This document shows positions 1-64,000 of a stretch of DNA of 64,000 nucleotides, in pieces. Source of the stretch: Sulfuricurvum kujiense DSM 16994 (lineage in GTDB: Bacteria; Campylobacterota; Campylobacteria; Campylobacterales; Sulfurimonadaceae). Every line of letters starts with the position of its first letter. The first letter of the stretch is position 1. The translations under genes and the position numbers were made by a program. The notes under the pieces were generated by a model. The model had not been told where the DNA came from and made no database searches. It worked only from the letters and a program-made list of their open reading frames with translations. The stretch is from positions 868,001 through 932,000 of the forward strand of contig NC_014762.1 in assembly GCF_000183725.1 (NCBI RefSeq). The letters are read 5' to 3'.

Positions 1-142
1 TCAAATCCATTTGAATTCCAAAAAAGCGGACGCTTCATGGCCTTATTTTAACAGTAAAACATATACAAAAAACGCTAAACATTTGGAAGATTTTCTAGTT
101 GAATACGCTGCCGACAGCGGAAATGTCCCCGCCTGTAACTAG
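1..142 (+). other. Possible 3' end of a gene entering from the left
   Basis: Two forward frames are open from the window edge. Frame 1 closes with TAA at 49-51 after 16 codons. Frame 2 closes with TAG at 140-142 after 46 codons, just 11 bases before a terminator hairpin at 154. The position of the terminator favours frame 2, but neither peptide is recognisable and there is no start to judge, so the identity of the upstream gene cannot be given. Confidence 0.25.
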
Positions 143-153
143 CCAAATCTTTA

Positions 154-177
154 CATCCCGCTGGGGATGATTTTCTT
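154..177 (+). terminator. Rho-independent terminator upstream of argH
   Basis: CATCCC at 154-159 pairs with GGGATG at 164-169 around a 4-base loop, followed directly by ATTTTCTT. It would end transcription of whatever gene lies to the left and separates it from argH. Confidence 0.6.
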
Positions 178-193
178 CTAAACCAAACTTCGC

Positions 194-225
194 TAAAATA
201 CCCCACTTTTACACTATTCGGAGAT
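194..225 (+). promoter_or_regulatory. argH promoter -10 box and ribosome binding site
   Basis: A TAAAAT box lies at 194-199 with no good -35, as is usual for vegetative promoters in Campylobacterota. GGAG at 220-223 sits six bases before the argH ATG at 229. Confidence 0.4.
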
Positions 226-228
226 ACC

Positions 229-1614
229 ATGGAAAAGATGTGGTCCGGACGTTTCACACAAGATGCGTCAACCCTTTTGGAAAAATTTAATGCCTCGATC
301 ATGTTTGATCAAAAACTTTACCGTGAAGATATCGAAGGTTCCATCGCCCATGCAAAAATGTTGGCGCATCAAGGAATTTTGACCGATGAAGAGTGTTCTT
401 TGATCGAATCGGGGATGGCACAGGTGCTCAGTGAAATCGAATCGGGGTCGTTTGAGTGGAAAATCGGAGATGAAGATCTCCATATGGCGATTGAGAAGCG
501 TCTCACCGCTATCATCGGTGAAGCGGGCAAAAAACTCCATACGGCGCGCAGCCGCAACGATCAGGTTGCACTCGATTTTCGCCGTTTCGTGCTTCGTAAA
601 AATCGCGAAATCACGGGGCAGATTAAAGCACTGATGGGTGTTATCGTTGATATCGCCCGTGATCATACGACTACCGTGCTTCCGGGGATGACCCATTTGC
701 AGCACGCACAGCCGATTAATTTCGCCTTTCATCTACTGGCATACGCTTCGATGTTCAAACGCGATTGCGAACGTTTTGAGAGCTCTGCACATCGTAATAA
801 CATCTCTCCGATCGGATGTGCCGCTTTGGCGGGAACACCGCACAATATCAACCGTGAAATGACGGCCCAGTCGCTCGGTTTTGATTCGGTCAGCATAAAT
901 TGTCTCGATACGGTCAGCGATCGCGATTTTGCGTTAGAAATTTTGTTTAACATTTCGACCTTGATGATGCACATCTCCCGTTTGGCCGAAGAGATTATTT
1001 TGTGGTCGAGCTATGAATTTCGTTTCGTGGAACTCTCCGATGAGTATTCGACCGGAAGCTCTATCATGCCGCAAAAGAAAAACCCCGATGTCCCTGAATT
1101 GCTTCGCGGTAAAACGGGACGGGTTTTTGGAAATCTGATGGGATTGCTGACGGTTATGAAAGGGTTGCCTCTGGCGTACAACAAAGATACCCAAGAGGAT
1201 AAAGAGGGGGTATTTGACAGCGTTGAAACGGCTGAAATCTCTCTTGAAATTCTACGTGAAGCTCTCAAGACGATGACGATCAAACCTCAGAATATGGCGC
1301 GAGCGTGCAAACTCGGACATCTGTCGGCAACCGATTTGGCCGATTACTTGGTCGAACATTGCGGCGTTCCGTTTCGCGAAGCGCACCATATCACCGGACG
1401 TGCGGTCGCCCGCGCCGAAGTATTGGGGATTGATCTAAGCGATATCGCGTATACGGAACTGCATGCGATTGATGAGCGAATCAAAGAGGATGTTATGCCG
1501 TTTTTGGCAATTGAGCATTCGATGAACGCCCGTGTATCTCAGGGTGGGACTGCGGAAGTTCGTACTTTGGAACAGATTATCTATTTTGACCATTATTTAA
1601 AAGATATAAAATAA
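229..1614 (+). CDS. argH: Argininosuccinate lyase
   Basis: Cytoplasmic enzyme of the last step of arginine synthesis, splitting argininosuccinate into arginine and fumarate. The 461 residues are the normal family length. The fumarase/ASL superfamily signature [11 protein letters not shown] is at about residues 276-286, and the N-terminus MEKMWSGRF is typical of ArgH. The ATG has a good GGAG ribosome binding site. It stands alone, with a terminator before it and a 100-base gap after it. Identity is secure from the signature and full-length match to the family pattern. Confidence 0.96.
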
Positions 1615-1718
1615 AGTGCGGTTTACTGCACTTGAGCACTCTGCTAAAGAGAACCGAGTGTTAACGTAGTCATCGGGATTCTATTCCGAGGGCGTTTTAA
1701 AATTTAAAAGGATGTAAA

Positions 1719-2183
1719 ATGAAAATTACCGTTTCCCACCAGAATGAGATGAAATTTGAAGCTAAAACGGAAAAAAGCAGTTTCATCATCGATTGCCCTC
1801 AAATCTCTCCGATCGAATATTTTTTGAGCGGGATTATCACCTGCAGTGCGACAGATGTAGTCTTGCTCCCGAAACAACAGGGATATGAGGTTAAAAATCT
1901 TGAAGTCAGCGGTGAAGTCGTCCGCAACGAGAGTGCCCCGCGCAAGTTCAATTCGCTCCATCTCGAGTACCGCTTTGAATCGAATGCCGATGATACCCTT
2001 GCGGCACGTTGGGTAATGGCGAGTCTGGAAACCTACTGCTCAACGATCAATACGATCCGTGACACGACGGCTATCAGCTATACGATAATCCACAACGGGA
2101 ATGTCATCCGTGAAAATGAGAAGATGATCAGCGGCGGCGGAAGTGCCGTCGATTTCGGTGCATTGCAAGGGTGCAACGCATAA
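1719..2183 (+). CDS. OsmC-family peroxiredoxin-like protein
   Basis: Small cytoplasmic protein of the OsmC/Ohr/YhfA fold, a family that reduces organic peroxides or other thiol-reactive compounds using two cysteines. Candidate redox cysteines are Cys42 in the motif TCSATDVVLL and Cys108 in ETYCSTIN. At 154 residues the length fits. The start has AAAGGATG-type purines just upstream (AAAAGGATGTAAA then ATG). It is followed after 23 bases by a short-chain dehydrogenase, with which it is probably co-transcribed. The substrate cannot be told from sequence; the pattern is closer to the YhfA/OsmC-like branch than to Ohr. Confidence 0.82.
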   Translation: MKITVSHQNEMKFEAKTEKSSFIIDCPQISPIEYFLSGIITCSATDVVLLPKQQGYEVKNLEVSGEVVRNESAPRKFNSLHLEYRFESNADDTLAARWVMASLETYCSTINTIRDTTAISYTIIHNGNVIRENEKMISGGGSAVDFGALQGCNA

Positions 2184-2206
2184 AATAATTCATAAAAGGG
2201 GTAGTC

Positions 2207-2905
2207 ATGCCGACCATAGTGATTACCGGAGCGGCTCAGGGAATCGGTTTGGGCACGGCACGCCTTTTTGCCAGCCGAAACTGGCGGGTGATCGGGCTTG
2301 ATTGTAATGAAAACCTCCTTGAAAAAGCGTCTAAAGAGACAGGTTTTGAGCCGATCCTTTGCGATTTAAGCGATCCGCAACAAATTGAGAAAGCGGCAGA
2401 ATCGATTCATACTCTTGATGTACTGGTCAACAATGCCGCTATCAGTGCCAATACGGATCCGAAAACTCTTTTGCTCAGTGAATGGAATCGTGTTCTTGGC
2501 GTCAACCTTACGGCTCCGTTTTTACTCTCGCGTTTATTGGCAGATAAATTCGAATCAAGCAAAGGCTCGATTGTAAATATCGCCTCGACACGTGCTTTGA
2601 TGAGCGAGCCTCATACCGAAGCCTACAGCGCGAGCAAAGGGGGAATACTGAGCCTTACCCACGCTTTGGCAATGAGTCTTGCCCCTATACGGGTCAATGC
2701 GATCAGTCCCGGCTGGATTGAACACGCTAATTCTGAAACGTTGCGGAATAGCGATCACTTATTTCACCCCGCTGGGCGGGTCGGACGCGTAGACGATATT
2801 GCTGAAATGGTATGGTATCTCTCCAGCGAAGCGGCGGGGTTTATTACGGGACAGAATTTTGTAATTGACGGAGGCGTGACGAAAAAGATGGTCTATCCCG
2901 AGTAA
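2207..2905 (+). CDS. Short-chain dehydrogenase/reductase (SDR) family oxidoreductase
   Basis: NAD(P)-dependent oxidoreductase of the classical SDR family, 232 residues. The Rossmann motif TGAAQGIG is at residues 7-14, NNAA at 75-78, the catalytic serine at 127 and the YxxxK pair at Tyr140 and Lys144. The acidic residue at the end of the second strand (LD around 31-32) suggests NAD rather than NADP. The C-terminal part ends in the usual TGQNFVIDGG segment. It probably forms an operon with the OsmC-like gene. The substrate is unknown. Confidence 0.88.
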   Translation: MPTIVITGAAQGIGLGTARLFASRNWRVIGLDCNENLLEKASKETGFEPILCDLSDPQQIEKAAESIHTLDVLVNNAAISANTDPKTLLLSEWNRVLGVNLTAPFLLSRLLADKFESSKGSIVNIASTRALMSEPHTEAYSASKGGILSLTHALAMSLAPIRVNAISPGWIEHANSETLRNSDHLFHPAGRVGRVDDIAEMVWYLSSEAAGFITGQNFVIDGGVTKKMVYPE

Positions 2906-2928
2906 GGAAAGAGCATCTCTGCGTTCAA

Positions 2929-3285
2929 TTAAAAGAAGTCTTTCGGATCCGCATCGGCAAAATGGCCCCATTTAAGCTTGGCCCCGCCGAGGATATGAAA
3001 ATGCAGATGACCTACTTCCTGCCCTCCGTTTTCGCCGATATTGCTGATGATGCGGTACCCGCTCTCATCGATTCCGCACGCTTTGGCAACTTCTTGCATA
3101 AATGTTGACATTCTCCCCATTACATCTCCCGGGATATCGTTGAAACTTTGATAATGGGCTTTCGGTATCGCTAAAACATGCACAGGCGCTTTCGGATTGA
3201 TATCGTGAAACGCGTAAAATTCGTCGTTTTCGGCTACGGTATTTGAAGGAATTTCTTTATTGATTATTTTACAGAAAATGCACAT
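2929..3285 (-). CDS. HIT (histidine triad) family nucleotide hydrolase
   Basis: Small HINT-type protein of 118 residues, expected to hydrolyse nucleoside phosphoramidates or related AMP conjugates in the cytoplasm. The histidine triad HLHFH is at His93, His95 and His97, within VGHLHFHILGG. The N-terminal CIFCKI motif is a usual HINT feature. AGAGG lies about seven bases before the ATG. It is transcribed divergently from pheS, an arrangement I recall from Campylobacter too. Confidence 0.93.
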   Translation of the reverse strand: MCIFCKIINKEIPSNTVAENDEFYAFHDINPKAPVHVLAIPKAHYQSFNDIPGDVMGRMSTFMQEVAKACGIDESGYRIISNIGENGGQEVGHLHFHILGGAKLKWGHFADADPKDFF

Positions 3286-3307
3286 TGCAAACCTCTTTTT
3301 TTATGCT

Positions 3308-3363
3308 ATTGTAGCACATGGTTAATACCTTGAAGCAATTTATAAACGAGTTTTGACTATAAT
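3308..3363. promoter_or_regulatory. Divergent promoters between the HIT gene and pheS
   Basis: On the minus strand a TACAAT box (read as ATTGTA at 3308-3313) lies 23 bases upstream of the HIT start. On the plus strand TATAAT at 3358-3363 lies 62 bases upstream of pheS. Neither has a convincing -35. Confidence 0.45.
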
Positions 3364-3425
3364 ATACTTCAAATTGAAAGCAGTTTCAGAAATAGTGATA
3401 ATATGTTTAAGGCTTTCACAAAATC

Positions 3426-4436
3426 ATGAATGGAGACTCTATTTTGCAAGAGTGGTATGACGCTATAAAATCGGCCGACTCGATAGATAAAATCGAAGAG
3501 ATCCGAATCGCCGTTTTCGGAAAAAAAGGGATTATGAACGCCGAGTTCGCCCGTATGAAAGATATTCCTGATGCGGAAAAAGGGACGTTTGCTAAAGAAC
3601 TGAATATTCACAAAGAGGGATTAAACGCTCTGTTGCTGGATCGCAAGCTTTTCTTGGCGATGGAACATTTGCAAGCGACGATGAAAGCGGAAGCTATCGA
3701 CGTCAGTCTCTACTCTTCCGAGACGGAACGCGGATCGCTGCATCCGGTCATGGAGACGATGGACCGTATCGTCGAGTATTTTGTCGCCATGAATTTTTCG
3801 GTACAAACGGGGCCGATGGTGGAAGACGATTTTCACAATTTTGAAGCGTTAAACCTTCCGAAATACCATCCGGCGCGCGATATGCAGGATACCTTTTATT
3901 TTAAAGACTCTATGCTGCTTCGTACCCATACCTCGCCGGTACAAATCCGAACCATGCTCTCTACCCAGCCGCCGATCCGGATGATTGCTCCGGGCGCCGT
4001 ATTCCGCCGCGATTACGACATTACCCATACGCCGATGTTTCATCAGGTAGAAGGGCTTGTTGTTGAAGAAGCGGGCAAGGTGTCGTTCGCCAATCTTAAA
4101 TTCATCCTCGAAGACTTCCTCAAAACGATGTTCGGGGATGTCGAAGTTCGTTTCCGTCCGAGCTTTTTTCCGTTTACGGAGCCTTCTGCAGAAGTCGATA
4201 TCAGCTGTATTTTCTGCGGCGGGGAAGGGTGCCGTGTCTGTTCGAAAACAGGATGGCTTGAAGTTCTCGGATGCGGTATCGTCGATCCGAATGTCTTTAA
4301 AGCGGTCGGGTATGAGAATGTCAGCGGCTATGCGTTCGGTTTAGGGGTTGAGCGGTTTGCGATGCTGATCCACCGAATCGGCGATTTACGCTCTTTGTTT
4401 GAGGGAGATACGAGATTATTGGAGCAGTTTAGATGA
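3426..4436 (+). CDS. pheS: Phenylalanine--tRNA ligase alpha subunit
   Basis: Catalytic alpha subunit of the heterotetrameric enzyme that charges tRNA-Phe. The 336 residues include an N-terminal coiled coil, then the class II core with [16 protein letters not shown] (motif 2 region), the CxxC...CxxC stretch [12 protein letters not shown], and [11 protein letters not shown] as motif 3. A TTG at 3444 is an alternative start, but the ATG keeps the helical N-terminus. Its last four bases overlap the pheT start (ATGA), so the two subunits are translationally coupled. Confidence 0.96.
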
Positions 4437-6763
4437 TCGTAACAAAAAATTGGTTAAACGAGTGGATCGATCTCACCGACGTAAGCACGGAGCTGTTGCT
4501 AAAAACGTTGAATTCAATCGGGTTGGAAGTGGACCGCCATGATGCAATGCGAGTGGCTGACGGTGTTGTCATCGGATATGTCGAAGCGTGCGAAAAACAT
4601 CCGGATGCCGACAAACTGAATGTCTGTCAAGTCAATGTCGGCAAAGAGGTGCGTCAAATCGTGTGCGGTGCATCGAATGTCCGTGCCGGAATCCATATCG
4701 CACTGGCGACTGTCGGAGCCGAACTTCCGGGCGGCCTTAAAATCAAAGAGGCAAAACTGCGCGGTGTAGAATCCCACGGAATGATCTGCTCATCCAAAGA
4801 GATCGGTTTGCCTGCGATGGGAGAGGGGATTATGATCCTCGATTCAAGCATCGGCGAATTGGTAGTGGGTAAAAACCTCAATGAATACAGTGTATTTAAC
4901 GATGACATCATTGAAATTGAGCTAACGGCAAACAGAGGCGACTGTTTAAGTATTCACGGGATTGCACGTGATTTGCGCGCGGCACTTGCCCGACCGCTTC
5001 GAGAGAAAAACGTAAAAGACGATCAAGAGGGGCGTTTAGGGATCGGGCGTATTTTGCAGCTGCAGCATACCGATACCTTTAGCACTGATCTTTTATTCGG
5101 TGCGGTCGAAGTTAAAGAACTGAGTATTCCTTTGATCATTTCGATCCGTTTGGCCGTTATCGAAGAGACATACGCGACCGCGGTAGACGCATTGCTCAAA
5201 TATGCGACACACAGTACGGGTGTCATTTTGCGGGCCTATCCGTTTGAAAAATTCGGTGATCTCGAGAATAAAGGGATCATTACCCTGGGCAATGACGAAA
5301 ACGGCTATGCGGCGCTGTACGGAAAAGAGAAAGTAGCCGTTATCGGTGTTTCACAAGAAAAAGAGGCTCATTTTTCTGCGGACGATGGGCTTGCGGTTAT
5401 CGAAGCCAGCTATATTGCCCCGGATGTCATTTCGCAAAAGATGGGTGAGAAAAAAGTTCCGAGCTGTCCTCACTATTACCGAACGTCACGCGGAAGCGAA
5501 CCTTCAATCGAGATGGGTATCCGATACGCTGCGGAGCTATTTGAAAAATACTCTTCGTCTCAAGTGTACGGCGGAAATATCGAGTTGACGACGACGTATG
5601 AACCTCGTATTATCAGTATGGTGGAAGCCGAGTTCGAATCGTTCATCGGTCTTAAAATCGATAAGACCCGCATTACGCAGATTTTCAAAAATCTCGGGCT
5701 CGATATCGGTAAGCCGAAGGGATCGACATTCGCTATTTCGGTACCGAAATTTCGCCACGATATTGTGAACAAACAAGATATTATCGAAGAGATCGTCCGT
5801 ATTATCGGAATTGACAATATCCCCTCAAAACCGCTTTCTTTTGCGGAAGCGAATCAAATGAGCACTGATTTGGCAGAGTACAAAAAGACACGTTTGTACC
5901 GCCACCGCGCCGCTCAAAGCGGATTTTATGAGTCGGTCCATTTCGTCTTTAACGAACGTATTCAGGTAGAAAAATACGGATTTGTCTGTACCGAAGCGTC
6001 AAAAGAGCTTTTGAACCCGATTACGGCGACTTTTGATACCCTCCGTCCGACACTCTTGGTGGGGCTTTTAAATTCGGCTTCGGCGAATGTCAAAGTGAAC
6101 CAGAAAAAAATCGCGTTGTTTGAAACGGGAATGGTTTTTGATGCGGATCGTCACGAAACGAAACGTATCGGTTTCATCGTTTCGGGAGCGATGGAAAGCG
6201 AAAAAATCGCCAATTCAGGTAAACCTTCAGTCATCGATTTTGCTGCCTTTACCAAATTGATCGCCGATGTCGCAGGATCGTTTGAGCTGGTTTCGCATAT
6301 GCCGGATCATTCGTTAGCACACCCGTATGTATGTGCCAAAGTACTTATTAACGGCGTCGAAGCGGGTGAGCTTTTCCGTCTGCATCCGCAGGTAGAAGAG
6401 GAATTTGATCTCGCCCAAACGTTTATGTGCGAGCTTAAAATGGATGCTTTGCCGTACGGTTTGATCGAAGCCAAACCGTATTCAAAATATCAGGCTTCTT
6501 TTAGAGATTTGAGTGTTTTGATCTCCAAAGAGGTGAGTTACGAGTCGATTAAAGCCGTCATCAATAAGCATGCGTCCGCACAAGTAAGACGATTTTATCC
6601 GGTGGATCGCTATGTATCCGAGAATTTGGGTGACCAGATGAGTCTGACCCTTCGTTTTGTCCTTCAATCGGATGAAAAAACCTTGGAAGAAGAGGATATC
6701 AATGCCGCTATGGAGTGGATACTCAGCGGCCTTCGTGAAGAACTGGGGGCAGGTCTAAGATGA
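4433..6763 (+). CDS. pheT: Phenylalanine--tRNA ligase beta subunit
   Basis: Beta subunit of phenylalanyl-tRNA synthetase, with tRNA binding and editing roles. In order: the EMAP-like tRNA-binding domain (residues about 40-150, with [10 protein letters not shown]), the B3/B4 editing domain, the B5 domain (around 400-470), the catalytic-like domain, and a C-terminal anticodon-binding FDX-ACB domain (about 685-776). At 776 residues it is full length. It overlaps pheS by four bases upstream and aroA by four bases downstream. Confidence 0.96.
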
Positions 6764-8037
6764 TCTCGGCCAAGGTTACTCCCGCATATCCTTTTGAGTT
6801 TAAAAGCGATGCCATCGCACCCGATAAATCGATTTCGCACCGCTGTGCGATGTTCGCCGTTTTGGCGGAGGGTGAGAGCCGGGTAGAGAATTTTCTCCGT
6901 GCCGAAGACACCCTCAATACCCTTAAAATCGTAGGGCACCTCGGTGCACAAATCCACGATGACGGAGAAGTCATTACGATCCGCTCCAACGGGATACAAG
7001 AGACTTCCGAAATTCTCGACTGCGGCAATTCCGGTACGGGAATGAGGCTGTTTTGCGGATTACTTAGCTCAGCTGAGGGCCATTTTGTCCTCACAGGTGA
7101 TGAGTATCTCAAACGCCGTCCGATGAAACGGGTGACACAGCCGTTACGTTCTATCGGTGCAAAACTGGACGGACGCAATAACGGTGATCTGGCACCTCTC
7201 TCCATCCGCGGAGCGTCGCTCAAAGCATTCGATTACGTCTCTCCGATCGCTTCGGCTCAGGTAAAAAGTGCGATGATGCTCGCAGCTCTCCGCTCGGACG
7301 GTGTTTGTACGTTCCGTGAACCGGAACTCAGCCGTGACCATACGGAGCGGATGCTGCGCGGTATGGGGGCACGGGTTGAGATTAACGGACTTGAAACCAA
7401 GATATGGCCCCTTGAAGCTCCTTTAAAACCTCTCAACATTCGTGTCCCCGCCGACCCTTCCAGTGCATTTTTCTTTGCGGTGGCGGCGGCAATTACTCCG
7501 AACTCATCGACACTGATTGAAGGGGTTACCCTCAACCCGACCCGTATCGAAGCGTTTAAAGTTTTGGAGCGTATGGGTGCAAAAATTACGTATACGTTGA
7601 ATGACGAGCGGTATGAGCCGATCGGAACGATTCGGGTTGAGCATGCTCCTCTTCATGCCGTCACGGTAGAAGAAAACATCGCATGGCTGATCGATGAACT
7701 TCCGGCACTCTCTATCGCCATGGCATGCGCTGAGGGTAAAAGCATCATAAAAAATGCCGAAGAACTGCGGGTTAAAGAGTCTGACCGTATTAAAACGGTC
7801 GTGGACAATCTGAACCTCTGCGGGATCGAGACGGAAGAATACCCTGACGGGTATGCCGTTATCGGCGGCGAACTCAAAAGTGCCCGTGTAAACAGCTTCG
7901 GCGATCACCGTATCGCGATGAGTTTTCTCATCGGAGGGCTCAAATGCGGGATGGAAGTCGAAGACATCGAGTGCATCAATACCTCTTTTCCGAACTTTTT
8001 TGAACTGTTGGAGATGTGTACAAAGGTCGAGCGATGA
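6760..8037 (+). CDS. aroA: 3-phosphoshikimate 1-carboxyvinyltransferase (EPSP synthase)
   Basis: Sixth step of the shikimate pathway: joins phosphoenolpyruvate to shikimate 3-phosphate. It has 425 residues; DKSISHR near residues 21-27 binds substrate, and NSGTGMRL near 90 and LKRRPMKRV near 115 are the family signatures. RVKESDRI is in the C-terminal half, with GDHRIAMSF close to the end. The start overlaps pheT by four bases, and the stop overlaps the ispH ATG. Confidence 0.95.
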
Positions 8038-8867
8038 AAATCGAGTTGGCGGAGAGCTACGGGTTTTGTTTCGGAGTGAAACGGGCGATTAAGATTGCCG
8101 AAGAGAACCGGAACTCCGCTACGTACGGTCCTCTTATCCATAATGCCAACGAGATAGACCGCCTTAAAAATGATTTCAATGTTGCACTAAGCGAGAATCT
8201 CGATTCATTTCGTGCCGGTGATACGGCGGTTATCCGTACGCACGGTATCCCTAAACAGGAACTCTCCACACTCAATGAACGCAATGTCAACGTTATCGAC
8301 GCGACGTGCCCGTATGTGACCAAACCGCAGCAAATTTGCGAGGAGATGTCGGCACAGGGATATGATATCGTCATATTCGGCGATGAGTCCCATCCGGAGA
8401 TAAAAGGGGTAAAAAGCTACGCTATCGGGAATGTTTTTGTCGTGAACAGCCCGAGTGAAATCGATGGGCTTAATTTACGCGAAAAGGTCGCCACCGTTGC
8501 CCAAACAACCCGAAAAATTGAAGAATATCAGCAAATTGTCGGAAAATTGATGGCGGATCATAAAGAGGTTCGGGTATTCAATACGATCTGCAATGCGACG
8601 TTCGATAACCAGGACGCCGTGCGGGATTTGGCACAGAAAGCCGATGTAATGATCGTTATCGGAGGAAAAAACTCTTCGAATACCAAACAACTCCACTCGA
8701 TTGCCAAAGAATATTGTCAGGACAGCTACCACATCGAAAGCCAAAATGACTTGCAATCCGAGTGGTTCAGTGAGAAAGAATTCTGCGGAATCAGTGCCGG
8801 TGCTTCGACCCCTGATTGGATTATTGACGATGTCATTTCAAAGATAAAGAGCTTGACAAACTCCTAA
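8034..8867 (+). CDS. ispH: 4-hydroxy-3-methylbut-2-enyl diphosphate reductase
   Basis: Last enzyme of the MEP isoprenoid pathway, a [4Fe-4S] protein making IPP and DMAPP. Cluster ligands are Cys12, Cys92 and Cys186. Substrate-binding residues His36, His70, His120 and Glu122 are in the expected YGPLIHN, RTHG and SHPE contexts. I prefer the ATG at 8034, which overlaps the aroA stop as ATGA, over an in-frame GTG 18 bases upstream, because the true proteins start right before the [12 protein letters not shown] segment. This gives 277 residues. Confidence 0.95.
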
Positions 8868-8907
8868 CTTTCTATATTTCCTAAACTTAAAACAAGCATT
8901 TTTGCGC

Positions 8908-8913
8908 TATAAT
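8908..8913 (+). promoter_or_regulatory. -10 box of the rpsA promoter
   Basis: TATAAT at 8908-8913, 30 bases before the rpsA ATG, with a TGCGC stretch just upstream and no clear -35. A TTGACA at 8853 is too far away to be its partner. Confidence 0.5.
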
Positions 8914-8943
8914 CAGCCAATTTTTAGTTACAAGGGAATAGGC

Positions 8944-10599
8944 ATGGCTTTCGATAACGAATCGTTCGAAGAAGAAAATTTTGCTGAGATGTTAGAGGCA
9001 TCTTTCAAAGAGCAAGAATCAACACGTATTACAGAAGGTGAAGTAGTAGAGATCCAAGAGAGTGACAACCGCGCGTTGGTAGGCGTCGGTGAAAAACTCG
9101 AAGGGATCCTTTCACTCGATGAAATCCGTGATGCTCAGGGAAATCTTCTTTTTAACGTTGGCGATAAAATTACGGTAATGGTGATGGGACACTATAATGA
9201 GCGTCCGAAAATCTCTTATAAAAAAGTGCTTGAACAAGAGAAAACACTTGCATTTATCAATGCGCACAAAGACGATTTCGAATCGGTTGTCATCGAAGCA
9301 TTGGTAACCAAGAAAAATAAAGGCGGATACCTTTTGGAAGCGGACGATGTCCATTTCTTCCTTCCTCGTTCACTCGCTGCATTCAAAGAGACCGATCAAG
9401 TCGTCGGCAAAACGATCAAAGCACAAGTAGTAAAAGTCGATCCTGCAGAAGCGTCAATCGTCGTTTCTCGCCGCAAACTTTTCAACGATGAGCGTAAACG
9501 CAAAAAAGAAGTAATCGATGCATTGATGGAAGAGGATAAAGTTATCCAAGGTACCGTCAAAAAAATCACCAGCTATGGAATGTTTGTTGACGTCGGCGGC
9601 ATAGACGGATTGGTTCATTATAATGAAATCAGCTACAAAGGGCCGGTTAACCCTTCTAAACTGTACAAAGAAGGTGATGTTGTCAACGTAAAAGCGATTG
9701 CGTATGATAAAGACAAACGTCATCTATCCCTTTCAATCAAAGCGGTTCAATCGGATCCGTGGCAAGAGGTTGAAGAGGCGTTGGAAGAGGGCGATACTAT
9801 CACTGTTACCGTCAGCAATATCGAACCGTACGGTATTTTCGTTGACCTCGGAAACGATATTGAAGGGTTCTTGCATATCTCTGAAATCACATGGGATAAA
9901 AACATTAAACACCCTAAAGATTACCTCACGGTCGGTCAAGAGATCGATGTTGAAGTTATCGAAATCAACTCTAAAACCCATAAATTGCGCGTTTCATACA
10001 AACGTCTTCAGCCGAAACCTTTCGAAGAATTTACTAAAAAATTCAAAGAGGGTGATGTTGTTAGCGGAACCGTTACGTCATTGACCGATTTCGGTGCATT
10101 CGTAAAAGTCGGCGGCGTAGAGGGATTGTTGCACAATCAAGATCTTTCATGGGACAAAAACGTCAAATGTAAAGAGACTCTCAAAGTCGGTGATGAAATC
10201 GAAGTGAAAATTGCAAAAATCAATGCTGAAGATGAAAAAATCTCATTGAACCGCAAATCACTCGAAGAGTCTCCGATCGATCAATTTGCAGCGAAACACA
10301 AAATGAACGAAGTGGTTAAAGCGACCGTTCGCGATGTGAAAGATTTCGGTGTATTCGTTTCATTGGAAGGCGGCGTAGATGCTCTTATCCGTAATGAAGA
10401 CCTTTACCCTCTGATTGCTGAAGAGCTTGAAATCGGTCAAACGATCGAAGCGGCAATTTTAGTAATTGATGCTAAACGTGACCGTATCCGCCTTTCCGTT
10501 AAAAAGCTAGAGCGTCTTAACGATCAAAAAATGTTAGACGAAATCAATGATAACGATGCGCACAGCCTTGGTGATTTGATTAAAGACCAATTGAAATAA
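8944..10599 (+). CDS. rpsA: 30S ribosomal protein S1
   Basis: RNA-binding ribosomal protein needed for translation initiation on structured messages. The 551 residues carry six S1 repeats; the typical GxFVxVG.xGLVH pattern recurs, for example GMFVDVGGIDGLVH, GIFVDLGNDIEGFLH, GAFVKVGGVEGLLH and GVFVSLEGGVDALI. The ATG at 8944 follows CAAGGGAATAGGC and gives the family N-terminus; the frame is open a further 42 bases upstream, but that part overlaps the -10 box and is not coding. Confidence 0.96.
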   Translation: MAFDNESFEEENFAEMLEASFKEQESTRITEGEVVEIQESDNRALVGVGEKLEGILSLDEIRDAQGNLLFNVGDKITVMVMGHYNERPKISYKKVLEQEKTLAFINAHKDDFESVVIEALVTKKNKGGYLLEADDVHFFLPRSLAAFKETDQVVGKTIKAQVVKVDPAEASIVVSRRKLFNDERKRKKEVIDALMEEDKVIQGTVKKITSYGMFVDVGGIDGLVHYNEISYKGPVNPSKLYKEGDVVNVKAIAYDKDKRHLSLSIKAVQSDPWQEVEEALEEGDTITVTVSNIEPYGIFVDLGNDIEGFLHISEITWDKNIKHPKDYLTVGQEIDVEVIEINSKTHKLRVSYKRLQPKPFEEFTKKFKEGDVVSGTVTSLTDFGAFVKVGGVEGLLHNQDLSWDKNVKCKETLKVGDEIEVKIAKINAEDEKISLNRKSLEESPIDQFAAKHKMNEVVKATVRDVKDFGVFVSLEGGVDALIRNEDLYPLIAEELEIGQTIEAAILVIDAKRDRIRLSVKKLERLNDQKMLDEINDNDAHSLGDLIKDQLK

Positions 10600-10604
10600 A
10601 TTCA

Positions 10605-11090
10605 ATGCGACGCGCTGCTTTTTGGCTGGTCCCCTTAATAGCTTTCGGTGTAGCGCTTTTTATTGTCTTATTTTTAGTCCAAATAAATCCTTCAGCTCCG
10701 AAAATAAGTTCTTCGGATAACGGTAAGGATGATGGAACTTCCCTAGGTCTCGGCGAGAAACTAGGGAGTTGGCTCAGCCATTTTTCCGCAACAAAAGAGA
10801 GCGGATACTTTTATCCGGTGAATGAAGTTACTTTAAAACTTGATCCAGACGGAGAAAACACCTCTTTGGTGATATACCGACTTACCGTATCACCGAAGAG
10901 TACTGATGAACTTTTGCAGGTCAAAGAAGAACTGAAAAAATGCGAACTCCCTTTTGAGCTGCAAAATAATGAGGAACCGATGATCCTTACGGTTGATTCA
11001 ACCGATCAAACCCAGCTTCAGTCTCTTGTAACAAAACTAAAAACCTACCAAATTACGGCGACGTTGTCGCCATACTCAGAGGAACAGTAA
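10605..11090 (+). CDS. Membrane-anchored protein of unknown function between rpsA and serA
   Basis: 161 residues with one N-terminal membrane segment (about 5-27, rich in L, I, V and F), then a polar linker and a small soluble domain probably facing the periplasm. I cannot assign a family. It begins five bases after the rpsA stop and overlaps the serA ATG by one base (TAATG), so it is probably translated with them. A putative periplasmic protein sits in the same place in Campylobacter as I recall, so the position seems conserved although the role is not known. Confidence 0.75.
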   Translation: MRRAAFWLVPLIAFGVALFIVLFLVQINPSAPKISSSDNGKDDGTSLGLGEKLGSWLSHFSATKESGYFYPVNEVTLKLDPDGENTSLVIYRLTVSPKSTDELLQVKEELKKCELPFELQNNEEPMILTVDSTDQTQLQSLVTKLKTYQITATLSPYSEEQ

Positions 11091-12679
11091 TGGAAAAATA
11101 TAAAATTGTCGTATGTGACCATATTCACGAAGAAGGATTGAATCTTCTCCGTCGTGATGATAAAATCGATATGGTTTTTGCCGCTGACATGGATAAGACA
11201 GCCCTTTTAGACGTAATTAAAGAGGCGGATGTCGCCATCACCCGCAGTTCTACCGATGTCGATGAAAAATTTATCAATGCCGTCAAAGGGAAAATGAAAG
11301 CGATCGTACGTGCCGGCGTCGGTGTCGACAACGTCGATATTCCGGGATGTTCAAAAGAAGGTATCATCGTCATGAACGTTCCTACGGCAAATACCATCGC
11401 CGCGGTCGAACTTACAATGACTCATATGCTTTCATGTATGCGTATGTTTCCGTATTCTCACGATCATTTGAAAAATCAACGTATCTGGAAACGCGAAAAA
11501 TGGTACGGATACGAACTTAAAGGGAAAAAACTGGGTGTCATCGGATTCGGTAACATCGGAAGCCGTGTCGGTATCCGCTCGAAAGCATTTGAGATGGACG
11601 TTATCGCGTATGACCCGTATATCCACCCGTCAAAAGCGACGGATGTCGGGGTCAAATATACGACAAATTTCGATGATATTCTCTCATGCGATATCATCAC
11701 AATCCATACGCCTAAAAACAAAGAGACGGTCGGAATGATCGGTGCGGACGAGATCGCAAAAATGAAAGACGGTGTTGTCCTCATCAACTGTGCACGCGGC
11801 GGTTTGTATGACGAAGATGCTTTGTATGACGGTCTTAAATCCGGAAAAATCCGTTTCGCCGGAATCGACGTATTTAACAAAGAACCGGCTATCGATAACA
11901 AGCTTCTTGATTTGGATAATATCTGTGTTTCTCCGCATTTGGGTGCCAACACGTTCGAATCTCAATATAACATTGCGGTAGAAGCGGCACAGCAGGCGAT
12001 CGAAGCGGCGAAAGGGATCGCTTACCCTCACGCTCTAAACTTGCCGATCGATGAGACTAAAATCCCTGCATTCGTGAAGCCGTTCCTGGAAATGGGACAA
12101 AAAATCGGTTTCTTGGCTTCTCAAATGAACAAAGCGCCGATCGTATCGATCAAAGTAAGCGGGCGCGGCGATATCGCCGAATACGTCAATTCTTTGGCAA
12201 CATTTGTGACTGTCGGCGCTTTGGCCGATATTTCAGGCGATACGATCAATTACGTTAATGCCGATTTCGTGGCAAAAGAGCGCGGTATCAAGGTAGAGAC
12301 GGAAGAACTTCCTGCAAGTCCGGTCTATAAAAACCTTGTAACCGTCAAATTGACAACCGATAAGGATGTGATCGAGATCAGCGCGACAATGTTTAATGAT
12401 GACGTACAACGCATTGTTGACATCAACGGTTTCGGTGTCGATGTTGAGCCGAAAGGGAATATGATTCTTTTCAAAAATACCGACGTACCGGGTGTTATCG
12501 GACAGGTCGGCACGTTGCTCGCGGCACATGAAGTCAATATCGCCGATTTCCGTCTCGGACGTAATAAAAGCTCTGAAGCGCTTGCGGTAATTATTGTCGA
12601 TTCTGCCGTCAACGATAAAACTCTTAAAGAACTCTCGAATCTCAACGCCTGCATCAGTGTTTCATACGCACGGATTTAA
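11090..12679 (+). CDS. serA: D-3-phosphoglycerate dehydrogenase
   Basis: First step of phosphorylated serine synthesis: NAD-dependent oxidation of 3-phosphoglycerate. The 529-residue long form has a catalytic domain, the nucleotide-binding GxGNIGSRVG motif near residue 150, the substrate-binding INCARGGLYDE near 233, and CVSPHLGANT with the catalytic His near 283. An intervening ASB domain and a C-terminal ACT domain follow (last 75 residues, beginning NTDVPGVIGQVG). The ACT domain suggests feedback by serine. It is the last gene of the run starting at pheS. Confidence 0.96.
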   Translation: MEKYKIVVCDHIHEEGLNLLRRDDKIDMVFAADMDKTALLDVIKEADVAITRSSTDVDEKFINAVKGKMKAIVRAGVGVDNVDIPGCSKEGIIVMNVPTANTIAAVELTMTHMLSCMRMFPYSHDHLKNQRIWKREKWYGYELKGKKLGVIGFGNIGSRVGIRSKAFEMDVIAYDPYIHPSKATDVGVKYTTNFDDILSCDIITIHTPKNKETVGMIGADEIAKMKDGVVLINCARGGLYDEDALYDGLKSGKIRFAGIDVFNKEPAIDNKLLDLDNICVSPHLGANTFESQYNIAVEAAQQAIEAAKGIAYPHALNLPIDETKIPAFVKPFLEMGQKIGFLASQMNKAPIVSIKVSGRGDIAEYVNSLATFVTVGALADISGDTINYVNADFVAKERGIKVETEELPASPVYKNLVTVKLTTDKDVIEISATMFNDDVQRIVDINGFGVDVEPKGNMILFKNTDVPGVIGQVGTLLAAHEVNIADFRLGRNKSSEALAVIIVDSAVNDKTLKELSNLNACISVSYARI

Positions 12680-12688
12680 TCCTTCTTT

Positions 12689-12716
12689 TTCTTTCCGTAT
12701 GCCTATACGGGAAGAA
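12689..12716 (+). terminator. Hairpin after serA
   Basis: Twelve-base arms (TTCTTTCCGTAT and ATACGGGAAGAA, one G-U pair) with a GCCT loop, starting nine bases after the serA stop. The following bases are AATATTC rather than a clean T run, so the terminator role is likely but not certain. Confidence 0.5.
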
Positions 12717-12820
12717 AATATTCTTCAGAAAAAGTTATCTTTCATATAACAATTTTGTCACATAAATAGACAATAATTCTTTAAAAATAAATTTTTCCAT
12801 ATTTTATAAAATTAGTATGT

Positions 12821-12826
12821 TATAAT
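12821..12826 (+). promoter_or_regulatory. -10 box for the type I secretion operon
   Basis: TATAAT at 12821-12826 in a very A+T-rich stretch, 52 bases before the TTG start of the TolC-like gene. A purine run TAGGGTTAGGGG precedes that start codon. Confidence 0.45.
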
Positions 12827-12877
12827 CAGTTAACAAATAGAAAAAAACATATTTTTTGCATAGGGTTAGGGGTTATT

Positions 12878-14695
12878 TTGGGAAAACAAGGTGGTATAGT
12901 TAAAACTATTTTGGCTGTTTCAGTGTTTGTGAGCTCTGCATCTCTTTACGCGTTGGATCTAAAATCGGCTTTGGATGAAATGCTTCAACACCATCCCGAT
13001 ATTTTGCAAAAACGGCAAGAACTTTCTGCCGCCGAACATGAACTCACTATCGCCCGTTCCGGATTTCTGCCTAAAATTGATATTCGAAGCAGTGTGGCGA
13101 AAGAGAAAGCAAATACTCAAATGACAGGCTTTCAAAACCGTAATTTTAATACGGTCAATACGAATGCCGTACTTTCGCAAAATCTTTTTTCAGGTTTTTC
13201 AACCGATTCGGAAGTTGAGGTTAAACGGCATAATATTGAGATAAAAATGCATGAGCTTGAAGAGAAAAAAAATGACCTCTCATTACGGCTGATTAAAAGC
13301 TATCTAGACGTTGTTAAAGCGAGTATACTTTTGGACGTCGAGCGTAAAAATGTCAAAGCTCATGAAGAGATGTATCAAAAGATCAAGTTGAAGACCCAAA
13401 GCGGAAGCGGCAGAATGGCCGATTATAAAGAGGTACTTTCCAAATTGGCTCTCAGTTACGTCAATACTCTGACCCAGGATAACAACTATAATGACGCGTC
13501 GACAGTATTAAATACGGTTATGGGGCGCTATACGGATGTAAGTGAATTGGTCAAACCCTCTTTGGAAGTTTCGGTTATTCCTCGAACTCTCGAAGAAGCG
13601 GTAAAAGAGGCTGTAGAAAAAAATCCGATGATTTTAGTAGGCCGAGCCGAGATAGAGAGTGCCAAAAAATCGGTTAGTCTGGAACGAAGCAGTTATTATC
13701 CCAAAGTGGATGCCGAGCTCAATACCCGTTCGTATAACAATGCTAACGGAACGGAAAACATCGATAAAACGACGGCGGCAATGGTGACGCTGAGCTACAA
13801 CCTCTACAACGGGGGAAGCGATTCAGCACGGATAAAACGGAGCTTGAGCCAAACGTATAATGCTATCGAGAGGTTTCGTTCGATCGAGAGAGATGTGGCT
13901 GAAAAAATGACGATAGCGTATAACGCCTATACGGTTTTTAACCGTCAAAAGCCTTTTTTGGAAGTCTACAGTGATGCAAGTTTTGAAAAAACACAGTATT
14001 ATGAAGAAGAGTTTGATTTGGGACGGCGCAGTTTGATCGATCTTTTGGATTCTGAAAATGAATATTGTACGGCACGCCGTAAAGAGGTTGAAAACGAATT
14101 CGAACTTTTGTATTCTTATTTCCGCGTCCTTGCCGCTAAAAACGGACTGATGTCGTATTTTGGGATCGACGGCGGCGGCTATTCTCCTAAAAATTATACT
14201 TTGAGCGAGCGTGTAGAATCTACTGTAAATGTTGAAAATGCCCCGTCAATAGGGGAATACCCTTTTATCGTATCAACGGTTCAGATTCCATTAAAAGACA
14301 ATTTTTCAAAGTCAGAAAACAATGTTTCCGTGATGAGGGTAAAAGAGACAAATCTACAAAAAGGGTATGAAAATTATCTCAAAGCGGCGCGATTAGGTGA
14401 CAAAGAGAGTCAAAGAGTGATGGTAGAATTGTATGCAAAAGGGATCGGGACGGCACCGGACGCAGATAAAGCACGCTACTGGAAAAATCGCTACGTAAGG
14501 AAAGGATCTATTGCCGCTAATTCCCGGAAGGTTATCGAATACAAAGAATTGGCTAACCGATACCTCCCGATCCAAAGTGTTCTAATGATTTCTGAATCTA
14601 AAAACGAAGTTTTTTCTGCTCCGAAAGAAAAAGCCAAATCTTTAGACGAGCGGCTTAAAGAGTTGGGGATCATTTTAAACGGATTGAAAAAATAA
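12878..14695 (+). CDS. TolC-family outer-membrane protein with C-terminal Sel1-like segment
   Basis: Outer-membrane channel of a type I secretion system (AggA/LapE-like). A signal peptide is visible (residues about 7-25, ending SLYA), followed by the two TolC repeats of long helices, to about residue 430. The rest, to 605, is extra: a linker and a Sel1-like repeat around 490-530 (AARLGDKESQRVMVELYAKGIGT). The start is TTG, chosen because no ATG or GTG precedes the signal peptide in frame and a strong AGGG run lies just upstream. First gene of the operon with ABC and HlyD partners. The Sel1-like tail is unusual for this family. Confidence 0.85.
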   Translation: MGKQGGIVKTILAVSVFVSSASLYALDLKSALDEMLQHHPDILQKRQELSAAEHELTIARSGFLPKIDIRSSVAKEKANTQMTGFQNRNFNTVNTNAVLSQNLFSGFSTDSEVEVKRHNIEIKMHELEEKKNDLSLRLIKSYLDVVKASILLDVERKNVKAHEEMYQKIKLKTQSGSGRMADYKEVLSKLALSYVNTLTQDNNYNDASTVLNTVMGRYTDVSELVKPSLEVSVIPRTLEEAVKEAVEKNPMILVGRAEIESAKKSVSLERSSYYPKVDAELNTRSYNNANGTENIDKTTAAMVTLSYNLYNGGSDSARIKRSLSQTYNAIERFRSIERDVAEKMTIAYNAYTVFNRQKPFLEVYSDASFEKTQYYEEEFDLGRRSLIDLLDSENEYCTARRKEVENEFELLYSYFRVLAAKNGLMSYFGIDGGGYSPKNYTLSERVESTVNVENAPSIGEYPFIVSTVQIPLKDNFSKSENNVSVMRVKETNLQKGYENYLKAARLGDKESQRVMVELYAKGIGTAPDADKARYWKNRYVRKGSIAANSRKVIEYKELANRYLPIQSVLMISESKNEVFSAPKEKAKSLDERLKELGIILNGLKK

Positions 14696-14734
14696 AGATG
14701 AAAAATCGATGAAACAACGACAAAGGGCTAAAAT

Positions 14735-16882
14735 ATGAATCACCAGTATGATGATAAAACCGATCCGTTATTAAAGTGTCTGGTTCTATTTACCAAACTG
14801 TATCATACCCCTTTCAGTGCCGAAGTATTGACGTCGGATTTGCCCTTAAAACCCGGAGAAAGTACCCCTGAACTTTTCGCCCCCAACAGTTCCAAAGGGC
14901 TTTTTTCCCGTGCGGCGCGCAAAGCGGGACTTACGAGCCGTATCGCACATAAAAGGCTTTCAGAAATATCTCCGCTCGTGTTGCCCGCGATTTTGGTTCT
15001 TAACGGCAAGCGGGCCTGTATTTTGGAATCGTTTAGCAAGGATCGCAAACAGGCAAAAATCATATTGCCCGAGTTGGATGAATCAGAGATGTGGGTTAAT
15101 ATCGCTGAACTCGAAAAAGAGTATATCGGCTATGTTTTTTATCTAAAAAAGGAATATGTTCTCGAAAAACGTTCCCAAAAAGCGACCGAGCACACGACCG
15201 GACACTGGTTCTGGGGAACCTTATGGATGTCCCGTTTTATTTATCGTGATGTTATTCTTGCATCGTTGCTTATCAACATCGGGATTATCGCCAGTCCCCT
15301 TTTTACCATGAACGTGTATGACCGTGTCATCCCCAATGATGCGATGGAAACGATGTGGGTTTTGGCCAGCGGTATCGTTTTGGTTTACATACTTGAGGGG
15401 TTGATGAAGTTTACCCGAAGCTACTATCTTGAAACGGCCGCAAAAAAAAGCGATGTGATTATGTCCTCGATCCTTTTTGAAAAAGTACTGGATATGAAGC
15501 TCGAAGCCCGCCCGAAATCGGTCGGCTCGTTCGCCAATAATTTAAGGGATTTTGATTCGATACGAAGTTTCATCTCATCGTCAACCTTAGCGGCATTGGT
15601 CGATATGCCGTTTTTGGTTATCTTTTTAATTATTATATGGATGCTCGGCGGATTGATGGTATTGATTCCTATTTTTATGGGTTTTTTGATTTTACTTTAT
15701 ACGATTACGATTAAGCCGCAGCTCCAAAAAAGCATTGAAGCGACCCATCAGGCATCGGCTAACAAAAACAGCGTATTGATCGAAAGTTTGATGAATCTGG
15801 AGACGATTAAAACAATGGGGGCGAACGGACGTTCGCAATGGGAGTGGGAAGAGGCAAACGGCCACATTGCCAATGTCAGTCTCAAATCAAAATTGTTGGG
15901 TGCGTCGATTCCTACCGTAACGGCATTTTTGACACAGCTGACGACGGTCATACTTATTCTTGCCGGGGTCTATATGATTCAGGACCGTTTAATGACGATG
16001 GGGGCATTGATTGCGATCGTTATGCTCGCTTCGCGTGCGATGGCGCCGATGGGGCAGGTTGCGGCACTCATTTCAAGTTATCAAAATGTTAAAAGCTCCT
16101 ATGATACGTTAAGCAAAATTATTGAAATGCCTGCAGAACATCCCAACGGAACCGAGTTTTTGAAACGGGTAGGGCTAAAAGGGGATATCGAATTTAAAAA
16201 TGTCTCTTTCCGCTATCCGGGTGAGGACAAGTACTCATTGAAAAATGTCAGCTTTAAAATTCGAGCCGGTGAGAGAGTCGGGATTGTCGGACGGATCGGA
16301 TCGGGAAAATCAACGATAGAAAAAATTATTTTGGGACTTTACAGCGTCAATGAGGGGTCTGTTTTGGTTGACGGCGTCGATATGTTCCAGATCGATCCGA
16401 TCGATCTGCGTAAAAGTATCGGATATGTTCCTCAGGATATTACTCTCATGAAGGGAACCGTACGGGACAATATGATTTTTCGCGACCCATCGGCGGATGA
16501 GAGGATGATTTTCCGTGCCGCAAAAATCAGCGGGGTAGAAGATTTCGTCAATCGCCATCCCAGAGGGTTTGAAATGAATGTCGGTGAACGGGGAGAGTCG
16601 ATATCCGGAGGACAGCGTCAAAGTATCGCTATTGCACGTGCTGTAATTTCGGATGTACCTATTATGCTTTTGGATGAACCGACCAATATGATGGACAGCC
16701 TTACCGAAGAGAAAGTCAAACGGAATCTAAAAGAGGTTTTGGTGGGCAAAACGGTCATACTGGTAACGCATAAAACATCGCTGCTTGATTTGGTCGATCG
16801 TTTGATTGTTGTTGAAGAGGGAAAAATAGTGGCTGACGGGCCTAAAGAAGAGGTTCTTAAAAAACTCGGAGGGGGAAAATGA
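14735..16882 (+). CDS. Type I secretion ABC transporter (LapB-like)
   Basis: Inner-membrane exporter powering secretion of the nearby adhesin-like protein. Residues about 1-130 form a C39-peptidase-like domain with no recognisable catalytic Cys-His pair, as in LapB/HlyB types. Membrane segments lie in about 165-430. The ATPase domain has Walker A GRIGSGKST with Lys525, the signature SISGGQRQS, and Walker B LLDEP with Asp647. It is 715 residues long. AAGGG precedes the ATG. The stop overlaps the start of the HlyD-type gene. Confidence 0.92.
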   Translation: MNHQYDDKTDPLLKCLVLFTKLYHTPFSAEVLTSDLPLKPGESTPELFAPNSSKGLFSRAARKAGLTSRIAHKRLSEISPLVLPAILVLNGKRACILESFSKDRKQAKIILPELDESEMWVNIAELEKEYIGYVFYLKKEYVLEKRSQKATEHTTGHWFWGTLWMSRFIYRDVILASLLINIGIIASPLFTMNVYDRVIPNDAMETMWVLASGIVLVYILEGLMKFTRSYYLETAAKKSDVIMSSILFEKVLDMKLEARPKSVGSFANNLRDFDSIRSFISSSTLAALVDMPFLVIFLIIIWMLGGLMVLIPIFMGFLILLYTITIKPQLQKSIEATHQASANKNSVLIESLMNLETIKTMGANGRSQWEWEEANGHIANVSLKSKLLGASIPTVTAFLTQLTTVILILAGVYMIQDRLMTMGALIAIVMLASRAMAPMGQVAALISSYQNVKSSYDTLSKIIEMPAEHPNGTEFLKRVGLKGDIEFKNVSFRYPGEDKYSLKNVSFKIRAGERVGIVGRIGSGKSTIEKIILGLYSVNEGSVLVDGVDMFQIDPIDLRKSIGYVPQDITLMKGTVRDNMIFRDPSADERMIFRAAKISGVEDFVNRHPRGFEMNVGERGESISGGQRQSIAIARAVISDVPIMLLDEPTNMMDSLTEEKVKRNLKEVLVGKTVILVTHKTSLLDLVDRLIVVEEGKIVADGPKEEVLKKLGGGK

Positions 16883-18225
16883 TGAAACATTCAAAGCATC
16901 ATGTGTACGACGACTCTGATTTAGAGTATATGTCGAGCCTCTCTACGGCTGCAAATCGGAATACAGCGAAATCATCACGAATTTTTTTATGGTCAGTTCT
17001 TACGATGGTATTTGGGACATTGATTTGGATGAGTATCGCTGAGGTGGACGAGATCACCAAAGGGGACGGAAAAGTGATCCCCTCCAGCCATCTGCAGGTC
17101 ATTCAAAACCTCGAAGGAGGGATTGTCGAAGAGATCCGTGTCAATGAAGGGGATCATGTCAAAAAAGGGGATCTGCTGATCCGTCTGAGCGACGTGAAGC
17201 CCAAAAGCGAATTTGAGGGGAACAGGATTCAGTATGAAGGGTTAAAAGCGAAGCAGTATCGCCTTTTAGCGGAAGCCTCGATGGGGGAATTTTCGGTAGA
17301 CAAAGCCGAACGGCAAAAACTCGATGGCTTTATTCAGCAAGAAGAGGAGGCATTTCATACGAATCGCAGCTTGTTGATCAGCAAACTCAATATATTGAAT
17401 GAACAGATTAATCAACGCATTACGGAACTTTCCGATGCCAAATCCAAAGTAAAACTTTTAACTCAAGCGTATGAGGTGATTGCCAAAGAGGAGTCTTTGT
17501 CGCAGTCGATGCTTCAAAAAGGGGTCGAATCGAAGTCGGACAACTGGAAGCTGCAGCGCGAACGCTCTACGATCGAACAGCAGTTGGAAGAGGCCAAAAA
17601 TTCAGTTCCCCGTCTTGAACATGCGATTGCAGAGCTTAAAGAGAAGATGATTCAGGAAAAAATCGATTATCAGAATAAAGCGAAACAGGAATTGAGTCAG
17701 AATGATGCCGAACTGGGGCGTATCCATGCGAGTTCCGTACCTCTGAGTGATCAAGTGGACCGCTCTAAAATCATCTCTCCGGTGACGGGTATTATGAAGC
17801 AGATGTTTATCAATACGGTCGGTGGTGTAGTGCGTCCCGGGATGGATATCGCCGAGATCGTTCCAACCGAAGACTCTCTGTTGATCGAGACGAAAATCAA
17901 GCCCGCGGATATCGCTTTTCTCCACCCGGGACAAAAAGCGATTGTTAAATTTTCGGCATACGATTTTTCCATATACGGCGGTATGGTGGGAGAAGTGTAT
18001 CAAATCAGTTCCGATACCATTGTCGATCAGCAAAAGCAGGAGAGTTATTATCTGGTGAAAGTCAAAATCAACCAAAAATCGGCAATCAACTCCAAACTCT
18101 CCCAAGTGACTATCATGCCGGGTATGACCGCCAATGTCGATATCGTTACCGGGAAAAAGACGATTTTGCAGTATTTGATGAAACCGATCATCAAAGCGCG
18201 CCAAAATGCTCTGACGGAGAAATAG
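16879..18225 (+). CDS. HlyD-family type I secretion adaptor (LapC-like)
   Basis: Periplasmic adaptor linking the ABC transporter to the outer-membrane channel. A short cytoplasmic N-terminus precedes one membrane segment (about 33-55). The biotinyl-lipoyl half-motifs follow: VIQNLEGGIVEEIRVNEGD near residue 75 and SPVTGIMKQMFINTVGGVV near 300. Between them are long coiled-coil helices, about residues 110-280. The 448 residues match the family. ATGATG at the start gives two possible initiation codons three bases apart; the first overlaps the ABC stop. Confidence 0.92.
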   Translation: MMKHSKHHVYDDSDLEYMSSLSTAANRNTAKSSRIFLWSVLTMVFGTLIWMSIAEVDEITKGDGKVIPSSHLQVIQNLEGGIVEEIRVNEGDHVKKGDLLIRLSDVKPKSEFEGNRIQYEGLKAKQYRLLAEASMGEFSVDKAERQKLDGFIQQEEEAFHTNRSLLISKLNILNEQINQRITELSDAKSKVKLLTQAYEVIAKEESLSQSMLQKGVESKSDNWKLQRERSTIEQQLEEAKNSVPRLEHAIAELKEKMIQEKIDYQNKAKQELSQNDAELGRIHASSVPLSDQVDRSKIISPVTGIMKQMFINTVGGVVRPGMDIAEIVPTEDSLLIETKIKPADIAFLHPGQKAIVKFSAYDFSIYGGMVGEVYQISSDTIVDQQKQESYYLVKVKINQKSAINSKLSQVTIMPGMTANVDIVTGKKTILQYLMKPIIKARQNALTEK

Positions 18226-18846
18226 ATGTCTCAAATTATCCTTGTCAGCGAATCGGCACTTTTTACGAAGAGATTTGGAACCAACCTTTCCGATTTAGGA
18301 TATTCCTGGATCCCCTTCGAGCAGGTTGAATTTCATGAAAAAGGGAAGAATGATTACATTATCCTTGTCGATATCCAATCGGTTCCGATGACGTTTCGTG
18401 ATTTGGGAGAATTTTTAAAAGAGTATCCTTATCCTATGTTGGTACTGACTCCGATCCCAACTTTTGAAGAGGGATATCCGCTTCTTCGGATGGGGATTAA
18501 AGGGTATGCCAATCTCCATCTAGGCTCTGTTAATCTAGAAAATGCGTTAAGTGTGCTCGAATCGGGAGGAAGCTGGTTTGATCCAGGGTTTATGAATGAT
18601 TTGATTCGCCGTATCGATTATCAGGGTGCTTCTCAGGGAATGGACGGAGATTTAGAAAAGTTGAGCGAACGTGAACAAGAGATTGGGCGTTATGTAGCTC
18701 AAGGGCTTAGCAACTATCAAATAGCACAGACGATTGAGATAACGGAGCGTACCGTCAAAGCCCATTTGCTCTCATGCTATAAAAAACTGGGGTTGAACGA
18801 TCGTGTAAGTCTTGCTTTATGGTTCAAAAAGAGAGACCATGCGTAA
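18226..18846 (+). CDS. LuxR-type regulator with degenerate receiver domain
   Basis: 206-residue DNA-binding protein. The C-terminal 65 residues are a clear LuxR/GerE helix-turn-helix (LSEREQEIGRYVAQGLSN...ITERTVKAHL). The N-terminal half resembles a receiver domain and keeps an aspartate at about position 49 (LVDIQS), but the usual acidic pair near residues 8-9 is replaced by SES, so normal phosphorylation is doubtful. It begins immediately after the HlyD gene stop and overlaps the next gene by eight bases. Its place in the operon suggests it controls secretion or the adhesin, similar to CsgD-type biofilm regulators; that is inference. Confidence 0.8.
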   Translation: MSQIILVSESALFTKRFGTNLSDLGYSWIPFEQVEFHEKGKNDYIILVDIQSVPMTFRDLGEFLKEYPYPMLVLTPIPTFEEGYPLLRMGIKGYANLHLGSVNLENALSVLESGGSWFDPGFMNDLIRRIDYQGASQGMDGDLEKLSEREQEIGRYVAQGLSNYQIAQTIEITERTVKAHLLSCYKKLGLNDRVSLALWFKKRDHA

Positions 18847-19627
18847 CGAAGTCGATGAAACGCTATCCAGCCTGACAGAACGTTTTTTGGCCGACGCCAC
18901 CCCTTATATTTTGAACGGTACTATGCAGGAGCCGGCTGAAGCTCCGGAAGTGACCGTTTTGGCGATTCGTGCATTTAACGGGATCGTCGCAATGTGCCAA
19001 GAAGAGTTGGGCGATTCCGACAGTGCCCATCTAGAACACGTTTTATCGTTTATGTGCCATATTGATGTCAATGCAACTGGCGATATACTATGTAATCAGA
19101 TAGAAGAGTTTATTTCCCTCTACATCGCTTCTGTCCCTTCGAGTGAAAAGGTTGATGATTATACCTTTATCAGCGAAAACAATTTAGTAAAGCTGATCCA
19201 GCTAAAACAGTACGGTAACAAACTTCGCGAGCTTTTGAAAAACTTTATCGTACAACGTAAAAAAAGACGTTGGTATCAGTTTTATACTCCCGCTTCAAAG
19301 TACTGCATGGCTGAAGATGTGTTGAGAAAGGTAGATGAAGTACTTGAAAAAATCAACGAACGAATCGAAATCGACAGTGATAAAATGATTCAGAGAATTG
19401 TCGACAATTTTTATATTATCTATATTTGTTTATTGGCATTGGTGAAATATGCGATATCGAAACACGATATTATTCTGGAATTGACCGTCAATGCGCAAAT
19501 CGACCGTATTTTATATATTATAGACCCCTCTTTTAAAGCGCATACCCTTAAAAATAAGTATCTTCTTTATTATCATGTCGTCTACGAACTTAAAGAACTT
19601 CACGCCAGTATACTCGCCGATATGTAA
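18839..19627 (+). CDS. Protein of unknown function in the type I secretion operon
   Basis: 262 residues from the ATG at 18839, which overlaps the regulator's last eight bases; the frame is open further upstream, but that would lie inside the regulator. No family is recognised. The sequence is mostly helical and acidic, with a basic RKKRRWYQFY patch near residue 150 and one hydrophobic stretch (YIIYICLLALVKYAI) near 195-210. No signal peptide. A terminator follows, so it ends the operon. Its position suggests a role in regulating or assisting adhesin export. Confidence 0.7.
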   Translation: MRNEVDETLSSLTERFLADATPYILNGTMQEPAEAPEVTVLAIRAFNGIVAMCQEELGDSDSAHLEHVLSFMCHIDVNATGDILCNQIEEFISLYIASVPSSEKVDDYTFISENNLVKLIQLKQYGNKLRELLKNFIVQRKKRRWYQFYTPASKYCMAEDVLRKVDEVLEKINERIEIDSDKMIQRIVDNFYIIYICLLALVKYAISKHDIILELTVNAQIDRILYIIDPSFKAHTLKNKYLLYYHVVYELKELHASILADM

Positions 19628-19629
19628 AG

Positions 19630-19657
19630 TTGTCCGATCGGACAATTGATTTTTTTC
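19630..19657 (+). terminator. Terminator between the secretion operon and the adhesin gene
   Basis: A perfect 16-base palindrome (TTGTCCGA/TCGGACAA, 19630-19645) followed by TTGATTTTTTTC. It starts two bases after the upstream stop codon and separates the exporter genes from their likely substrate. Confidence 0.75.
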
Positions 19658-19709
19658 TTCCCGTTATGAAATAATTGAATACTATGAATTTCCGAATGAG
19701 GAGTGAATT

Positions 19710-22700
19710 ATGTCAAAAGCAATCGGTGAGGTAGCCCGTATTGAGGGAGAATTTATCGTCAAATCAGGTGACGGTACGTTAAAAATTCTAGCTCCCGGAA
19801 CACTTCTTTTCGAAGATGACGTAATCCAAGGACGAAGCGGAAGTCAGGAACTTGAGATCCAGCTTGTCAACGGTGATACGAAGATAATCGGGGCAGATGA
19901 AGTGATTACTCTCAGTGAAAGTGTAATCACTAAAGAGCCTCCTATGGTTGAAGAGAGAGAAGTTGACCCTCAGCAAATCGTAGAGGCTGTGAATTCAGCT
20001 GAGTGGGTTGTCAACGTAGATCCGGAATTGATCACAGGAGAGATTGAACCGGAACATTTTGTCGCCAGAGCATTTCTTGAACACGATACGGTAGCTGTTG
20101 AAACTCCGCTGGGATTTAACCCGAATGCTGACATTGCATCTGTTGATTCTGCAACAGATGTGCCGGTAGAGCCGGCGGCAGCAGAAGCCCAAGCGGCAGC
20201 AGAAGCCCAAGCGGCAGCAGAAGCCCAAGCGGCAGCAGAAGCCCAAGCGGCAGCAGAAGCCCAAGCGGCAGCAGAAGCCCAAGCGGCAGCAGAAGCCCAA
20301 GCGGCAGCAGAAGCCCAAGCGGCAGCAGAAGCCCAAGCGGCAGCAGAAGCCCAAGCGGCAGCAGAAGCCCAAGCGGCAGCAGAAGCCCAAGCGGCAGCAG
20401 AAGCCCAAGCGGCAGCAGAAGCCCAAGCGGCAGCAGAAGCCCAAGCGGCAGCAGAAGCCCAAGCGGCAGCAGAAGCCCAAGCGGCAGCAGAAGCCCAAGC
20501 GGCAGCAGAAGCCCAAGCGGCAGCAGAAGCCCAAGCGGCAGCAGAAGCCCAAGCGGCAGCAGAAGCCCAAGCGGCAGCAGAAGCCCAAGCGGCAGCAGAA
20601 GCCCAAGCGGCAGCAGAAGCCCAAGCGGCAGCAGAAGCCCAAGCGGCAGCAGAAGCCCAAGCGGCAGCAGAAGCCCAAGCGGCAGCAGAAGCCCAAGCGG
20701 CAGCAGAAGCCCAAGCGGCAGCAGAAGCCCAAGCGGCAGCAGAAGCCCAAGCGGCAGCAGAAGCCCAAGCGGCAGCAGAAGCCCAAGCGGCAGCAGAAGC
20801 TGCATTGCTGGCAGATAACGCGGAAGCTCCGAACCTCTCTCGCATGTCGGTCAATGCAGTCAGAGAAGTGACGGAAGAACGTACGGTAGTCGATGCCGAA
20901 GCGACGGAAGCGGCCGGTATTTACGAACGAGACGGGCATTATTACAAAAACGAGACCCGTGAGGTTGCGACCAATACCGTCGATGTAGCAGCACTTAAAG
21001 CAATGGGTTATACATTAGGGACGGACGGAAATATCTATACGATCAATACGACAGGAGCCAAGGTACAGATCGAGCAGGAAGCGACCCGTACGGTCACGAA
21101 AGTGGTCGCCGTCGATCCGATCATGAAAACGGCTACTGAGGCAACTACCGTCATGGTTGCAGGTGATGAGATTGAAAAAAATCCGGGAACGATTGCCAAA
21201 AATACGACCCAAACGATCGATTTGGGGGCTTCGACGAAAAACATCGAGATCGATTTTAATGCATTTAACCAAGGTTCGATGAAAATCGATTTTTTAAAGA
21301 ACGGTGAAGTGGTTGAAAGTGTCAGCCAGAATCATGTCGGAAATAAAGCCGTCGGATACGGTTTCGGTCAGGAGTTTGACAGTGTTCGTTTGAGTGCACA
21401 GGAGAAAGCGGTTCAAATCGAGTCGATTAAAGGGCGTGAAGCGGCTCAAGAAGTGACCGTTGAAGCGGGTGGATTGGTCCCCGATACCGAAGCGATGGAA
21501 GCGGCGGGAATCACATGGATCGATACGGTGAGCCAAACAATCGTTCAAACCCCGACCAAGACGGGGAGTGAAACCAATGATCTCCAAAATATAGGGAATG
21601 TCGGAAATAATGATGCCAAAGGGTTCAATCCCGAAGATCGTGAAACGAGTCAGGTATTTGATTTCGGATCGGCTTTGGCTCATCAGAAAGTTTCTGTGAC
21701 GGTTGATTTGACCGCATCGGGGAGCTGGGATAATAACGCGACTTCTACCCACGATATTTTGACAGTGAGTGCTAACGGCGAACCGCTTCAGACCTATAAT
21801 TATACAAGCAGTAACAGCGATTATAACGCCGCTGTCGCTAAGGGTGAGAGTGCAGAAAAAATCGGGGCAAAGACCTATACCTACGATGTGATCCTGGATG
21901 AAAACGGTCAAGCACAGTTGGATTTTATGGTTGCTTCCACCGCTACGGACGAAGTGGTTAATGTCCAAAATATAACGGCTCAATATGAAGGGTATACCGG
22001 TTACGTCCAAACCGTACAAGAGACTGAAACCTATATGGAGACGGTGTTTGTCGATGCTCCCGGTACACTCGTCGATCCTGCCGATATCCCTGGCGGTGTA
22101 CCAATGGTTATGGAAAATCAGACGGTAGAGGTAGAGGTAGAGCCGATTATGACGACCGAAGAGGTTGTGGTCGGATATGAATACGATATTAGCTATGACG
22201 TGGGGCTGAGCGATACCGACGGCAGTGAAACGTTGGGTAATTTAATGTTGAGCAACCTTCCGGAAGGGGTTCAGCTCCATAATACCGACGGAGAAGAGAT
22301 AGCACCTAATGAAGACGGCAGCTACTCGATTGATTCACAAACGGGTTCAACGGTTTCAATGACATTGGTCACGACTCATGAGATTACGTCTGAGCAGTTT
22401 GAGGGTGTTAGTGCCAGTATCACTTCTTATGACAATGACGATCCTTCTACCGCAACCACCACGGTAACGGGTGATACCGAATCGATCGATTTCTCCGGTT
22501 TGTCAGATTTAGCGCACGATAGTGGCGGTACGGCAGAAAATTCTTTGTCGGAAGAGATCGATTTAGGTCAAATCTTTACGCTGGATCAAGATCCGAATGT
22601 AGCGCTGTTTGAAGAAGATTTGACGGCTGTCGATGCTACCGCAGTCACAACAGATGCTACTGCGGTAACGACGAATACGGCAGAAGATTTAACCGGAGTA

Positions 22701-22763
22701 TATATTGATGCTTCTGATGTCGGTTTGGTTGTAGAACAGCCGGTAGATGTTACGGCAACATAA
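19710..22763 (+). CDS. LapA-like surface adhesin/type I secretion substrate with retention module
   Basis: 1017-residue acidic protein. Residues 1-110 match the retention-module pattern of LapA-like adhesins (MSKAIGEVARIEGEFIVKS, then LAPGTLLFEDDVI and VNGDTKIIGADEVITLS), the part thought to hold the protein in the outer-membrane channel. Residues 156-359 are 34 identical AAAEAQ hexamers. The middle holds beta-rich domains, and about 830-930 resembles a T1SS-143/cadherin-like repeat (LSDTDGSETL, LSNLPEGVQL). I see no RTX nonapeptides. The acidic, threonine-rich C-terminus may be the secretion signal. GAGGAG precedes the ATG. It is short for the family. Confidence 0.82.
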   Translation: MSKAIGEVARIEGEFIVKSGDGTLKILAPGTLLFEDDVIQGRSGSQELEIQLVNGDTKIIGADEVITLSESVITKEPPMVEEREVDPQQIVEAVNSAEWVVNVDPELITGEIEPEHFVARAFLEHDTVAVETPLGFNPNADIASVDSATDVPVEPAAAEAQAAAEAQAAAEAQAAAEAQAAAEAQAAAEAQAAAEAQAAAEAQAAAEAQAAAEAQAAAEAQAAAEAQAAAEAQAAAEAQAAAEAQAAAEAQAAAEAQAAAEAQAAAEAQAAAEAQAAAEAQAAAEAQAAAEAQAAAEAQAAAEAQAAAEAQAAAEAQAAAEAQAAAEAQAAAEAQAAAEAQAAAEAQAAAEAQAAAEAQAAAEAALLADNAEAPNLSRMSVNAVREVTEERTVVDAEATEAAGIYERDGHYYKNETREVATNTVDVAALKAMGYTLGTDGNIYTINTTGAKVQIEQEATRTVTKVVAVDPIMKTATEATTVMVAGDEIEKNPGTIAKNTTQTIDLGASTKNIEIDFNAFNQGSMKIDFLKNGEVVESVSQNHVGNKAVGYGFGQEFDSVRLSAQEKAVQIESIKGREAAQEVTVEAGGLVPDTEAMEAAGITWIDTVSQTIVQTPTKTGSETNDLQNIGNVGNNDAKGFNPEDRETSQVFDFGSALAHQKVSVTVDLTASGSWDNNATSTHDILTVSANGEPLQTYNYTSSNSDYNAAVAKGESAEKIGAKTYTYDVILDENGQAQLDFMVASTATDEVVNVQNITAQYEGYTGYVQTVQETETYMETVFVDAPGTLVDPADIPGGVPMVMENQTVEVEVEPIMTTEEVVVGYEYDISYDVGLSDTDGSETLGNLMLSNLPEGVQLHNTDGEEIAPNEDGSYSIDSQTGSTVSMTLVTTHEITSEQFEGVSASITSYDNDDPSTATTTVTGDTESIDFSGLSDLAHDSGGTAENSLSEEIDLGQIFTLDQDPNVALFEEDLTAVDATAVTTDATAVTTNTAEDLTGVYIDASDVGLVVEQPVDVTAT
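20175..20800 (+). repeat. 34 perfect tandem copies of an 18-bp unit (plus a partial 35th)
   Basis: The unit GCGGCAGCAGAAGCCCAA repeats without any visible base change from 20175 to 20786, giving 34 full copies, then 14 bases of a 35th before the sequence diverges. It encodes (AAAEAQ)34 in the adhesin-like protein, predicted to be a long alpha helix. The unit is a multiple of three, so gain or loss of copies would change length without breaking the frame. Confidence 0.97.
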
Positions 22764-22776
22764 TTAATCCTTTTCC

Positions 22777-22794
22777 TATCCCCTTTAGGGGATA
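22777..22794 (+). terminator. Hairpin after the adhesin-like gene
   Basis: TATCCCC and GGGGATA arms around a TTTA loop, 13 bases after the stop codon. The tail is TCCGCAAAAAAAGC rather than T-rich, so the strength is uncertain. Confidence 0.5.
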
Positions 22795-22913
22795 TCCGCA
22801 AAAAAAGCTTTTAATAATCCTTTATTCAGTAGAATTCCACCACTAATTATTACCTCGCTATTACCTCTTTTTTCCCCTAAAATGATGTTGAGTGTTACGT
22901 TACAGGAGCCTAC

Positions 22914-24407
22914 ATGTTTTTACTGTCTACCAAACAAGAGTGGTTTGGCAATATACGCGGCGATATCCTCGCCGGTATGGTTGTGGCTTTGGCACTGATT
23001 CCTGAGTCGATCGCTTTTTCGATTATCGCGGGTGTTGATCCGAAAGTGGGGTTGTACGCTTCGTTTTGTATCGCGACGGTGATCGCGTTCGTCGGAGGGC
23101 GTGCCGGGATGATATCGGCAGCCACGGGGGCGATGGCGCTGCTCATGGTGACATTGGTCAAAGAACACGGGCTGCAGTATCTGATGGCGGCGACCTTGCT
23201 GACCGGAATGTTGCAGATTTTGGCAGGGTATTTCAAACTGGGAAGTTTGATGAGTTTCGTCTCCCGTACCGTCGTGATCGGGTTTGTGAATGCGTTGGCG
23301 ATCCTTATTTTTATGGCGCAGCTTCCCGAACTTACCAACGTGACATGGCATGTTTACGCATTGACGGCGGGGGGATTGGCGATCATCTACCTCTTTCCGT
23401 ATCTCCCTAAGATCGGGCAGATGATCCCTTCTCCGCTTGTCAGTATTTTGGTGATAACGGCTGTGACGGTGATGATGGGGATTAATGTTCATACGGTCGG
23501 GGATATGGGATCGCTTCCGGACACGTTGCCGATCTTTTTATGGCCGGAAGTCCCGTTCAATTTCGATACCTTAAAAATCATTTTTCCATACTCGGCGGCA
23601 TTGGCGGCGGTCGGATTACTGGAGTCTCTGATGACCTCGACGATCGTGGACGATATGACCGATACCGACAGCGATAAAAACCGCGAGTGCAAAGGGCAGG
23701 GGATCGCCAATATCGCTTCAGGGTGCATCGGAGGGATGGCAGGATGCGCGATGATCGGCCAGTCGGTTATCAACGTCAAATCGGGCGGCCGCGGCCGTCT
23801 CTCTACCCTCGTGGCCGGAGTTTTGCTGCTGATTATGGTCGTCTTTATGTCCGATTTCATCAAAATCATCCCGATGGCGGCGCTGGTCGCGGTGATGATC
23901 ATGGTCTCTATCGGGACGTTTAACTGGGCGTCGATCAAAGGGCTGAAAACTTTGCCGCTCTCAACCAATATTGTGATGCTCTCAACCGTCATTGTTGTCG
24001 TCTGGACCCATAATCTCGCACTAGGTGTCTTTACGGGGGTATTGCTCGCCTCATTGTTTTTTGCCAATAAAATCAGCCATTTTATGTACTGGGACAAATC
24101 GTACGAAGAGACGAGCAGTACACGGGTTTACAAATTTATCGGGCAGATCTTTTTTAACTCTGCGGATCGTTTCGCCGATGCGTTTGATTACAAAGAGGAT
24201 GTCAAAAATGTCATCATCGATGTCAGCCGCGCCCACTTTTGGGATATTTCGGCGGTGTATGCGCTGGATAAAGCGGTGATAAAGCTCCGAAATACGGGCA
24301 AAGAGGTTGAAGTGGTAGGGCAGAACGAAGCGACCCGAACCATCATCGACCGTTTCGGTATCCACGATAAACCCTCGGAAATCGAAAAAGTGATGGGCGG
24401 ACATTAA
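22914..24407 (+). CDS. SulP-family anion transporter with STAS domain
   Basis: Inner-membrane transporter of the SLC26/SulP family, about 400 residues of membrane helices (the family start [20 protein letters not shown] is at about 16-35) followed by a cytoplasmic STAS domain (about 400-497, with [16 protein letters not shown]). Substrates in the family include sulfate and bicarbonate; the SLC26-like bicarbonate type is plausible in an autotroph, but sequence alone does not decide. CAGGAG precedes the ATG, and TAAAAT at 22878-22883 may be the -10. It stands alone. Confidence 0.88.
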
Positions 24408-24428
24408 GAACCTTTAGCCCCACTTTGC

Positions 24429-24434
24429 TATAAT
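24429..24434 (+). promoter_or_regulatory. -10 box of the mutS7 promoter
   Basis: TATAAT at 24429-24434 in the context TTTGCTATAATC, with GGAG eight bases before the ATG at 24463. Confidence 0.5.
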
Positions 24435-24462
24435 CAAATACTTTTAAAGATGCGGAGCGTTA

Positions 24463-27396
24463 ATGAATACGGAAGAGATCGGGGCGATATTAAACGATAA
24501 AAAGAAGCTCCTCTCCGAAATCTATTTTGAGCTCCAAGCGGCGTGTGAAGCCAAATACGGCCCCGATACCCTCGTCATCATCGAAGTGGGATCGTTTTTC
24601 GAGGTGTATGAAGTAAACAACGAGGAGATGAAAATCGGCAAGGCGAAAGAAGTCGCCGAGTTTCTCAACATCCAGCTCACCCGCAAAAATAAAACGATTC
24701 TCGAAAACTCGATCCAAAACCCTCTCCTCGCAGGGGTTCCGACCGTCTCGATCGAGCGGTATCTCAGCCGTTTGGTACAATCGAAAAAATACACGATCGT
24801 CCTCGTCCGACAGCAGGGGGAAGTCCCAAACATCCGCCGCTATATCTCCAATATCATCTCTCCGGGGACGAACTTCGACTACATCGCCGAAGCGAGCGAA
24901 AACTATATCGCATCACTGTTGATCGATCAAAACAACGGGGTTTATTCCATCGGTTACTCCGCCATCGATGTAGGGACGGGAAAAACTCTTATTAACGAGA
25001 TACACGGAACCCGCGAAGATAAAACGTATGCCCTCGATGAAGTGTTTACCCTCCTTCAAAGCTATCAAACCTCCGAAGTGGTCGTGACGTTTTGTGCGGG
25101 GGATATCGACCGGGATGAGGTGAGCCGCTATCTGGAGATCAAAAATCACCACCGTACCTCGATGAACGAAAAACGGCTGAAGATCGATTACCAAAACGAA
25201 CTGTTTGAACGTATCTATCAGATCCGCTCGCTTCTCAGCCCGATCGAGTATCTCGATCTCGAACGCTATCCGTATGCTTCCGAATCGCTCTGTATCCTCA
25301 TCAATGTCATTATCGATCATGACGCGGGGATCATCGAGAAGATGAACCGCCCGACGTTTTTGGGAACCAACCGTTACATGTATCTGGGGAACAATGCGGC
25401 GGAGCAACTGGGGATCATATCCCGCGATGCCGATGAGATGACGCTGCTCAAACTCATCGACAAAACGTCGACGGCGATGGGGAAACGGCTGCTGCGTGAG
25501 AGGCTCCTGAACCCCATCTGCGATGCGAAGCTCCTCGAAGAGCGCTTTGACCTGATCGACAAGATGGGCGAGCACATCGCGCCGCTGGAGACGAAGCTCA
25601 AAGAGGTATACGATCTGGAGCGGATACTTCGCCGCTTGAAACTCGGGAAACTCCACCCGTTTGAGCTGGCCTATTTTTATGCCTCATTGAGTGCGGCGGA
25701 GAGCTTGTTCGAAGAGGCGGATCGTCTAAAGATCGGTTATGACAAATCGAGCGCGCAGGAGTGCCGTCTGTGCGCTTCCGAGCTGCGGCGGATATTTAAT
25801 ATCGAAGCGTGCGCGAAGTTTCGGCGCGATCAGGTGGATGAGAACCTCTTTAACGAAGGGATCGATCCCTCCATCGATGCGCTGGAGCAGCTTCAGAGCA
25901 ACAACGTATCGAAATTGAATGCCATCATTTCCCATATCGATACTTTTTTTGAGGGGGAGGGGTCATACGCTTCTATCGGATGGCTGGAGAGCGAGGGGTA
26001 TCATCTCCTGATGACCCGTAACCGCTACGTGAGCATCGAAGAAGCGCTTTACAACAGTTTTTTCACCTTAGAAGGACAGCACTATTTCTTCCGCGATTTT
26101 CAGGTGCGCAAACTCAAAACGGCGGTTAAACTCACCTCCAATCTCCTCGATGAACTCTCCATCGAAAATGCGGGGGCCAAATCGCGGATGATCGCACAGG
26201 TGAAAGAGCGCTACCGCGAGCATCTCGAAGAGATCGAACGGCGCTTTTCCCATGCAATCGAGCATCTGATCTCTTTTCTCGCCGTAGTGGACGTCAGTCT
26301 CAGCGGTGCGAAGTGTGCGAAGCAGTATCGCTACGTCAGACCTTCCATCGTTCCGTCGCCTAAAGCGTTTATCGAGACGGTCGGCCTACGCCACCCGTTG
26401 ATCGAATCGCGAGAAGAGAACGGTATCTTTGTTCCGAACGATCTCTTTTTGGGTGCGGCAGATCAGCACACCTATGAAGAACATCCGACGATCGAAAACG
26501 GCGAAGATGTCAAAGGGGTGCTTCTCTACGGAATCAACTCCAGCGGTAAATCGTCCTTGATGAAGAGTATCGGGCTCTCTGTCGTGATGGCGCAGGGGGG
26601 ATTTTTCGTCCCGTGCGCCATGATGAGGTTTTCTCCCGTCGATAAACTCCTCACCCGTATCGTCTCCAAAGACAATCTCTATAAAGGGCTGTCGACGTTT
26701 GCGGTCGAGATGCTGGAGCTGCGAAACATCTTCAACCGTGCGAGCGAGAATACCCTTATCCTCGGGGATGAGATCAGCCACGGAACGGAGACCGAATCGG
26801 CGCTGGCGATCGTGGCGAGTGCGATCCTAAAACTGCGCGAGATCGGGAGTATGTTTATCTTTGCGACCCATCTGCATCAGCTTTCAAGCTTGAGTGAAAT
26901 CCAAAAAGCGAAAGAGATCGTATTACTCCATCTGGGGGTCTATTACGACGAGGCGAGCGACCGCCTCGTCTATGACCGCAAGCTCAAAAGCAGCAGCGGC
27001 TCGACATTGTACGGGCTGGAATTTGCCAAATCGCTCCACATGGATGAGACCTTTTTGAAAAAGGCGTACGAAATCCGAGGACGCATTACCGACAAAACCC
27101 ATGAAGCCTCGATGCTGAAGCGGGAGAAAAAGAGCCGCTACAATACGAAACTCTACCTCACCAAATGCGCGCTGTGCGATGAGGCGGTGGATGAGGTACA
27201 CCATATCGTCCCTCAGGCGAATGCGGATGACGGCGGCTCCATCGGCCATTACGGGATGAATCACCGCTATAATTTGATACCACTTTGTTCGAAGCACCAC
27301 AAGCTCGTGCACGAGGGCAAAATCGCCATTCATGGGTTCATCATGGGCGAGGATGGTTTACGGCTCAGTTATAGTGAAACGAGGAGTGATTTATAA
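24463..27396 (+). CDS. MutS7-type DNA mismatch protein with C-terminal HNH nuclease domain
   Basis: 977 residues. The N-terminal mismatch-recognition domain keeps the Phe-x-Glu motif (VGSFFEVYE near residue 43). The core and lever region follow, then the ATPase with Walker [10 protein letters not shown] (690-698), Walker B LGDEIS (Asp769, Glu770) and ATHLHQL. Residues about 900-956 are an HNH/McrA-like domain: Cys902, Cys905, His913-His914, Asn937, Cys942, His945-His946 and His950. This MutS-HNH fusion defines MutS7, known from Campylobacterota, giant viruses and octocoral mitochondria, and supplies nicking without MutL. The gene is intact; a partial copy of its 3' end lies at 35594-35749, across the hsd island. 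Confidence 0.93.
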
Positions 27397-27397
27397 G

Positions 27398-27419
27398 CCC
27401 TATTTTAGGGAGTTTTCTC
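27398..27419 (+). terminator. Terminator after mutS7
   Basis: CCCTA and TAGGG arms around TTT (27398-27410), followed by AGTTTTCTC. It begins two bases after the mutS7 stop codon. Confidence 0.55.
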
Positions 27420-27492
27420 AATGTTTTATGCAGTAAAATAGAGAAATTTAAAACAGTTTTTTCATAATTTTTGTGTAATGCTTTTTCAAGTT

Positions 27493-27640
27493 AACTACAC
27501 AAAAACTTCACATTTTTTAAATAATAAATACTTATACTATATTGACAAAAAAATATCTCATCCCCTTAAGGGTAAAAAGTATTGCTTTAAGTGCCAAAAT
27601 TACTGCTAAATATATCTTTTGATGCAATATAAACTACACA
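27493..27640 (+). repeat. Left border repeat of the hsd island
   Basis: Module 1 (27493-27513) is identical to 35526-35546. Module 2 (27545 to about 27640) is an imperfect match to 35431 onward: both start ACAAAAAAAT, pass through a TTTAAGT segment and an ATTxCTAAAxATAT segment, and end TTTTGATGCAAT followed by AACTACACAA. The modules occur in the order 1-2 here and 2-1 on the right. Confidence 0.65.
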
Positions 27641-27768
27641 ATTTTTGTCAAAGAATAAATATACAGTTATAGTGATTATTTATTTTGAAATATTTATTTT
27701 TTAAACTTTAGATTGACATTGTTTTGGCTAAAATAGTGACTACTTATAGCAAAGTGGTGGAATCGATA

Positions 27769-30120
27769 ATGGCACTCTCTGAATCAGATACTCGTTCAAA
27801 ACTCATTGACCCAAGAATCAAAGAGAGTGAATGGAACGAATCCCATATCGTTAGAGAGTATTTCTTTACGGATGGACGTAAACTTATCGGTAACAAAAGA
27901 GGTAAGCAATATTTTGTGGATTACCTTCTTACCTACAAAAATACCAACCTAGCCATTATCGAAGCCAAAGCTGAAAACAAAGACCCTTTGGATGGATTAC
28001 AACAATCTATTAACTATGCAGAAAAACTCCGAATCGATTTTGTATACACCACTAACGGACATAAAATTTACGAACACTCGTTGAAAGAGGGCAATGGTAG
28101 ATGGATCGAGAATTATCCGACACCAACAGAACTATTCGAGCGAAAATACGGACAGCCCCAAACCAAACAAGAAGCAATCATCACCTATCCTTTTCACATC
28201 GAAGGGAGTATGAAACCTCGTTTCTATCAACAAATCGCCGTTCAAAAAACAATTGAAGCGATAGCAGACGGTAAAGATAGAATCTTATTAACGTTGGCAA
28301 CTGGTACGGGTAAAACCTATATCTCTTTTCAAATCGTGTACCGTTTATTCCAATCCAAATGGAATCGAGACGGAAGTGACCGTAGACCAAAGGTATTGTT
28401 CTTAGCAGATAGAAACGTCTTGGCAGATCAATCGATGAATACATTTAATCCATTGGAAAAAGATTGTGTAAGAATCAACGGTAAAGAGATTAAAAAACGA
28501 GGGGGAAAAGTCCCCACAAATGCCAATGTCTTTTTTGCAATTTATCAATCCATTGCAGAGAATAAAAACAGAGTAATCGAAGTATCCGAAGAAGATGGAG
28601 AGGATGATGTAAAAGGATATTATCAACAATATCCATCAAACTTTTTTGATTTAATTATTATCGATGAGTGTCACAGAGGAAGTGCAAACGATGAGAGTAG
28701 TTGGAGAGAGATCCTAAATCATTTCAAATCAGCTGTTCATTTAGGATTGACGGCAACACCAAAGAGAGATGATAACGGTGATACCTACAAATATTTTGGT
28801 GATCCTATCTATGAATATTCACTCAAAGATGGAATCAATGATGGATTCCTCACACCATATAAAGTTAAAAGAATTCAAACCAATATTGATGAATATAGAT
28901 TTGATCCTAATGATATTATTACGGGTGAGCTAGAAAGCCAAATTGTTACACTAGAGCAGTTTGAAAAGCAAATCGTAATCCCCAAACGAACTGAATTGAT
29001 AGCAAAAACGGTTTTAGAAAATATGAATCCGATGGATAAAACAATCGTATTCTGTGTAAATCAACAACACGCTTCCGATATGAAAATCGCAATCGATAAA
29101 TTTAAAACGATCAAAGACAATAATTATTGTGTCAGGGTAACATCGGATGAAGGTGACATAGGTAGAAACTTTTTAGAGATGTTTCAAAACAACGATAGAG
29201 ATATCCCAACCATTCTAACATCATCCAAAATGTTAACTACTGGTGTTGATGCAAAGAATGTTAGAAACGTTGTATTAACCGCACCTATCAAGTCAATGAC
29301 GGAGTTTAAACAGATTATTGGACGAGGTACGAGGGTATACGAGGGAAAAGACTTTTTTACCATTATCGATTTCGTAGGGGCAACCAATTTATTTTATGAT
29401 GATAGATGGGATGGAATTCCCGAAGAAGTTAGTGGAGGAAAAGGAGAAACATCACCAACTCCACGACCTCCAAAAGAAGAAGATGAAGATAGTAATACGG
29501 GTGGAGGAGATAATACTATAATTGTTGATCCTCCAATAAGAGAAAAAGTGACCATCGATATCAGAGGCAAAAAGCTAAAAGTCATTAATATCGAAACAAC
29601 CTATGTCGGTGAAGACGGTATCCCACTCAAAACCGAAGATTATTTGGAATTGCTGATCGGTGTGTTAGGTAAATTTTACAATAACGAAGATGGATTAAGA
29701 GAGATATGGAGTAACCCGAAAAATCGTAAAGATTTACTGAATAAACTCAAAGAGATGAATATCGATGAATCTCAATTGGATGACCTAAAACAGATATTTG
29801 AAGCACAAGATAGTGATATTTACGATGTATTGGCACATCTATCATTCAATATGGATATTAAGAGCCGTAATGAAAGAGTTATAGCGGTTGAAAACTCTGA
29901 TTTCGTAGAGAAGTATCACAATGAAAAAGCAAAACAGTTTATTGAATTCATATTAGATCGATACCGTAAAGACGGTGTAAAAGAGTTGGATGATGATAAG
30001 CTAGGTAAGTTGGTGGATTTGAGCGGATTGGGAACCATCAGAGAAGTTGCGGTTAACTTTGGTGGGATACCGCAGATGGGGCATGAGTATTTAGAGTTAC
30101 AAAAAGAGATTTATAAGTGA
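27769..30120 (+). CDS. hsdR: Type I restriction enzyme R subunit (EcoEI/HsdR family)
   Basis: Motor and nuclease subunit of a type I restriction system. The PD-(D/E)xK nuclease is at the N-terminus (Asp51, Glu65-x-Lys67 in IIEAKAE). The SF2 helicase motor has Walker A ATGTGKT with Lys182, DECH at 299-302, GLTATPKRD and GRGTRVYEG. An acidic proline-rich linker (PTPRPPKEEDED) leads to the EcoEI-type C-terminal domain. I chose the ATG at 27769 (783 residues), which gives the usual family start ESDTRSKLIDPRI and has GGTGGA upstream; an in-frame TTG at 27724 would add 15 residues without a ribosome site. Composition is clearly more A+T-rich than mutS7. Confidence 0.93.
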   Translation: MALSESDTRSKLIDPRIKESEWNESHIVREYFFTDGRKLIGNKRGKQYFVDYLLTYKNTNLAIIEAKAENKDPLDGLQQSINYAEKLRIDFVYTTNGHKIYEHSLKEGNGRWIENYPTPTELFERKYGQPQTKQEAIITYPFHIEGSMKPRFYQQIAVQKTIEAIADGKDRILLTLATGTGKTYISFQIVYRLFQSKWNRDGSDRRPKVLFLADRNVLADQSMNTFNPLEKDCVRINGKEIKKRGGKVPTNANVFFAIYQSIAENKNRVIEVSEEDGEDDVKGYYQQYPSNFFDLIIIDECHRGSANDESSWREILNHFKSAVHLGLTATPKRDDNGDTYKYFGDPIYEYSLKDGINDGFLTPYKVKRIQTNIDEYRFDPNDIITGELESQIVTLEQFEKQIVIPKRTELIAKTVLENMNPMDKTIVFCVNQQHASDMKIAIDKFKTIKDNNYCVRVTSDEGDIGRNFLEMFQNNDRDIPTILTSSKMLTTGVDAKNVRNVVLTAPIKSMTEFKQIIGRGTRVYEGKDFFTIIDFVGATNLFYDDRWDGIPEEVSGGKGETSPTPRPPKEEDEDSNTGGGDNTIIVDPPIREKVTIDIRGKKLKVINIETTYVGEDGIPLKTEDYLELLIGVLGKFYNNEDGLREIWSNPKNRKDLLNKLKEMNIDESQLDDLKQIFEAQDSDIYDVLAHLSFNMDIKSRNERVIAVENSDFVEKYHNEKAKQFIEFILDRYRKDGVKELDDDKLGKLVDLSGLGTIREVAVNFGGIPQMGHEYLELQKEIYK

Positions 30121-30157
30121 AATATATAGTATTTAAATTATAGAAGGAAAAAACATT

Positions 30158-31987
30158 ATGAGCACTGAATATCTAAAAACAGATTATGAAAAACTAGCAT
30201 ATTTTGTAAATCTTTTAAAATCAAGAGCATCGGGTAAAAATGTATCTGAGAGAGAATATACAGAGCTTAGAGAAGAGCTTTTGTCAAATAAAATATTGCA
30301 GAGTGTATTGCCAACTTTTATAAAAACAAATGGGGAACTAAACTCTTTTTGGAGATTTATTAAAGATAAATTTTCTACTTATGATGAACGAACAGAATTT
30401 CTAACAAAAGAATTTGAACCAATTTTGCGAATGCTAGAAAATAGTCAAACTTCATTACCCGCACTACAAAAATATGCACACACCAAAGACTCTATAAAAC
30501 AAGAGCTAAAAGAGTATTTTATATCACATAATGTACTTTTAAATATATATGGAGAGTTTACACTTACAGACAAAAATATAGGAAATGGCGGTACATCAGA
30601 GGTTAAAGGCTTTGAGTTTGGTGGTAAACAGTATGCTATTAAGTTTTTACTTGAAGATGTATCACAAAAAGAGAGTCAAGCTTTCAAAAGATTTAAACAA
30701 GCTCATCTAAACTTAGTAGGTATCCAGCATAGCGGTGCAATTTTACCACAGTTGCATTTTGATGTTTTGAATATAGCACATATTAAAGTGCCTTATATCG
30801 TGATGCCAAGAGTTGAGCAGACACTGAAATCTTTTGTCAAAGAAAAAAAGAAAAAAGGTGAATTTTCGTTTGAGTTATTTGAGAAGATATTTGACAATTT
30901 GCTTCATATCATAGACTCTATACACTTGCTGAGTATTATCCATAGAGATATAAAACCTGAAAATATATTTTTATTTGAACGGAAATTTGTACTTGGTGAC
31001 TTTGATATTGCGAAGTTTGATAAGGATTTATATACTAAGCTTATAGAAACTAGTCCCACAGATAGATTGGCGAATTATCTTTTCTCCGCTCCCGAGCAAG
31101 TTAAGGTTGATACAGATGAATTAACTACAAGTGCAGATTGGTATGCTTTTGCTCAAGTACTTTATTGGATTATTACTGAAACTGCTCTAAGAGGACAATC
31201 AAAAATACAGTTAACTCATATTGATTCACGATATAGTAAATATGAAAGCTTGATAGCAAATCTTTTATCTGAAAATCCCCAAGATAGATTTAGCTCAAAA
31301 AATGAGATACTTGAGCATTTGGAGTCAAAAAAGAAATTAAGCCCAGATCAGATTTTATTAGAGTTTGAGGACATTATTTTTAAGCATATGAGTCATTTAG
31401 GACAAAGTGGACAAGGCTTTAAAAAGTTTGAGGATATTGACTCTATCAATGAAATCATGCAGGACTTGAAAAATGGAGAGTCGAGATTAAATTATTGGCT
31501 TTCGCAAGGCTACTCAGATTTAGGTATAAATAGAATAAAAAAGTTGGGTTTATGTGATAGATGTTGGCTAATTGGTTATAACGAAGTAAAAATAAAATCG
31601 ATATGGATATTTAAACATTATTACAACTTAGGATGTAGTTGCATAATAATAGAAACAGACAATTTAGAGTCAAGTGGAGTATATGAAATAAAACCAGAAT
31701 ATGTCAGTGAAGAGTTTGGATTGTTTAATGGACACTATATCAAGAGGGGTGAGGTTGATGTTGGCTGGGCTGAAATCGATGGCAAAAAAGTCAAGCTTAA
31801 TGGTAAAGCTGAAATAAGAGTACGAATCTTAAAAGAAGATATTTTTTTCTTAGCTCCTCAAAATGGACCATTGGTAAGGCATGATGGTATTATAGATAGT
31901 ATTTATAAAAGTTATCAAGAAGTTAAGGCTTTGAATGAACGATTACTTGAGCCTTTGAGCGGCATTAAGAAAAATATGGGTTATTGA
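30158..31987 (+). CDS. Hanks-type Ser/Thr protein kinase embedded in the type I RM locus
   Basis: 609 residues. A helical N-terminal region (1-130) precedes a complete kinase domain: glycine loop GNGGTSEV (142-149), ATP-binding Lys162 in YAIKF, catalytic loop HRDIKPEN (His262, Asp264, Lys266, Asn269), metal-binding Asp281 in a DFD variant of DFG, APE at 311-313 and ADWYAF near 326. The C-terminal 200 residues include a cysteine-containing segment (LCDRCWL, LGCSCI) and a beta-rich part of unknown function. No membrane segment. AAGGA lies before the ATG. It sits between hsdR and hsdM, and the composition matches the island. A role in phage defence or in controlling restriction is inference. Confidence 0.88.
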   Translation: MSTEYLKTDYEKLAYFVNLLKSRASGKNVSEREYTELREELLSNKILQSVLPTFIKTNGELNSFWRFIKDKFSTYDERTEFLTKEFEPILRMLENSQTSLPALQKYAHTKDSIKQELKEYFISHNVLLNIYGEFTLTDKNIGNGGTSEVKGFEFGGKQYAIKFLLEDVSQKESQAFKRFKQAHLNLVGIQHSGAILPQLHFDVLNIAHIKVPYIVMPRVEQTLKSFVKEKKKKGEFSFELFEKIFDNLLHIIDSIHLLSIIHRDIKPENIFLFERKFVLGDFDIAKFDKDLYTKLIETSPTDRLANYLFSAPEQVKVDTDELTTSADWYAFAQVLYWIITETALRGQSKIQLTHIDSRYSKYESLIANLLSENPQDRFSSKNEILEHLESKKKLSPDQILLEFEDIIFKHMSHLGQSGQGFKKFEDIDSINEIMQDLKNGESRLNYWLSQGYSDLGINRIKKLGLCDRCWLIGYNEVKIKSIWIFKHYYNLGCSCIIIETDNLESSGVYEIKPEYVSEEFGLFNGHYIKRGEVDVGWAEIDGKKVKLNGKAEIRVRILKEDIFFLAPQNGPLVRHDGIIDSIYKSYQEVKALNERLLEPLSGIKKNMGY

Positions 31988-32081
31988 TCCGTCATTCCTC
32001 ACTATCAAAGTTACTAGGTGATAGTAGAAATAAAGATGGTTCAAAAATTAATAAATTACCTATATTGATAAGGAACAATAA

Positions 32082-33569
32082 TTGGAATCAAAAATTAATC
32101 GAATAACCGACATCCTTAGACGGGATGACGGTATCAGTGGTGCGATGCACTATACGGAGCAAATTAGTTGGATACTATTTTTAAAATTTCTCAATGATCT
32201 CGAAGACTCAAAAGCAGATGAAGCATTACTTATCGGTAAAGACTACAACTATATTTTAGATGATAAATTCAAATGGAGCAATTGGGCGGTTCCAAAAGTA
32301 AATGGGAAAATCGATCTCATCAATGCTAAAAGCGGAGCTGATCTACTGGATTTCGTAAACAAAGAGCTATTTTCGTATCTTAAGGGATTCAAAAACATTA
32401 CTGAAGACCCAAAATCGATCAAATATAAAATCGGTGCAATTTTTGAATACTTAGACAACCGTATCGCAAATGGTCATACTATCAGAGAGATATTGGATAT
32501 TATCGATGAGTTAGACTTCCACAACCAATCCGATCTTTTTCAACTCTCAATCATTTATGAAAAACTGCTCAAGGACATGGGAAGTGATGGTGGAAACAGT
32601 GGGGAGTTTTATACTCCTCGTCCACTTATCAAAGTAATGACGGATGTGGTTAATCCACAAGTCGGACAAACGATCTATGACCCTGCTGTAGGGAGTTGTG
32701 GATTTTTAATCGAAGCGTATAACCATATTCGATATCTCGATGCAAAAGAGAATAAACAACGAGATATATCTGTAAATCAGTTAAAATTTTTGAGCGAAGA
32801 TACATTTTTCGGAAATGAGAAAACACCATTGTCCTATGTCATGGGTGTTATGAATATGATTCTACATGGAATCGAATCCCCGAATATCTCTAAGACCAAT
32901 ACGCTGACCAAAGATATCCGAGGGCTAGAAGAAAAAGATCGTTACGATATTATCCTAGCAAATCCACCATTCGGTGGAAAAGAAAAAGAACAAATTCAAC
33001 AAAATTTCCCTATCAAGTCCAATGCTACAGAGCTACTATTTTTACAACATATGATGAATAGTTTAAAAGTAAATGGAAGATGTGGTGTAGTAATTCCAGA
33101 GGGTGTTTTATTCCAAACTAATAATGCGTTCCAAGCGGTCAAACAAGAGCTTTTAGAACGTTTTAATGTTCACACGATACTTAGTTTGCCATCAGGGGTG
33201 TTTTTGCCGTACAGTGGCGTTAAAACGAATGTCATCTTTTTCGATAGAAACGGATCAACATCGGATATATTTTATTACGAAGTCAATCCATTATCAAAAC
33301 TCACAAAGAATAAGCCTATTACCTATGATCACTTCACCGAATTTTTAGCCGTATGGAAAGAGAGAAAGATTACTGACAACAGTTGGATAGTAAATATTAA
33401 CGATATCAAAGATTTTGATATATCGGCAAAAAATCCAAATCGAAATGAAACCATCGATCATAAATCACCGATTGAATTGGTGGAAAATATCAAACTTAAC
33501 AATGAAGAAATCAATGATTTGATGAATGAGATTGAAGCGATATTGATAGGAAAAGATATTAATGAGTGA
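32082..33569 (+). CDS. hsdM: Type I DNA methyltransferase M subunit
   Basis: N6-adenine methyltransferase subunit that pairs with HsdS for modification and with HsdR for restriction. HsdM_N helical domain in residues 1-140, then the methyltransferase domain with the SAM-binding motif DPAVGSCGFL (a variant of the common DPaCGTGGFL) and the catalytic ILANPPFGG with Asn294. The 495 residues are full length. Translation starts at TTG 32082, with AAGGA eight bases upstream. The last eight bases overlap hsdS. Confidence 0.94.
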   Translation: MESKINRITDILRRDDGISGAMHYTEQISWILFLKFLNDLEDSKADEALLIGKDYNYILDDKFKWSNWAVPKVNGKIDLINAKSGADLLDFVNKELFSYLKGFKNITEDPKSIKYKIGAIFEYLDNRIANGHTIREILDIIDELDFHNQSDLFQLSIIYEKLLKDMGSDGGNSGEFYTPRPLIKVMTDVVNPQVGQTIYDPAVGSCGFLIEAYNHIRYLDAKENKQRDISVNQLKFLSEDTFFGNEKTPLSYVMGVMNMILHGIESPNISKTNTLTKDIRGLEEKDRYDIILANPPFGGKEKEQIQQNFPIKSNATELLFLQHMMNSLKVNGRCGVVIPEGVLFQTNNAFQAVKQELLERFNVHTILSLPSGVFLPYSGVKTNVIFFDRNGSTSDIFYYEVNPLSKLTKNKPITYDHFTEFLAVWKERKITDNSWIVNINDIKDFDISAKNPNRNETIDHKSPIELVENIKLNNEEINDLMNEIEAILIGKDINE

Positions 33570-34782
33570 GTTATATGAACTTCCGAATGGGTGGGTATAT
33601 AAACAATTAGATGAAATTGTATTCAGAATGCACCAAGGGGTAAATACTGCTGCAGATAAAGTTGAATTTTATTCTGATGGTTATCCTATTATTCAGAGTA
33701 GAAATATTACTTCTGGTGAATTACATTTTGAGAACATTAAGTATGTTAATGAAGAAGATTGGAATTTATATGAAAAAAAATACAAACCAAAAATAAATGA
33801 TATTTTATTGTCAAATATTGGAACAATTGGTAAAAGTATTATTGTAAATCAAAATGATAATTTTTTAATTCATTGGAATATATTTTTGATTGAACCACAG
33901 ACAGAGCTTGTATCAGCTCAGTTTTTGAAAGTATTTTTAGATAAATTAGATAATGATAGTTACTATGATCAATTTTTAAAAGGTGCTACAGTAAAATTTG
34001 TAAGTAAAAAGAATTTAGCATCTACTTTAATTCCGCTTCCGCCACTCCAAGAACAGCAACGAATTGTTTCAAAACTCGATTCACTTTTCGAAAAAATCGA
34101 TAAAGCAATCTCTCTTCATCAGAAAAATATTGATGAAGCTGATGTGTTTATGGGAAGTGTTTTGAATGAAGTTTTTGAGGAGATGGATGGTCAATACAAA
34201 AAAGAAAAACTAGAGAAATTTGACCGAAAAATGTCTGCTGGTGGGACTCCTTTGCGGGCAAAAAATGAATATTGGGATGATGGCACAATCGAATGGTTTA
34301 GTTCTGGAGAGTTGAATCAACAATTTACATTACCAGCAAAAGAACGAATAACTGACGAAGGTCTTAAAAATTCATCAGCAAAGCTTTTTTCTAAAGGTAC
34401 ATTATTAATTGGTATGTACGATACTGCCGCAATGAAAATGTCCATATTGCATACTGATGGTAGCTGTAATCAAGCAATCGTTGGAATCAAACCAAATGAA
34501 GATGAATTAAACATATTCTTTTTGAAATATCAACTAGAATATTTAAAACCAAAGATTTTAGAAGAACGTCAAGGTGTTCGTCAACAAAACCTTAACTTAT
34601 CAAAAATTAAAAATGTTGAGATCGAACTTCCTCCACTTCCAATCCAACAAAAAGTTGTAGTTTATTTAGATTCTGTATCCGAAAAAATGGAAAAAGTTAA
34701 AACGATTCAAAAAGAAAAAATGGAAAGTCTCAAAGCGTTGAAAGCGTCTATCTTGGATAAAGCGTTTAGGGGTGAGTTGTAA
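33562..34782 (+). CDS. hsdS: Type I restriction-modification specificity subunit
   Basis: DNA-recognition subunit of 406 residues with two target-recognition domains. TRD1 spans about 5-150 and ends before the conserved helix PLPPLQEQQRIVSKLDSLFEKI. TRD2 spans about 215-355 and ends before PPLPIQQKVVVYLD and a long helix finishing KALKASILDKAFRGEL. It overlaps hsdM by eight bases upstream, and its stop overlaps the next gene by one base (TAATG). The recognition sequence cannot be predicted by eye. Confidence 0.94.
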   Translation: MSELYELPNGWVYKQLDEIVFRMHQGVNTAADKVEFYSDGYPIIQSRNITSGELHFENIKYVNEEDWNLYEKKYKPKINDILLSNIGTIGKSIIVNQNDNFLIHWNIFLIEPQTELVSAQFLKVFLDKLDNDSYYDQFLKGATVKFVSKKNLASTLIPLPPLQEQQRIVSKLDSLFEKIDKAISLHQKNIDEADVFMGSVLNEVFEEMDGQYKKEKLEKFDRKMSAGGTPLRAKNEYWDDGTIEWFSSGELNQQFTLPAKERITDEGLKNSSAKLFSKGTLLIGMYDTAAMKMSILHTDGSCNQAIVGIKPNEDELNIFFLKYQLEYLKPKILEERQGVRQQNLNLSKIKNVEIELPPLPIQQKVVVYLDSVSEKMEKVKTIQKEKMESLKALKASILDKAFRGEL

Positions 34783-35315
34783 TGGATTTGAATGCTATCG
34801 GAATAGGTGCTATCATAGGCGCAACAGTTGTTGCAGGGACTAATTTGTATATCTTCATACACAATGGTAAAAAAGCTGAGATAAAAGAGCGCATAGAGAA
34901 GCTATATAGTCCGTTATATGAGTATTATTTAGAAAATATGAGATATGGGTCAGAGGAGCCATATAATAACTTTCTAGCACTCAAGAAGATATACATAAAA
35001 AACAGCATCTACGCATCTGATATATTAAAAGAACTTTTTGATGAGGTTCTTGATAAAGAATCAGAGTTTATGGAATTACCCGAAAATGAACGAGCTATAA
35101 AAATGGATGAAATACTTTTCAGAGATGACAAAGATCAAGAAAATGCTTTCAAGAATATGATGACTAGAATTGGTGGCTGGATAGATAGAGAGCATGATGA
35201 ACTACAGATATATTATGCAAAAGGGCTGATAGGGCGATTTTTTTGGAGACTTGAAATAAACAATAACTCTTCTTATGCCAGAGGAGCTTTACCTGCGGGA
35301 CGTAGCTTTTCATAA
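34782..35315 (+). CDS. Small membrane-anchored protein of unknown function after hsdS
   Basis: 177 residues with one N-terminal membrane segment (about 7-27), then a basic and acidic helical domain (KKAEIKERIEKLYSPLYEYY). No family is recognised. The ATG overlaps the hsdS stop, so it belongs to the hsd operon and is probably translated with it. The last 14 residues (SYARGALPAGRSFS) differ in style from the rest and are encoded by locally G+C-richer DNA, which may be a replaced 3' end or a small palindromic insert. A membrane partner for the kinase or RM system is possible but unproven. Confidence 0.65.
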   Translation: MDLNAIGIGAIIGATVVAGTNLYIFIHNGKKAEIKERIEKLYSPLYEYYLENMRYGSEEPYNNFLALKKIYIKNSIYASDILKELFDEVLDKESEFMELPENERAIKMDEILFRDDKDQENAFKNMMTRIGGWIDREHDELQIYYAKGLIGRFFWRLEINNNSSYARGALPAGRSFS

Positions 35316-35593
35316 TATTGGAATGATCCCCGTTTTATAGACACATTAGTTTTCCGCTAACACCTCAAAGTTTATAACCATTCAAATCAGTTGATTGTGT
35401 CAAATTTGCTGCTTGATTATCTATCTTTATACAAAAAAATCTCTCATTCTTATATTGAAAAAAGTGTTTAAGTTAGTACAAAAATTGCTAAAAATATCAA
35501 TTTTGATGCAATTTGATGCAAAAAAAACTACACAAAAACTTCACATATTTTTTTTATGATATACTTGAAACTCCGATAAATAGGGTATTTAAA
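35316..35593 (+). other. Non-coding right border of the hsd island
   Basis: 278 A+T-rich bases with no gene that I can support. It contains the right-hand copies of both border modules seen at 27493-27640, and a short tandem TTTGATGCAATTTGATGCAA at about 35502-35521. Normal base composition resumes at about 35600, inside the mutS7 remnant. Confidence 0.6.
35431..35546 (+). repeat. Right border repeat of the hsd island
   Basis: Module 2 (from 35431) followed by module 1 (35526-35546). Module 1 matches 27493-27513 over 21 bases without a mismatch; module 2 is an imperfect match to 27545-27640. Together with the mutS7 remnant just downstream, these define the island borders. Confidence 0.65.
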
Positions 35594-35749
35594 ATGAAAA
35601 AAAATTATCGCTACAACCTCATTCCGCTGTGTGCCAAACACCACCGTTTGGTTCATGAGGGGAAAATTGCCATCCACGGATTTGTGATGAGCGAGGACGG
35701 TTTACGGCTGAGTTACAGCGAAAATACAACACTAAAGGATGATCTGTGA
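35594..35749 (+). pseudogene. Remnant copy of the mutS7 3' end (second half of the HNH domain)
   Basis: 51 codons from an ATG in [16 protein letters not shown] to the stop at 35749. It matches the last residues of the intact MutS7 (Asn937 onward: [31 protein letters not shown]) but differs at many third positions and several residues, so it is a diverged copy, not a recent duplicate. The CxxC half of the HNH is missing. Its stop overlaps the GTG start of the next gene, which suggests this is the original chromosomal 3' end, left behind when the island arrived. Confidence 0.85.
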
Positions 35750-36069
35750 GCGTATTACTCGAATTTGCGATGTTTCCGACCAGCGATGAGTGCCGGAAGG
35801 GTGCTTCCGTATCGCATCAGGTGGCTAAAATCATCGATATGATCGATCAAAGCGGATTGGCTTATCAACTCACCCCGATGGGGACGATCGTTGAGTGTGA
35901 GAGTGTTAAAGAGGCTCTCAGTGTGGTTGAGCGTTCGTATGAACAGCTAGCGGGATGCGAGAGAGTGTATTCGACGATCAAACTGGATATCCGAGAGGGA
36001 AAACTCGGACGTTTAAAAGGGAAAATCGATTCGGTGGAGTCCAAAATCGGTCGAAAAATCAACCAATAA
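35746..36069 (+). CDS. MTH1187-family thiamine-binding protein
   Basis: 107-residue cytoplasmic protein of the MTH1187/YkoF-like (DUF77) family, which binds thiamine-like ligands. Family features: the start SVLLEFAMFPT, the VAKIIDMIDQSGLAYQLTPMGTIVE segment, and a C-terminal RLKGKIDSVESKIG. It begins with GTG overlapping the stop of the mutS7 remnant (GTGA), so it was probably coupled to mutS7 before the island came in. Now it may lack its native promoter. Confidence 0.85.
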   Translation: MSVLLEFAMFPTSDECRKGASVSHQVAKIIDMIDQSGLAYQLTPMGTIVECESVKEALSVVERSYEQLAGCERVYSTIKLDIREGKLGRLKGKIDSVESKIGRKINQ

Positions 36070-36071
36070 CC

Positions 36072-36485
36072 TTACGCCATCACTTTGTGAAGCGGGCGGG
36101 CGTACGGCTGGATGAGCTGCGAATAGATTTTCGGTATATCGAGGATCGAAATCATCTCATTTCCGAAATCCTCCGGATTGTCCGGGATAATGACCGCTTT
36201 GGTCAATGAATTTTCATTTTTCAATACATTGCTGTAGTGGCTGATCGAGCGGAACGGAATTTCAGGGCTGCTATAGATCGCATCGACGGCAAATCCGAGA
36301 TACACCACCTGTTTTTCAATGACGGTTTTGACGAGGACAATCGTTTCGATCTTTTTGTCGTATTTTATCTCCATCCCGAGCAGTTTTGCCACTGAGATGA
36401 CACTTACCATCCGCTTGTCATAACTGATGACTCCCAGATTGTATTCACTGGCGTGCAGGATGGAGGTAAGCTCCTGATGCGCCAG
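36072..36485 (-). pseudogene. C-terminal part of a CheW domain, cut off by an in-frame TAG
   Basis: 137 codons continuing, without a frame change, the preceding 738-residue ORF after a TAG at 36486-36488. The residues (LAHQELTSILHASEYNLGVISY, then VSVISVAKLLGM and a vicinal beta-rich part) complete the CheW-like domain begun upstream. A new start at 36410 would omit a third of the domain, so a separate protein is unlikely. Either the gene is broken, the stop is read through, or the base is an error. Confidence 0.7.
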
Positions 36486-38702
36486 CTAGCAGACGACGTT
36501 TTTGGATTCAACCGCAAAAAGCGATCCGCCAACGAAGAAGGTCGAAATCTCGCACGTCTCTTCGGTGCCGTTCGGTTTCGGATAGGTGTAGACCCGTTGG
36601 GCCGGAGCTTCACAATCTAGCGCCTGAACTTCACCGATAGGACGGTAGAGGAGGGCGATGATATCGTTGTCGTACCCGTCGCTTTGTTTGTATTCTCTGT
36701 ATCCGTTGGAGCAGGTTGCGCCGAGTGCGTAATAGATTCCATTGAACGGGAGAATCTGCGCGTCGCTTTGTCCCGGCGTGAGTTCCAAAATCGATACCGG
36801 AAGATTGAGTACCTCACCTACGCTGATCTCAGTAGTGGTGGTAGAGATAACACGGCCGCTGCGATCGATGAATAGAGCAAACATTCCCTCAGGGATATTA
36901 TGATGTTCATCTTTGGGAAGGGTATCGTGCAGCATCGCTTCAAACTGCGATTCCGCATCAAAGACGATTCCGATACCGCCGACGTTCTCTTCTTTGAAAT
37001 TGCGGATACAGGCATTATAGATATAGGTAGAGCGGTTGGAATAATAGGGACTTGGTTCAAACGTGGATACGACGTAATCCTGCGTCGTTTTCAGATCAAG
37101 AGTCTCCATCGCCCATGAATAACCTACTTTTTTGCCGATAATCGCATTGTCGGACGGGTTGGAAACGGCGATGATCGTCCCCTCTCGATCGTAAATGAAC
37201 ATGGTGCTGTAAACGGTATAGAGTCCGTTGATGTAGCCCAGTATGGAGTTCATCTTTTCTCGGTTTTCGTCGCTGATGTTGATATGGGACAAACATTCGC
37301 GAAAGGTTGTCGTCAGTGCCCACCATCGGCAGTCGTTCGCCCGCTCATAGAGATTGCGGTCCATGATATCGATTGCAAGAGAGGATTGGAATTTCAAATC
37401 CTCAAGATACTGGATCAGCATGGCGCTGTTGAGGTTGGCGACGGTATGATCAAAAACCCGTTTCGTCTCTTCCCCGGTTTTCGATATTTCGGAGAGGAGC
37501 GCTTTGGTAAACGGGCTTTCATGCCCGACTGCGTTGGCGATTTGGACGTTTCCGTTCCAGACGGTAATATCGAGTTCGCTTTGGATTTTTTTGGCTTTTT
37601 CCAAAATATCTTTCAGCTCTTGGGGATAGTAGGCTTGAGCATTGGCGACCGAATTGAACAGCTCATTTTTTAGAAATGATGGACGGGAAGAGGAACGGAA
37701 TGCCAAATGCAGCGGTACCATAGCGTGTCCGATCCATCCGCTACCGTTATACCCTTGATACCCCGTCGTTTTTACCGCCTGATAGAGATACTCGAAACCG
37801 GCATAGTAGGTTTGATGATCCGCATTGTTACGCGGAGAGAGATAGGAACCTACCGGAACATGATGTCCCGATGACGAGGCGATAACCTCTCCTTCATGAC
37901 TGAGCAGTTCCAATGCGATATAGGGATTTTCCCGTGTCAGTTTTCGAAAAATACTTTGGAGTTCGTTCTCAAACCGGAAAATGAGGCACAGTACGCCGAT
38001 CGGCTCTTCGGTTTGCGGATTGCAGACACGGTAAGAGTAGATCAGCGAGGGTTTGTTATGGTTAAGGTCGCTGCTGCGGTAGTTTTCGACATATCCCTGG
38101 TAGGTTCGAAGCGATTCTTGGATCAACGGATCTTTTGAGTGGGTGATCGGGTTGGCGGCATCGAGCTGTACGAGCACTTTTCCTTTGGTATCGAGAAGAA
38201 TGATATTTTCATACACGCTGTATTTGGCGACGTATTCTCGAAAACGCTCGGTCAACGCCTCTTTTTTCTTGATTTTAATTTCACGCATCTCTTCGGATGC
38301 GGACATATCGGCAGAGTTTAAAAAGAGTAGATAATCGCGGATATCATCATCGGTAGCCAAAAATCCGATATCGGCGGTACGTTCGAACAGGTTACGAATC
38401 AGGATATCGATGGCTGTTTGCGCTTTGGATTCGAGTTCATTAAGGCTTTTGTTAAACGTCTCTTCGATCAGGCGCAATAACGGCTCATCGAGCAGGTCTT
38501 CAAACGCTTTTCGCGTTTCGCTTGTATCCATTCCGATATTGGACATGGAACCGAGCAGAGTCAGTAAATCCCATTTGCCTGATAAGGTACTCATATTCTT
38601 TTCGAAATTTTGAACATCGGACATATACTTAATTAGATGATTGCGTTGCACGATAGCTCCATAAAGGGATATAGTAAATATGAGTGACAGTATAAAGAGC
38701 AA
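36486..38702 (-). CDS. Tandem Cache-domain receptor fused to a CheW domain (truncated by TAG)
   Basis: 738 residues. One N-terminal membrane segment (about 2-20), then two similar Cache-type sensor units, one around residues 150-290 (YENIILLDTKGKVLVQLDAA, EVIASSSGHHVPVG) and one around 485-660 (STMFIYDREGTIIAVSNPSD, FALFIDRSGRVISTTTTE). A CheW domain starts near 715 (STFFVGGSLFAVESKNVV) and is interrupted by TAG. The start appears to be TTG at 38702. The layout suggests an extracytoplasmic ligand sensor docking to the chemotaxis array, but with a single visible membrane span the topology is unclear. Chemotaxis function would need the whole CheW domain. Confidence 0.75.
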   Translation of the reverse strand: MLFILSLIFTISLYGAIVQRNHLIKYMSDVQNFEKNMSTLSGKWDLLTLLGSMSNIGMDTSETRKAFEDLLDEPLLRLIEETFNKSLNELESKAQTAIDILIRNLFERTADIGFLATDDDIRDYLLFLNSADMSASEEMREIKIKKKEALTERFREYVAKYSVYENIILLDTKGKVLVQLDAANPITHSKDPLIQESLRTYQGYVENYRSSDLNHNKPSLIYSYRVCNPQTEEPIGVLCLIFRFENELQSIFRKLTRENPYIALELLSHEGEVIASSSGHHVPVGSYLSPRNNADHQTYYAGFEYLYQAVKTTGYQGYNGSGWIGHAMVPLHLAFRSSSRPSFLKNELFNSVANAQAYYPQELKDILEKAKKIQSELDITVWNGNVQIANAVGHESPFTKALLSEISKTGEETKRVFDHTVANLNSAMLIQYLEDLKFQSSLAIDIMDRNLYERANDCRWWALTTTFRECLSHINISDENREKMNSILGYINGLYTVYSTMFIYDREGTIIAVSNPSDNAIIGKKVGYSWAMETLDLKTTQDYVVSTFEPSPYYSNRSTYIYNACIRNFKEENVGGIGIVFDAESQFEAMLHDTLPKDEHHNIPEGMFALFIDRSGRVISTTTTEISVGEVLNLPVSILELTPGQSDAQILPFNGIYYALGATCSNGYREYKQSDGYDNDIIALLYRPIGEVQALDCEAPAQRVYTYPKPNGTEETCEISTFFVGGSLFAVESKNVVC

Positions 38703-38720
38703 TCGAACGAAAAATAGTAC

Positions 38721-38856
38721 ACAAATGATTAATTTTTAATCATTTGTACAATTTTCTAAATGATTAATTGATAAAAACGTGTTAAATTGATCTAAATTCG
38801 TCAATAATCAAGATAAAAAAGTCCTAATTATATAAAAATTGTTTAAAAATTAATCA
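38721..38856. promoter_or_regulatory. Cluster of TTAATCA sites with a perfect 12-bp inverted repeat
   Basis: ACAAATGATTAA (38721-38732) and TTAATCATTTGT (38736-38747) form a perfect inverted repeat around TTT, directly upstream of the Cache-CheW gene. TGATTAA recurs at 38761-38767 and TTAATCA at 38850-38856. The stretch between the two minus-strand genes is otherwise A+T-rich and non-coding. It could be an operator for a dimeric regulator; a terminator of selO is also possible. Confidence 0.45.
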
Positions 38857-38884
38857 ACTATGGAGCGTTGCAATCGAGCCGATT

Positions 38885-40321
38885 TTAAGACGAGCAGCTT
38901 AGCTTTAGATTTTTAAATTGATGCGGTGTGCTTTGGCTATAGCGTTCAAAAGCTTCGTGCTCGTCATACGGATTTTGTGCCAAATGAAGCAGATCGTTAA
39001 TGAGGGTGAAGTCATCGTTTTGGGCTTTATCGATCGCTTCTTGCAGGATATAATTTTTCAGAACGTATTTCGGGTTGGTACGGAGCATTTTAACATGGCG
39101 TTGGGCTTCGGATGAGGCATTCAGAGACAGTCTATCGTCGTATCGATCGAGCCATTCGTTGAGCTGATTCGGTGCCAACGTTTGTGCCAATAACGGTTCG
39201 CGGGTTCCGTCATATCGGCTTAAAGTACGAAAAAACGGTGTCATATCGATCCGTCCGTTCTCCATAAGCGAAAATAATGCTCTGAACAAATTGCCGTCGT
39301 TTTCATCCGGTGTATCCAGACCCAGCTTTGCACGCAAAAGTTCCATTAGCCGGGCGGTGAAATATTCCCCGTATTTTTCCAGTTCGTTTTTGAGTTTATC
39401 ACTGGTGACGAGTGGTGAGAGGGCATGAGCGAGACGCTCCAAATTCCAGTATCCGATACGGGGTTGATTGTCATAGCTGTATCGTCCCTGCGTATCGGTG
39501 TGATTGCAAATATAGCCGCTTTCAAACGTATCCATAAAGGCAAAAGGGCCATAATCGATAGTAATCCCCACCGCCGACATATTATCGGTGTTCATCACTC
39601 CGTGGTTGAAGCCTACCGACTGCCACTGAGCCATCAGCTCTGCGGTCCGTTTGACGATTAAGCCGTACATTTTGAGATAGGGCTCTTCTGCACCGATCAA
39701 CTCAGGGAATGATTCTTGGAGTAAAAAATCGGCAAGTGTTTCGAGTTCTTTGTATCGGTTGGTGTGAAAAAAATACTCGAAACTTCCGAACAGTATCCAT
39801 GAGCGGGATAGTCGCAGAACGACTGCACCGCGTTCCCATTTCTCACGTGCCACATTTTCATCCGAACTGATAATCGCCAATGCACGGCTTGTCGGAATTC
39901 CAAGCGCATTCATTGCCTCACTCATAAGATATTCGCGAATAGAGGAACGCAACACGGCACGTCCGTCACCCTGCCTCGAATAGAGTGTTTGTCCGGAACC
40001 TTTCAGCTGAAGATTCCATCCGTTGGCAGAGCCCAAATTAATAGCACGGCCGTCTCCGAGACGCGGAACATAGTATCCGAATTGATGGCCCGAATAGCAC
40101 ATGGCATACGGTGAGGAACCGTTGAGGAGCAGAGTACCGTTGAGAAGCTTTTCCAATTTATCCGTTTCAAGCAGTGCGGGATCAAGTCCCAAAAGTTCGG
40201 CGGCTTTGGGGTTAAAGCTCGCTAATCGGGGATTTTTAAGCGGTGAGGGGGCCACTTTGTCATAGAAAATCGGGTTGAGCGATAAATAGGGGGTATTTAG
40301 GGTTAAGTCGGATAATTTCAT
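38885..40321 (-). CDS. selO: Protein adenylyltransferase SelO (YdiU/UPF0061)
   Basis: Pseudokinase-fold enzyme that transfers AMP from ATP to protein hydroxyls, linked to oxidative stress in E. coli. The 478 residues equal the E. coli length. Family motifs: LGDGRAINLGS, QLKGSGQTLYSRQGDGRAVLRSS split over about 90-125, NHGVMNTDNM near 245 and DYGPFAFMD near 260. The C-terminus ends Cys-Ser-Ser, where mitochondrial homologues have selenocysteine-Ser-Ser and E. coli has a regulatory disulfide cysteine. ATG start. It follows the FapA gene by 62 bases on the same strand. Confidence 0.93.
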   Translation of the reverse strand: MKLSDLTLNTPYLSLNPIFYDKVAPSPLKNPRLASFNPKAAELLGLDPALLETDKLEKLLNGTLLLNGSSPYAMCYSGHQFGYYVPRLGDGRAINLGSANGWNLQLKGSGQTLYSRQGDGRAVLRSSIREYLMSEAMNALGIPTSRALAIISSDENVAREKWERGAVVLRLSRSWILFGSFEYFFHTNRYKELETLADFLLQESFPELIGAEEPYLKMYGLIVKRTAELMAQWQSVGFNHGVMNTDNMSAVGITIDYGPFAFMDTFESGYICNHTDTQGRYSYDNQPRIGYWNLERLAHALSPLVTSDKLKNELEKYGEYFTARLMELLRAKLGLDTPDENDGNLFRALFSLMENGRIDMTPFFRTLSRYDGTREPLLAQTLAPNQLNEWLDRYDDRLSLNASSEAQRHVKMLRTNPKYVLKNYILQEAIDKAQNDDFTLINDLLHLAQNPYDEHEAFERYSQSTPHQFKNLKLSCSS

Positions 40322-40332
40322 ACAGAGAGTTT

Positions 40333-40390
40333 TACCTAAAAAAACTAAAACCTCTGCGTGTTTATGAAAGGAGTTTGATTTTTTTAGGTA
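40333..40390 (-). terminator. Inverted repeat at the end of the fapA-like gene
   Basis: TACCTAAAAAAA (40333-40344) and TTTTTTTAGGTA (40379-40390) are exact complements separated by 34 bases, with the right arm overlapping the end of the fapA-like gene. The long loop and A/T-only stem make a strong terminator doubtful, but the placement fits the end of the RND-fapA operon. Confidence 0.3.
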
Positions 40391-42195
40391 TCCATCTGAA
40401 ATTTCTTTTCGTCATCATCTTTTTTCAGACGTATATGGGTTACATTTTTAGTCGGAGAGATGCCGTATTCTTGGCGTGTTTTAGGATCGATGAACGTAAT
40501 ACGGGTATGGCCGTTATACGTTCCGAAATGTGTTACGACAGCATGAAGATCGGCTTCGTACAGGCTCTCTAGCTTTTCTTGTATTAATTGGATATCTTCT
40601 TCCAGGCTTTTGAGCTTCTCAGAAAAATCTTGAAGCGATTCACCTTCGATTTTATATTGCTGCAATCTGACGAGATCGGCTTTTAAGGGGAGTTCCCCCC
40701 TCTTTTGTTTGATCAAAACACGTTCTTGAATCTCTTTGATCCGGCTGTTTTTATCTTTAAAGGAAAGTTTTTTGGCAATAAACTCTTTGCTCTCAATTTG
40801 TAGACGGGATGTTTTATCACGGATACTTATTTCCAAATCGGTGATTTGATCATGATAGCTTTCGATGGCATGAGGGTCAATAATAAGGTTGTTTCCGTCC
40901 CCTTCGATATTCTGTATAGTGATGGATTCCAGAGCTATTACTCGGGCATTGGAATAGAGGGTATCTATATGTACTTCACGTGCGATTACCTCTCCTCCCA
41001 CCATTTTTTGGATACGGATAACATCGGCTTCGACTTTTCCCGCTTCCAGGATAGTAATATTTGCCTCTTTGGCTTTAAGGTTGCCGCGATGGAGGTGGAT
41101 ATTGGCATTTTCGGACACATTGATTTGTGACTTCTTATGCGTCTGCGCTCCGATATTGACCTCACACGCCTGTATTTTGGAGTGGCTTCCAACCGTTCCG
41201 CTGACATCGAGTTTTAAAACGTCGATATTGACTCCCATTCCGACGGAATCCTCATTGGCGACTTTTTTATTAATTTTCAGCGATACGTCTTTATCCAGAC
41301 CTGTTTCGATAGAACCGGTTTTTTTGAGACTGGCCGATTCGATCTGAAGCTCCTGAGAGATAAATATGATTCCGTTTTTTCGTTCGACGAAGCCTGAAAC
41401 CGTTGCAAAAAAACGGATGCTCTCCTCATCTTCTTCACTCCGAACCGTTTCGGGATCGATAACGATGTAGTTTGCATATTTCACGATAGGATCAGGAACG
41501 GCGATATGCTCTCCGCTGCAGGCACGTCCGTCGCGTCCGTATTTCGGAAAAATATATTCGATAATCAAATCTCCGGGCGATACCCCTTCGATAAGGCTGT
41601 TGTTTTTATTCGCCTCTTTATAATGGAGGATTATTTTATCATTGATCGGAGGTATAGGGATAAAAAATTCGCCGATGGGGAGACGATAGAGGAAATTGAG
41701 AGGTCCCTCTTTTTGAATCTTGATGATAAGGCGGTTAATCTCACGATCGAGATCTTGATCATACAAGCCGATGAGGAGCCCGTGACGAAGCATTTTACGT
41801 ACTATTGCCTCTTCAATCCATTCATGAACCCCTTTTTTGAGGGGTATTTTTGAGGCCGGATCAATAATGGCAATGACCTTGCTTTTCGTTTTGTCTGTCG
41901 CAATGGTAAAGCGTAAATCGAGATAAGGGTGGGGTTTTTGCGGCCGAATACGGATTTGGTACTCTTGACGCAGCATAAAATGGGGAGAACGCACTTCAAT
42001 TTCGGTGGTTTGCGAAAGCAGATTGCTCTCGCTCAGCTGCTGCCACTCATCATCGGTCGTCTCTTTGAAATAGGTTTCAAACGAGAGAAGATCGAAATCA
42101 AGTGATTCAACCGGAACTCTGTGTGCTATTGCAGCTTTTTTTATATCTTGTTGTATATTTTCTGAGACGACGGTAATCGGGACAAAACTGGACAT
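40384..42195 (-). CDS. FapA (DUF342) family protein
   Basis: 603-residue cytoplasmic protein of the FapA/DUF342 polymerase-like family. It has an N-terminal domain, then a beta-helix-like stretch in the middle (about 280-430) with repeating V-x-A and I-x-I patterns (KLDVSGTVGSHSKIQACEVNIGA), then a coiled coil at about 455-565. Members are linked to flagellar assembly or cell polarity in some bacteria; the exact role is not known here. It begins six bases after the RND half-gene stop, so it is part of the efflux operon transcript. Confidence 0.8.
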   Translation of the reverse strand: MSSFVPITVVSENIQQDIKKAAIAHRVPVESLDFDLLSFETYFKETTDDEWQQLSESNLLSQTTEIEVRSPHFMLRQEYQIRIRPQKPHPYLDLRFTIATDKTKSKVIAIIDPASKIPLKKGVHEWIEEAIVRKMLRHGLLIGLYDQDLDREINRLIIKIQKEGPLNFLYRLPIGEFFIPIPPINDKIILHYKEANKNNSLIEGVSPGDLIIEYIFPKYGRDGRACSGEHIAVPDPIVKYANYIVIDPETVRSEEDEESIRFFATVSGFVERKNGIIFISQELQIESASLKKTGSIETGLDKDVSLKINKKVANEDSVGMGVNIDVLKLDVSGTVGSHSKIQACEVNIGAQTHKKSQINVSENANIHLHRGNLKAKEANITILEAGKVEADVIRIQKMVGGEVIAREVHIDTLYSNARVIALESITIQNIEGDGNNLIIDPHAIESYHDQITDLEISIRDKTSRLQIESKEFIAKKLSFKDKNSRIKEIQERVLIKQKRGELPLKADLVRLQQYKIEGESLQDFSEKLKSLEEDIQLIQEKLESLYEADLHAVVTHFGTYNGHTRITFIDPKTRQEYGISPTKNVTHIRLKKDDDEKKFQMDT

Positions 42196-42201
42196 TTTGC
42201 T

Positions 42202-43911
42202 TTATGGCTCCATTATGGGTACCGCTTTGCGCTCTTCAAAATTAAAATGGCGTTCCAAATCGGAATTATCGATTAGAACGGGAACAACAATGAGCGACGC
42301 GATAACTGCTGCTATTGTACCAAAAATAAGAGAAACTCCAAGCCCTCCGAATACGGCGTCGCTGGCTAAAAGTGTTGAAGCGAGGATAATAGCCGCTGCG
42401 GTGAGGAAAATAGGTTTTGCACGGGTAGCGGTTGCGTAGGCGATCGCCTCTTTTTTATGCATCCCTTTATCCGACATCAACGATTTTGTAAAGTCGATCA
42501 ACAGCAAGGAGTTGCGCGAACTGATACCGATGAGCGCAATAAACCCGATCAATGATGTCGCTGTCAAAAAGAAGGTATCGGCGGTAAATATATTCATAAT
42601 GAAGTGACCGAAAATAACTCCGATGATGGAGAGAAAACTTCCCAATAAAACGATTCCGCTAAGGACAAAACTTTTGTAATACACGACCATAAGGAGGAAA
42701 ATCAATATTAGCGCCGCGATGAATGCACCGCCCAGATCGACAAACGTATCCAATGTCACTTTCATCTCTCCGTCCCATTTAAGATCATAGACCTCTTTGG
42801 TTTTTTTATCAATAAGTCGTAGATTGAATAAGCCTGTTTTGGAAATCTCATATTCGTCGCTGAAAGTATCGAGGATGACATTGCGCGCCGCCATCAACGG
42901 ATAAACTTGGGAAACCATATCGGTTTCTGCTAAAACATTGGTCATTTGGTGCAAATCTTTCGTCATAATCATCGGATTGGATTTGACCGGGACGATATCG
43001 ACAACCTCGGTAATCGGAACCATCATCCCCATCTGATTCATCAGTTTGAGGCTTGCGAGTTTGTATTCGATAGAAAGTTTGTCGCGCGCAGCGAATTTTT
43101 TTCCCTCCGGGGTCAATGTCAGGAAAATAGGAATTTGATCGGTCGCTTTTTGAGAGTTTTTAACCGCAACGCCCATCCCCTCAAATGCAAGGTACAAAAT
43201 ATCGTTGACCTGTTTGACATTGAGCCCTGAGAGGCTTATTTTATCGGTATTGACACGCACTTCGAATTTATCGTAAATCTCATCTTGCATAATATCGATG
43301 TCGACAAGACCGTCCGTTTTTCGAAAAACTCCTTCTACACGCTCAGCCAAGTGGCGGATACCTTCGGCTTTGCTGCCGTAGATTTCGGCTACGATAGCCG
43401 CCATGGTCGGAGGACCTGCCGGGGGCTCGATAAATTTGATATTGGTCTGAGGATATAAGTTTTCACACTGTTTTACGATAACAGGACGAAGACGCTGAAC
43501 CATCATATAAGAGGGTTCGTCACGGTCATGTTTTTTGGTCAGATTAACCACAACTTCGGCAACGTTTTCGCTGTTTTTGAAGTGGCTCCCTTTGATCAGT
43601 CCGGCAAAATCAAGCGGAGAACCGCTTCCTAAAAAGACCTCGGTATCTAAAGCTTCATGCTCATGCTGCAAGACCCCGACGACACATTCACTGACTTGAC
43701 GGGTTTGTTCGATGGAGCTTCCGTTGGCCAAATCGATATAAATAGAGTAGGTGTCGTTATTTTTGCCCGGAAGCATTTTCGCCAAAACCAGCTTGGTCGG
43801 AATAAAGGCGACGGCTACTATAAAGGCGATGAGCGTTGCCACTAAAACCTTTTTTTTCTTAGCCGGAGTATTAAGCATATCGAGCAAATAATTTTCAAAT
43901 TTTTTATACAT
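42202..43911 (-). CDS. RND efflux pump, C-terminal half
   Basis: 569 residues equal to the second half of an AcrB/HAE1-type pump. TM7 lies near residues 20-40 after the cytoplasmic YKKFENYLLDML linker. A periplasmic porter/docking part follows (about 50-400), and TM8-12 (about 395-560) include SLIGFIALIGISSRNSLLLIDF split over 460-485, where one expects GIVVKNAIVL in other pumps. It begins with ATG overlapping the stop of the N-terminal half as TGATG, so reinitiation is likely. The break lies between TM6 and TM7, the natural pseudo-twofold boundary. Confidence 0.88.
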   Translation of the reverse strand: MYKKFENYLLDMLNTPAKKKKVLVATLIAFIVAVAFIPTKLVLAKMLPGKNNDTYSIYIDLANGSSIEQTRQVSECVVGVLQHEHEALDTEVFLGSGSPLDFAGLIKGSHFKNSENVAEVVVNLTKKHDRDEPSYMMVQRLRPVIVKQCENLYPQTNIKFIEPPAGPPTMAAIVAEIYGSKAEGIRHLAERVEGVFRKTDGLVDIDIMQDEIYDKFEVRVNTDKISLSGLNVKQVNDILYLAFEGMGVAVKNSQKATDQIPIFLTLTPEGKKFAARDKLSIEYKLASLKLMNQMGMMVPITEVVDIVPVKSNPMIMTKDLHQMTNVLAETDMVSQVYPLMAARNVILDTFSDEYEISKTGLFNLRLIDKKTKEVYDLKWDGEMKVTLDTFVDLGGAFIAALILIFLLMVVYYKSFVLSGIVLLGSFLSIIGVIFGHFIMNIFTADTFFLTATSLIGFIALIGISSRNSLLLIDFTKSLMSDKGMHKKEAIAYATATRAKPIFLTAAAIILASTLLASDAVFGGLGVSLIFGTIAAVIASLIVVPVLIDNSDLERHFNFEERKAVPIMEP

Positions 43912-45500
43912 CAGTGGGAATCTCCGTGGTGTTCGGGTTTTTTAAGGAGCCGTACCGCCAAATACGGTGTAAAAATGTAGGCTACAAAGAGTGACGCCAC
44001 CAACGCGACAGGAACGTTTGCCGGAATCGGTTTCATGAATTGCCCCATCATTTGGCCGACGAAAGCCATCGGAACCATTGTAAGAATAATAGCTAGGGTT
44101 GCGATGTTGGTCGGTGCCCCGATTTCATCGGTTGCTTCGATCATCAGTTCATCGACATCCATATCTGCTGCACCCGGTGCATGGAAATGGCGGTGAATAT
44201 TTTCGATAACGATAATGGCCGCATCGACCAAAAGCCCCAAACTCAGTAAAAAGGCAAAGAGGGTGATCCGATTGATCGTTTGGCCGGTAAGGTAAGCGAT
44301 AAAAAGGGTGATTGCCAAGATAGCCGGAACGGTAAAGGTGACGATCAGCGATTCTCTCCAACCCAAAACGAAGACAAGCAAGATAGCGATAATAACGATC
44401 GAGAGAAGGAGATGGAATACGAGTTCGTTAACCGCTTCATTCGCCCGCTCACCGTCATTTCGGGTAATAACGTAGCTGATCCCCTCAGATTTCATCTGCT
44501 CTTTGTACTTTTCAAGTTCTTCTTTGACCGCTTCGGCGATTATGACGGCATTAGTTCCCTGAAGTTTGGAAACGGTGAGGGTAACCTGATCTTTCAGCGG
44601 CGAGAATTTTCCTTCCTCCCCTTTGACACTGACCAAAGCTGATTTGAAATTTTGAATATCCTCTCCGGCGGTGATAGTGGCGACATCGCGCAGATAAATC
44701 GCAGAGCCGCCGTATTGGGCGACAATGATATTTCCGACGTCTTCGACGCTGTCGATAGCGTTGCGGACGCCGATCATGACGATTTCATTTTTTTCGGTTT
44801 TCCCTTTGATTTCGGGAACGTTATAGGCCAATGACTGGGTCGCTTGGACGATTTGCCCCAGAGACAGGTTATATCCGGCAAGACGGTTCATGTCGACCAA
44901 TACGTTGTATTGGTGTTTTTTCGCCCCTTTGATATCGGTTATGGCAACATTCGGCAACCCGTTGATATGGTGCTGAATTTCTTTCACATGATCGTAGAGA
45001 AGGGTCGGGTCCATTTTAGGATTATTGGAATAAAAGGCTACCGAAACGATCGGGATATCGACGTCGATATCGAGCGGTTTGATGATCGGTTGCATGGCTC
45101 CTTTGGGGAGGATACTCATGTTTTGCATGATTTTGTCGTAGATTTTGAGGTTAGAATCCTCTTTGGCCTCTCCGATAAAAAATGCGGCATTGATAACCGC
45201 AACGTTGTCCATTGCCATCCCGTAGATGTGTTCTATCCCTTTGACCTCTTTGAGTTTGCGTTCAAGAGGCTTGACGATAACGTTTTCAACTTCGTTGGCA
45301 GTCGCCCCGGGGAGGGCAATAATGACGGTAGATCCGCTGACAACCATTTGCGGGTTCTCTTCGCGCGGCATAAGCATGAGAGCCATATACCCGATAACCA
45401 GGAGAAAAATTCCGAGGATCGGCGTTAGGGGATTGCGCAAAAAGCCTTTGGCAAGCTTTCCGGCAGAATCGGTGGGTTGGTAGGAGTGTGGAGCGTGCAT
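43911..45500 (-). CDS. RND efflux pump, N-terminal half
   Basis: 529 residues equal to the first half of an AcrB-type pump. TM1 is near 30-45 with the family motif PREENPQMVVSGSTVIIALPG split from it; the periplasmic part spans 45-350; TM2-6 span about 350-515. TM4 reads GLLVDAAIIVIEN, keeping one proton-relay aspartate while the second is alanine. The ORF ends in a short charged tail (KKPEHHGDSH), and its TGA overlaps the ATG of the C-terminal half. Pump substrates are unknown. Confidence 0.88.
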   Translation of the reverse strand: MHAPHSYQPTDSAGKLAKGFLRNPLTPILGIFLLVIGYMALMLMPREENPQMVVSGSTVIIALPGATANEVENVIVKPLERKLKEVKGIEHIYGMAMDNVAVINAAFFIGEAKEDSNLKIYDKIMQNMSILPKGAMQPIIKPLDIDVDIPIVSVAFYSNNPKMDPTLLYDHVKEIQHHINGLPNVAITDIKGAKKHQYNVLVDMNRLAGYNLSLGQIVQATQSLAYNVPEIKGKTEKNEIVMIGVRNAIDSVEDVGNIIVAQYGGSAIYLRDVATITAGEDIQNFKSALVSVKGEEGKFSPLKDQVTLTVSKLQGTNAVIIAEAVKEELEKYKEQMKSEGISYVITRNDGERANEAVNELVFHLLLSIVIIAILLVFVLGWRESLIVTFTVPAILAITLFIAYLTGQTINRITLFAFLLSLGLLVDAAIIVIENIHRHFHAPGAADMDVDELMIEATDEIGAPTNIATLAIILTMVPMAFVGQMMGQFMKPIPANVPVALVASLFVAYIFTPYLAVRLLKKPEHHGDSH

Positions 45501-45508
45501 CGTGATCC

Positions 45509-46294
45509 TTACTCGATATCAACAGTGGCATACATTCCGGGATAGACGGTTTGTTTGGCACTGAACGATACTTTGATTCTAAAGGTATGGGTCATCGGAT
45601 TGGAGCTCGGGATAATGGCACTGACCCGCCCGATCCCGACATAGTTTACGGAAGGGATGGTCACTTTCACTTTTTTCCCCATCGGCACGAGCTGAAGATT
45701 GTTTTCGGCTACTTCGACTTCGATTTTAAGGGCATTTAAATCGGATAAGACGATTGCCGGCATTCCCGGCATCGCCATCTCTCCCACTTTGATGTTTTTA
45801 GCGACGACGACACCGTTATTGGGGGCGGTAACGCGAAGATAGTTGTATTGGTTATTGACCTCTTGCAGACGGGCTTTGGCCTGATTGACTTGACGCTCGC
45901 CGATAGCGATCATGTTTTGAAGGTTCTTTTTGGAAAGCTCAAGGTTTTCAACTTCGAATTTGCTTACCATGTCCTGAGTCAAAAGACGTTTGTTCCGTTC
46001 CAGATTAAGTTGGAGATTGGCATACTGGTTCTGGTACATTTGTAACGAAAGTTCGGCTTGGGCGATGCCGAGTTCCACTTGGGTTTTTGCCGAATCGATC
46101 TCTTTGGAATCGATCGTATACAGAAGCTGTCCTTTGGAAACACGTGATCCTTCTGAGACATTGACACTGGTCACGAACCCCATATTGCGGCTAGTGATCA
46201 TTTTCTGGTTATCGCTGATAACGCTGCCTGAGAGGCTGATCCCTGCAGCACTGAGGGTTGAGGCGAGGGCGAGGGATGTAATCCAAAATTTCAT
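45509..46294 (-). CDS. RND efflux periplasmic adaptor (membrane fusion protein)
   Basis: 261 residues, somewhat short for the family. A signal peptide (about 1-17, SLALASTLSA) is followed by the lipoyl half-motifs (VTSVNVSEGSRVSKGQLLYTI and APNNGVVVAKNIKVGE) around a helical hairpin (75-140), then a beta-barrel domain ending YPGMYATVDIE. No lipobox cysteine is seen, and the C-terminal membrane-proximal domain appears to be missing. TAATG couples it to the TolC gene, and eight bases separate it from the pump. Confidence 0.9.
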   Translation of the reverse strand: MKFWITSLALASTLSAAGISLSGSVISDNQKMITSRNMGFVTSVNVSEGSRVSKGQLLYTIDSKEIDSAKTQVELGIAQAELSLQMYQNQYANLQLNLERNKRLLTQDMVSKFEVENLELSKKNLQNMIAIGERQVNQAKARLQEVNNQYNYLRVTAPNNGVVVAKNIKVGEMAMPGMPAIVLSDLNALKIEVEVAENNLQLVPMGKKVKVTIPSVNYVGIGRVSAIIPSSNPMTHTFRIKVSFSAKQTVYPGMYATVDIE

Positions 46295-47664
46295 TATTTG
46301 ACTCCGTTGCTAAGTTTTTCGAGGGCGAAAATTCGCTCGTTTCGTTGATTTTTGACCATCTGTAGATTAAGTACTTTTTCGATTTGCTGGGACTGTTTGA
46401 TAATGACGTCGCTCATAGAGGCGAGGTGTTCATGATAACGCCCCTCGTAGTTTTTATAGATCGTATCGGAGAGTTCCAGCTCTTTTTCCAAGCTTTTGAC
46501 TTGAGAGTTCAGGCTATCGATTTCGGTTCGGATTTTATCGTATTGAAGGGCGATCCCTTTTTTAGCCAGTTCCACTTCGGTGGTTGTTTTTAGCTTTTCG
46601 ATACGGGCCTTTTCCAGAGCATTTTTGTCTACGGCACCGTTAAAAAGGTTCCAGCTGAGTTTTGCTCCGACGGTGTAAGCTTTGTGGTCGTTGAAATTGC
46701 CTAAAAATGTATCATCGGCGCTGCTGGCTTCGGCAAAAGCACCGATTTGAGGAAGAAACGGTGCATAGGCAAGGTCGACCATACGATCACGGATTTCCAG
46801 CCCCTCATGCGCTTTTTTCAGATCGGTATTGTTGGACAATACGTCTTCTTCGCTGATGAGCGAAGCCGGATAATCCGAAGCGGGAAGTTCGATCTCGGTG
46901 ACATTTTCGTTGAGTAAAAAACTGAGGTAGTGATAGAGGAGTTTTTTGTTTGCTTCCATCTCGGTAAGGCTGCGTTCGACGTTCGCTTTTTTCGCTTCCA
47001 CTTCGAGAAGATCGACTTTTTTCGCATACCCCTCCTGGAGCATCATTTGCGTGGTCCGTTCCAAGGTCGAGATGTTTTTATGGATGGTATTCATTTGGTC
47101 GATAGAGTGTTGCAAAAGTGCCATATCGTAATAGCTTTTACGCAATTCATACCGTTTTTCGGTTTTCATATGGTCAGAATCAAGTTTTTTGATCTGCTCC
47201 ATCTTCTCGGCAATATCGCCGTATGCACTTAATTTGCCGCCGGTGAAGATAGGGAGCATGTAGGTGAGTTTACTTTGGTAGTAGTTTTGGTAGCCCGGAT
47301 AGTTAAGCCGTTTGGGCGGAGTCGTATAATCGGGTGAACCGGCCATAAAATTGGCCATGAATTCATCAGCGCTGAAATCGCCGAAATTAGCTTCACGCGA
47401 GCTGAGTTTAAATCCGAAAACGTTTCCGGCATCGTTGGAGCGTACGAAGTTTTGGGTCAAGTCAAGCGAGCCGAAATTGTACCCTTTCGCAATCGACGTA
47501 TCGCGCTGCGCGCTTTGCAAATCAAGGGCGGCGGTTTTGATTTCAAGATTGTTGTTTTCTAAAATTTCCAGTGCCGCAGGGAGTGAAAGACCTGCACCGA
47601 ATAGGTTGCAGGAGCCGATCAAAAGCGTTGCGCTGAAGACACGTGAAAAGGCTGTCATGAACAT
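46294..47664 (-). CDS. TolC-family outer-membrane efflux protein
   Basis: 456 residues with a signal peptide (about 1-22) and two repeats of long helices (about 25-235 and 240-450) typical of outer-membrane efflux ducts. It is the first gene of the operon with the adaptor and the split RND pump. AAAGGATC precedes the ATG. A TATAAT box on the minus strand (ATTATA at 47712-47717) is about 48 bases upstream. Confidence 0.9.
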   Translation of the reverse strand: MFMTAFSRVFSATLLIGSCNLFGAGLSLPAALEILENNNLEIKTAALDLQSAQRDTSIAKGYNFGSLDLTQNFVRSNDAGNVFGFKLSSREANFGDFSADEFMANFMAGSPDYTTPPKRLNYPGYQNYYQSKLTYMLPIFTGGKLSAYGDIAEKMEQIKKLDSDHMKTEKRYELRKSYYDMALLQHSIDQMNTIHKNISTLERTTQMMLQEGYAKKVDLLEVEAKKANVERSLTEMEANKKLLYHYLSFLLNENVTEIELPASDYPASLISEEDVLSNNTDLKKAHEGLEIRDRMVDLAYAPFLPQIGAFAEASSADDTFLGNFNDHKAYTVGAKLSWNLFNGAVDKNALEKARIEKLKTTTEVELAKKGIALQYDKIRTEIDSLNSQVKSLEKELELSDTIYKNYEGRYHEHLASMSDVIIKQSQQIEKVLNLQMVKNQRNERIFALEKLSNGVK

Positions 47665-47711
47665 TGATCCTTTTATAATGTATTTGTGATTCTAATCAAT
47701 CATATAAGATT

Positions 47712-47717
47712 ATTATA
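47712..47717 (-). promoter_or_regulatory. -10 box of the RND efflux operon
   Basis: TATAAT on the minus strand, in an A+T-rich spacer between the TolC-like gene and efp. The spacer also has several ATTAG/TAATC motifs that could be regulator sites, but no clear palindrome. Confidence 0.4.
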
Positions 47718-47863
47718 CACATTAACGTATTTAATAGAGCTAAAAACTGTCACAGATTTCTCTGATTACTGTGGTAAATCATACCATAAGTTACATCGGG
47801 TTTGAAATTCGGTGCAGTTTCGGGTAAAATTCGGACAAATAAAAGACAAAAAAAGGTTTCCTG

Positions 47864-48430
47864 ATGGCAACAATCGGTATGGGTGATATCAAAAAAGGTG
47901 TACGTTTGGAGATTACGGGTGTACCGTATAAAGTAGTAGAGTTCCAACACGTTAAACCGGGTAAAGGGGCGGCATTCGTCCGTTGTAAAGTAAAAAGTTT
48001 TCTTAACGGTAAAGTGATCGAGAAAACGATTCATGCCGGTGATAAATTCGAAGTACCGAATATGGCGCATAAAACGATGCAGTTTTTGTATGATGACGGC
48101 GAAATGCTTCAGTTTATGGACAATGAAAGCTATGAGCAACTCGGTTTGACGTACGATCAATGCGACGATGCGATGAAATGGATCAAAGACGGTACAAGCG
48201 TTCAAATGGTATTCCATAACGGCAATGCAATCAGCGTTGACGCTCCTGAAATTATGGAACTCAAAATCGTTGAAACGGCTCCAAATTTCAAGGGTGATAC
48301 TTCAAGTGCCTCTAAAAAACCGGCTACTCTTGAAACCGGTGCGGTAGTCCAGGTTCCTTACCATGTTTTGGAAGGGGATATTATCCGCGTCAACACCGTT
48401 GAGGGTGAATATATGGAGAAAGTGAAATAA
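47864..48430 (+). CDS. efp: Translation elongation factor P
   Basis: Ribosome-binding factor that rescues stalling at polyproline. The 188 residues contain three beta-barrel domains: KOW-like (1-65), the central OB (66-125) and the C-terminal OB (126-188). The modification loop reads [10 protein letters not shown] with Lys at about 35 as the site usually modified. AAGG precedes the ATG, and TAAAAT at 47825-47830 is a possible -10. A terminator follows. Confidence 0.96.
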
Positions 48431-48440
48431 TTCACTCTCC

Positions 48441-48469
48441 CCGCGGAAATTTTCCGCGGACCGCTTTTT
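48441..48469 (+). terminator. Terminator after efp
   Basis: CCGCGGAAA and TTTCCGCGG arms (48441-48459) form a strong stem, followed by ACCGCTTTTTC. It starts ten bases after the stop codon. Confidence 0.75.
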
Positions 48470-48521
48470 CTGCACTGTTTAATTACAATTTAAATTACAA
48501 TCATTTTTTATTTTCTCAGAG

Positions 48522-48550
48522 TACAATAACAGCAGCTATCGATAAAGGAG
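48522..48550 (+). promoter_or_regulatory. Promoter and ribosome site of the DJ-1 gene
   Basis: TACAAT at 48522-48527 and AAAGGAG at 48544-48550, five bases before the ATG at 48556. Confidence 0.45.
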
Positions 48551-48555
48551 AGCCA

Positions 48556-49122
48556 ATGTCTAGTATTTTAGTCCCTATTGCAGAGGGTTTTGAAGAGATT
48601 GAAGCTATTAGTATTATTGATGTATTGCGACGTGCGGGTATCAACGTCATTATAGGGACATTGACTCAGAATCTCCTGGTCAAAGGGGCTCACGGTATTA
48701 CAATCCAAGCAGATACCCCAATTAAAGGGATGCATGCGGACGAACTCGATATGATCGTTCTTCCGGGGGGGTGGGGAGGAACAAAAGCTCTTGCACACGA
48801 TACGGTTGTTCAGGAACTTCTCAAAGAGATGGATGCGGCAGGGAAAAATATCGGTGCCATCTGTGCCGCCCCTTTTGCATTACACGCCGCAGGAGTTTTG
48901 AAAGAGGGATATACCTGCTATCCCGGAATTGAAGAAGAAATTGATATCGCCGGATTTACCGGGGACGAATATGCCGTCGTCGAAAGTGGCAACGTCATGA
49001 CATCGCGCGGCCCGGGAACCGCTATTTGTTTTGCTCTCTCCATTGCAGAAAAATTTGTGGGATATGAGAGCGCCCAAAAATTACGAAAAGGACTTTTGGC
49101 AGATTATTGTGCATCACTTTAA
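48556..49122 (+). CDS. DJ-1/PfpI family protein
   Basis: 188-residue cytoplasmic protein of the DJ-1 superfamily, which includes glyoxalase III-like and chaperone activities. The nucleophile-elbow motif GAICAAPFAL puts the conserved cysteine at about 106, and the acidic partner is Glu16-like in AEGFEEIEA. The C-terminal SRGPGTAICFALSIAEK is typical. Its 3' end overlaps the start of the next ORF by 14 bases. Confidence 0.92.
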   Translation: MSSILVPIAEGFEEIEAISIIDVLRRAGINVIIGTLTQNLLVKGAHGITIQADTPIKGMHADELDMIVLPGGWGGTKALAHDTVVQELLKEMDAAGKNIGAICAAPFALHAAGVLKEGYTCYPGIEEEIDIAGFTGDEYAVVESGNVMTSRGPGTAICFALSIAEKFVGYESAQKLRKGLLADYCASL

Positions 49123-49861
49123 ACTTTTTTTAGCACTTTTTTCGATGACTGCTGCCGCGACGGCGGATATAAAACTTTCTGAAAAAGAAGCTTATTCACA
49201 AGAACAGGCTATCGAATACTGCCGTACCCTGGGACCCGGATATCGAGCGATGGAGATCGGTGAAATTTATGCTCTTGATACAGCGGTGCCGTTTGCTGAT
49301 AGATTCAGCTATTGGTCGAAGAATACGATCACTTCGGGTAATGCCGTCATCGGTACGGGAAGCGAAGGGGACGGCGGTGTTTTAGAGGAATTGGGATTCA
49401 GTTTCTATCCCAAAGAGCGCAATATAACCTTTTCGCCGAAATGGAAAAAGATTGCCGCCATCTGTACGAACGATCCGATCCTTCCGAAGCGGATACACCA
49501 TTACACAAAAACTTCCCAAGGGACGCTGGACGAAGATACGGGGCTTTTATGGCATGATCTGGATGCTACCGACAAAAAAGCCCGCTATACCTACGACCAA
49601 GCCAAAGAGATGTGCGAGAACCTATCGCTGTATGGACGGACATGGCGTTTGCCAAGCACTGAAGAGCTGTATGGGATAGTCGATTACGATTATGTTCGTC
49701 CGACATTGGATATGAAATTTTTTGGGCCCGTAATGCATCGTTATTACTGGAGTGCTGATACACTGAATGCGCAAGAAGCCTATGTCGTCGGTTTTAAGCT
49801 GGGTTCCGTTGCAACCGCACCGAAAAATGATGCAACGCATGCGCGGTGCGTATCTGAATAA
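49109..49861 (+). CDS. Secreted DUF1566 domain protein
   Basis: 250 residues from the GTG at 49109, which gives a good signal peptide (HHFKLFLALFSMTAAATA, cleavage near residue 19). An ATG at 49145 would leave only a very short leader. The mature part holds two DUF1566/FGE-like units, each with a CxxL...WRLP or similar pattern: AIEYCRTLGPGYRAMEIGEI near 30-50 and AKEMCENLSLYGRTWRLPSTEEL near 160-182. The last residues THARCVSE are typical of the family. It overlaps the DJ-1 gene by 14 bases. The function is not known. Confidence 0.7.
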   Translation: MHHFKLFLALFSMTAAATADIKLSEKEAYSQEQAIEYCRTLGPGYRAMEIGEIYALDTAVPFADRFSYWSKNTITSGNAVIGTGSEGDGGVLEELGFSFYPKERNITFSPKWKKIAAICTNDPILPKRIHHYTKTSQGTLDEDTGLLWHDLDATDKKARYTYDQAKEMCENLSLYGRTWRLPSTEELYGIVDYDYVRPTLDMKFFGPVMHRYYWSADTLNAQEAYVVGFKLGSVATAPKNDATHARCVSE

Positions 49862-49862
49862 T

Positions 49863-50192
49863 TCAACTACTTGTATTGAGAAATATTCCTGAAGCATTAG
49901 GATGGATCGCTGCCGAATTTGGCAACTCTTCGAGGGGGAAACGGCGTAGAATCTCATCTGTTTTTGTGTCGATGACCGCAACATAAAAAACATTGGATTC
50001 ATCATCGACCCTAAAACGTAACGTGGTGTTGAGTTGGCCGAGAGAATGGTTGAGATCTTCAATGAGTTTGATGTTTTCAGTCATATTGGATGGTTTGTCT
50101 GCTTTTTGTACTAGTGATAATGCCGGATTTATTTGCGATGTTAGCTGTGTATCAAATAACGATCCCAAACCATTAAATTTTATTGGATCCAT
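49863..50192 (-). CDS. flaG: FlaG family flagellar protein
   Basis: 109 residues from the ATG at 50192 (MDPIKFNG). The C-terminal FlaG domain is recognisable: LNTTLRFRVDDESNVFYVAVIDTKTDEILRRFPLEE, here given by its positions about 57-95. FlaG affects filament length and biofilm formation in some bacteria. An upstream in-frame extension to 50306 lacks family character. It is on its own, convergent with the DUF1566 gene and divergent from the histidine kinase, away from other flagellar structural genes. Confidence 0.8.
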   Translation of the reverse strand: MDPIKFNGLGSLFDTQLTSQINPALSLVQKADKPSNMTENIKLIEDLNHSLGQLNTTLRFRVDDESNVFYVAVIDTKTDEILRRFPLEELPNSAAIHPNASGIFLNTSS

Positions 50193-50282
50193 ATCATGTA
50201 TCGCCTGTATATTATAATAATTAGCAATATTATAGTAGTCTATCGTTAGAAAAAAACAGTGGATTGTTAGAAGAGTTGTTTT

Positions 50283-50307
50283 TATAATGCTTTCTTCACA
50301 ATACAAT
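50283..50307 (+). promoter_or_regulatory. Possible -10 boxes of the histidine kinase operon
   Basis: TATAAT at 50283-50288 and TACAAT at 50302-50307, in the divergent spacer between flaG and the kinase gene. GAAGAGAG lies before the kinase ATG. Confidence 0.35.
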
Positions 50308-50338
50308 CGGTGTATTTTATTTTTGGCGAAGAGAGCAG

Positions 50339-52270
50339 ATGCGTATAGTTACAGTTTTATTATTTTTCTGCACGCTTCTTTTTTCAGAAAACTACATCGA
50401 TGTGTCAGACCCTAAGAGTTACGTTCTGCACGAACACTATCTTTATTTGGAAGATAAAAGCGGGAATTTGACGTATGAAGAGATTCTTACAAAGGATGTT
50501 CAAAAAAGATTTCACCCGCTCAATGGCCGTTCTGCCGGATTCGGATTGACAAAATCCGATTTTTGGATCAAAGTTTCCCTGCAAAATCCGCACAATTTTC
50601 CGATTAGCCGGCTGTTAAAATTTGACTATCCCCTTTTAGACAGAGTGACTTTTTACCAGAATAATCCCGATGGAACCTACAGTATGAAAATCAGCGGGGA
50701 TTCCATCGCCGTTGCTCTGCATGAAAAAAAAGACGAGAATATTATATTTCCGGTTGTTATGAAGCCGCACAGCAAGGAGGTGCTCTATTTTCATGTCCAC
50801 TCGATGAGTTCGATGGATTTACAGCTTTATCTAATGGATAATGAACAGTATTATGCTTCGCAGATAACTAAAACAGCCCTTTTAGGGATTTTTTACGGCG
50901 GTGCGAGCATCATGATTTTGTATAATTTTTTCCTTTTTCTCTCCATCCGCGAAGAGAGCTATTTTTATTACGTCATTTTTCAGATTGTCAACATTTTGAC
51001 CCTATTGGCACTGAGCGGCGTCGCTTTACGCTATTTATGGCCCTCTTACCCTGAAATCAACAATAGCATTATCCCGTTTTTGCTCGTATTATCCCATGTG
51101 CTTGCCATTAAATTTACTCGCGCCTATTTGGATACAAAAACATTGCTGCCGAAACAGGATAAAGTACTGCTGGGAATTTTGATTTTTGCGATAGTCATTC
51201 TTCTCCTGACGGCTGTACTAGATTATCACCGCGGGATTATTTTATCGGTCGTTGTCCTGTTTACGACGGCCGTGAGCCTGACGACGGTCGGATTGATAGC
51301 CTATTTTCGCTATAAAGTCAGAGCTTCAAAATTTTACATGATCGCATGGATATTTATATTTATTGGTATAACATTGACAGGGATGAAAAATATCGGTCTT
51401 ATGCCGATCAATTTCTTTACGATCTGGGGAACGCAGATAGGTGTTTTTTTTGAACTGCTGCTCCTCTCGTTCGGTTTGGCGGATCGAATTAACGTCATAC
51501 GTTCGGAGAAAGAGCGATTTCAGGATGAGGCGGCACAAAAGGCTAAAGTTTTAACCGACATATTGAGAAAATCAAAAGACGAGCTTGCTCAAGAGGTCAA
51601 AGATCGGACGTTCGAACTTTATATGGCCAATCTCGAACTTCGTAAAAGTATAACGGCGAAAGAGGCTCTTTTCAAAGAGGTGCATCATCGGGTAAAAAAC
51701 AATTTGCAGGTGATCATTTCGATGATGTGGCTTCAACGGAAACGGACGGATAATGAAGCGGTGCATACGCTGATCGATGACAGTACGGCAAGGCTGCAAA
51801 GTATGGCCATGATCCATGAGATGCTCTACCAAAGCAATGATATTGCGATGGTTAAGCTGGATGAATATCTGCAATCGTTAGTTGATCTTTGTCGGCGAAA
51901 TACGCTGGGGGAAAGCGTTCAGATTATATCGGCGTTGCAGCCGCTGGAGATCACTATGGATACGGCCGTTACGATGGGATTGATCTGTAATGAAGTTTTA
52001 AGCAATGTGTTTAAACATGCGTTTAGAACCCATGAAACCGGAAACAGGCTGTTGGTACGATGCGAACAGTACGGCAATCATATCCGTTTTCGGATTAAAG
52101 ACAACGGGATCGGATTTGAAGGATTTTCACAGAATAAGAAATGTATCGGTATTATGCTGGTACATTCATTGGCGGAAAAATTGCCGGATGCGAAAATCGT
52201 TTATAAAAAATGGTGCGGTACCTATTTTAGTTTGGAGTTTCTGAATGAATCTTACATTTCTGATCGTTGA
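50339..52270 (+). CDS. 7TM-DISM sensor histidine kinase (HisKA_2 type)
   Basis: 643 residues. Signal peptide (1-18), then an extracellular 7TMR-DISMED2 carbohydrate-binding-like domain (about 20-165), seven membrane helices (about 180-395), a short coiled coil, and a HisKA_2 phosphoacceptor domain with His449/His450 in KEVHHRVKNNLQV. An HATPase_c domain follows, with the N box GLICNEVLSNVFKHAF near 545 and RIKDNGIGF near 595. It overlaps the response regulator gene by 26 bases, so the two are coupled. The stimulus is unknown. Confidence 0.9.
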   Translation: MRIVTVLLFFCTLLFSENYIDVSDPKSYVLHEHYLYLEDKSGNLTYEEILTKDVQKRFHPLNGRSAGFGLTKSDFWIKVSLQNPHNFPISRLLKFDYPLLDRVTFYQNNPDGTYSMKISGDSIAVALHEKKDENIIFPVVMKPHSKEVLYFHVHSMSSMDLQLYLMDNEQYYASQITKTALLGIFYGGASIMILYNFFLFLSIREESYFYYVIFQIVNILTLLALSGVALRYLWPSYPEINNSIIPFLLVLSHVLAIKFTRAYLDTKTLLPKQDKVLLGILIFAIVILLLTAVLDYHRGIILSVVVLFTTAVSLTTVGLIAYFRYKVRASKFYMIAWIFIFIGITLTGMKNIGLMPINFFTIWGTQIGVFFELLLLSFGLADRINVIRSEKERFQDEAAQKAKVLTDILRKSKDELAQEVKDRTFELYMANLELRKSITAKEALFKEVHHRVKNNLQVIISMMWLQRKRTDNEAVHTLIDDSTARLQSMAMIHEMLYQSNDIAMVKLDEYLQSLVDLCRRNTLGESVQIISALQPLEITMDTAVTMGLICNEVLSNVFKHAFRTHETGNRLLVRCEQYGNHIRFRIKDNGIGFEGFSQNKKCIGIMLVHSLAEKLPDAKIVYKKWCGTYFSLEFLNESYISDR

Positions 52271-52922
52271 AGATGAGCCGATAACTTCCCGATTTATTCG
52301 TGAGATTATTGAGGATCAGGGTTTTGAGGTCGCCGGAACGGCTAAAAGTGCCGACGAGGCACGGAGCCTTTTGGCTCGGCACCGTATCGATATTGTCATT
52401 ATGGATATTAATATCCAAGGCTCAACCGACGGAATACAATTGGTACGGGGTTTAAGCGAATACAATCTGGCTGTTATCTATATCAGTGCGTATAGCGATC
52501 CTCAGACGCTTCAAGAGGCGGCGGGAACCCATCCGTACGGATTTGTAGTGAAGCCGTTTCGGGAGACCGATCTTATTGCCGTATTGCTGATGGTCGTTTC
52601 GAGGGTGAGAAAAGAGCGGGAGGGGATCGACAAATCACAACGGCAAGAACAGTTTTCGGAGTGCCGGCTGGATGAGGAGGCGTGCCGATTGTATTGGAGG
52701 TCCCAAATCATCGAATTGAGTAAAAATGAGACCGGCGCACTCAAGCTGTTTTTGAATAAACCCGATTCGCCGATTACGATGGAGGAGCTGCGTCATGCCG
52801 TATGGGGGGATAAGAGTATCGGTGATTCCGCTATACGTGAACTAATCAACCGGTTACGAAACAAAGCGGAAATATTATCGATCGAGAATATTTACGGTAC
52901 GGGGTATATCCTTAGAAGATAA
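52245..52922 (+). CDS. OmpR-type response regulator
   Basis: 225 residues. Receiver domain 1-120 with the acidic pocket EDE at 9-11, phosphoacceptor Asp54, Ser81 and Lys103. The winged-helix DNA-binding domain is at about 140-225, with IELSKNETGALKLF, the recognition region SIGDSAIRELINRLRNK, and the hairpin YGTGYILRR at the end. It is coupled to the preceding kinase. Pairing an OmpR-type regulator with a HisKA_2 kinase is less common than the HisKA_1 pairing. Confidence 0.9.
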   Translation: MNLTFLIVEDEPITSRFIREIIEDQGFEVAGTAKSADEARSLLARHRIDIVIMDINIQGSTDGIQLVRGLSEYNLAVIYISAYSDPQTLQEAAGTHPYGFVVKPFRETDLIAVLLMVVSRVRKEREGIDKSQRQEQFSECRLDEEACRLYWRSQIIELSKNETGALKLFLNKPDSPITMEELRHAVWGDKSIGDSAIRELINRLRNKAEILSIENIYGTGYILRR

Positions 52923-52937
52923 CGTAGTCGGTCGATT

Positions 52938-53192
52938 TCATCGATTTAGAATTTTTTCGGCTATTTTATTGACCGCTTTCGCAAAATCCAAAAAAAGTTT
53001 TTCGTCTAGTTCGAGAGTTCGCTCCTCATGATTTATCCATTGTGCCTGAATGTTGTATTCATATTCGTTTGTCGAATGGTTAAATCGGCCGTAAATATCC
53101 AAAATCCGATTCGGGTGGCTGGGATTGGATAAATCTATGGAGATGAAATCGTTTGTATATTCATATTCGCTGTCAAGATTGGTAATGACCAT
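52938..53192 (-). CDS. Small protein of unknown function
   Basis: 84 residues, acidic and aromatic-rich (EYEYTNDF, YEYNIQAQW), with a C-terminal helix DEKLFLDFAKAVNKIAEKIL. No family is recognised, and there is no signal or membrane segment. An AAGGC run lies just before the ATG. It is convergent with the response regulator, with a 15-base gap. Confidence 0.6.
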   Translation of the reverse strand: MVITNLDSEYEYTNDFISIDLSNPSHPNRILDIYGRFNHSTNEYEYNIQAQWINHEERTLELDEKLFLDFAKAVNKIAEKILNR

Positions 53193-53364
53193 TATTAAGC
53201 CTTTTAACTAAATGTATTCTGTTAAGAGTAGTTATTTTATGTAGTATTATTATAGGGGATGATCTTCTAACATTCTATTTCAATTTTCTAACGTTTAGAA
53301 AAAAATCAGATCAATGCAATCTCCGGTCGCTATAATTTCGAAAAAATTACGGCAAAGGTGTTTA

Positions 53365-54120
53365 GTGCGCAATTTTCTTATTTTCCCCCTCTTTCTTTCG
53401 ACATCGTTGTCTGCGCTCGTGAGTATCGCACCGGTAGATATCGGCTCAAAGCCCGGGCTGAGCGGAAATGTATCGGGATCGCTCAGTTCTAAAAGCGGTA
53501 ACACGCAAAAAGATGAGTATTCTCTCGGGATACGCTTGCAATACGATCAGGGGAATGATTACCTGACCTGGGGGACTTTTACGTATGATTACGGCAAATC
53601 CAACGGGACAAAAAATGAAGATAAAATTTATGCTCATGTACGCTATATCCATGCATTGAATCAAAACGGCGATTGGACATGGGAACTCTTTCTCCAATCC
53701 GAACAGGATAAATTTAAAGATATCAACGAACGCTCTCTCGGCGGTGCGGGGGTGCGCTGGCGTTTTATGAACTCGGAGGAGTGGGGCAGGGGGTATATCG
53801 GTATGGGAGGATTAGCCGAAAAAATCGAGTATACCCATACCGAGTTCAATCCGAATGAACAGAACAGTCGTTTAAACAGCTATATTGCGTATACCAAAGG
53901 GTTTTTGATCGGATCGAAAGTGAGCTATATCGGGTATTTTCAGCCGAAATTCAATGAAACATCCGATTATGTTTCGTCGCAAAGTGCGGAATTGATTCTG
54001 CCGATCGTCGGACAGCTCAATCTGAGCCTGAGTGCGAAATATCTGTATGACAGCCGTCCCGCCGTCGGTGTCGATAAGAGAGATACCGCCTATATGACGA
54101 GTCTGTTTTGGCAGTTTTAG
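53365..54120 (+). CDS. DUF481-like outer-membrane beta-barrel protein
   Basis: 251 residues from the GTG at 53365, which directly precedes a good signal peptide (RNFLIFPLFLSTSLSALVS) and has AAAGG seven bases upstream. An ATG at 53314 would add 17 unlikely residues. The mature protein has alternating beta strands (YSLGIRLQYDQGNDYLTW, FTYDYGKSNG, HVRYIHALN, WELFLQSEQ) and ends with an aromatic, SLFWQF, as outer-membrane barrels do. The pattern resembles DUF481 (YdiY-like). Role unknown. Confidence 0.78.
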   Translation: MRNFLIFPLFLSTSLSALVSIAPVDIGSKPGLSGNVSGSLSSKSGNTQKDEYSLGIRLQYDQGNDYLTWGTFTYDYGKSNGTKNEDKIYAHVRYIHALNQNGDWTWELFLQSEQDKFKDINERSLGGAGVRWRFMNSEEWGRGYIGMGGLAEKIEYTHTEFNPNEQNSRLNSYIAYTKGFLIGSKVSYIGYFQPKFNETSDYVSSQSAELILPIVGQLNLSLSAKYLYDSRPAVGVDKRDTAYMTSLFWQF

Positions 54121-54130
54121 GACGCTACTT

Positions 54131-54577
54131 ATGAAAATCCTTGTCGATGCCGATGCTTTTCCGAATGCCCTCAAAGAGATACTGCTTCGAGCGGTTTTGA
54201 AACGGGAGATCACCACCATTTTTATCGCCAATAAGCGTATCGGTATCCCCGATGCTCACCATGTCTCGATGGAGGTGGTGGCACAGAGGCCCGATGAAGC
54301 CGACCACCGCATCGCCGAGCTGTGCGAAGCGGGAGATTTGGTCATAACCGCCGATATCCCTCTGGCGGATCGGATCGTCACGAAAGGGGGAGTCGGACTC
54401 GATCCTCGAGGGACGGTTTATGATGAAAACAACATCAAACATCTCCTCGCGATGCGCAATCTGATGGAAGAGCTGCGCAATAACGGAGAGATCACAGGCG
54501 GCCCCTCGACAATCGGTGAAAAAACGGTGCGGGCGTTTGCGGACGGGTTGAATAACGTCCTCTCAAAACGGCGTTAG
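54131..54577 (+). CDS. YaiI/YqxD family protein (DUF188)
   Basis: 148-residue cytoplasmic protein of the UPF0178 family, with a PIN-like fold and unknown activity. Conserved acidic and basic residues are visible: LVDADAFP near 5-12, DLVITADIPLADRIV near 69-83, and RGTVYDENNI near 94-103. The start lies ten bases after the DUF481-like gene. It is convergent with the thioesterase, overlapping its end by four bases. Confidence 0.88.
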   Translation: MKILVDADAFPNALKEILLRAVLKREITTIFIANKRIGIPDAHHVSMEVVAQRPDEADHRIAELCEAGDLVITADIPLADRIVTKGGVGLDPRGTVYDENNIKHLLAMRNLMEELRNNGEITGGPSTIGEKTVRAFADGLNNVLSKRR

Positions 54578-54960
54578 TCTTTTGTCTCTTCTAATACGGC
54601 ATACGTTCCCGTTGCGAAGGCGACGAGGTTATCGGCATCATACAGTTCGATTTTGACAAACGACGTCTTTTTTCCCTGACGGATGACGTTTCCGAGAGCA
54701 CGGAGATGTTTTCCCGATGCCGGTTTTAGATAATTGATTTTGATCTCCATCGTTACTGATGTAAAACCCTCGCCGAGATTGGAAACGGCGGCGTACCATC
54801 CCGTGTTATCCATCAGCGTTGAGATCACCCCTCCGTGGATAAATCCCAAATGTTGAAGGTGATAGGGCATGGTCGAGAGTTCAACTTCGGCACTCCCTTG
54901 TTCATAGCGGATCAGTTTACCGCCGATATGTTCTAAAAACGGAAACTTGATATTATGCAC
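54574..54960 (-). CDS. PaaI-family thioesterase
   Basis: Hotdog-fold acyl-CoA thioesterase of 128 residues. The HGG motif is present in LGFIHGGVISTLMDNT (about 43-58), followed by TVTMEIKINYLKP-type strands. I chose the GTG at 54960, which overlaps the last eight bases of the aminotransferase gene and has GGGAGAG upstream; the frame is open another 159 bases, but that would lie inside the aminotransferase. The substrate is unknown. Confidence 0.85.
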   Translation of the reverse strand: MHNIKFPFLEHIGGKLIRYEQGSAEVELSTMPYHLQHLGFIHGGVISTLMDNTGWYAAVSNLGEGFTSVTMEIKINYLKPASGKHLRALGNVIRQGKKTSFVKIELYDADNLVAFATGTYAVLEETKD

Positions 54961-56092
54961 CGTTTCTCTCCCTGTGATCTTTATAGGATTTATAGGTTTG
55001 TGCGATGATTTCGATTCCCCGACGCATCTCTTCGGATGTTGCATTGCTGAAATTAAAACGGGCTTCGGCACTGAGGGGAGCGCCGGAATAAAATTCCCCT
55101 CCCGGTACGAATACCGCACCGTTTTTTAAACACCGCATCGCTAACTCTTTGGCATCGATTTCATCGGGAAAAGTACCGTAGATAAACATCCCCCCTTTCG
55201 GTTTTATAAAGCAAAAATCGCTTAACTGTGAGGTAAGTTCGTCGGCCAGCGCATCGCATTTGCGTTTGTAGGCGGCACGAATTTTACGCAAGTGTTTTCC
55301 GAAAAAACCGCTTTCCCAAAAACGATCGGCTAAAAGCTGAGATAGTGTCGACGTATGCAGGTCGGAACGCTCTTTAAGCGCCAAAATCGGTTGGAGCAGT
55401 TTTGTATCCCCTCTGATCCATCCCAAACGAAGCCCCGGTGCGAGTGTTTTGGAAAACGACCCGACATGAAGGGTATTGTGCGGAGCGTACAGGGACAGCG
55501 GAGCACGGCGCTCCTCAAAAAACAGTTCCATATAGGCTCCATCCTCTACAATAATTCCGTCGTTTTCGACCGAGATTCGAGCGAGCTCTTGTCGAACCGC
55601 ATCGGTATAGCTGATTCCGGTAGGATTTTGAAAATCGCACATCAGATAGGCACGTTTGGTTTGTTTGTATTTCTCTTCAAAAGCATCCATATCCAGACCG
55701 GTAGGATTTAAAGTTACGGGATGCAGCGGACATCCGTTGGCGCTGAATGCGTTCAAAGCCCCCAAATAGGCCGGAGCTTCGACAACGGTTCCGGCCGTAA
55801 AATAGATGCGGCTGATCAAATCGAGTGCCTGCTGCGCACCGGTCGTGATAAGAATGTTTTCGCTTTTCGTTTCCAATCCCATCGCGCTATAGTAGGACGC
55901 CAGTTTTTCACGGAGTGACGGTATGCCGGAACTAATCGAATATTGCAGTGCTCCTGGGGTGGCGAAAACTTCTTGCGAAGCCTTTTGCATCTCCTCAATC
56001 GGAAAGAGACTCTCATCCGGCAACCCTCCGGCAAACGATACCGTATCGCTGCCGATAACTTCTAAAATTTCTCGAATAAACGATCGTTTCAC
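54953..56092 (-). CDS. PLP-dependent aminotransferase (class I/II)
   Basis: 379-residue fold-type I aminotransferase, close to the LysN/2-aminoadipate and MocR-like branch. The start VSFAGGLPDESLFP is typical of that group. The PLP lysine is in GSFSKTLAPGLRLGW at about 223-237, with Asp and Tyr of the cofactor site in MCDFQNPTG near 150 and YLGAL near 105. GTG start with GGAGAT upstream, and a TACAAT box (ATTGTA at 56113-56118, minus strand). The thioesterase overlaps its end. The amino-acid substrate cannot be told. Confidence 0.88.
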   Translation of the reverse strand: MKRSFIREILEVIGSDTVSFAGGLPDESLFPIEEMQKASQEVFATPGALQYSISSGIPSLREKLASYYSAMGLETKSENILITTGAQQALDLISRIYFTAGTVVEAPAYLGALNAFSANGCPLHPVTLNPTGLDMDAFEEKYKQTKRAYLMCDFQNPTGISYTDAVRQELARISVENDGIIVEDGAYMELFFEERRAPLSLYAPHNTLHVGSFSKTLAPGLRLGWIRGDTKLLQPILALKERSDLHTSTLSQLLADRFWESGFFGKHLRKIRAAYKRKCDALADELTSQLSDFCFIKPKGGMFIYGTFPDEIDAKELAMRCLKNGAVFVPGGEFYSGAPLSAEARFNFSNATSEEMRRGIEIIAQTYKSYKDHRERNGA

Positions 56093-56213
56093 GGGATCTC
56101 CTTTTTTATGACATTGTAAAAAAAATAATTTTTTTATTCTTTATCCAAATACACACTAAAATTATCCAAAATCATCAATATATTTATTCAATTGTGCTAA
56201 TATGGCTTATATC

Positions 56214-56297
56214 TTCCGCATTGATGCGGAAAGCTTTAGGGGGTTGCAAGGGACAAACCTGTCCCTGCCATCCCGAGCGGCTTTGCCGGTCGGGATG
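56214..56297 (+). repeat. Three consecutive hairpins upstream of the AraC gene
   Basis: Three perfect or near-perfect stem-loops lie in 84 bases: TTCCGCAT/ATGCGGAA (56214-56231), AGGGACA/TGTCCCT (56249-56266) and CATCCCGAgCGGC/GCCGgTCGGGATG (56269-56297). The element is much G+C-richer than the A+T-rich spacer before it and ends 11 bases before the AraC ATG. It looks like a mobile palindromic element (REP/MITE-like) or a structured leader; other genome copies would decide. Confidence 0.7.
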
Positions 56298-56308
56298 TAT
56301 AAAATAAA

Positions 56309-57184
56309 ATGAAACGGGAAACGAAACATCACCATGCCGATAGCGTCAACAGAGTTTTGTCGTATATCTATCTGCACATCGATACCGATTTGAATGTTGC
56401 GGAATTGGCGGAGATGGAGGGGATAAGCCCCCATCACCTGCACCGCATTTTCAAAGAGGAGACGGGACGGAATCTGTTTGAAACGATCAAATCGATACGT
56501 CTCCAAAAATCTGCCAGTCTGTTATTGACCAATAAATACGCCACTGTTTCGGAGATCGCGCAGATGTGCGGATACAGTTCGCAAACCTCCTTTATCAAAG
56601 CGTTTAAAGAGCGCTTTCATACGACCCCGAAAGTATGGAAAAGCGGGGAATCTTTGCTCTATTCCGAAAAAATTCTTGAGGGTTCGTCATTTGGAAATTC
56701 CGATCGGGATTTCAGCGGAACGATTCCGAAAATCGTTAAAAGTCCCCCTATTTATGCAGCGTATATACGTCATAGAGGATACAATATTTCCATAAAAAAC
56801 AGTTGGAATCGGTTGGTAGGATGGAGTATCGAAAACACTATTCCCGAAAATGCACGGCAAATCGGATTTCATCACGACAATCCTACGATTACCCCGCCGG
56901 ACGAGTGTGCCTATATAGCCGCTATCGAGGTAAAAAAAGGGATGCGGCTGCATGGAAGCGTGGCGTATTTTGAAATCCCCGCATCGTTGTGTGCCGTTTT
57001 CCATATACAGGGAAAATACGGGGATGTTCTCCACTTTATGCGCTATGTTTATCAGATATGGCTTCCTGAGAGCGGTTTTGAAGCGAAAACACTGCCTCCG
57101 TATGCGATTTATCGGAAAAACCATTTTGTGGATGAATCCGATGAATTTGACCTCGAGTTTTATCTGCCGATCACCGTTTTATAA
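56309..57184 (+). CDS. AraC-family regulator with GyrI-like effector domain
   Basis: 291 residues. The AraC DNA-binding domain is at the N-terminus (about 12-110) with both helix-turn-helix units: LNVAELAEMEGISPHHLHRIFK and ATVSEIAQMCGYSSQTSFIKAFK, at about 31-52 and 79-101. The C-terminal half (about 140-291) is a GyrI-like small-molecule binding domain, with PIYAAYIRHRGYNISI near 148 and DEFDLEFYLPI at the end. This layout is that of Rob/SoxS-like multidrug or stress regulators. No Shine-Dalgarno is seen before the ATG, which follows the hairpin cluster. The target is unknown. Confidence 0.88.
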   Translation: MKRETKHHHADSVNRVLSYIYLHIDTDLNVAELAEMEGISPHHLHRIFKEETGRNLFETIKSIRLQKSASLLLTNKYATVSEIAQMCGYSSQTSFIKAFKERFHTTPKVWKSGESLLYSEKILEGSSFGNSDRDFSGTIPKIVKSPPIYAAYIRHRGYNISIKNSWNRLVGWSIENTIPENARQIGFHHDNPTITPPDECAYIAAIEVKKGMRLHGSVAYFEIPASLCAVFHIQGKYGDVLHFMRYVYQIWLPESGFEAKTLPPYAIYRKNHFVDESDEFDLEFYLPITVL

Positions 57185-57276
57185 AAGATTGGATTTTAAA
57201 GTCCGTTTTCTTTTAAATGAGATATTAATCGCTCACCTACTATAATCTTTACCAGTTTTTTTCAAGGCATTTTTTT

Positions 57277-60200
57277 ATGAGCACGATTCCTCCGTTTACC
57301 CATTTGCACCTCCATACCGAATACTCTCTTCTTGACGGTGCCAACAAAATATCCGCACTTGCCGCGCGTGTCAAAGAACTCGGGATGACGTCGGTGGCGA
57401 TGAGCGACCACGGCAATATGTTCGGGGCGATCGATTTTTATCAGCAGATGCGCGGAGCGGGGCTTAAACCGATCATCGGGATGGAGGCGTATATTCATAA
57501 CGGCGAGGATTTGGGGGATAAAACGATCAAACAGCGTTTTCACGTTTGTTTGTTTGCCAAAAACGAAGCGGGTTATAAGAACCTCATGTACCTCTCTTCC
57601 CAAGCCTATATCAACGGCTTTTACTACTTCCCCCGTATCAACAAACAGCTTCTTCGCGAAAACAGCGAGGGAATCATCTGCACCTCGGCGTGTTTGCAGG
57701 GGGAGGTGAATTGGCATCTCAACACCAATAGCGAACGTAACGTCAAAAACGGAGCGTTAGGGTATGACGAAGCCAAACGGATCGCGTTGGAGTACCGCGA
57801 GATTTTCGGGGATGATTTTTACATGGAGATCATGCGTCACGGTATCGCCGATCAGCTTTTTATCGACGAGCAGGTGATTCGTATCTCCCAAGAGACCAAT
57901 ATCAAGCTCATCGCGACCAACGACACCCACTACACCTATGCGGACGATGCACAGTATCACGAAGCGTTTATGTGTATCGGGATGAATAAACTCTACGATG
58001 ACCCCAAGCGTATGCGCCACTCCGTCCATGAGTTTTATATCAAGTCCCCTGAGCAGATGGCACGGCTGTTTGCCGATATCCCCGAAGCGCTCTATAACAC
58101 TCAGGAAATTGTCGATAAATGCCAGCTGGAGCTGAAACTGGGGAATCCGACACCGCCGAATTTCAAATTTACGACCGAATATGCCCGTGAAGAGGGGTTG
58201 GAAATTGCGGAAGATTCGGAGTACTTTATCCACCGATGCCGCATCGGTCTCGAAGAGCGTCTGATCCATGTGCCACAGACGCGGCATACCGAATATCGCG
58301 AGCGCCTAGAGTTCGAGATGGAGGTGATCAACCAGATGAAATTCCCCGGCTACATGCTCATCGTTTGGGATTTCGTCCGTGAAGCAAAACGGATGGGGAT
58401 CGCGGTAGGTCCCGGACGGGGATCGGCGGCGGGGAGCCTCGTCGCGTACGCGCTCGAGATTACCGACATCGATCCGATGAAATACGATTTGCTTTTCGAG
58501 CGTTTCTTGAATCCGGAGAGGGTATCGATGCCCGATATCGATATGGACTTTATGCAGGCGCGCCGCGGCGAGATCATCGATTACGTCGTCCAAAAATACG
58601 GGCGCGAACAGGTCGCACAGATCATCACATTCGGTTCGTTGTTAGCCAAAGGGGTTATCCGCGACGTTGCGCGCGTTTTGGAGATGCCGCTCTCCCAAGC
58701 CGATATGATGGCCAAACTGATCCCCGATGAGTTGGGAATCACCCTTAACGGTAAAACCAAAGGGGGCGAATTCAAACCCGGAGCATTCCAAAAAGAGCCG
58801 AAGATTCAAGAGTTGATTGAAAATGATGCTCAAGCAATGCGGGTATGGGAGTTTTCTAAAAAGCTTGAAGGGCTCAAACGCAATGCGGGGATGCATGCGG
58901 CGGGGGTCGTTATCTCCAACGAACCGCTGTGGAAGAAAACGCCGATCTACAAACCCTCGGGCGAGGAGACGTTTGTCACCCAGTATTCGCTCAACTACCT
59001 CGAAGACATCGACCTGATCAAATTCGACTTCTTGGGACTTAAAACGCTCGATGTTATCGACAACGCGATCAAACTGATCAAAAAACGGTACAACAAAGAG
59101 GTCAACTGGCACACGATCGACGAGAACGATCCGAAAGTGTACGAGATTATCCAAAGCGGTGACACGATCGGGATGTTCCAGATAGAGAGCTCGGGGATGC
59201 AGGATTTGAACAAACGGCTCAAACCGAGTTCATTCGAGGACTTGATTGCGGTACTCGCCCTTTACCGTCCGGGACCGATGGAATCGGGGATGCTGGATGA
59301 TTTTATCGAGCGTAAACACGGCCGTCAGGCGATCAGTTATACGTTCCCCTCAATGGAACCGATCCTAAAGCCTACCTATGGGGTTATCGTCTACCAAGAG
59401 CAGGTCATGCAGATCGTACAAACGGTCGGCGGCTTCAGCCTTGGCGGGGCGGACATCGTTCGCCGTGCGATGGGGAAAAAGAAAATCGAAGAGATGCAAA
59501 AGTACAACAAAGAGTTCTCTGAGGGTGCGGCTAATCAAGGGTTAGATTACAAAAAAGCCTCCGAACTCTTTGATCTGATCGAAAAATTTGCCGGATACGG
59601 GTTCAACAAATCCCACTCGGCGGCGTACGCGATGGTCACCTTCCAGACGGCATGGCTCAAAACCTATTATCCGCAGGAGTTTATGGCGGCATTGCTCACC
59701 TCGGAAAAAGACAACACCGACAAGGTCGTCAAATACATCGATGAAGCCAAACGGATGAAAATTTTCCTCGGTGCTCCCGATATCAACCACTCGCAGCTCG
59801 AATTCTCCGCGATCACGAAAGACGATCAGGATCAAATCCTCTTCGGTCTGGGGGCGATCAAAGGGGTCGGCGAAGCGGCGGTCGAGTCGATCTTAGAGGC
59901 GCGTAGCGAGGGTGAGTTCAAAGACATCCAGGATTTCATCAACCGCATCGAACCGCAAAAGGTGAACAAAAAGGTGATCGAATGTATCATCAAAGCGGGG
60001 GGACTGGATCACTTCGGATATTCCCGCCGAGCGTTGTTGGAGCAGGTCGAAACCCTCGTCGAGACGGCGAAAAAAGGGTCGTCTTTGAAAAAAGATGCCC
60101 AGTTCAGCCTTTTCGGGGATGATGAAGAGGTGACGGCAGTCGAGTTGAACCTCAAAAATATGGATGAGTTTGATCTCAAAACGCTTCTGGATTTCGAGAA

Positions 60201-60816
60201 AGATACCCTCGGGTTCTATGTCTCGGGCCATCCGCTCGACAACTACCGCGATCAGATCGACGCGATCAACTATACCCTCTCATCTGAGATCGAGAATATC
60301 GCCGACGGCTCCAGCGCCATCTTTATCGGAAAGGTCGAAGAGATCACGAAAAAGATGTCGAAAAAAGGGTCTATGTTCGGATTAGTAAGCCTCATGGACT
60401 TCCACGGCAATATCGAAGTGATGCTTTTCAGCGATAAAGTCGACCAGCTCGAAGCGATGGATTTGGACGAGCCGATCGCGTTCAAGGTCAAAGTGACCCA
60501 TACCGAGATGTTCACCCGTATCAGCGTCACCAAAATCATGACGTTAACCGAAGCGAAAAAAGAGGCGAAAAAGGTGGAGACGAAGATCGTCGAAAACCTC
60601 CCTCCGCAGGAGCCGTTGCAGCTGCGTATCCGCCTCAGCGACAATCTTGAGACATTAGAGAAACTCTATACTCTCGTCCGCCGTCATCCGGGACGCCGAG
60701 AGATCAAACTCACGATTGTCTCGAAACTTGCCGATGTAGTGATCGATTCGGCGATACGGGTGGATAACAAGGTGATCGAAGAATTAAGTGCTTTAGAAGA
60801 TGTGGATGTGATTTAA
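57277..60816 (+). CDS. dnaE: DNA polymerase III alpha subunit
   Basis: Replicative DNA polymerase, 1179 residues. The PHP domain starts HLHLHTEYSLLDGA (about 9-22). The catalytic palm includes GPGRGSAAGSLVAY near 380 and PDIDMDF near 417, with the third aspartate further on in the palm. A helix-hairpin-helix and then an OB fold (about 990-1070) are at the C-terminal side. ATG start after a GCAT-rich leader. It stands alone, and a small gene follows after 37 bases. Confidence 0.96.
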   Translation: MSTIPPFTHLHLHTEYSLLDGANKISALAARVKELGMTSVAMSDHGNMFGAIDFYQQMRGAGLKPIIGMEAYIHNGEDLGDKTIKQRFHVCLFAKNEAGYKNLMYLSSQAYINGFYYFPRINKQLLRENSEGIICTSACLQGEVNWHLNTNSERNVKNGALGYDEAKRIALEYREIFGDDFYMEIMRHGIADQLFIDEQVIRISQETNIKLIATNDTHYTYADDAQYHEAFMCIGMNKLYDDPKRMRHSVHEFYIKSPEQMARLFADIPEALYNTQEIVDKCQLELKLGNPTPPNFKFTTEYAREEGLEIAEDSEYFIHRCRIGLEERLIHVPQTRHTEYRERLEFEMEVINQMKFPGYMLIVWDFVREAKRMGIAVGPGRGSAAGSLVAYALEITDIDPMKYDLLFERFLNPERVSMPDIDMDFMQARRGEIIDYVVQKYGREQVAQIITFGSLLAKGVIRDVARVLEMPLSQADMMAKLIPDELGITLNGKTKGGEFKPGAFQKEPKIQELIENDAQAMRVWEFSKKLEGLKRNAGMHAAGVVISNEPLWKKTPIYKPSGEETFVTQYSLNYLEDIDLIKFDFLGLKTLDVIDNAIKLIKKRYNKEVNWHTIDENDPKVYEIIQSGDTIGMFQIESSGMQDLNKRLKPSSFEDLIAVLALYRPGPMESGMLDDFIERKHGRQAISYTFPSMEPILKPTYGVIVYQEQVMQIVQTVGGFSLGGADIVRRAMGKKKIEEMQKYNKEFSEGAANQGLDYKKASELFDLIEKFAGYGFNKSHSAAYAMVTFQTAWLKTYYPQEFMAALLTSEKDNTDKVVKYIDEAKRMKIFLGAPDINHSQLEFSAITKDDQDQILFGLGAIKGVGEAAVESILEARSEGEFKDIQDFINRIEPQKVNKKVIECIIKAGGLDHFGYSRRALLEQVETLVETAKKGSSLKKDAQFSLFGDDEEVTAVELNLKNMDEFDLKTLLDFEKDTLGFYVSGHPLDNYRDQIDAINYTLSSEIENIADGSSAIFIGKVEEITKKMSKKGSMFGLVSLMDFHGNIEVMLFSDKVDQLEAMDLDEPIAFKVKVTHTEMFTRISVTKIMTLTEAKKEAKKVETKIVENLPPQEPLQLRIRLSDNLETLEKLYTLVRRHPGRREIKLTIVSKLADVVIDSAIRVDNKVIEELSALEDVDVI

Positions 60817-60853
60817 TCGTAAAGTTTAAGTGATAAAATATAGAGGCGATTAC

Positions 60854-61087
60854 ATGGAAAAAGAAAAAAATGAATTCTCTGATTTATCTGATCATGAACT
60901 TGTGAATTCTTTTGGTCAGACTGGTGATCCATGGGTTCATGAAATTATTAAAGCCGAAGAACGTCGCCGTACAGCATACAAAGCATTAAAACAAGCAACA
61001 ATATCAAATAAAATAGCTATAGCCTCTTTTTTAGTGGCATTTGCTAGTTTGATAGTTGCCGTTATTGCAGTAGTTAAAAGTAGTTAA
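60854..61087 (+). CDS. Small membrane protein of unknown function
   Basis: 77 residues from the ATG at 60854, with GAGGCG upstream; a GTG at 60830 would add eight residues. The N-terminal half is polar and acidic (FSDLSDHELVNSFGQTGDPW), the middle is basic (EERRRTAYKALKQ), and residues about 55-75 are one membrane segment, so it probably anchors at the inner membrane by its C-terminus. No family recognised. The composition is a little more A+T-rich than dnaE. Confidence 0.6.
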   Translation: MEKEKNEFSDLSDHELVNSFGQTGDPWVHEIIKAEERRRTAYKALKQATISNKIAIASFLVAFASLIVAVIAVVKSS

Positions 61088-61088
61088 A

Positions 61089-61110
61089 ACTCTCACTCAA
61101 GAAAGTGAGA
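61089..61110 (+). terminator. Hairpin after the small membrane protein gene
   Basis: CTCTCACT (61089-61096) and AGTGAGAG (61103-61110) around CAAGAA, one base after the stop codon. No T run follows, so strength is uncertain. Confidence 0.4.
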
Positions 61111-61163
61111 GACAAGAAAAGTACCTATGATTAGTGCGTGGGAAAGTATCACGAAATATTTGT

Positions 61164-61169
61164 TATAAT
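61164..61169 (+). promoter_or_regulatory. -10 box of the DUF433/DUF5615 pair
   Basis: TATAAT at 61164-61169 in TTGTTATAATG, 28 bases before the ATG at 61197, which has GAGGAAAAC upstream. Confidence 0.45.
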
Positions 61170-61196
61170 GTTTTAACTTTCCATGAGGAAAACATT

Positions 61197-61421
61197 ATGG
61201 CTGAATACCAATCCATTATCACCATCAACCCTCAAATACGTTCGGGTAAACCGACGATTCGCGGGATGCGTATCAGCGTGTATGACATCCTCGATATGCT
61301 CGCGAACAAGATGAGTTTTTCCGATATCATCGAAGATTTCCCCGAACTCACTGAAGAGGATATCCTCGCGGCACTCTCGTATGCAGCAGATAAAGAACAC
61401 AAAGTTTCGATCTGCGCATGA
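61197..61421 (+). CDS. DUF433 antitoxin-like protein
   Basis: 74 residues of the DUF433 family (start ITINPQIRSGKPTIRGMRISVYDI, about 8-31, then DFPELTEEDILAALSYAA). The family is a winged-helix antitoxin that pairs with PIN-like toxins. The ATG at 61197 is chosen from the ribosome site; an upstream in-frame extension overlaps the promoter. It overlaps the next gene by four bases (ATGA), as toxin-antitoxin pairs usually do. Confidence 0.87.
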   Translation: MAEYQSIITINPQIRSGKPTIRGMRISVYDILDMLANKMSFSDIIEDFPELTEEDILAALSYAADKEHKVSICA

Positions 61422-61753
61422 AGCTTCTATTTGACCAAAATATCTCCTATAGATTGGTCGCAAAAGTAAGTGACATTTTCCCCGAATCGGCTCATGTTGC
61501 CGCTCTAAAACTCGATAAAGCCTCTGATTATGAAGTTTGGGAATATGCCAAAACGAACGGCTTTGTTATCGTAACAAAAGATTCTGATTTCAATGATCTC
61601 ACTACCTATCACGGATTCCCTCCTCATATTATTTGGCTTCGCGCGGGAAACAGTTCGGTAGAAAAAAATGCAGAGCTTCTGCTTGGGTATGCGGAGCGGA
61701 TTAAAACGATGATTTTGAGTAATGAGACAGGGATTGTCGAAGTTATCGGATAA
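61418..61753 (+). CDS. DUF5615 PIN-like toxin
   Basis: 111 residues of the DUF5615 (Mut7-C-like/PIN-like) family. MKLLFDQNISYRL at the start and VTKDSDFNDL near 49-58 carry the conserved acidic residues expected for a metal-dependent nuclease. It is coupled to the DUF433 gene by ATGA and is its likely toxin partner. The cellular target, probably RNA, is inference from the family. Confidence 0.85.
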   Translation: MKLLFDQNISYRLVAKVSDIFPESAHVAALKLDKASDYEVWEYAKTNGFVIVTKDSDFNDLTTYHGFPPHIIWLRAGNSSVEKNAELLLGYAERIKTMILSNETGIVEVIG

Positions 61754-61789
61754 TAACAAAAAATAAAATTTAGATAGAGAGTAAAAAAT

Positions 61790-63028
61790 ATGCGCGAATT
61801 TAACGAAGAGATGATCAGCTTTATCGATGCCTCCCCGACCCCGTTTCATGCGGTCGAGTGGATGGCTCGTACGTTGGAGTGCCGAGGATTCACCCGTCTG
61901 GCAGAAGATGAGAAATGGGAGCTTGAAGAGGGGCAGGATTACTACGTTACCCGTAATGACTCGTCGATCATCGCTTTTAGCTATCCGCCGTGCAGCGAAA
62001 AAGGGTATACCATCGTCGGTGCCCATACCGACTCTCCTCACCTGCGTCTCAAACCGAGTCCCCTGACTACTGTTTCGGGCGTCAAACGTCTCGGCGTCGA
62101 ACCCTACGGCGGAGTATTGCTGAATCCGTGGTTTGACCGTGATTTGTCATTGGCGGGGCGTATCGTCTATTTAGACGGTGAAGTGCGCAAAGAAACCCTT
62201 ATCAATATCGACCGTCCGATCGCCGTGATCCCCTCGCTGGCGATCCATCTCGACCGCGAGGCAAACAGCTCCAGAACGATCAATGCCCAGAGCGATATCG
62301 TCCCGATTATCGCGACGGGGGACGTCGAATTTGAGAGCTTTATCCTTTCCCAGATACAAGACGATACCGGTGAGCTGACCCTTTTGGCGCATGAGCTTAG
62401 CTTTTATGAGCACCAGAAAGGTTCATTCGTCGGTGTCGAGAGTGAGTTTATCACATCGGCCCGTTTGGATAACCTCCTCAGCTGCTATGTAGGATTGCAG
62501 GCACTGCTGGAGACCTCGTATCCGATGATGTGCGCATTTATGGATCACGAAGAGGTGGGAAGCGAGAGCCATGTCGGAGCAGGGGGGACGTTTGTCGAAG
62601 AGACGTTGCGCCGCATTGCCGGGAATGATTTTGAGAAGCTGATGCGCCGCTCATTGATGGTCTCGTGTGACAATGCCCATGCCCAGCACCCGAATTTTCC
62701 GGGTAAACACGAGTCTGAGCACGCACCGCTGTTAAATCAGGGGGTAGCGATCAAGATCAACTCCAACCAGCGCTATGCGACAAGCTCACGGACGCAGGGA
62801 CGGTTTGTGCAGTGTGCCCGAGCGCTTCATATCCCGACGCAGACCTTTGTGACACGCAGCGATACGGCATGCGGATCGACGATCGGGCCGATCACGGCAA
62901 CCCGTTTGGGGATCGAGACGATCGATGTCGGTGTACCGACGCTGGCGATGCACTCTATTCGCGAACTTGCAGGAATCAGCGATGCGTTCGGTCTCTATCG
63001 CATTCTGATCCATTTGGGAGATTATTGA
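61790..63028 (+). CDS. M18 family aminopeptidase
   Basis: 412-residue cytoplasmic zinc aminopeptidase. Metal-binding and catalytic residues lie in GAHTDSPHLRLKP near 76-88, the MDHEEVGSESHVGAGG segment near 249-264, and SCDNAHAQHPNF near 293-304; the terminal histidine is in TLAMHSIRE near 386-394. It is full length. The stop codon TGA overlaps the ATG of the next gene by one base (TGATG-type). Confidence 0.93.
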   Translation: MREFNEEMISFIDASPTPFHAVEWMARTLECRGFTRLAEDEKWELEEGQDYYVTRNDSSIIAFSYPPCSEKGYTIVGAHTDSPHLRLKPSPLTTVSGVKRLGVEPYGGVLLNPWFDRDLSLAGRIVYLDGEVRKETLINIDRPIAVIPSLAIHLDREANSSRTINAQSDIVPIIATGDVEFESFILSQIQDDTGELTLLAHELSFYEHQKGSFVGVESEFITSARLDNLLSCYVGLQALLETSYPMMCAFMDHEEVGSESHVGAGGTFVEETLRRIAGNDFEKLMRRSLMVSCDNAHAQHPNFPGKHESEHAPLLNQGVAIKINSNQRYATSSRTQGRFVQCARALHIPTQTFVTRSDTACGSTIGPITATRLGIETIDVGVPTLAMHSIRELAGISDAFGLYRILIHLGDY

Positions 63029-64000
63029 TGCCTGAGATGATATCCCCCGCCGAACTCAAAGCGCTGATCGATCAGACCTATAAGGTCGAAGAAGAGTATG
63101 TCGCCCTTCGCCAATCGTATGATCATTTACAAAGCACTATCGAGCAGGTGATCGAGTTTCTCCCCAACGCTATTTGGATTGTGGAGACGGACGGGAGCAT
63201 CTTTTTGCAAAACTCGCAAGCCAAAGCGCTGGGAAAACTGTTCGATACGCTGCATCTGGACGAAGAAGACTATGAGATGACCTTCAAAGAACGCTCCTAT
63301 CTCATCAAATCGGCGCAGCATAATGAGAAACGGTTGTTGAGCGCCACCGACATCACCGAACAAAAGCGCAAAGAAAATCTCGCCACGATGGGGCAAATGG
63401 CGGCACATCTAAGCCATGAGATCCGTAATCCGATCGGCTCTATCGCGCTGCTCGCTTCGACATTGATGAAGCGGGTCAAAGAGGAGAACAAGCCGATTGT
63501 GATGGAGATCCAAAAATCGCTCTATCGGATCGAGAGGATCATCAAAGCGACGTTGATGTTTTCCAAAGGCTCAAATGCGCAAAAGAACGCTCTGCGGTGG
63601 TGGCAGATTCGCGAAGCGCTTACCAGCGCTATCGGCTATTACAGCTATGCTAAAAACATAGAGTTCGATTTTCCCGAAGAGGATTTTGAGCTTTACGGTG
63701 ATTTGGATCTGCTGACGATGCTTTTTACGAACTTTGTCTTTAATGCCATCGATGCCATCGAGCTGGATGAAGAGGAGGAGGGAAAAATACAAATCCTCCA
63801 TTCGCTGGAGGGGGAATTCCATGTTTTTGAAATCTATGACAGCGGTATCCCTATCGAGAACAAAAAGTGGCTTTTTGAAGCGTTTAAGAGCACGAAAGAA
63901 CGGGGCAACGGCCTGGGATTGGTACTCTCTAAAAATATCGTCGAGTCCCACGGGGGCGAGATAGCTCTTTGCGAGGGTGAACGCAAAGGGTTCCGTTTCA
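63028..64000 (+). CDS. Cytoplasmic PAS-type sensor histidine kinase, FlgS-like (runs off the window)
   Basis: At least 324 residues; the 3' end is outside the window. A coiled coil at 10-45 is followed by a small PAS-like domain (NAIWIVETDGSIFLQNSQA, about 52-70), then the phosphoacceptor helix AAHLSHEIRNPIGSIALLA with His130, and HATPase_c with NFVFNAIDAIE near 235, YDSGIPIENK near 270 and GNGLGLVLSKNIVESHGG near 292-309. No membrane segment. The HEIRNPIGSI core and cytoplasmic layout resemble FlgS, the kinase that activates sigma-54 flagellar genes in Campylobacter and Helicobacter; this is likely but not proven. Confidence 0.82.
   Translation, partial: MPEMISPAELKALIDQTYKVEEEYVALRQSYDHLQSTIEQVIEFLPNAIWIVETDGSIFLQNSQAKALGKLFDTLHLDEEDYEMTFKERSYLIKSAQHNEKRLLSATDITEQKRKENLATMGQMAAHLSHEIRNPIGSIALLASTLMKRVKEENKPIVMEIQKSLYRIERIIKATLMFSKGSNAQKNALRWWQIREALTSAIGYYSYAKNIEFDFPEEDFELYGDLDLLTMLFTNFVFNAIDAIELDEEEEGKIQILHSLEGEFHVFEIYDSGIPIENKKWLFEAFKSTKERGNGLGLVLSKNIVESHGGEIALCEGERKGFRF

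Follow-up and report, generated by a model that had tools for sequence, protein, structure and literature searches.

Two aspects of anti-phage defence that bear on the locus described here are established: defence genes may be embedded in type I restriction-modification (RM) operons, and N-terminal modules may be common to AbiJ proteins, TIR proteins and protein kinases. The papers used here cite a 2024 preprint by Payne et al. that reportedly deals with embedded defences, and also Miller et al. (2005). The examples found in the excerpts of published papers used here are prrC, the Campylobacter jejuni rlo genes (RloC, RloF), tgvAB and darTG2. According to the excerpt on tgvAB, protection was kept with an HsdR nuclease mutant and was weaker in the absence of the whole cluster (PMC11411939), and for darTG2 the excerpted part of the RptR paper (PMC12255303) suggests that a site of this kind may be a hotspot of recombination. 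As to N-terminal modules, the excerpted text of Anantharaman et al. (2013, PMC3710099) describes AbiJ-NTD1-5 as small modules fused to AbiJ HEPN and to TIR, with NTD1 and NTD3 fused also to protein kinases, and proposes that these modules bind a viral target and restrain the toxin domain.

We analyzed a stretch of 64,000 nucleotides from Sulfuricurvum kujiense DSM 16994 (the window), in which a type I operon holds a protein kinase gene between hsdR and hsdM (Table 1). Like prrC and the rlo genes, this gene is flanked by hsd genes within a type I locus; the difference lies in its product, as no protein kinase is reported among prrC, rlo, tgvAB and darTG2 in the excerpts at hand. The kinase ORF has an ATG start and an uninterrupted reading frame, and it is separated from its neighbors by 37 bp (hsdR side) and 94 bp (hsdM side). 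The genes hsdR, hsdM and hsdS are open frames on the same strand, and the hsdR product passes the NCBIfam EcoAI/FtnUII model NF046051 (898 bits vs. a cut-off of 550) and matches Pfam ResIII and EcoEI_R_C. GC content is 0.314 for the kinase gene, 0.364 for hsdR, 0.353 for hsdM and 0.307 for hsdS; the five genes from hsdR to the 177-aa ORF, all on the + strand, range from 0.31 to 0.36 vs. 0.445 for the window. The earlier note had described a complete Hanks-type kinase sharing composition, strand and spacing with the hsd genes, and our results agree with this on each count. For the 177-aa ORF, scans with family models returned no family over its cut-off. Promoter and terminator scans performed no better than chance and do not enter into the interpretation. 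The duplicated HNH tail marks the right boundary of the low-GC island.

Table 1. Features of the type I operon and of the kinase it holds; positions refer to the window.
Feature	Position	Strand	Evidence
hsdR, 798 aa, listed with a TTG start; type I restriction subunit of the EcoAI/FtnUII family	27724..30120	+	NCBIfam, Pfam
hsdR-hsdM slot, 1961 bp	30121..32081	.	blastn: without DNA similarity to 15 operon relatives
Kinase of 609 aa in three parts: KN, Hanks kinase and conserved C-terminal domain	30158..31987	+	ORF, Pkinase, motifs, homologs
KN module, residues ~1-105, predicted six-helix domain	30158..30475	+	alignments A2, A10; AlphaFold2; fusions
Hanks-type protein kinase domain, residues ~122-394; K162, D264, DFD 281-283	30521..31339	+	Pfam, PDB sequence matches, VIA-align
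C-terminal domain, residues 395-609, common to stand-alone kinases	31340..31984	+	alignment A7
hsdM, N6-adenine methylase, 495 aa	32082..33569	+	Pfam N6_Mtase, HsdM_N
hsdS, two Methylase_S stretches, 406 aa	33562..34782	+	Pfam
177-aa ORF 3' of hsdS	34782..35315	+	counterpart at same site in L183 (cluster of two)
Duplicate of HNH tail of upstream mutS-like gene	35594..35749	+	translation, sequence, blastn to relatives' tail region

A search of plasmid records with the whole protein split it in two, residues 1 to ~105 and the remainder matching different proteins. The N-terminal part, a helical module of ~105 aa without a named family for which we use the name KN, matched the N-termini of proteins annotated as "nucleotide-binding" or "abortive infection family", which Pfam identifies as CAP12/Pycsar-type TIR and Abi_C proteins. 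The remainder matched stand-alone kinases of ~520-535 aa. Its kinase part carries the complete set of Hanks-type features, with Pfam Pkinase at 69.5 bits (cut-off 31.7) over residues 138-387, a glycine loop GNGGTSEV (142-149), a VAIK-type lysine (AIKF with Lys162), the HRDxKxxN motif as HRDIKPEN with Asp264, a DFG-type aspartate and APE (311-313). DFD at residues 281-283 replaces DFG; the same is true of L042, the nearest relative, while the four other relatives in alignment A5 have DMG, DFG, DFG and DLG. Compared with solved kinases, the predicted domain gave VIA-align Z values of 20.1-21.5 among the 50 listed, mostly over residues 120-395.

By its alignments, the C-terminal region is a domain conserved across a larger group of kinases and is without a named family. 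Apart from TACC_C of Pfam (residues 358-444, 11.1 bits vs. a cut-off of 29.9), no listed family match reaches past residue 417, the best 25 of the 32 PADLOC matches included. The suggestion that this part of the protein matches no known domain thus holds for named families, but five columns invariant in all seven sequences of alignment A7 mark it as conserved among kinases. Searched alone, it had no match among 72,556 plasmid records or 50,697 phage records and, as a single sequence, found one of 228 family genomes, the window's own; a profile found two of 397 genomes of the phylum, the window's and G076, a genome of the same genus. AlphaFold2 confidence is mixed (pLDDT 43-94 by block). The region had been called cysteine-rich, and all four cysteines of the protein (466, 469, 493, 495) do fall within it; their conservation, however, ends with L042, which keeps the CxxC pair, whereas the other four kinases of alignment A5 lack it, and none of the five invariant columns is a cysteine. 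A zinc-binding C-terminal domain was considered and rejected, as the cysteines are not conserved.

Models of named defence kinases either cover mostly the kinase part or score far under curated cut-offs. The proteins of PD-T4-6, MkoA and Stk2 are Hanks kinases too, and the best PADLOC models for them score 94.3, 84.5 and 66.7 bits over residues 132-393, 130-401 and 61-397, i.e., mainly the kinase and not the C-terminal domain; PADLOC gives no cut-off for the 94.3-bit PD-T4-6 match. MADS is similar in that its kinase MAD6 lies beside type I-like M and S subunits, yet its models stay under the NCBIfam cut-offs (MAD6 67.4 vs. 460, MAD2 87.7 vs. 720, MAD5 31.8 vs. 400 bits) and the hsdR found here passes the EcoAI/FtnUII cut-off instead. 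The BREX PglW model of NCBIfam reached 24.1 bits vs. a cut-off of 990.

The invariant or near-invariant residues of KN are G26, R38, P52, F64, W65, I68, Y75 and R78 (alignments A2 and A10), and AlphaFold2 gives block-mean pLDDT of 93-97 across residues 11-90. A Foldseek search of the PDB gave nothing at E<=0.001, and the best VIA-align Z was 5.5, which in helical bundles may reflect merely a common arrangement; profile matches among PDB sequences were short, the top two being designed proteins. Ten KN fragments came near the cut-off of no Pfam model. Like the AbiJ-NTDs, KN is a small N-terminal module common to AbiJ-type, TIR and kinase proteins, and as such it would be a further AbiJ-NTD, or one of NTD1/NTD2. 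It differs from NTD5, as the Pfam model AbiJ_NTD5 (PF18865) gave no match at E<=1 in the window's genome and none at E<=10 for the ten fragments.

We confirmed KN at 101 places in genome contigs, 80 of which were retained, and at 13 in viral contigs. Duplicates included, 112 KN ORFs comprised 59 of Abi_C/AbiJ type, 47 TIR proteins, three kinases (the window twice and L042) and three short ORFs without a recognizable partner. Removal of nine duplicate loci, the kinase ORFs and the short ORFs left 44 KN-TIR and 54 KN-AbiJ loci, a count in which near-identical viral contigs (e.g., L032, L034, L035) are retained and many contigs are short. KN is therefore fused to TIR or AbiJ-type effectors in 98 other loci, and to a kinase only in the window and in L042. 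Among nine fusions scanned with Pfam, TIR was found in four and Abi_C in five; with PADLOC, the C-terminal part matched PDC-S35 in each of the two KN-TIR proteins scanned and AbiJ in each of the three KN-Abi proteins scanned. In the phylum of the window the module occurs in six of 397 genomes at E<=1e-6 (one of them, G073, of the window's genus), with a single copy in the window's genome. A KN-AbiJ gene lying amid phage-type genes, recognized by eye in L019, is present in 41 of 5,426 complete Escherichia coli genomes. In three loci (L117, L027, L118) KN-AbiJ genes overlap or abut genes of RM loci, which prompted us to consider KN as an adaptor for docking to RM proteins. This idea was rejected: using 13 RM query proteins, we found an RM-type gene within 3 kb of only 4 of 44 KN-TIR and 5 of 54 KN-AbiJ loci, and because of this rarity KN is not an RM-docking module as such. 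With the Hsd proteins of the window as the only queries, the numbers within 5 kb were 0 of 44 and 3 of 54.

The complete architecture of KN, kinase and C-terminal domain rests on two examples. L042, the sole full-length relative found, is 54% identical over 609 aa and has the same order of parts; on its 5.4-kb contig the kinase is followed by NrdG, NrdD and nucleotide-kinase genes, with no hsd. The contig was binned as Gracilibacteria, which use a genetic code other than code 11, and its ORFs read well in code 11; the bin is doubtful for this reason. Kinases with the C-terminal domain and without KN were found in Moraxella, adjoining the Qat anti-phage gene qatD; in G076, adjoining an Upx-like gene (489 bits vs. 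a cut-off of 1900); on Leclercia and Pantoea plasmids; and in the viral contig L122, amid prophage morphogenesis genes recognized by eye. None of these stand-alone relatives had hsd genes within the stretches viewed, and those of Leclercia and the prophage had no recognized defence neighbor. The full protein as query matched nine plasmid records and nothing in phage records. With L042 the matches rose to 87 plasmid records, none covering 80% of the query and, among the 20 listed, mostly over the kinase domain. Among viral contigs, scans with one protein at a time (the window's kinase, L011, L042) brought up no relative; kinase profile A6 gave 28 loci, L122 and L123 being the only ones that extend far into the C-terminal domain, and L122 as query returned the contigs of these two alone. 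A distant blastn search of the E. coli genomes with the Pantoea kinase found no relative. The earlier note had made the functional link of the gene hinge on whether its homologs lie near RM or defence genes: the homologs occur independently of type I RM, yet some do stand beside defence genes.

To compare the content of the hsdR-hsdM interval, we used the 228 genomes of the family. An HsdR is present at E<=1e-100 in 38 of them and, counting the window's, reaches >=67% identity in 17. The sample consisted of the window together with 15 of the 16 remaining loci, G103 being omitted as its hsdR is split across two contigs. Among these 16 loci, hsdM was visible in 12 (HsdR 66-100% identical): ten hold cargo, one (L187, HsdR 83% identical) has a 184-bp gap encoding the first residues of a Fic gene, as seen by comparison with L191 and L196, and one (L195) is reordered as hsdR-93aa-hsdS-hsdM. 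In the other four the contig ends inside (L189, L193, L194) or right after (L184) a different ORF. With HsdS of L195 excluded, the 15 relatives have 28 slot ORFs of at least 100 aa, of which 17 were scanned with Pfam, five were assigned by similarity and six were left without identification.

The cargos of the nine filled relatives are diverse: Tmn (PADLOC, 284 bits) in L182; a 260-aa protein with no Pfam match at E<=0.01 in L183; PIN and a HATPase-like protein slightly under its cut-off in L185; a zeta-toxin-like protein, AbiD and a Tmn-like protein in L186; a C5 methylase, a HATPase protein and two others in L188; AAA_15 (OLD/Ari-like), Fic and two short ORFs in L190; a 350-aa protein with no Pfam match at E<=0.01, a 125-aa protein and Fic (by similarity) in L191; Abi_2 (by similarity) in L192; and DUF4297-HerA with Fic in L196. 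By our own grouping, eight of the nine, L183 being the exception, hold at least one defence- or toxin-type domain, a raw count made for this interval alone. One hsdR lineage thus has ten different cargo sets in the interval, some of which share a gene. Four loci (the window, L182, L183 and L184; HsdR 90-92%) occupy a common mutS-tail site and have four unrelated cargos, and HsdR and HsdM that are 92-97% identical in protein occur with unrelated cargo. At the DNA level, blastn homology with each of the five relatives compared stops where hsdR ends (30114-30123), and with the four that reach hsdM (L182, L183, L185, L187) it restarts where hsdM begins (32076-32082); the slot DNA alone had no match at E<=1e-3 in any of the 15 relatives. 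Within this hsdR lineage, conserved hsdR and hsdM enclose a slot of variable content, mostly of defence or toxin type.

The slot comparison draws on the genomes of a single family, of which several are incomplete, and free exchange of cargo is shown for the close lineage only, because the interval is less variable in more distant operons. One helicase-type pair is common to the slots of L211, L212 and L214 (HsdR near 40%), and hsdR lies directly beside hsdM, without cargo, in L209 (from the window's own genome), L213, L215 and L217. Another 16 loci that were fetched showed no HsdM resembling that of the window near hsdR and are uninformative on the slot. HsdR matches on plasmids were viewed in 8 of 53 matched records. 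Four gammaproteobacterial operons among them (Shewanella, two Vibrio, Salinivibrio; HsdR 51-53%) each have an AAA ATPase in the hsdR-hsdM interval; what varies among the four are the genes 3' of hsdS, which in three are SIR2, ATP-binding, or Shedu and ATP-binding genes. On the plasmids of Aliarcobacter and V. campbellii (p1) hsdM is the immediate neighbor of hsdR, that of V. gigantis has a different gene order, and that of Aquincola has no annotated hsdM within the stretch viewed.

Read from the sequences, the gene seems to us with reasonable confidence to be a captured, self-contained anti-phage kinase of the abortive-infection type, which occupies the hsdR-hsdM interval of a type I operon as exchangeable cargo; it is probably cargo, rather than a regulator of restriction. 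Because KN is found also on TIR and AbiJ-type effectors, we place the kinase in the company of suicide effectors. An abortive-infection role, raised in the earlier note, gains support from these fusions, from the mostly defence- or toxin-type content of the slot and from the two relatives beside Upx-like and Qat genes. KN would sense a phage product or a phage-caused change and hold the effector latent; upon infection, the kinase would phosphorylate a host or phage target and cause growth arrest, so that the population may be protected where restriction alone fails. The sensing and killing steps follow the proposal for AbiJ-NTD modules (PMC3710099). Sharing of the operon would provide co-expression and co-transfer and not physical control of HsdR or HsdM, and exchange of cargo would probably proceed via homologous recombination within the flanking hsdR and hsdM, which are conserved.

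Other explanations were weighed against the same data. The position of the gene is comparable to that of prrC within a type I operon, and according to the excerpts at hand EcoprrI keeps PrrC silent and T4 Stp activates it (PMC2610378, PMC3874165, PMC12707154). By analogy, the HsdRMS complex could silence the kinase and an attack on the complex by a phage anti-restriction protein release it, which would be a form of the sensing of failed restriction raised in the earlier note. We consider this unlikely, since KN lies mostly away from RM genes (the 3-kb counts given above), unrelated cargos occupy the same slot, and the stand-alone kinases have no hsd partner in the stretches viewed. Phosphorylation of HsdR or HsdM by the kinase as a switch of restriction, as had been suggested earlier, has nothing but adjacency and the common strand in its favor; this proposal fared poorly and is very unlikely, given the near-identical HsdR and HsdM with other cargo, the 83%-identical HsdR of L187 with none, and the kinase relatives viewed without hsd genes.

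Nor does the locus resemble one in which a kinase governs expression of an immune operon in the manner of CapK/CapS. A kinase phosphorylating a repressor upstream of immune operons is reported in the excerpted text of PMC13373217, but here the gene is inside the operon and not upstream, family-model scans, which left the 177-aa ORF unassigned, recognized no repressor gene in the island, and the N-terminal module is that of effectors, which together make such a role highly improbable. Decayed cargo does occur in slots, as the Fic remnant of L187 illustrates, and the gene might be a passenger without present function that was retained by chance; the full-length ORF, with all catalytic motifs and the family-conserved residues, renders this very doubtful. 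To return to the exchangeable anti-phage kinase that we favor, a broader form of the idea is quite possible, although we stop short of calling it probable: the slot may be a dedicated defence-exchange site with hsdR and hsdM as recombination flanks through which entire anti-phage cassettes are traded, and KN, joined here to a kinase with a new C-terminal domain, may be one phage sensor serving three interchangeable killing mechanisms.

This kinase architecture appears to be new. Our literature search brought up no report of KN, of a kinase gene lodged inside a type I RM operon, or of serial cargo replacement within one hsdR-hsdM lineage. If KN is a shared sensor, TIR, AbiJ-type and kinase effectors should answer the same phage trigger, and its sharing among them bears on what such N-terminal modules recognize. 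If our reading of the slot is true, the unknown genes between hsdR and hsdM in this lineage, such as those for the 260-aa protein of L183 and the 350-aa protein of L191, would be ready-made candidates for defence genes.

The island, the low-GC block of the window carrying hsdR, the kinase gene, hsdM, hsdS and a 177-aa ORF, seems to have been inserted at the 3′ end of the mutS-like gene, whose HNH tail recurs at the opposite edge. In L183, a relative of the window's hsd operon, blastn revealed three stretches resembling this tail. In one large ORF of the window, near-perfect AEAQAA repeats form a long array, which also gives rise to long ORFs on the mirror strand; these mirror-strand ORFs are surely spurious.

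By visual inspection, degenerate repeats of ~30 nt (AACATAG...CTATGTTAAAAAA type) were seen immediately 5′ of hsdM in several relatives (L186, L187, L190, L191, L192, and L196) and were absent before hsdM in the window. These could be a recombination or regulatory sequence. In the plasmid EcoAI-type operons (L219–L222), an AAA ATPase occupies the hsdR–hsdM interval, and the content after hsdS is variable.

Features of the window and of the compared loci
Feature	Position	Description
AEAQAA-repeat ORF	window 19710-22763	large ORF
mutS-like gene	window 24463-27396	HNH domain at its end; left of island
HNH tail, second copy	window 35594-35749	right edge of island
KN-AbiJ gene, E. coli	L019:9983-10744	
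L117 type I locus	L117:4754-15144	hsdM, ORF resembling YhcG by eye, hsdS, KN-AbiJ, further genes, hsdR
L219		after hsdS: SIR2
L220		after hsdS: short hypothetical ORF only
L221		after hsdS: ATP-binding protein
L222		after hsdS: Shedu and ATP-binding protein

Genes joining the N-terminal module of the kinase to an AbiJ-type C-terminus (KN-AbiJ) occur at several other loci. The E. coli gene, present in 41 of 5,426 complete genomes, has phage-type genes around it (judged by eye). On five viral contigs of 12–17 kb (L031, L032, L034, L036, and L037), KN-AbiJ lies at the extreme end, and this terminal position suggests that a satellite-like element carries its cargo at a set site. At L117, KN-AbiJ overlaps its neighbor on each side by 4 bp, and the ORF between hsdM and hsdS resembles YhcG by eye; L117 is another restriction locus with cargo in Campylobacterota.
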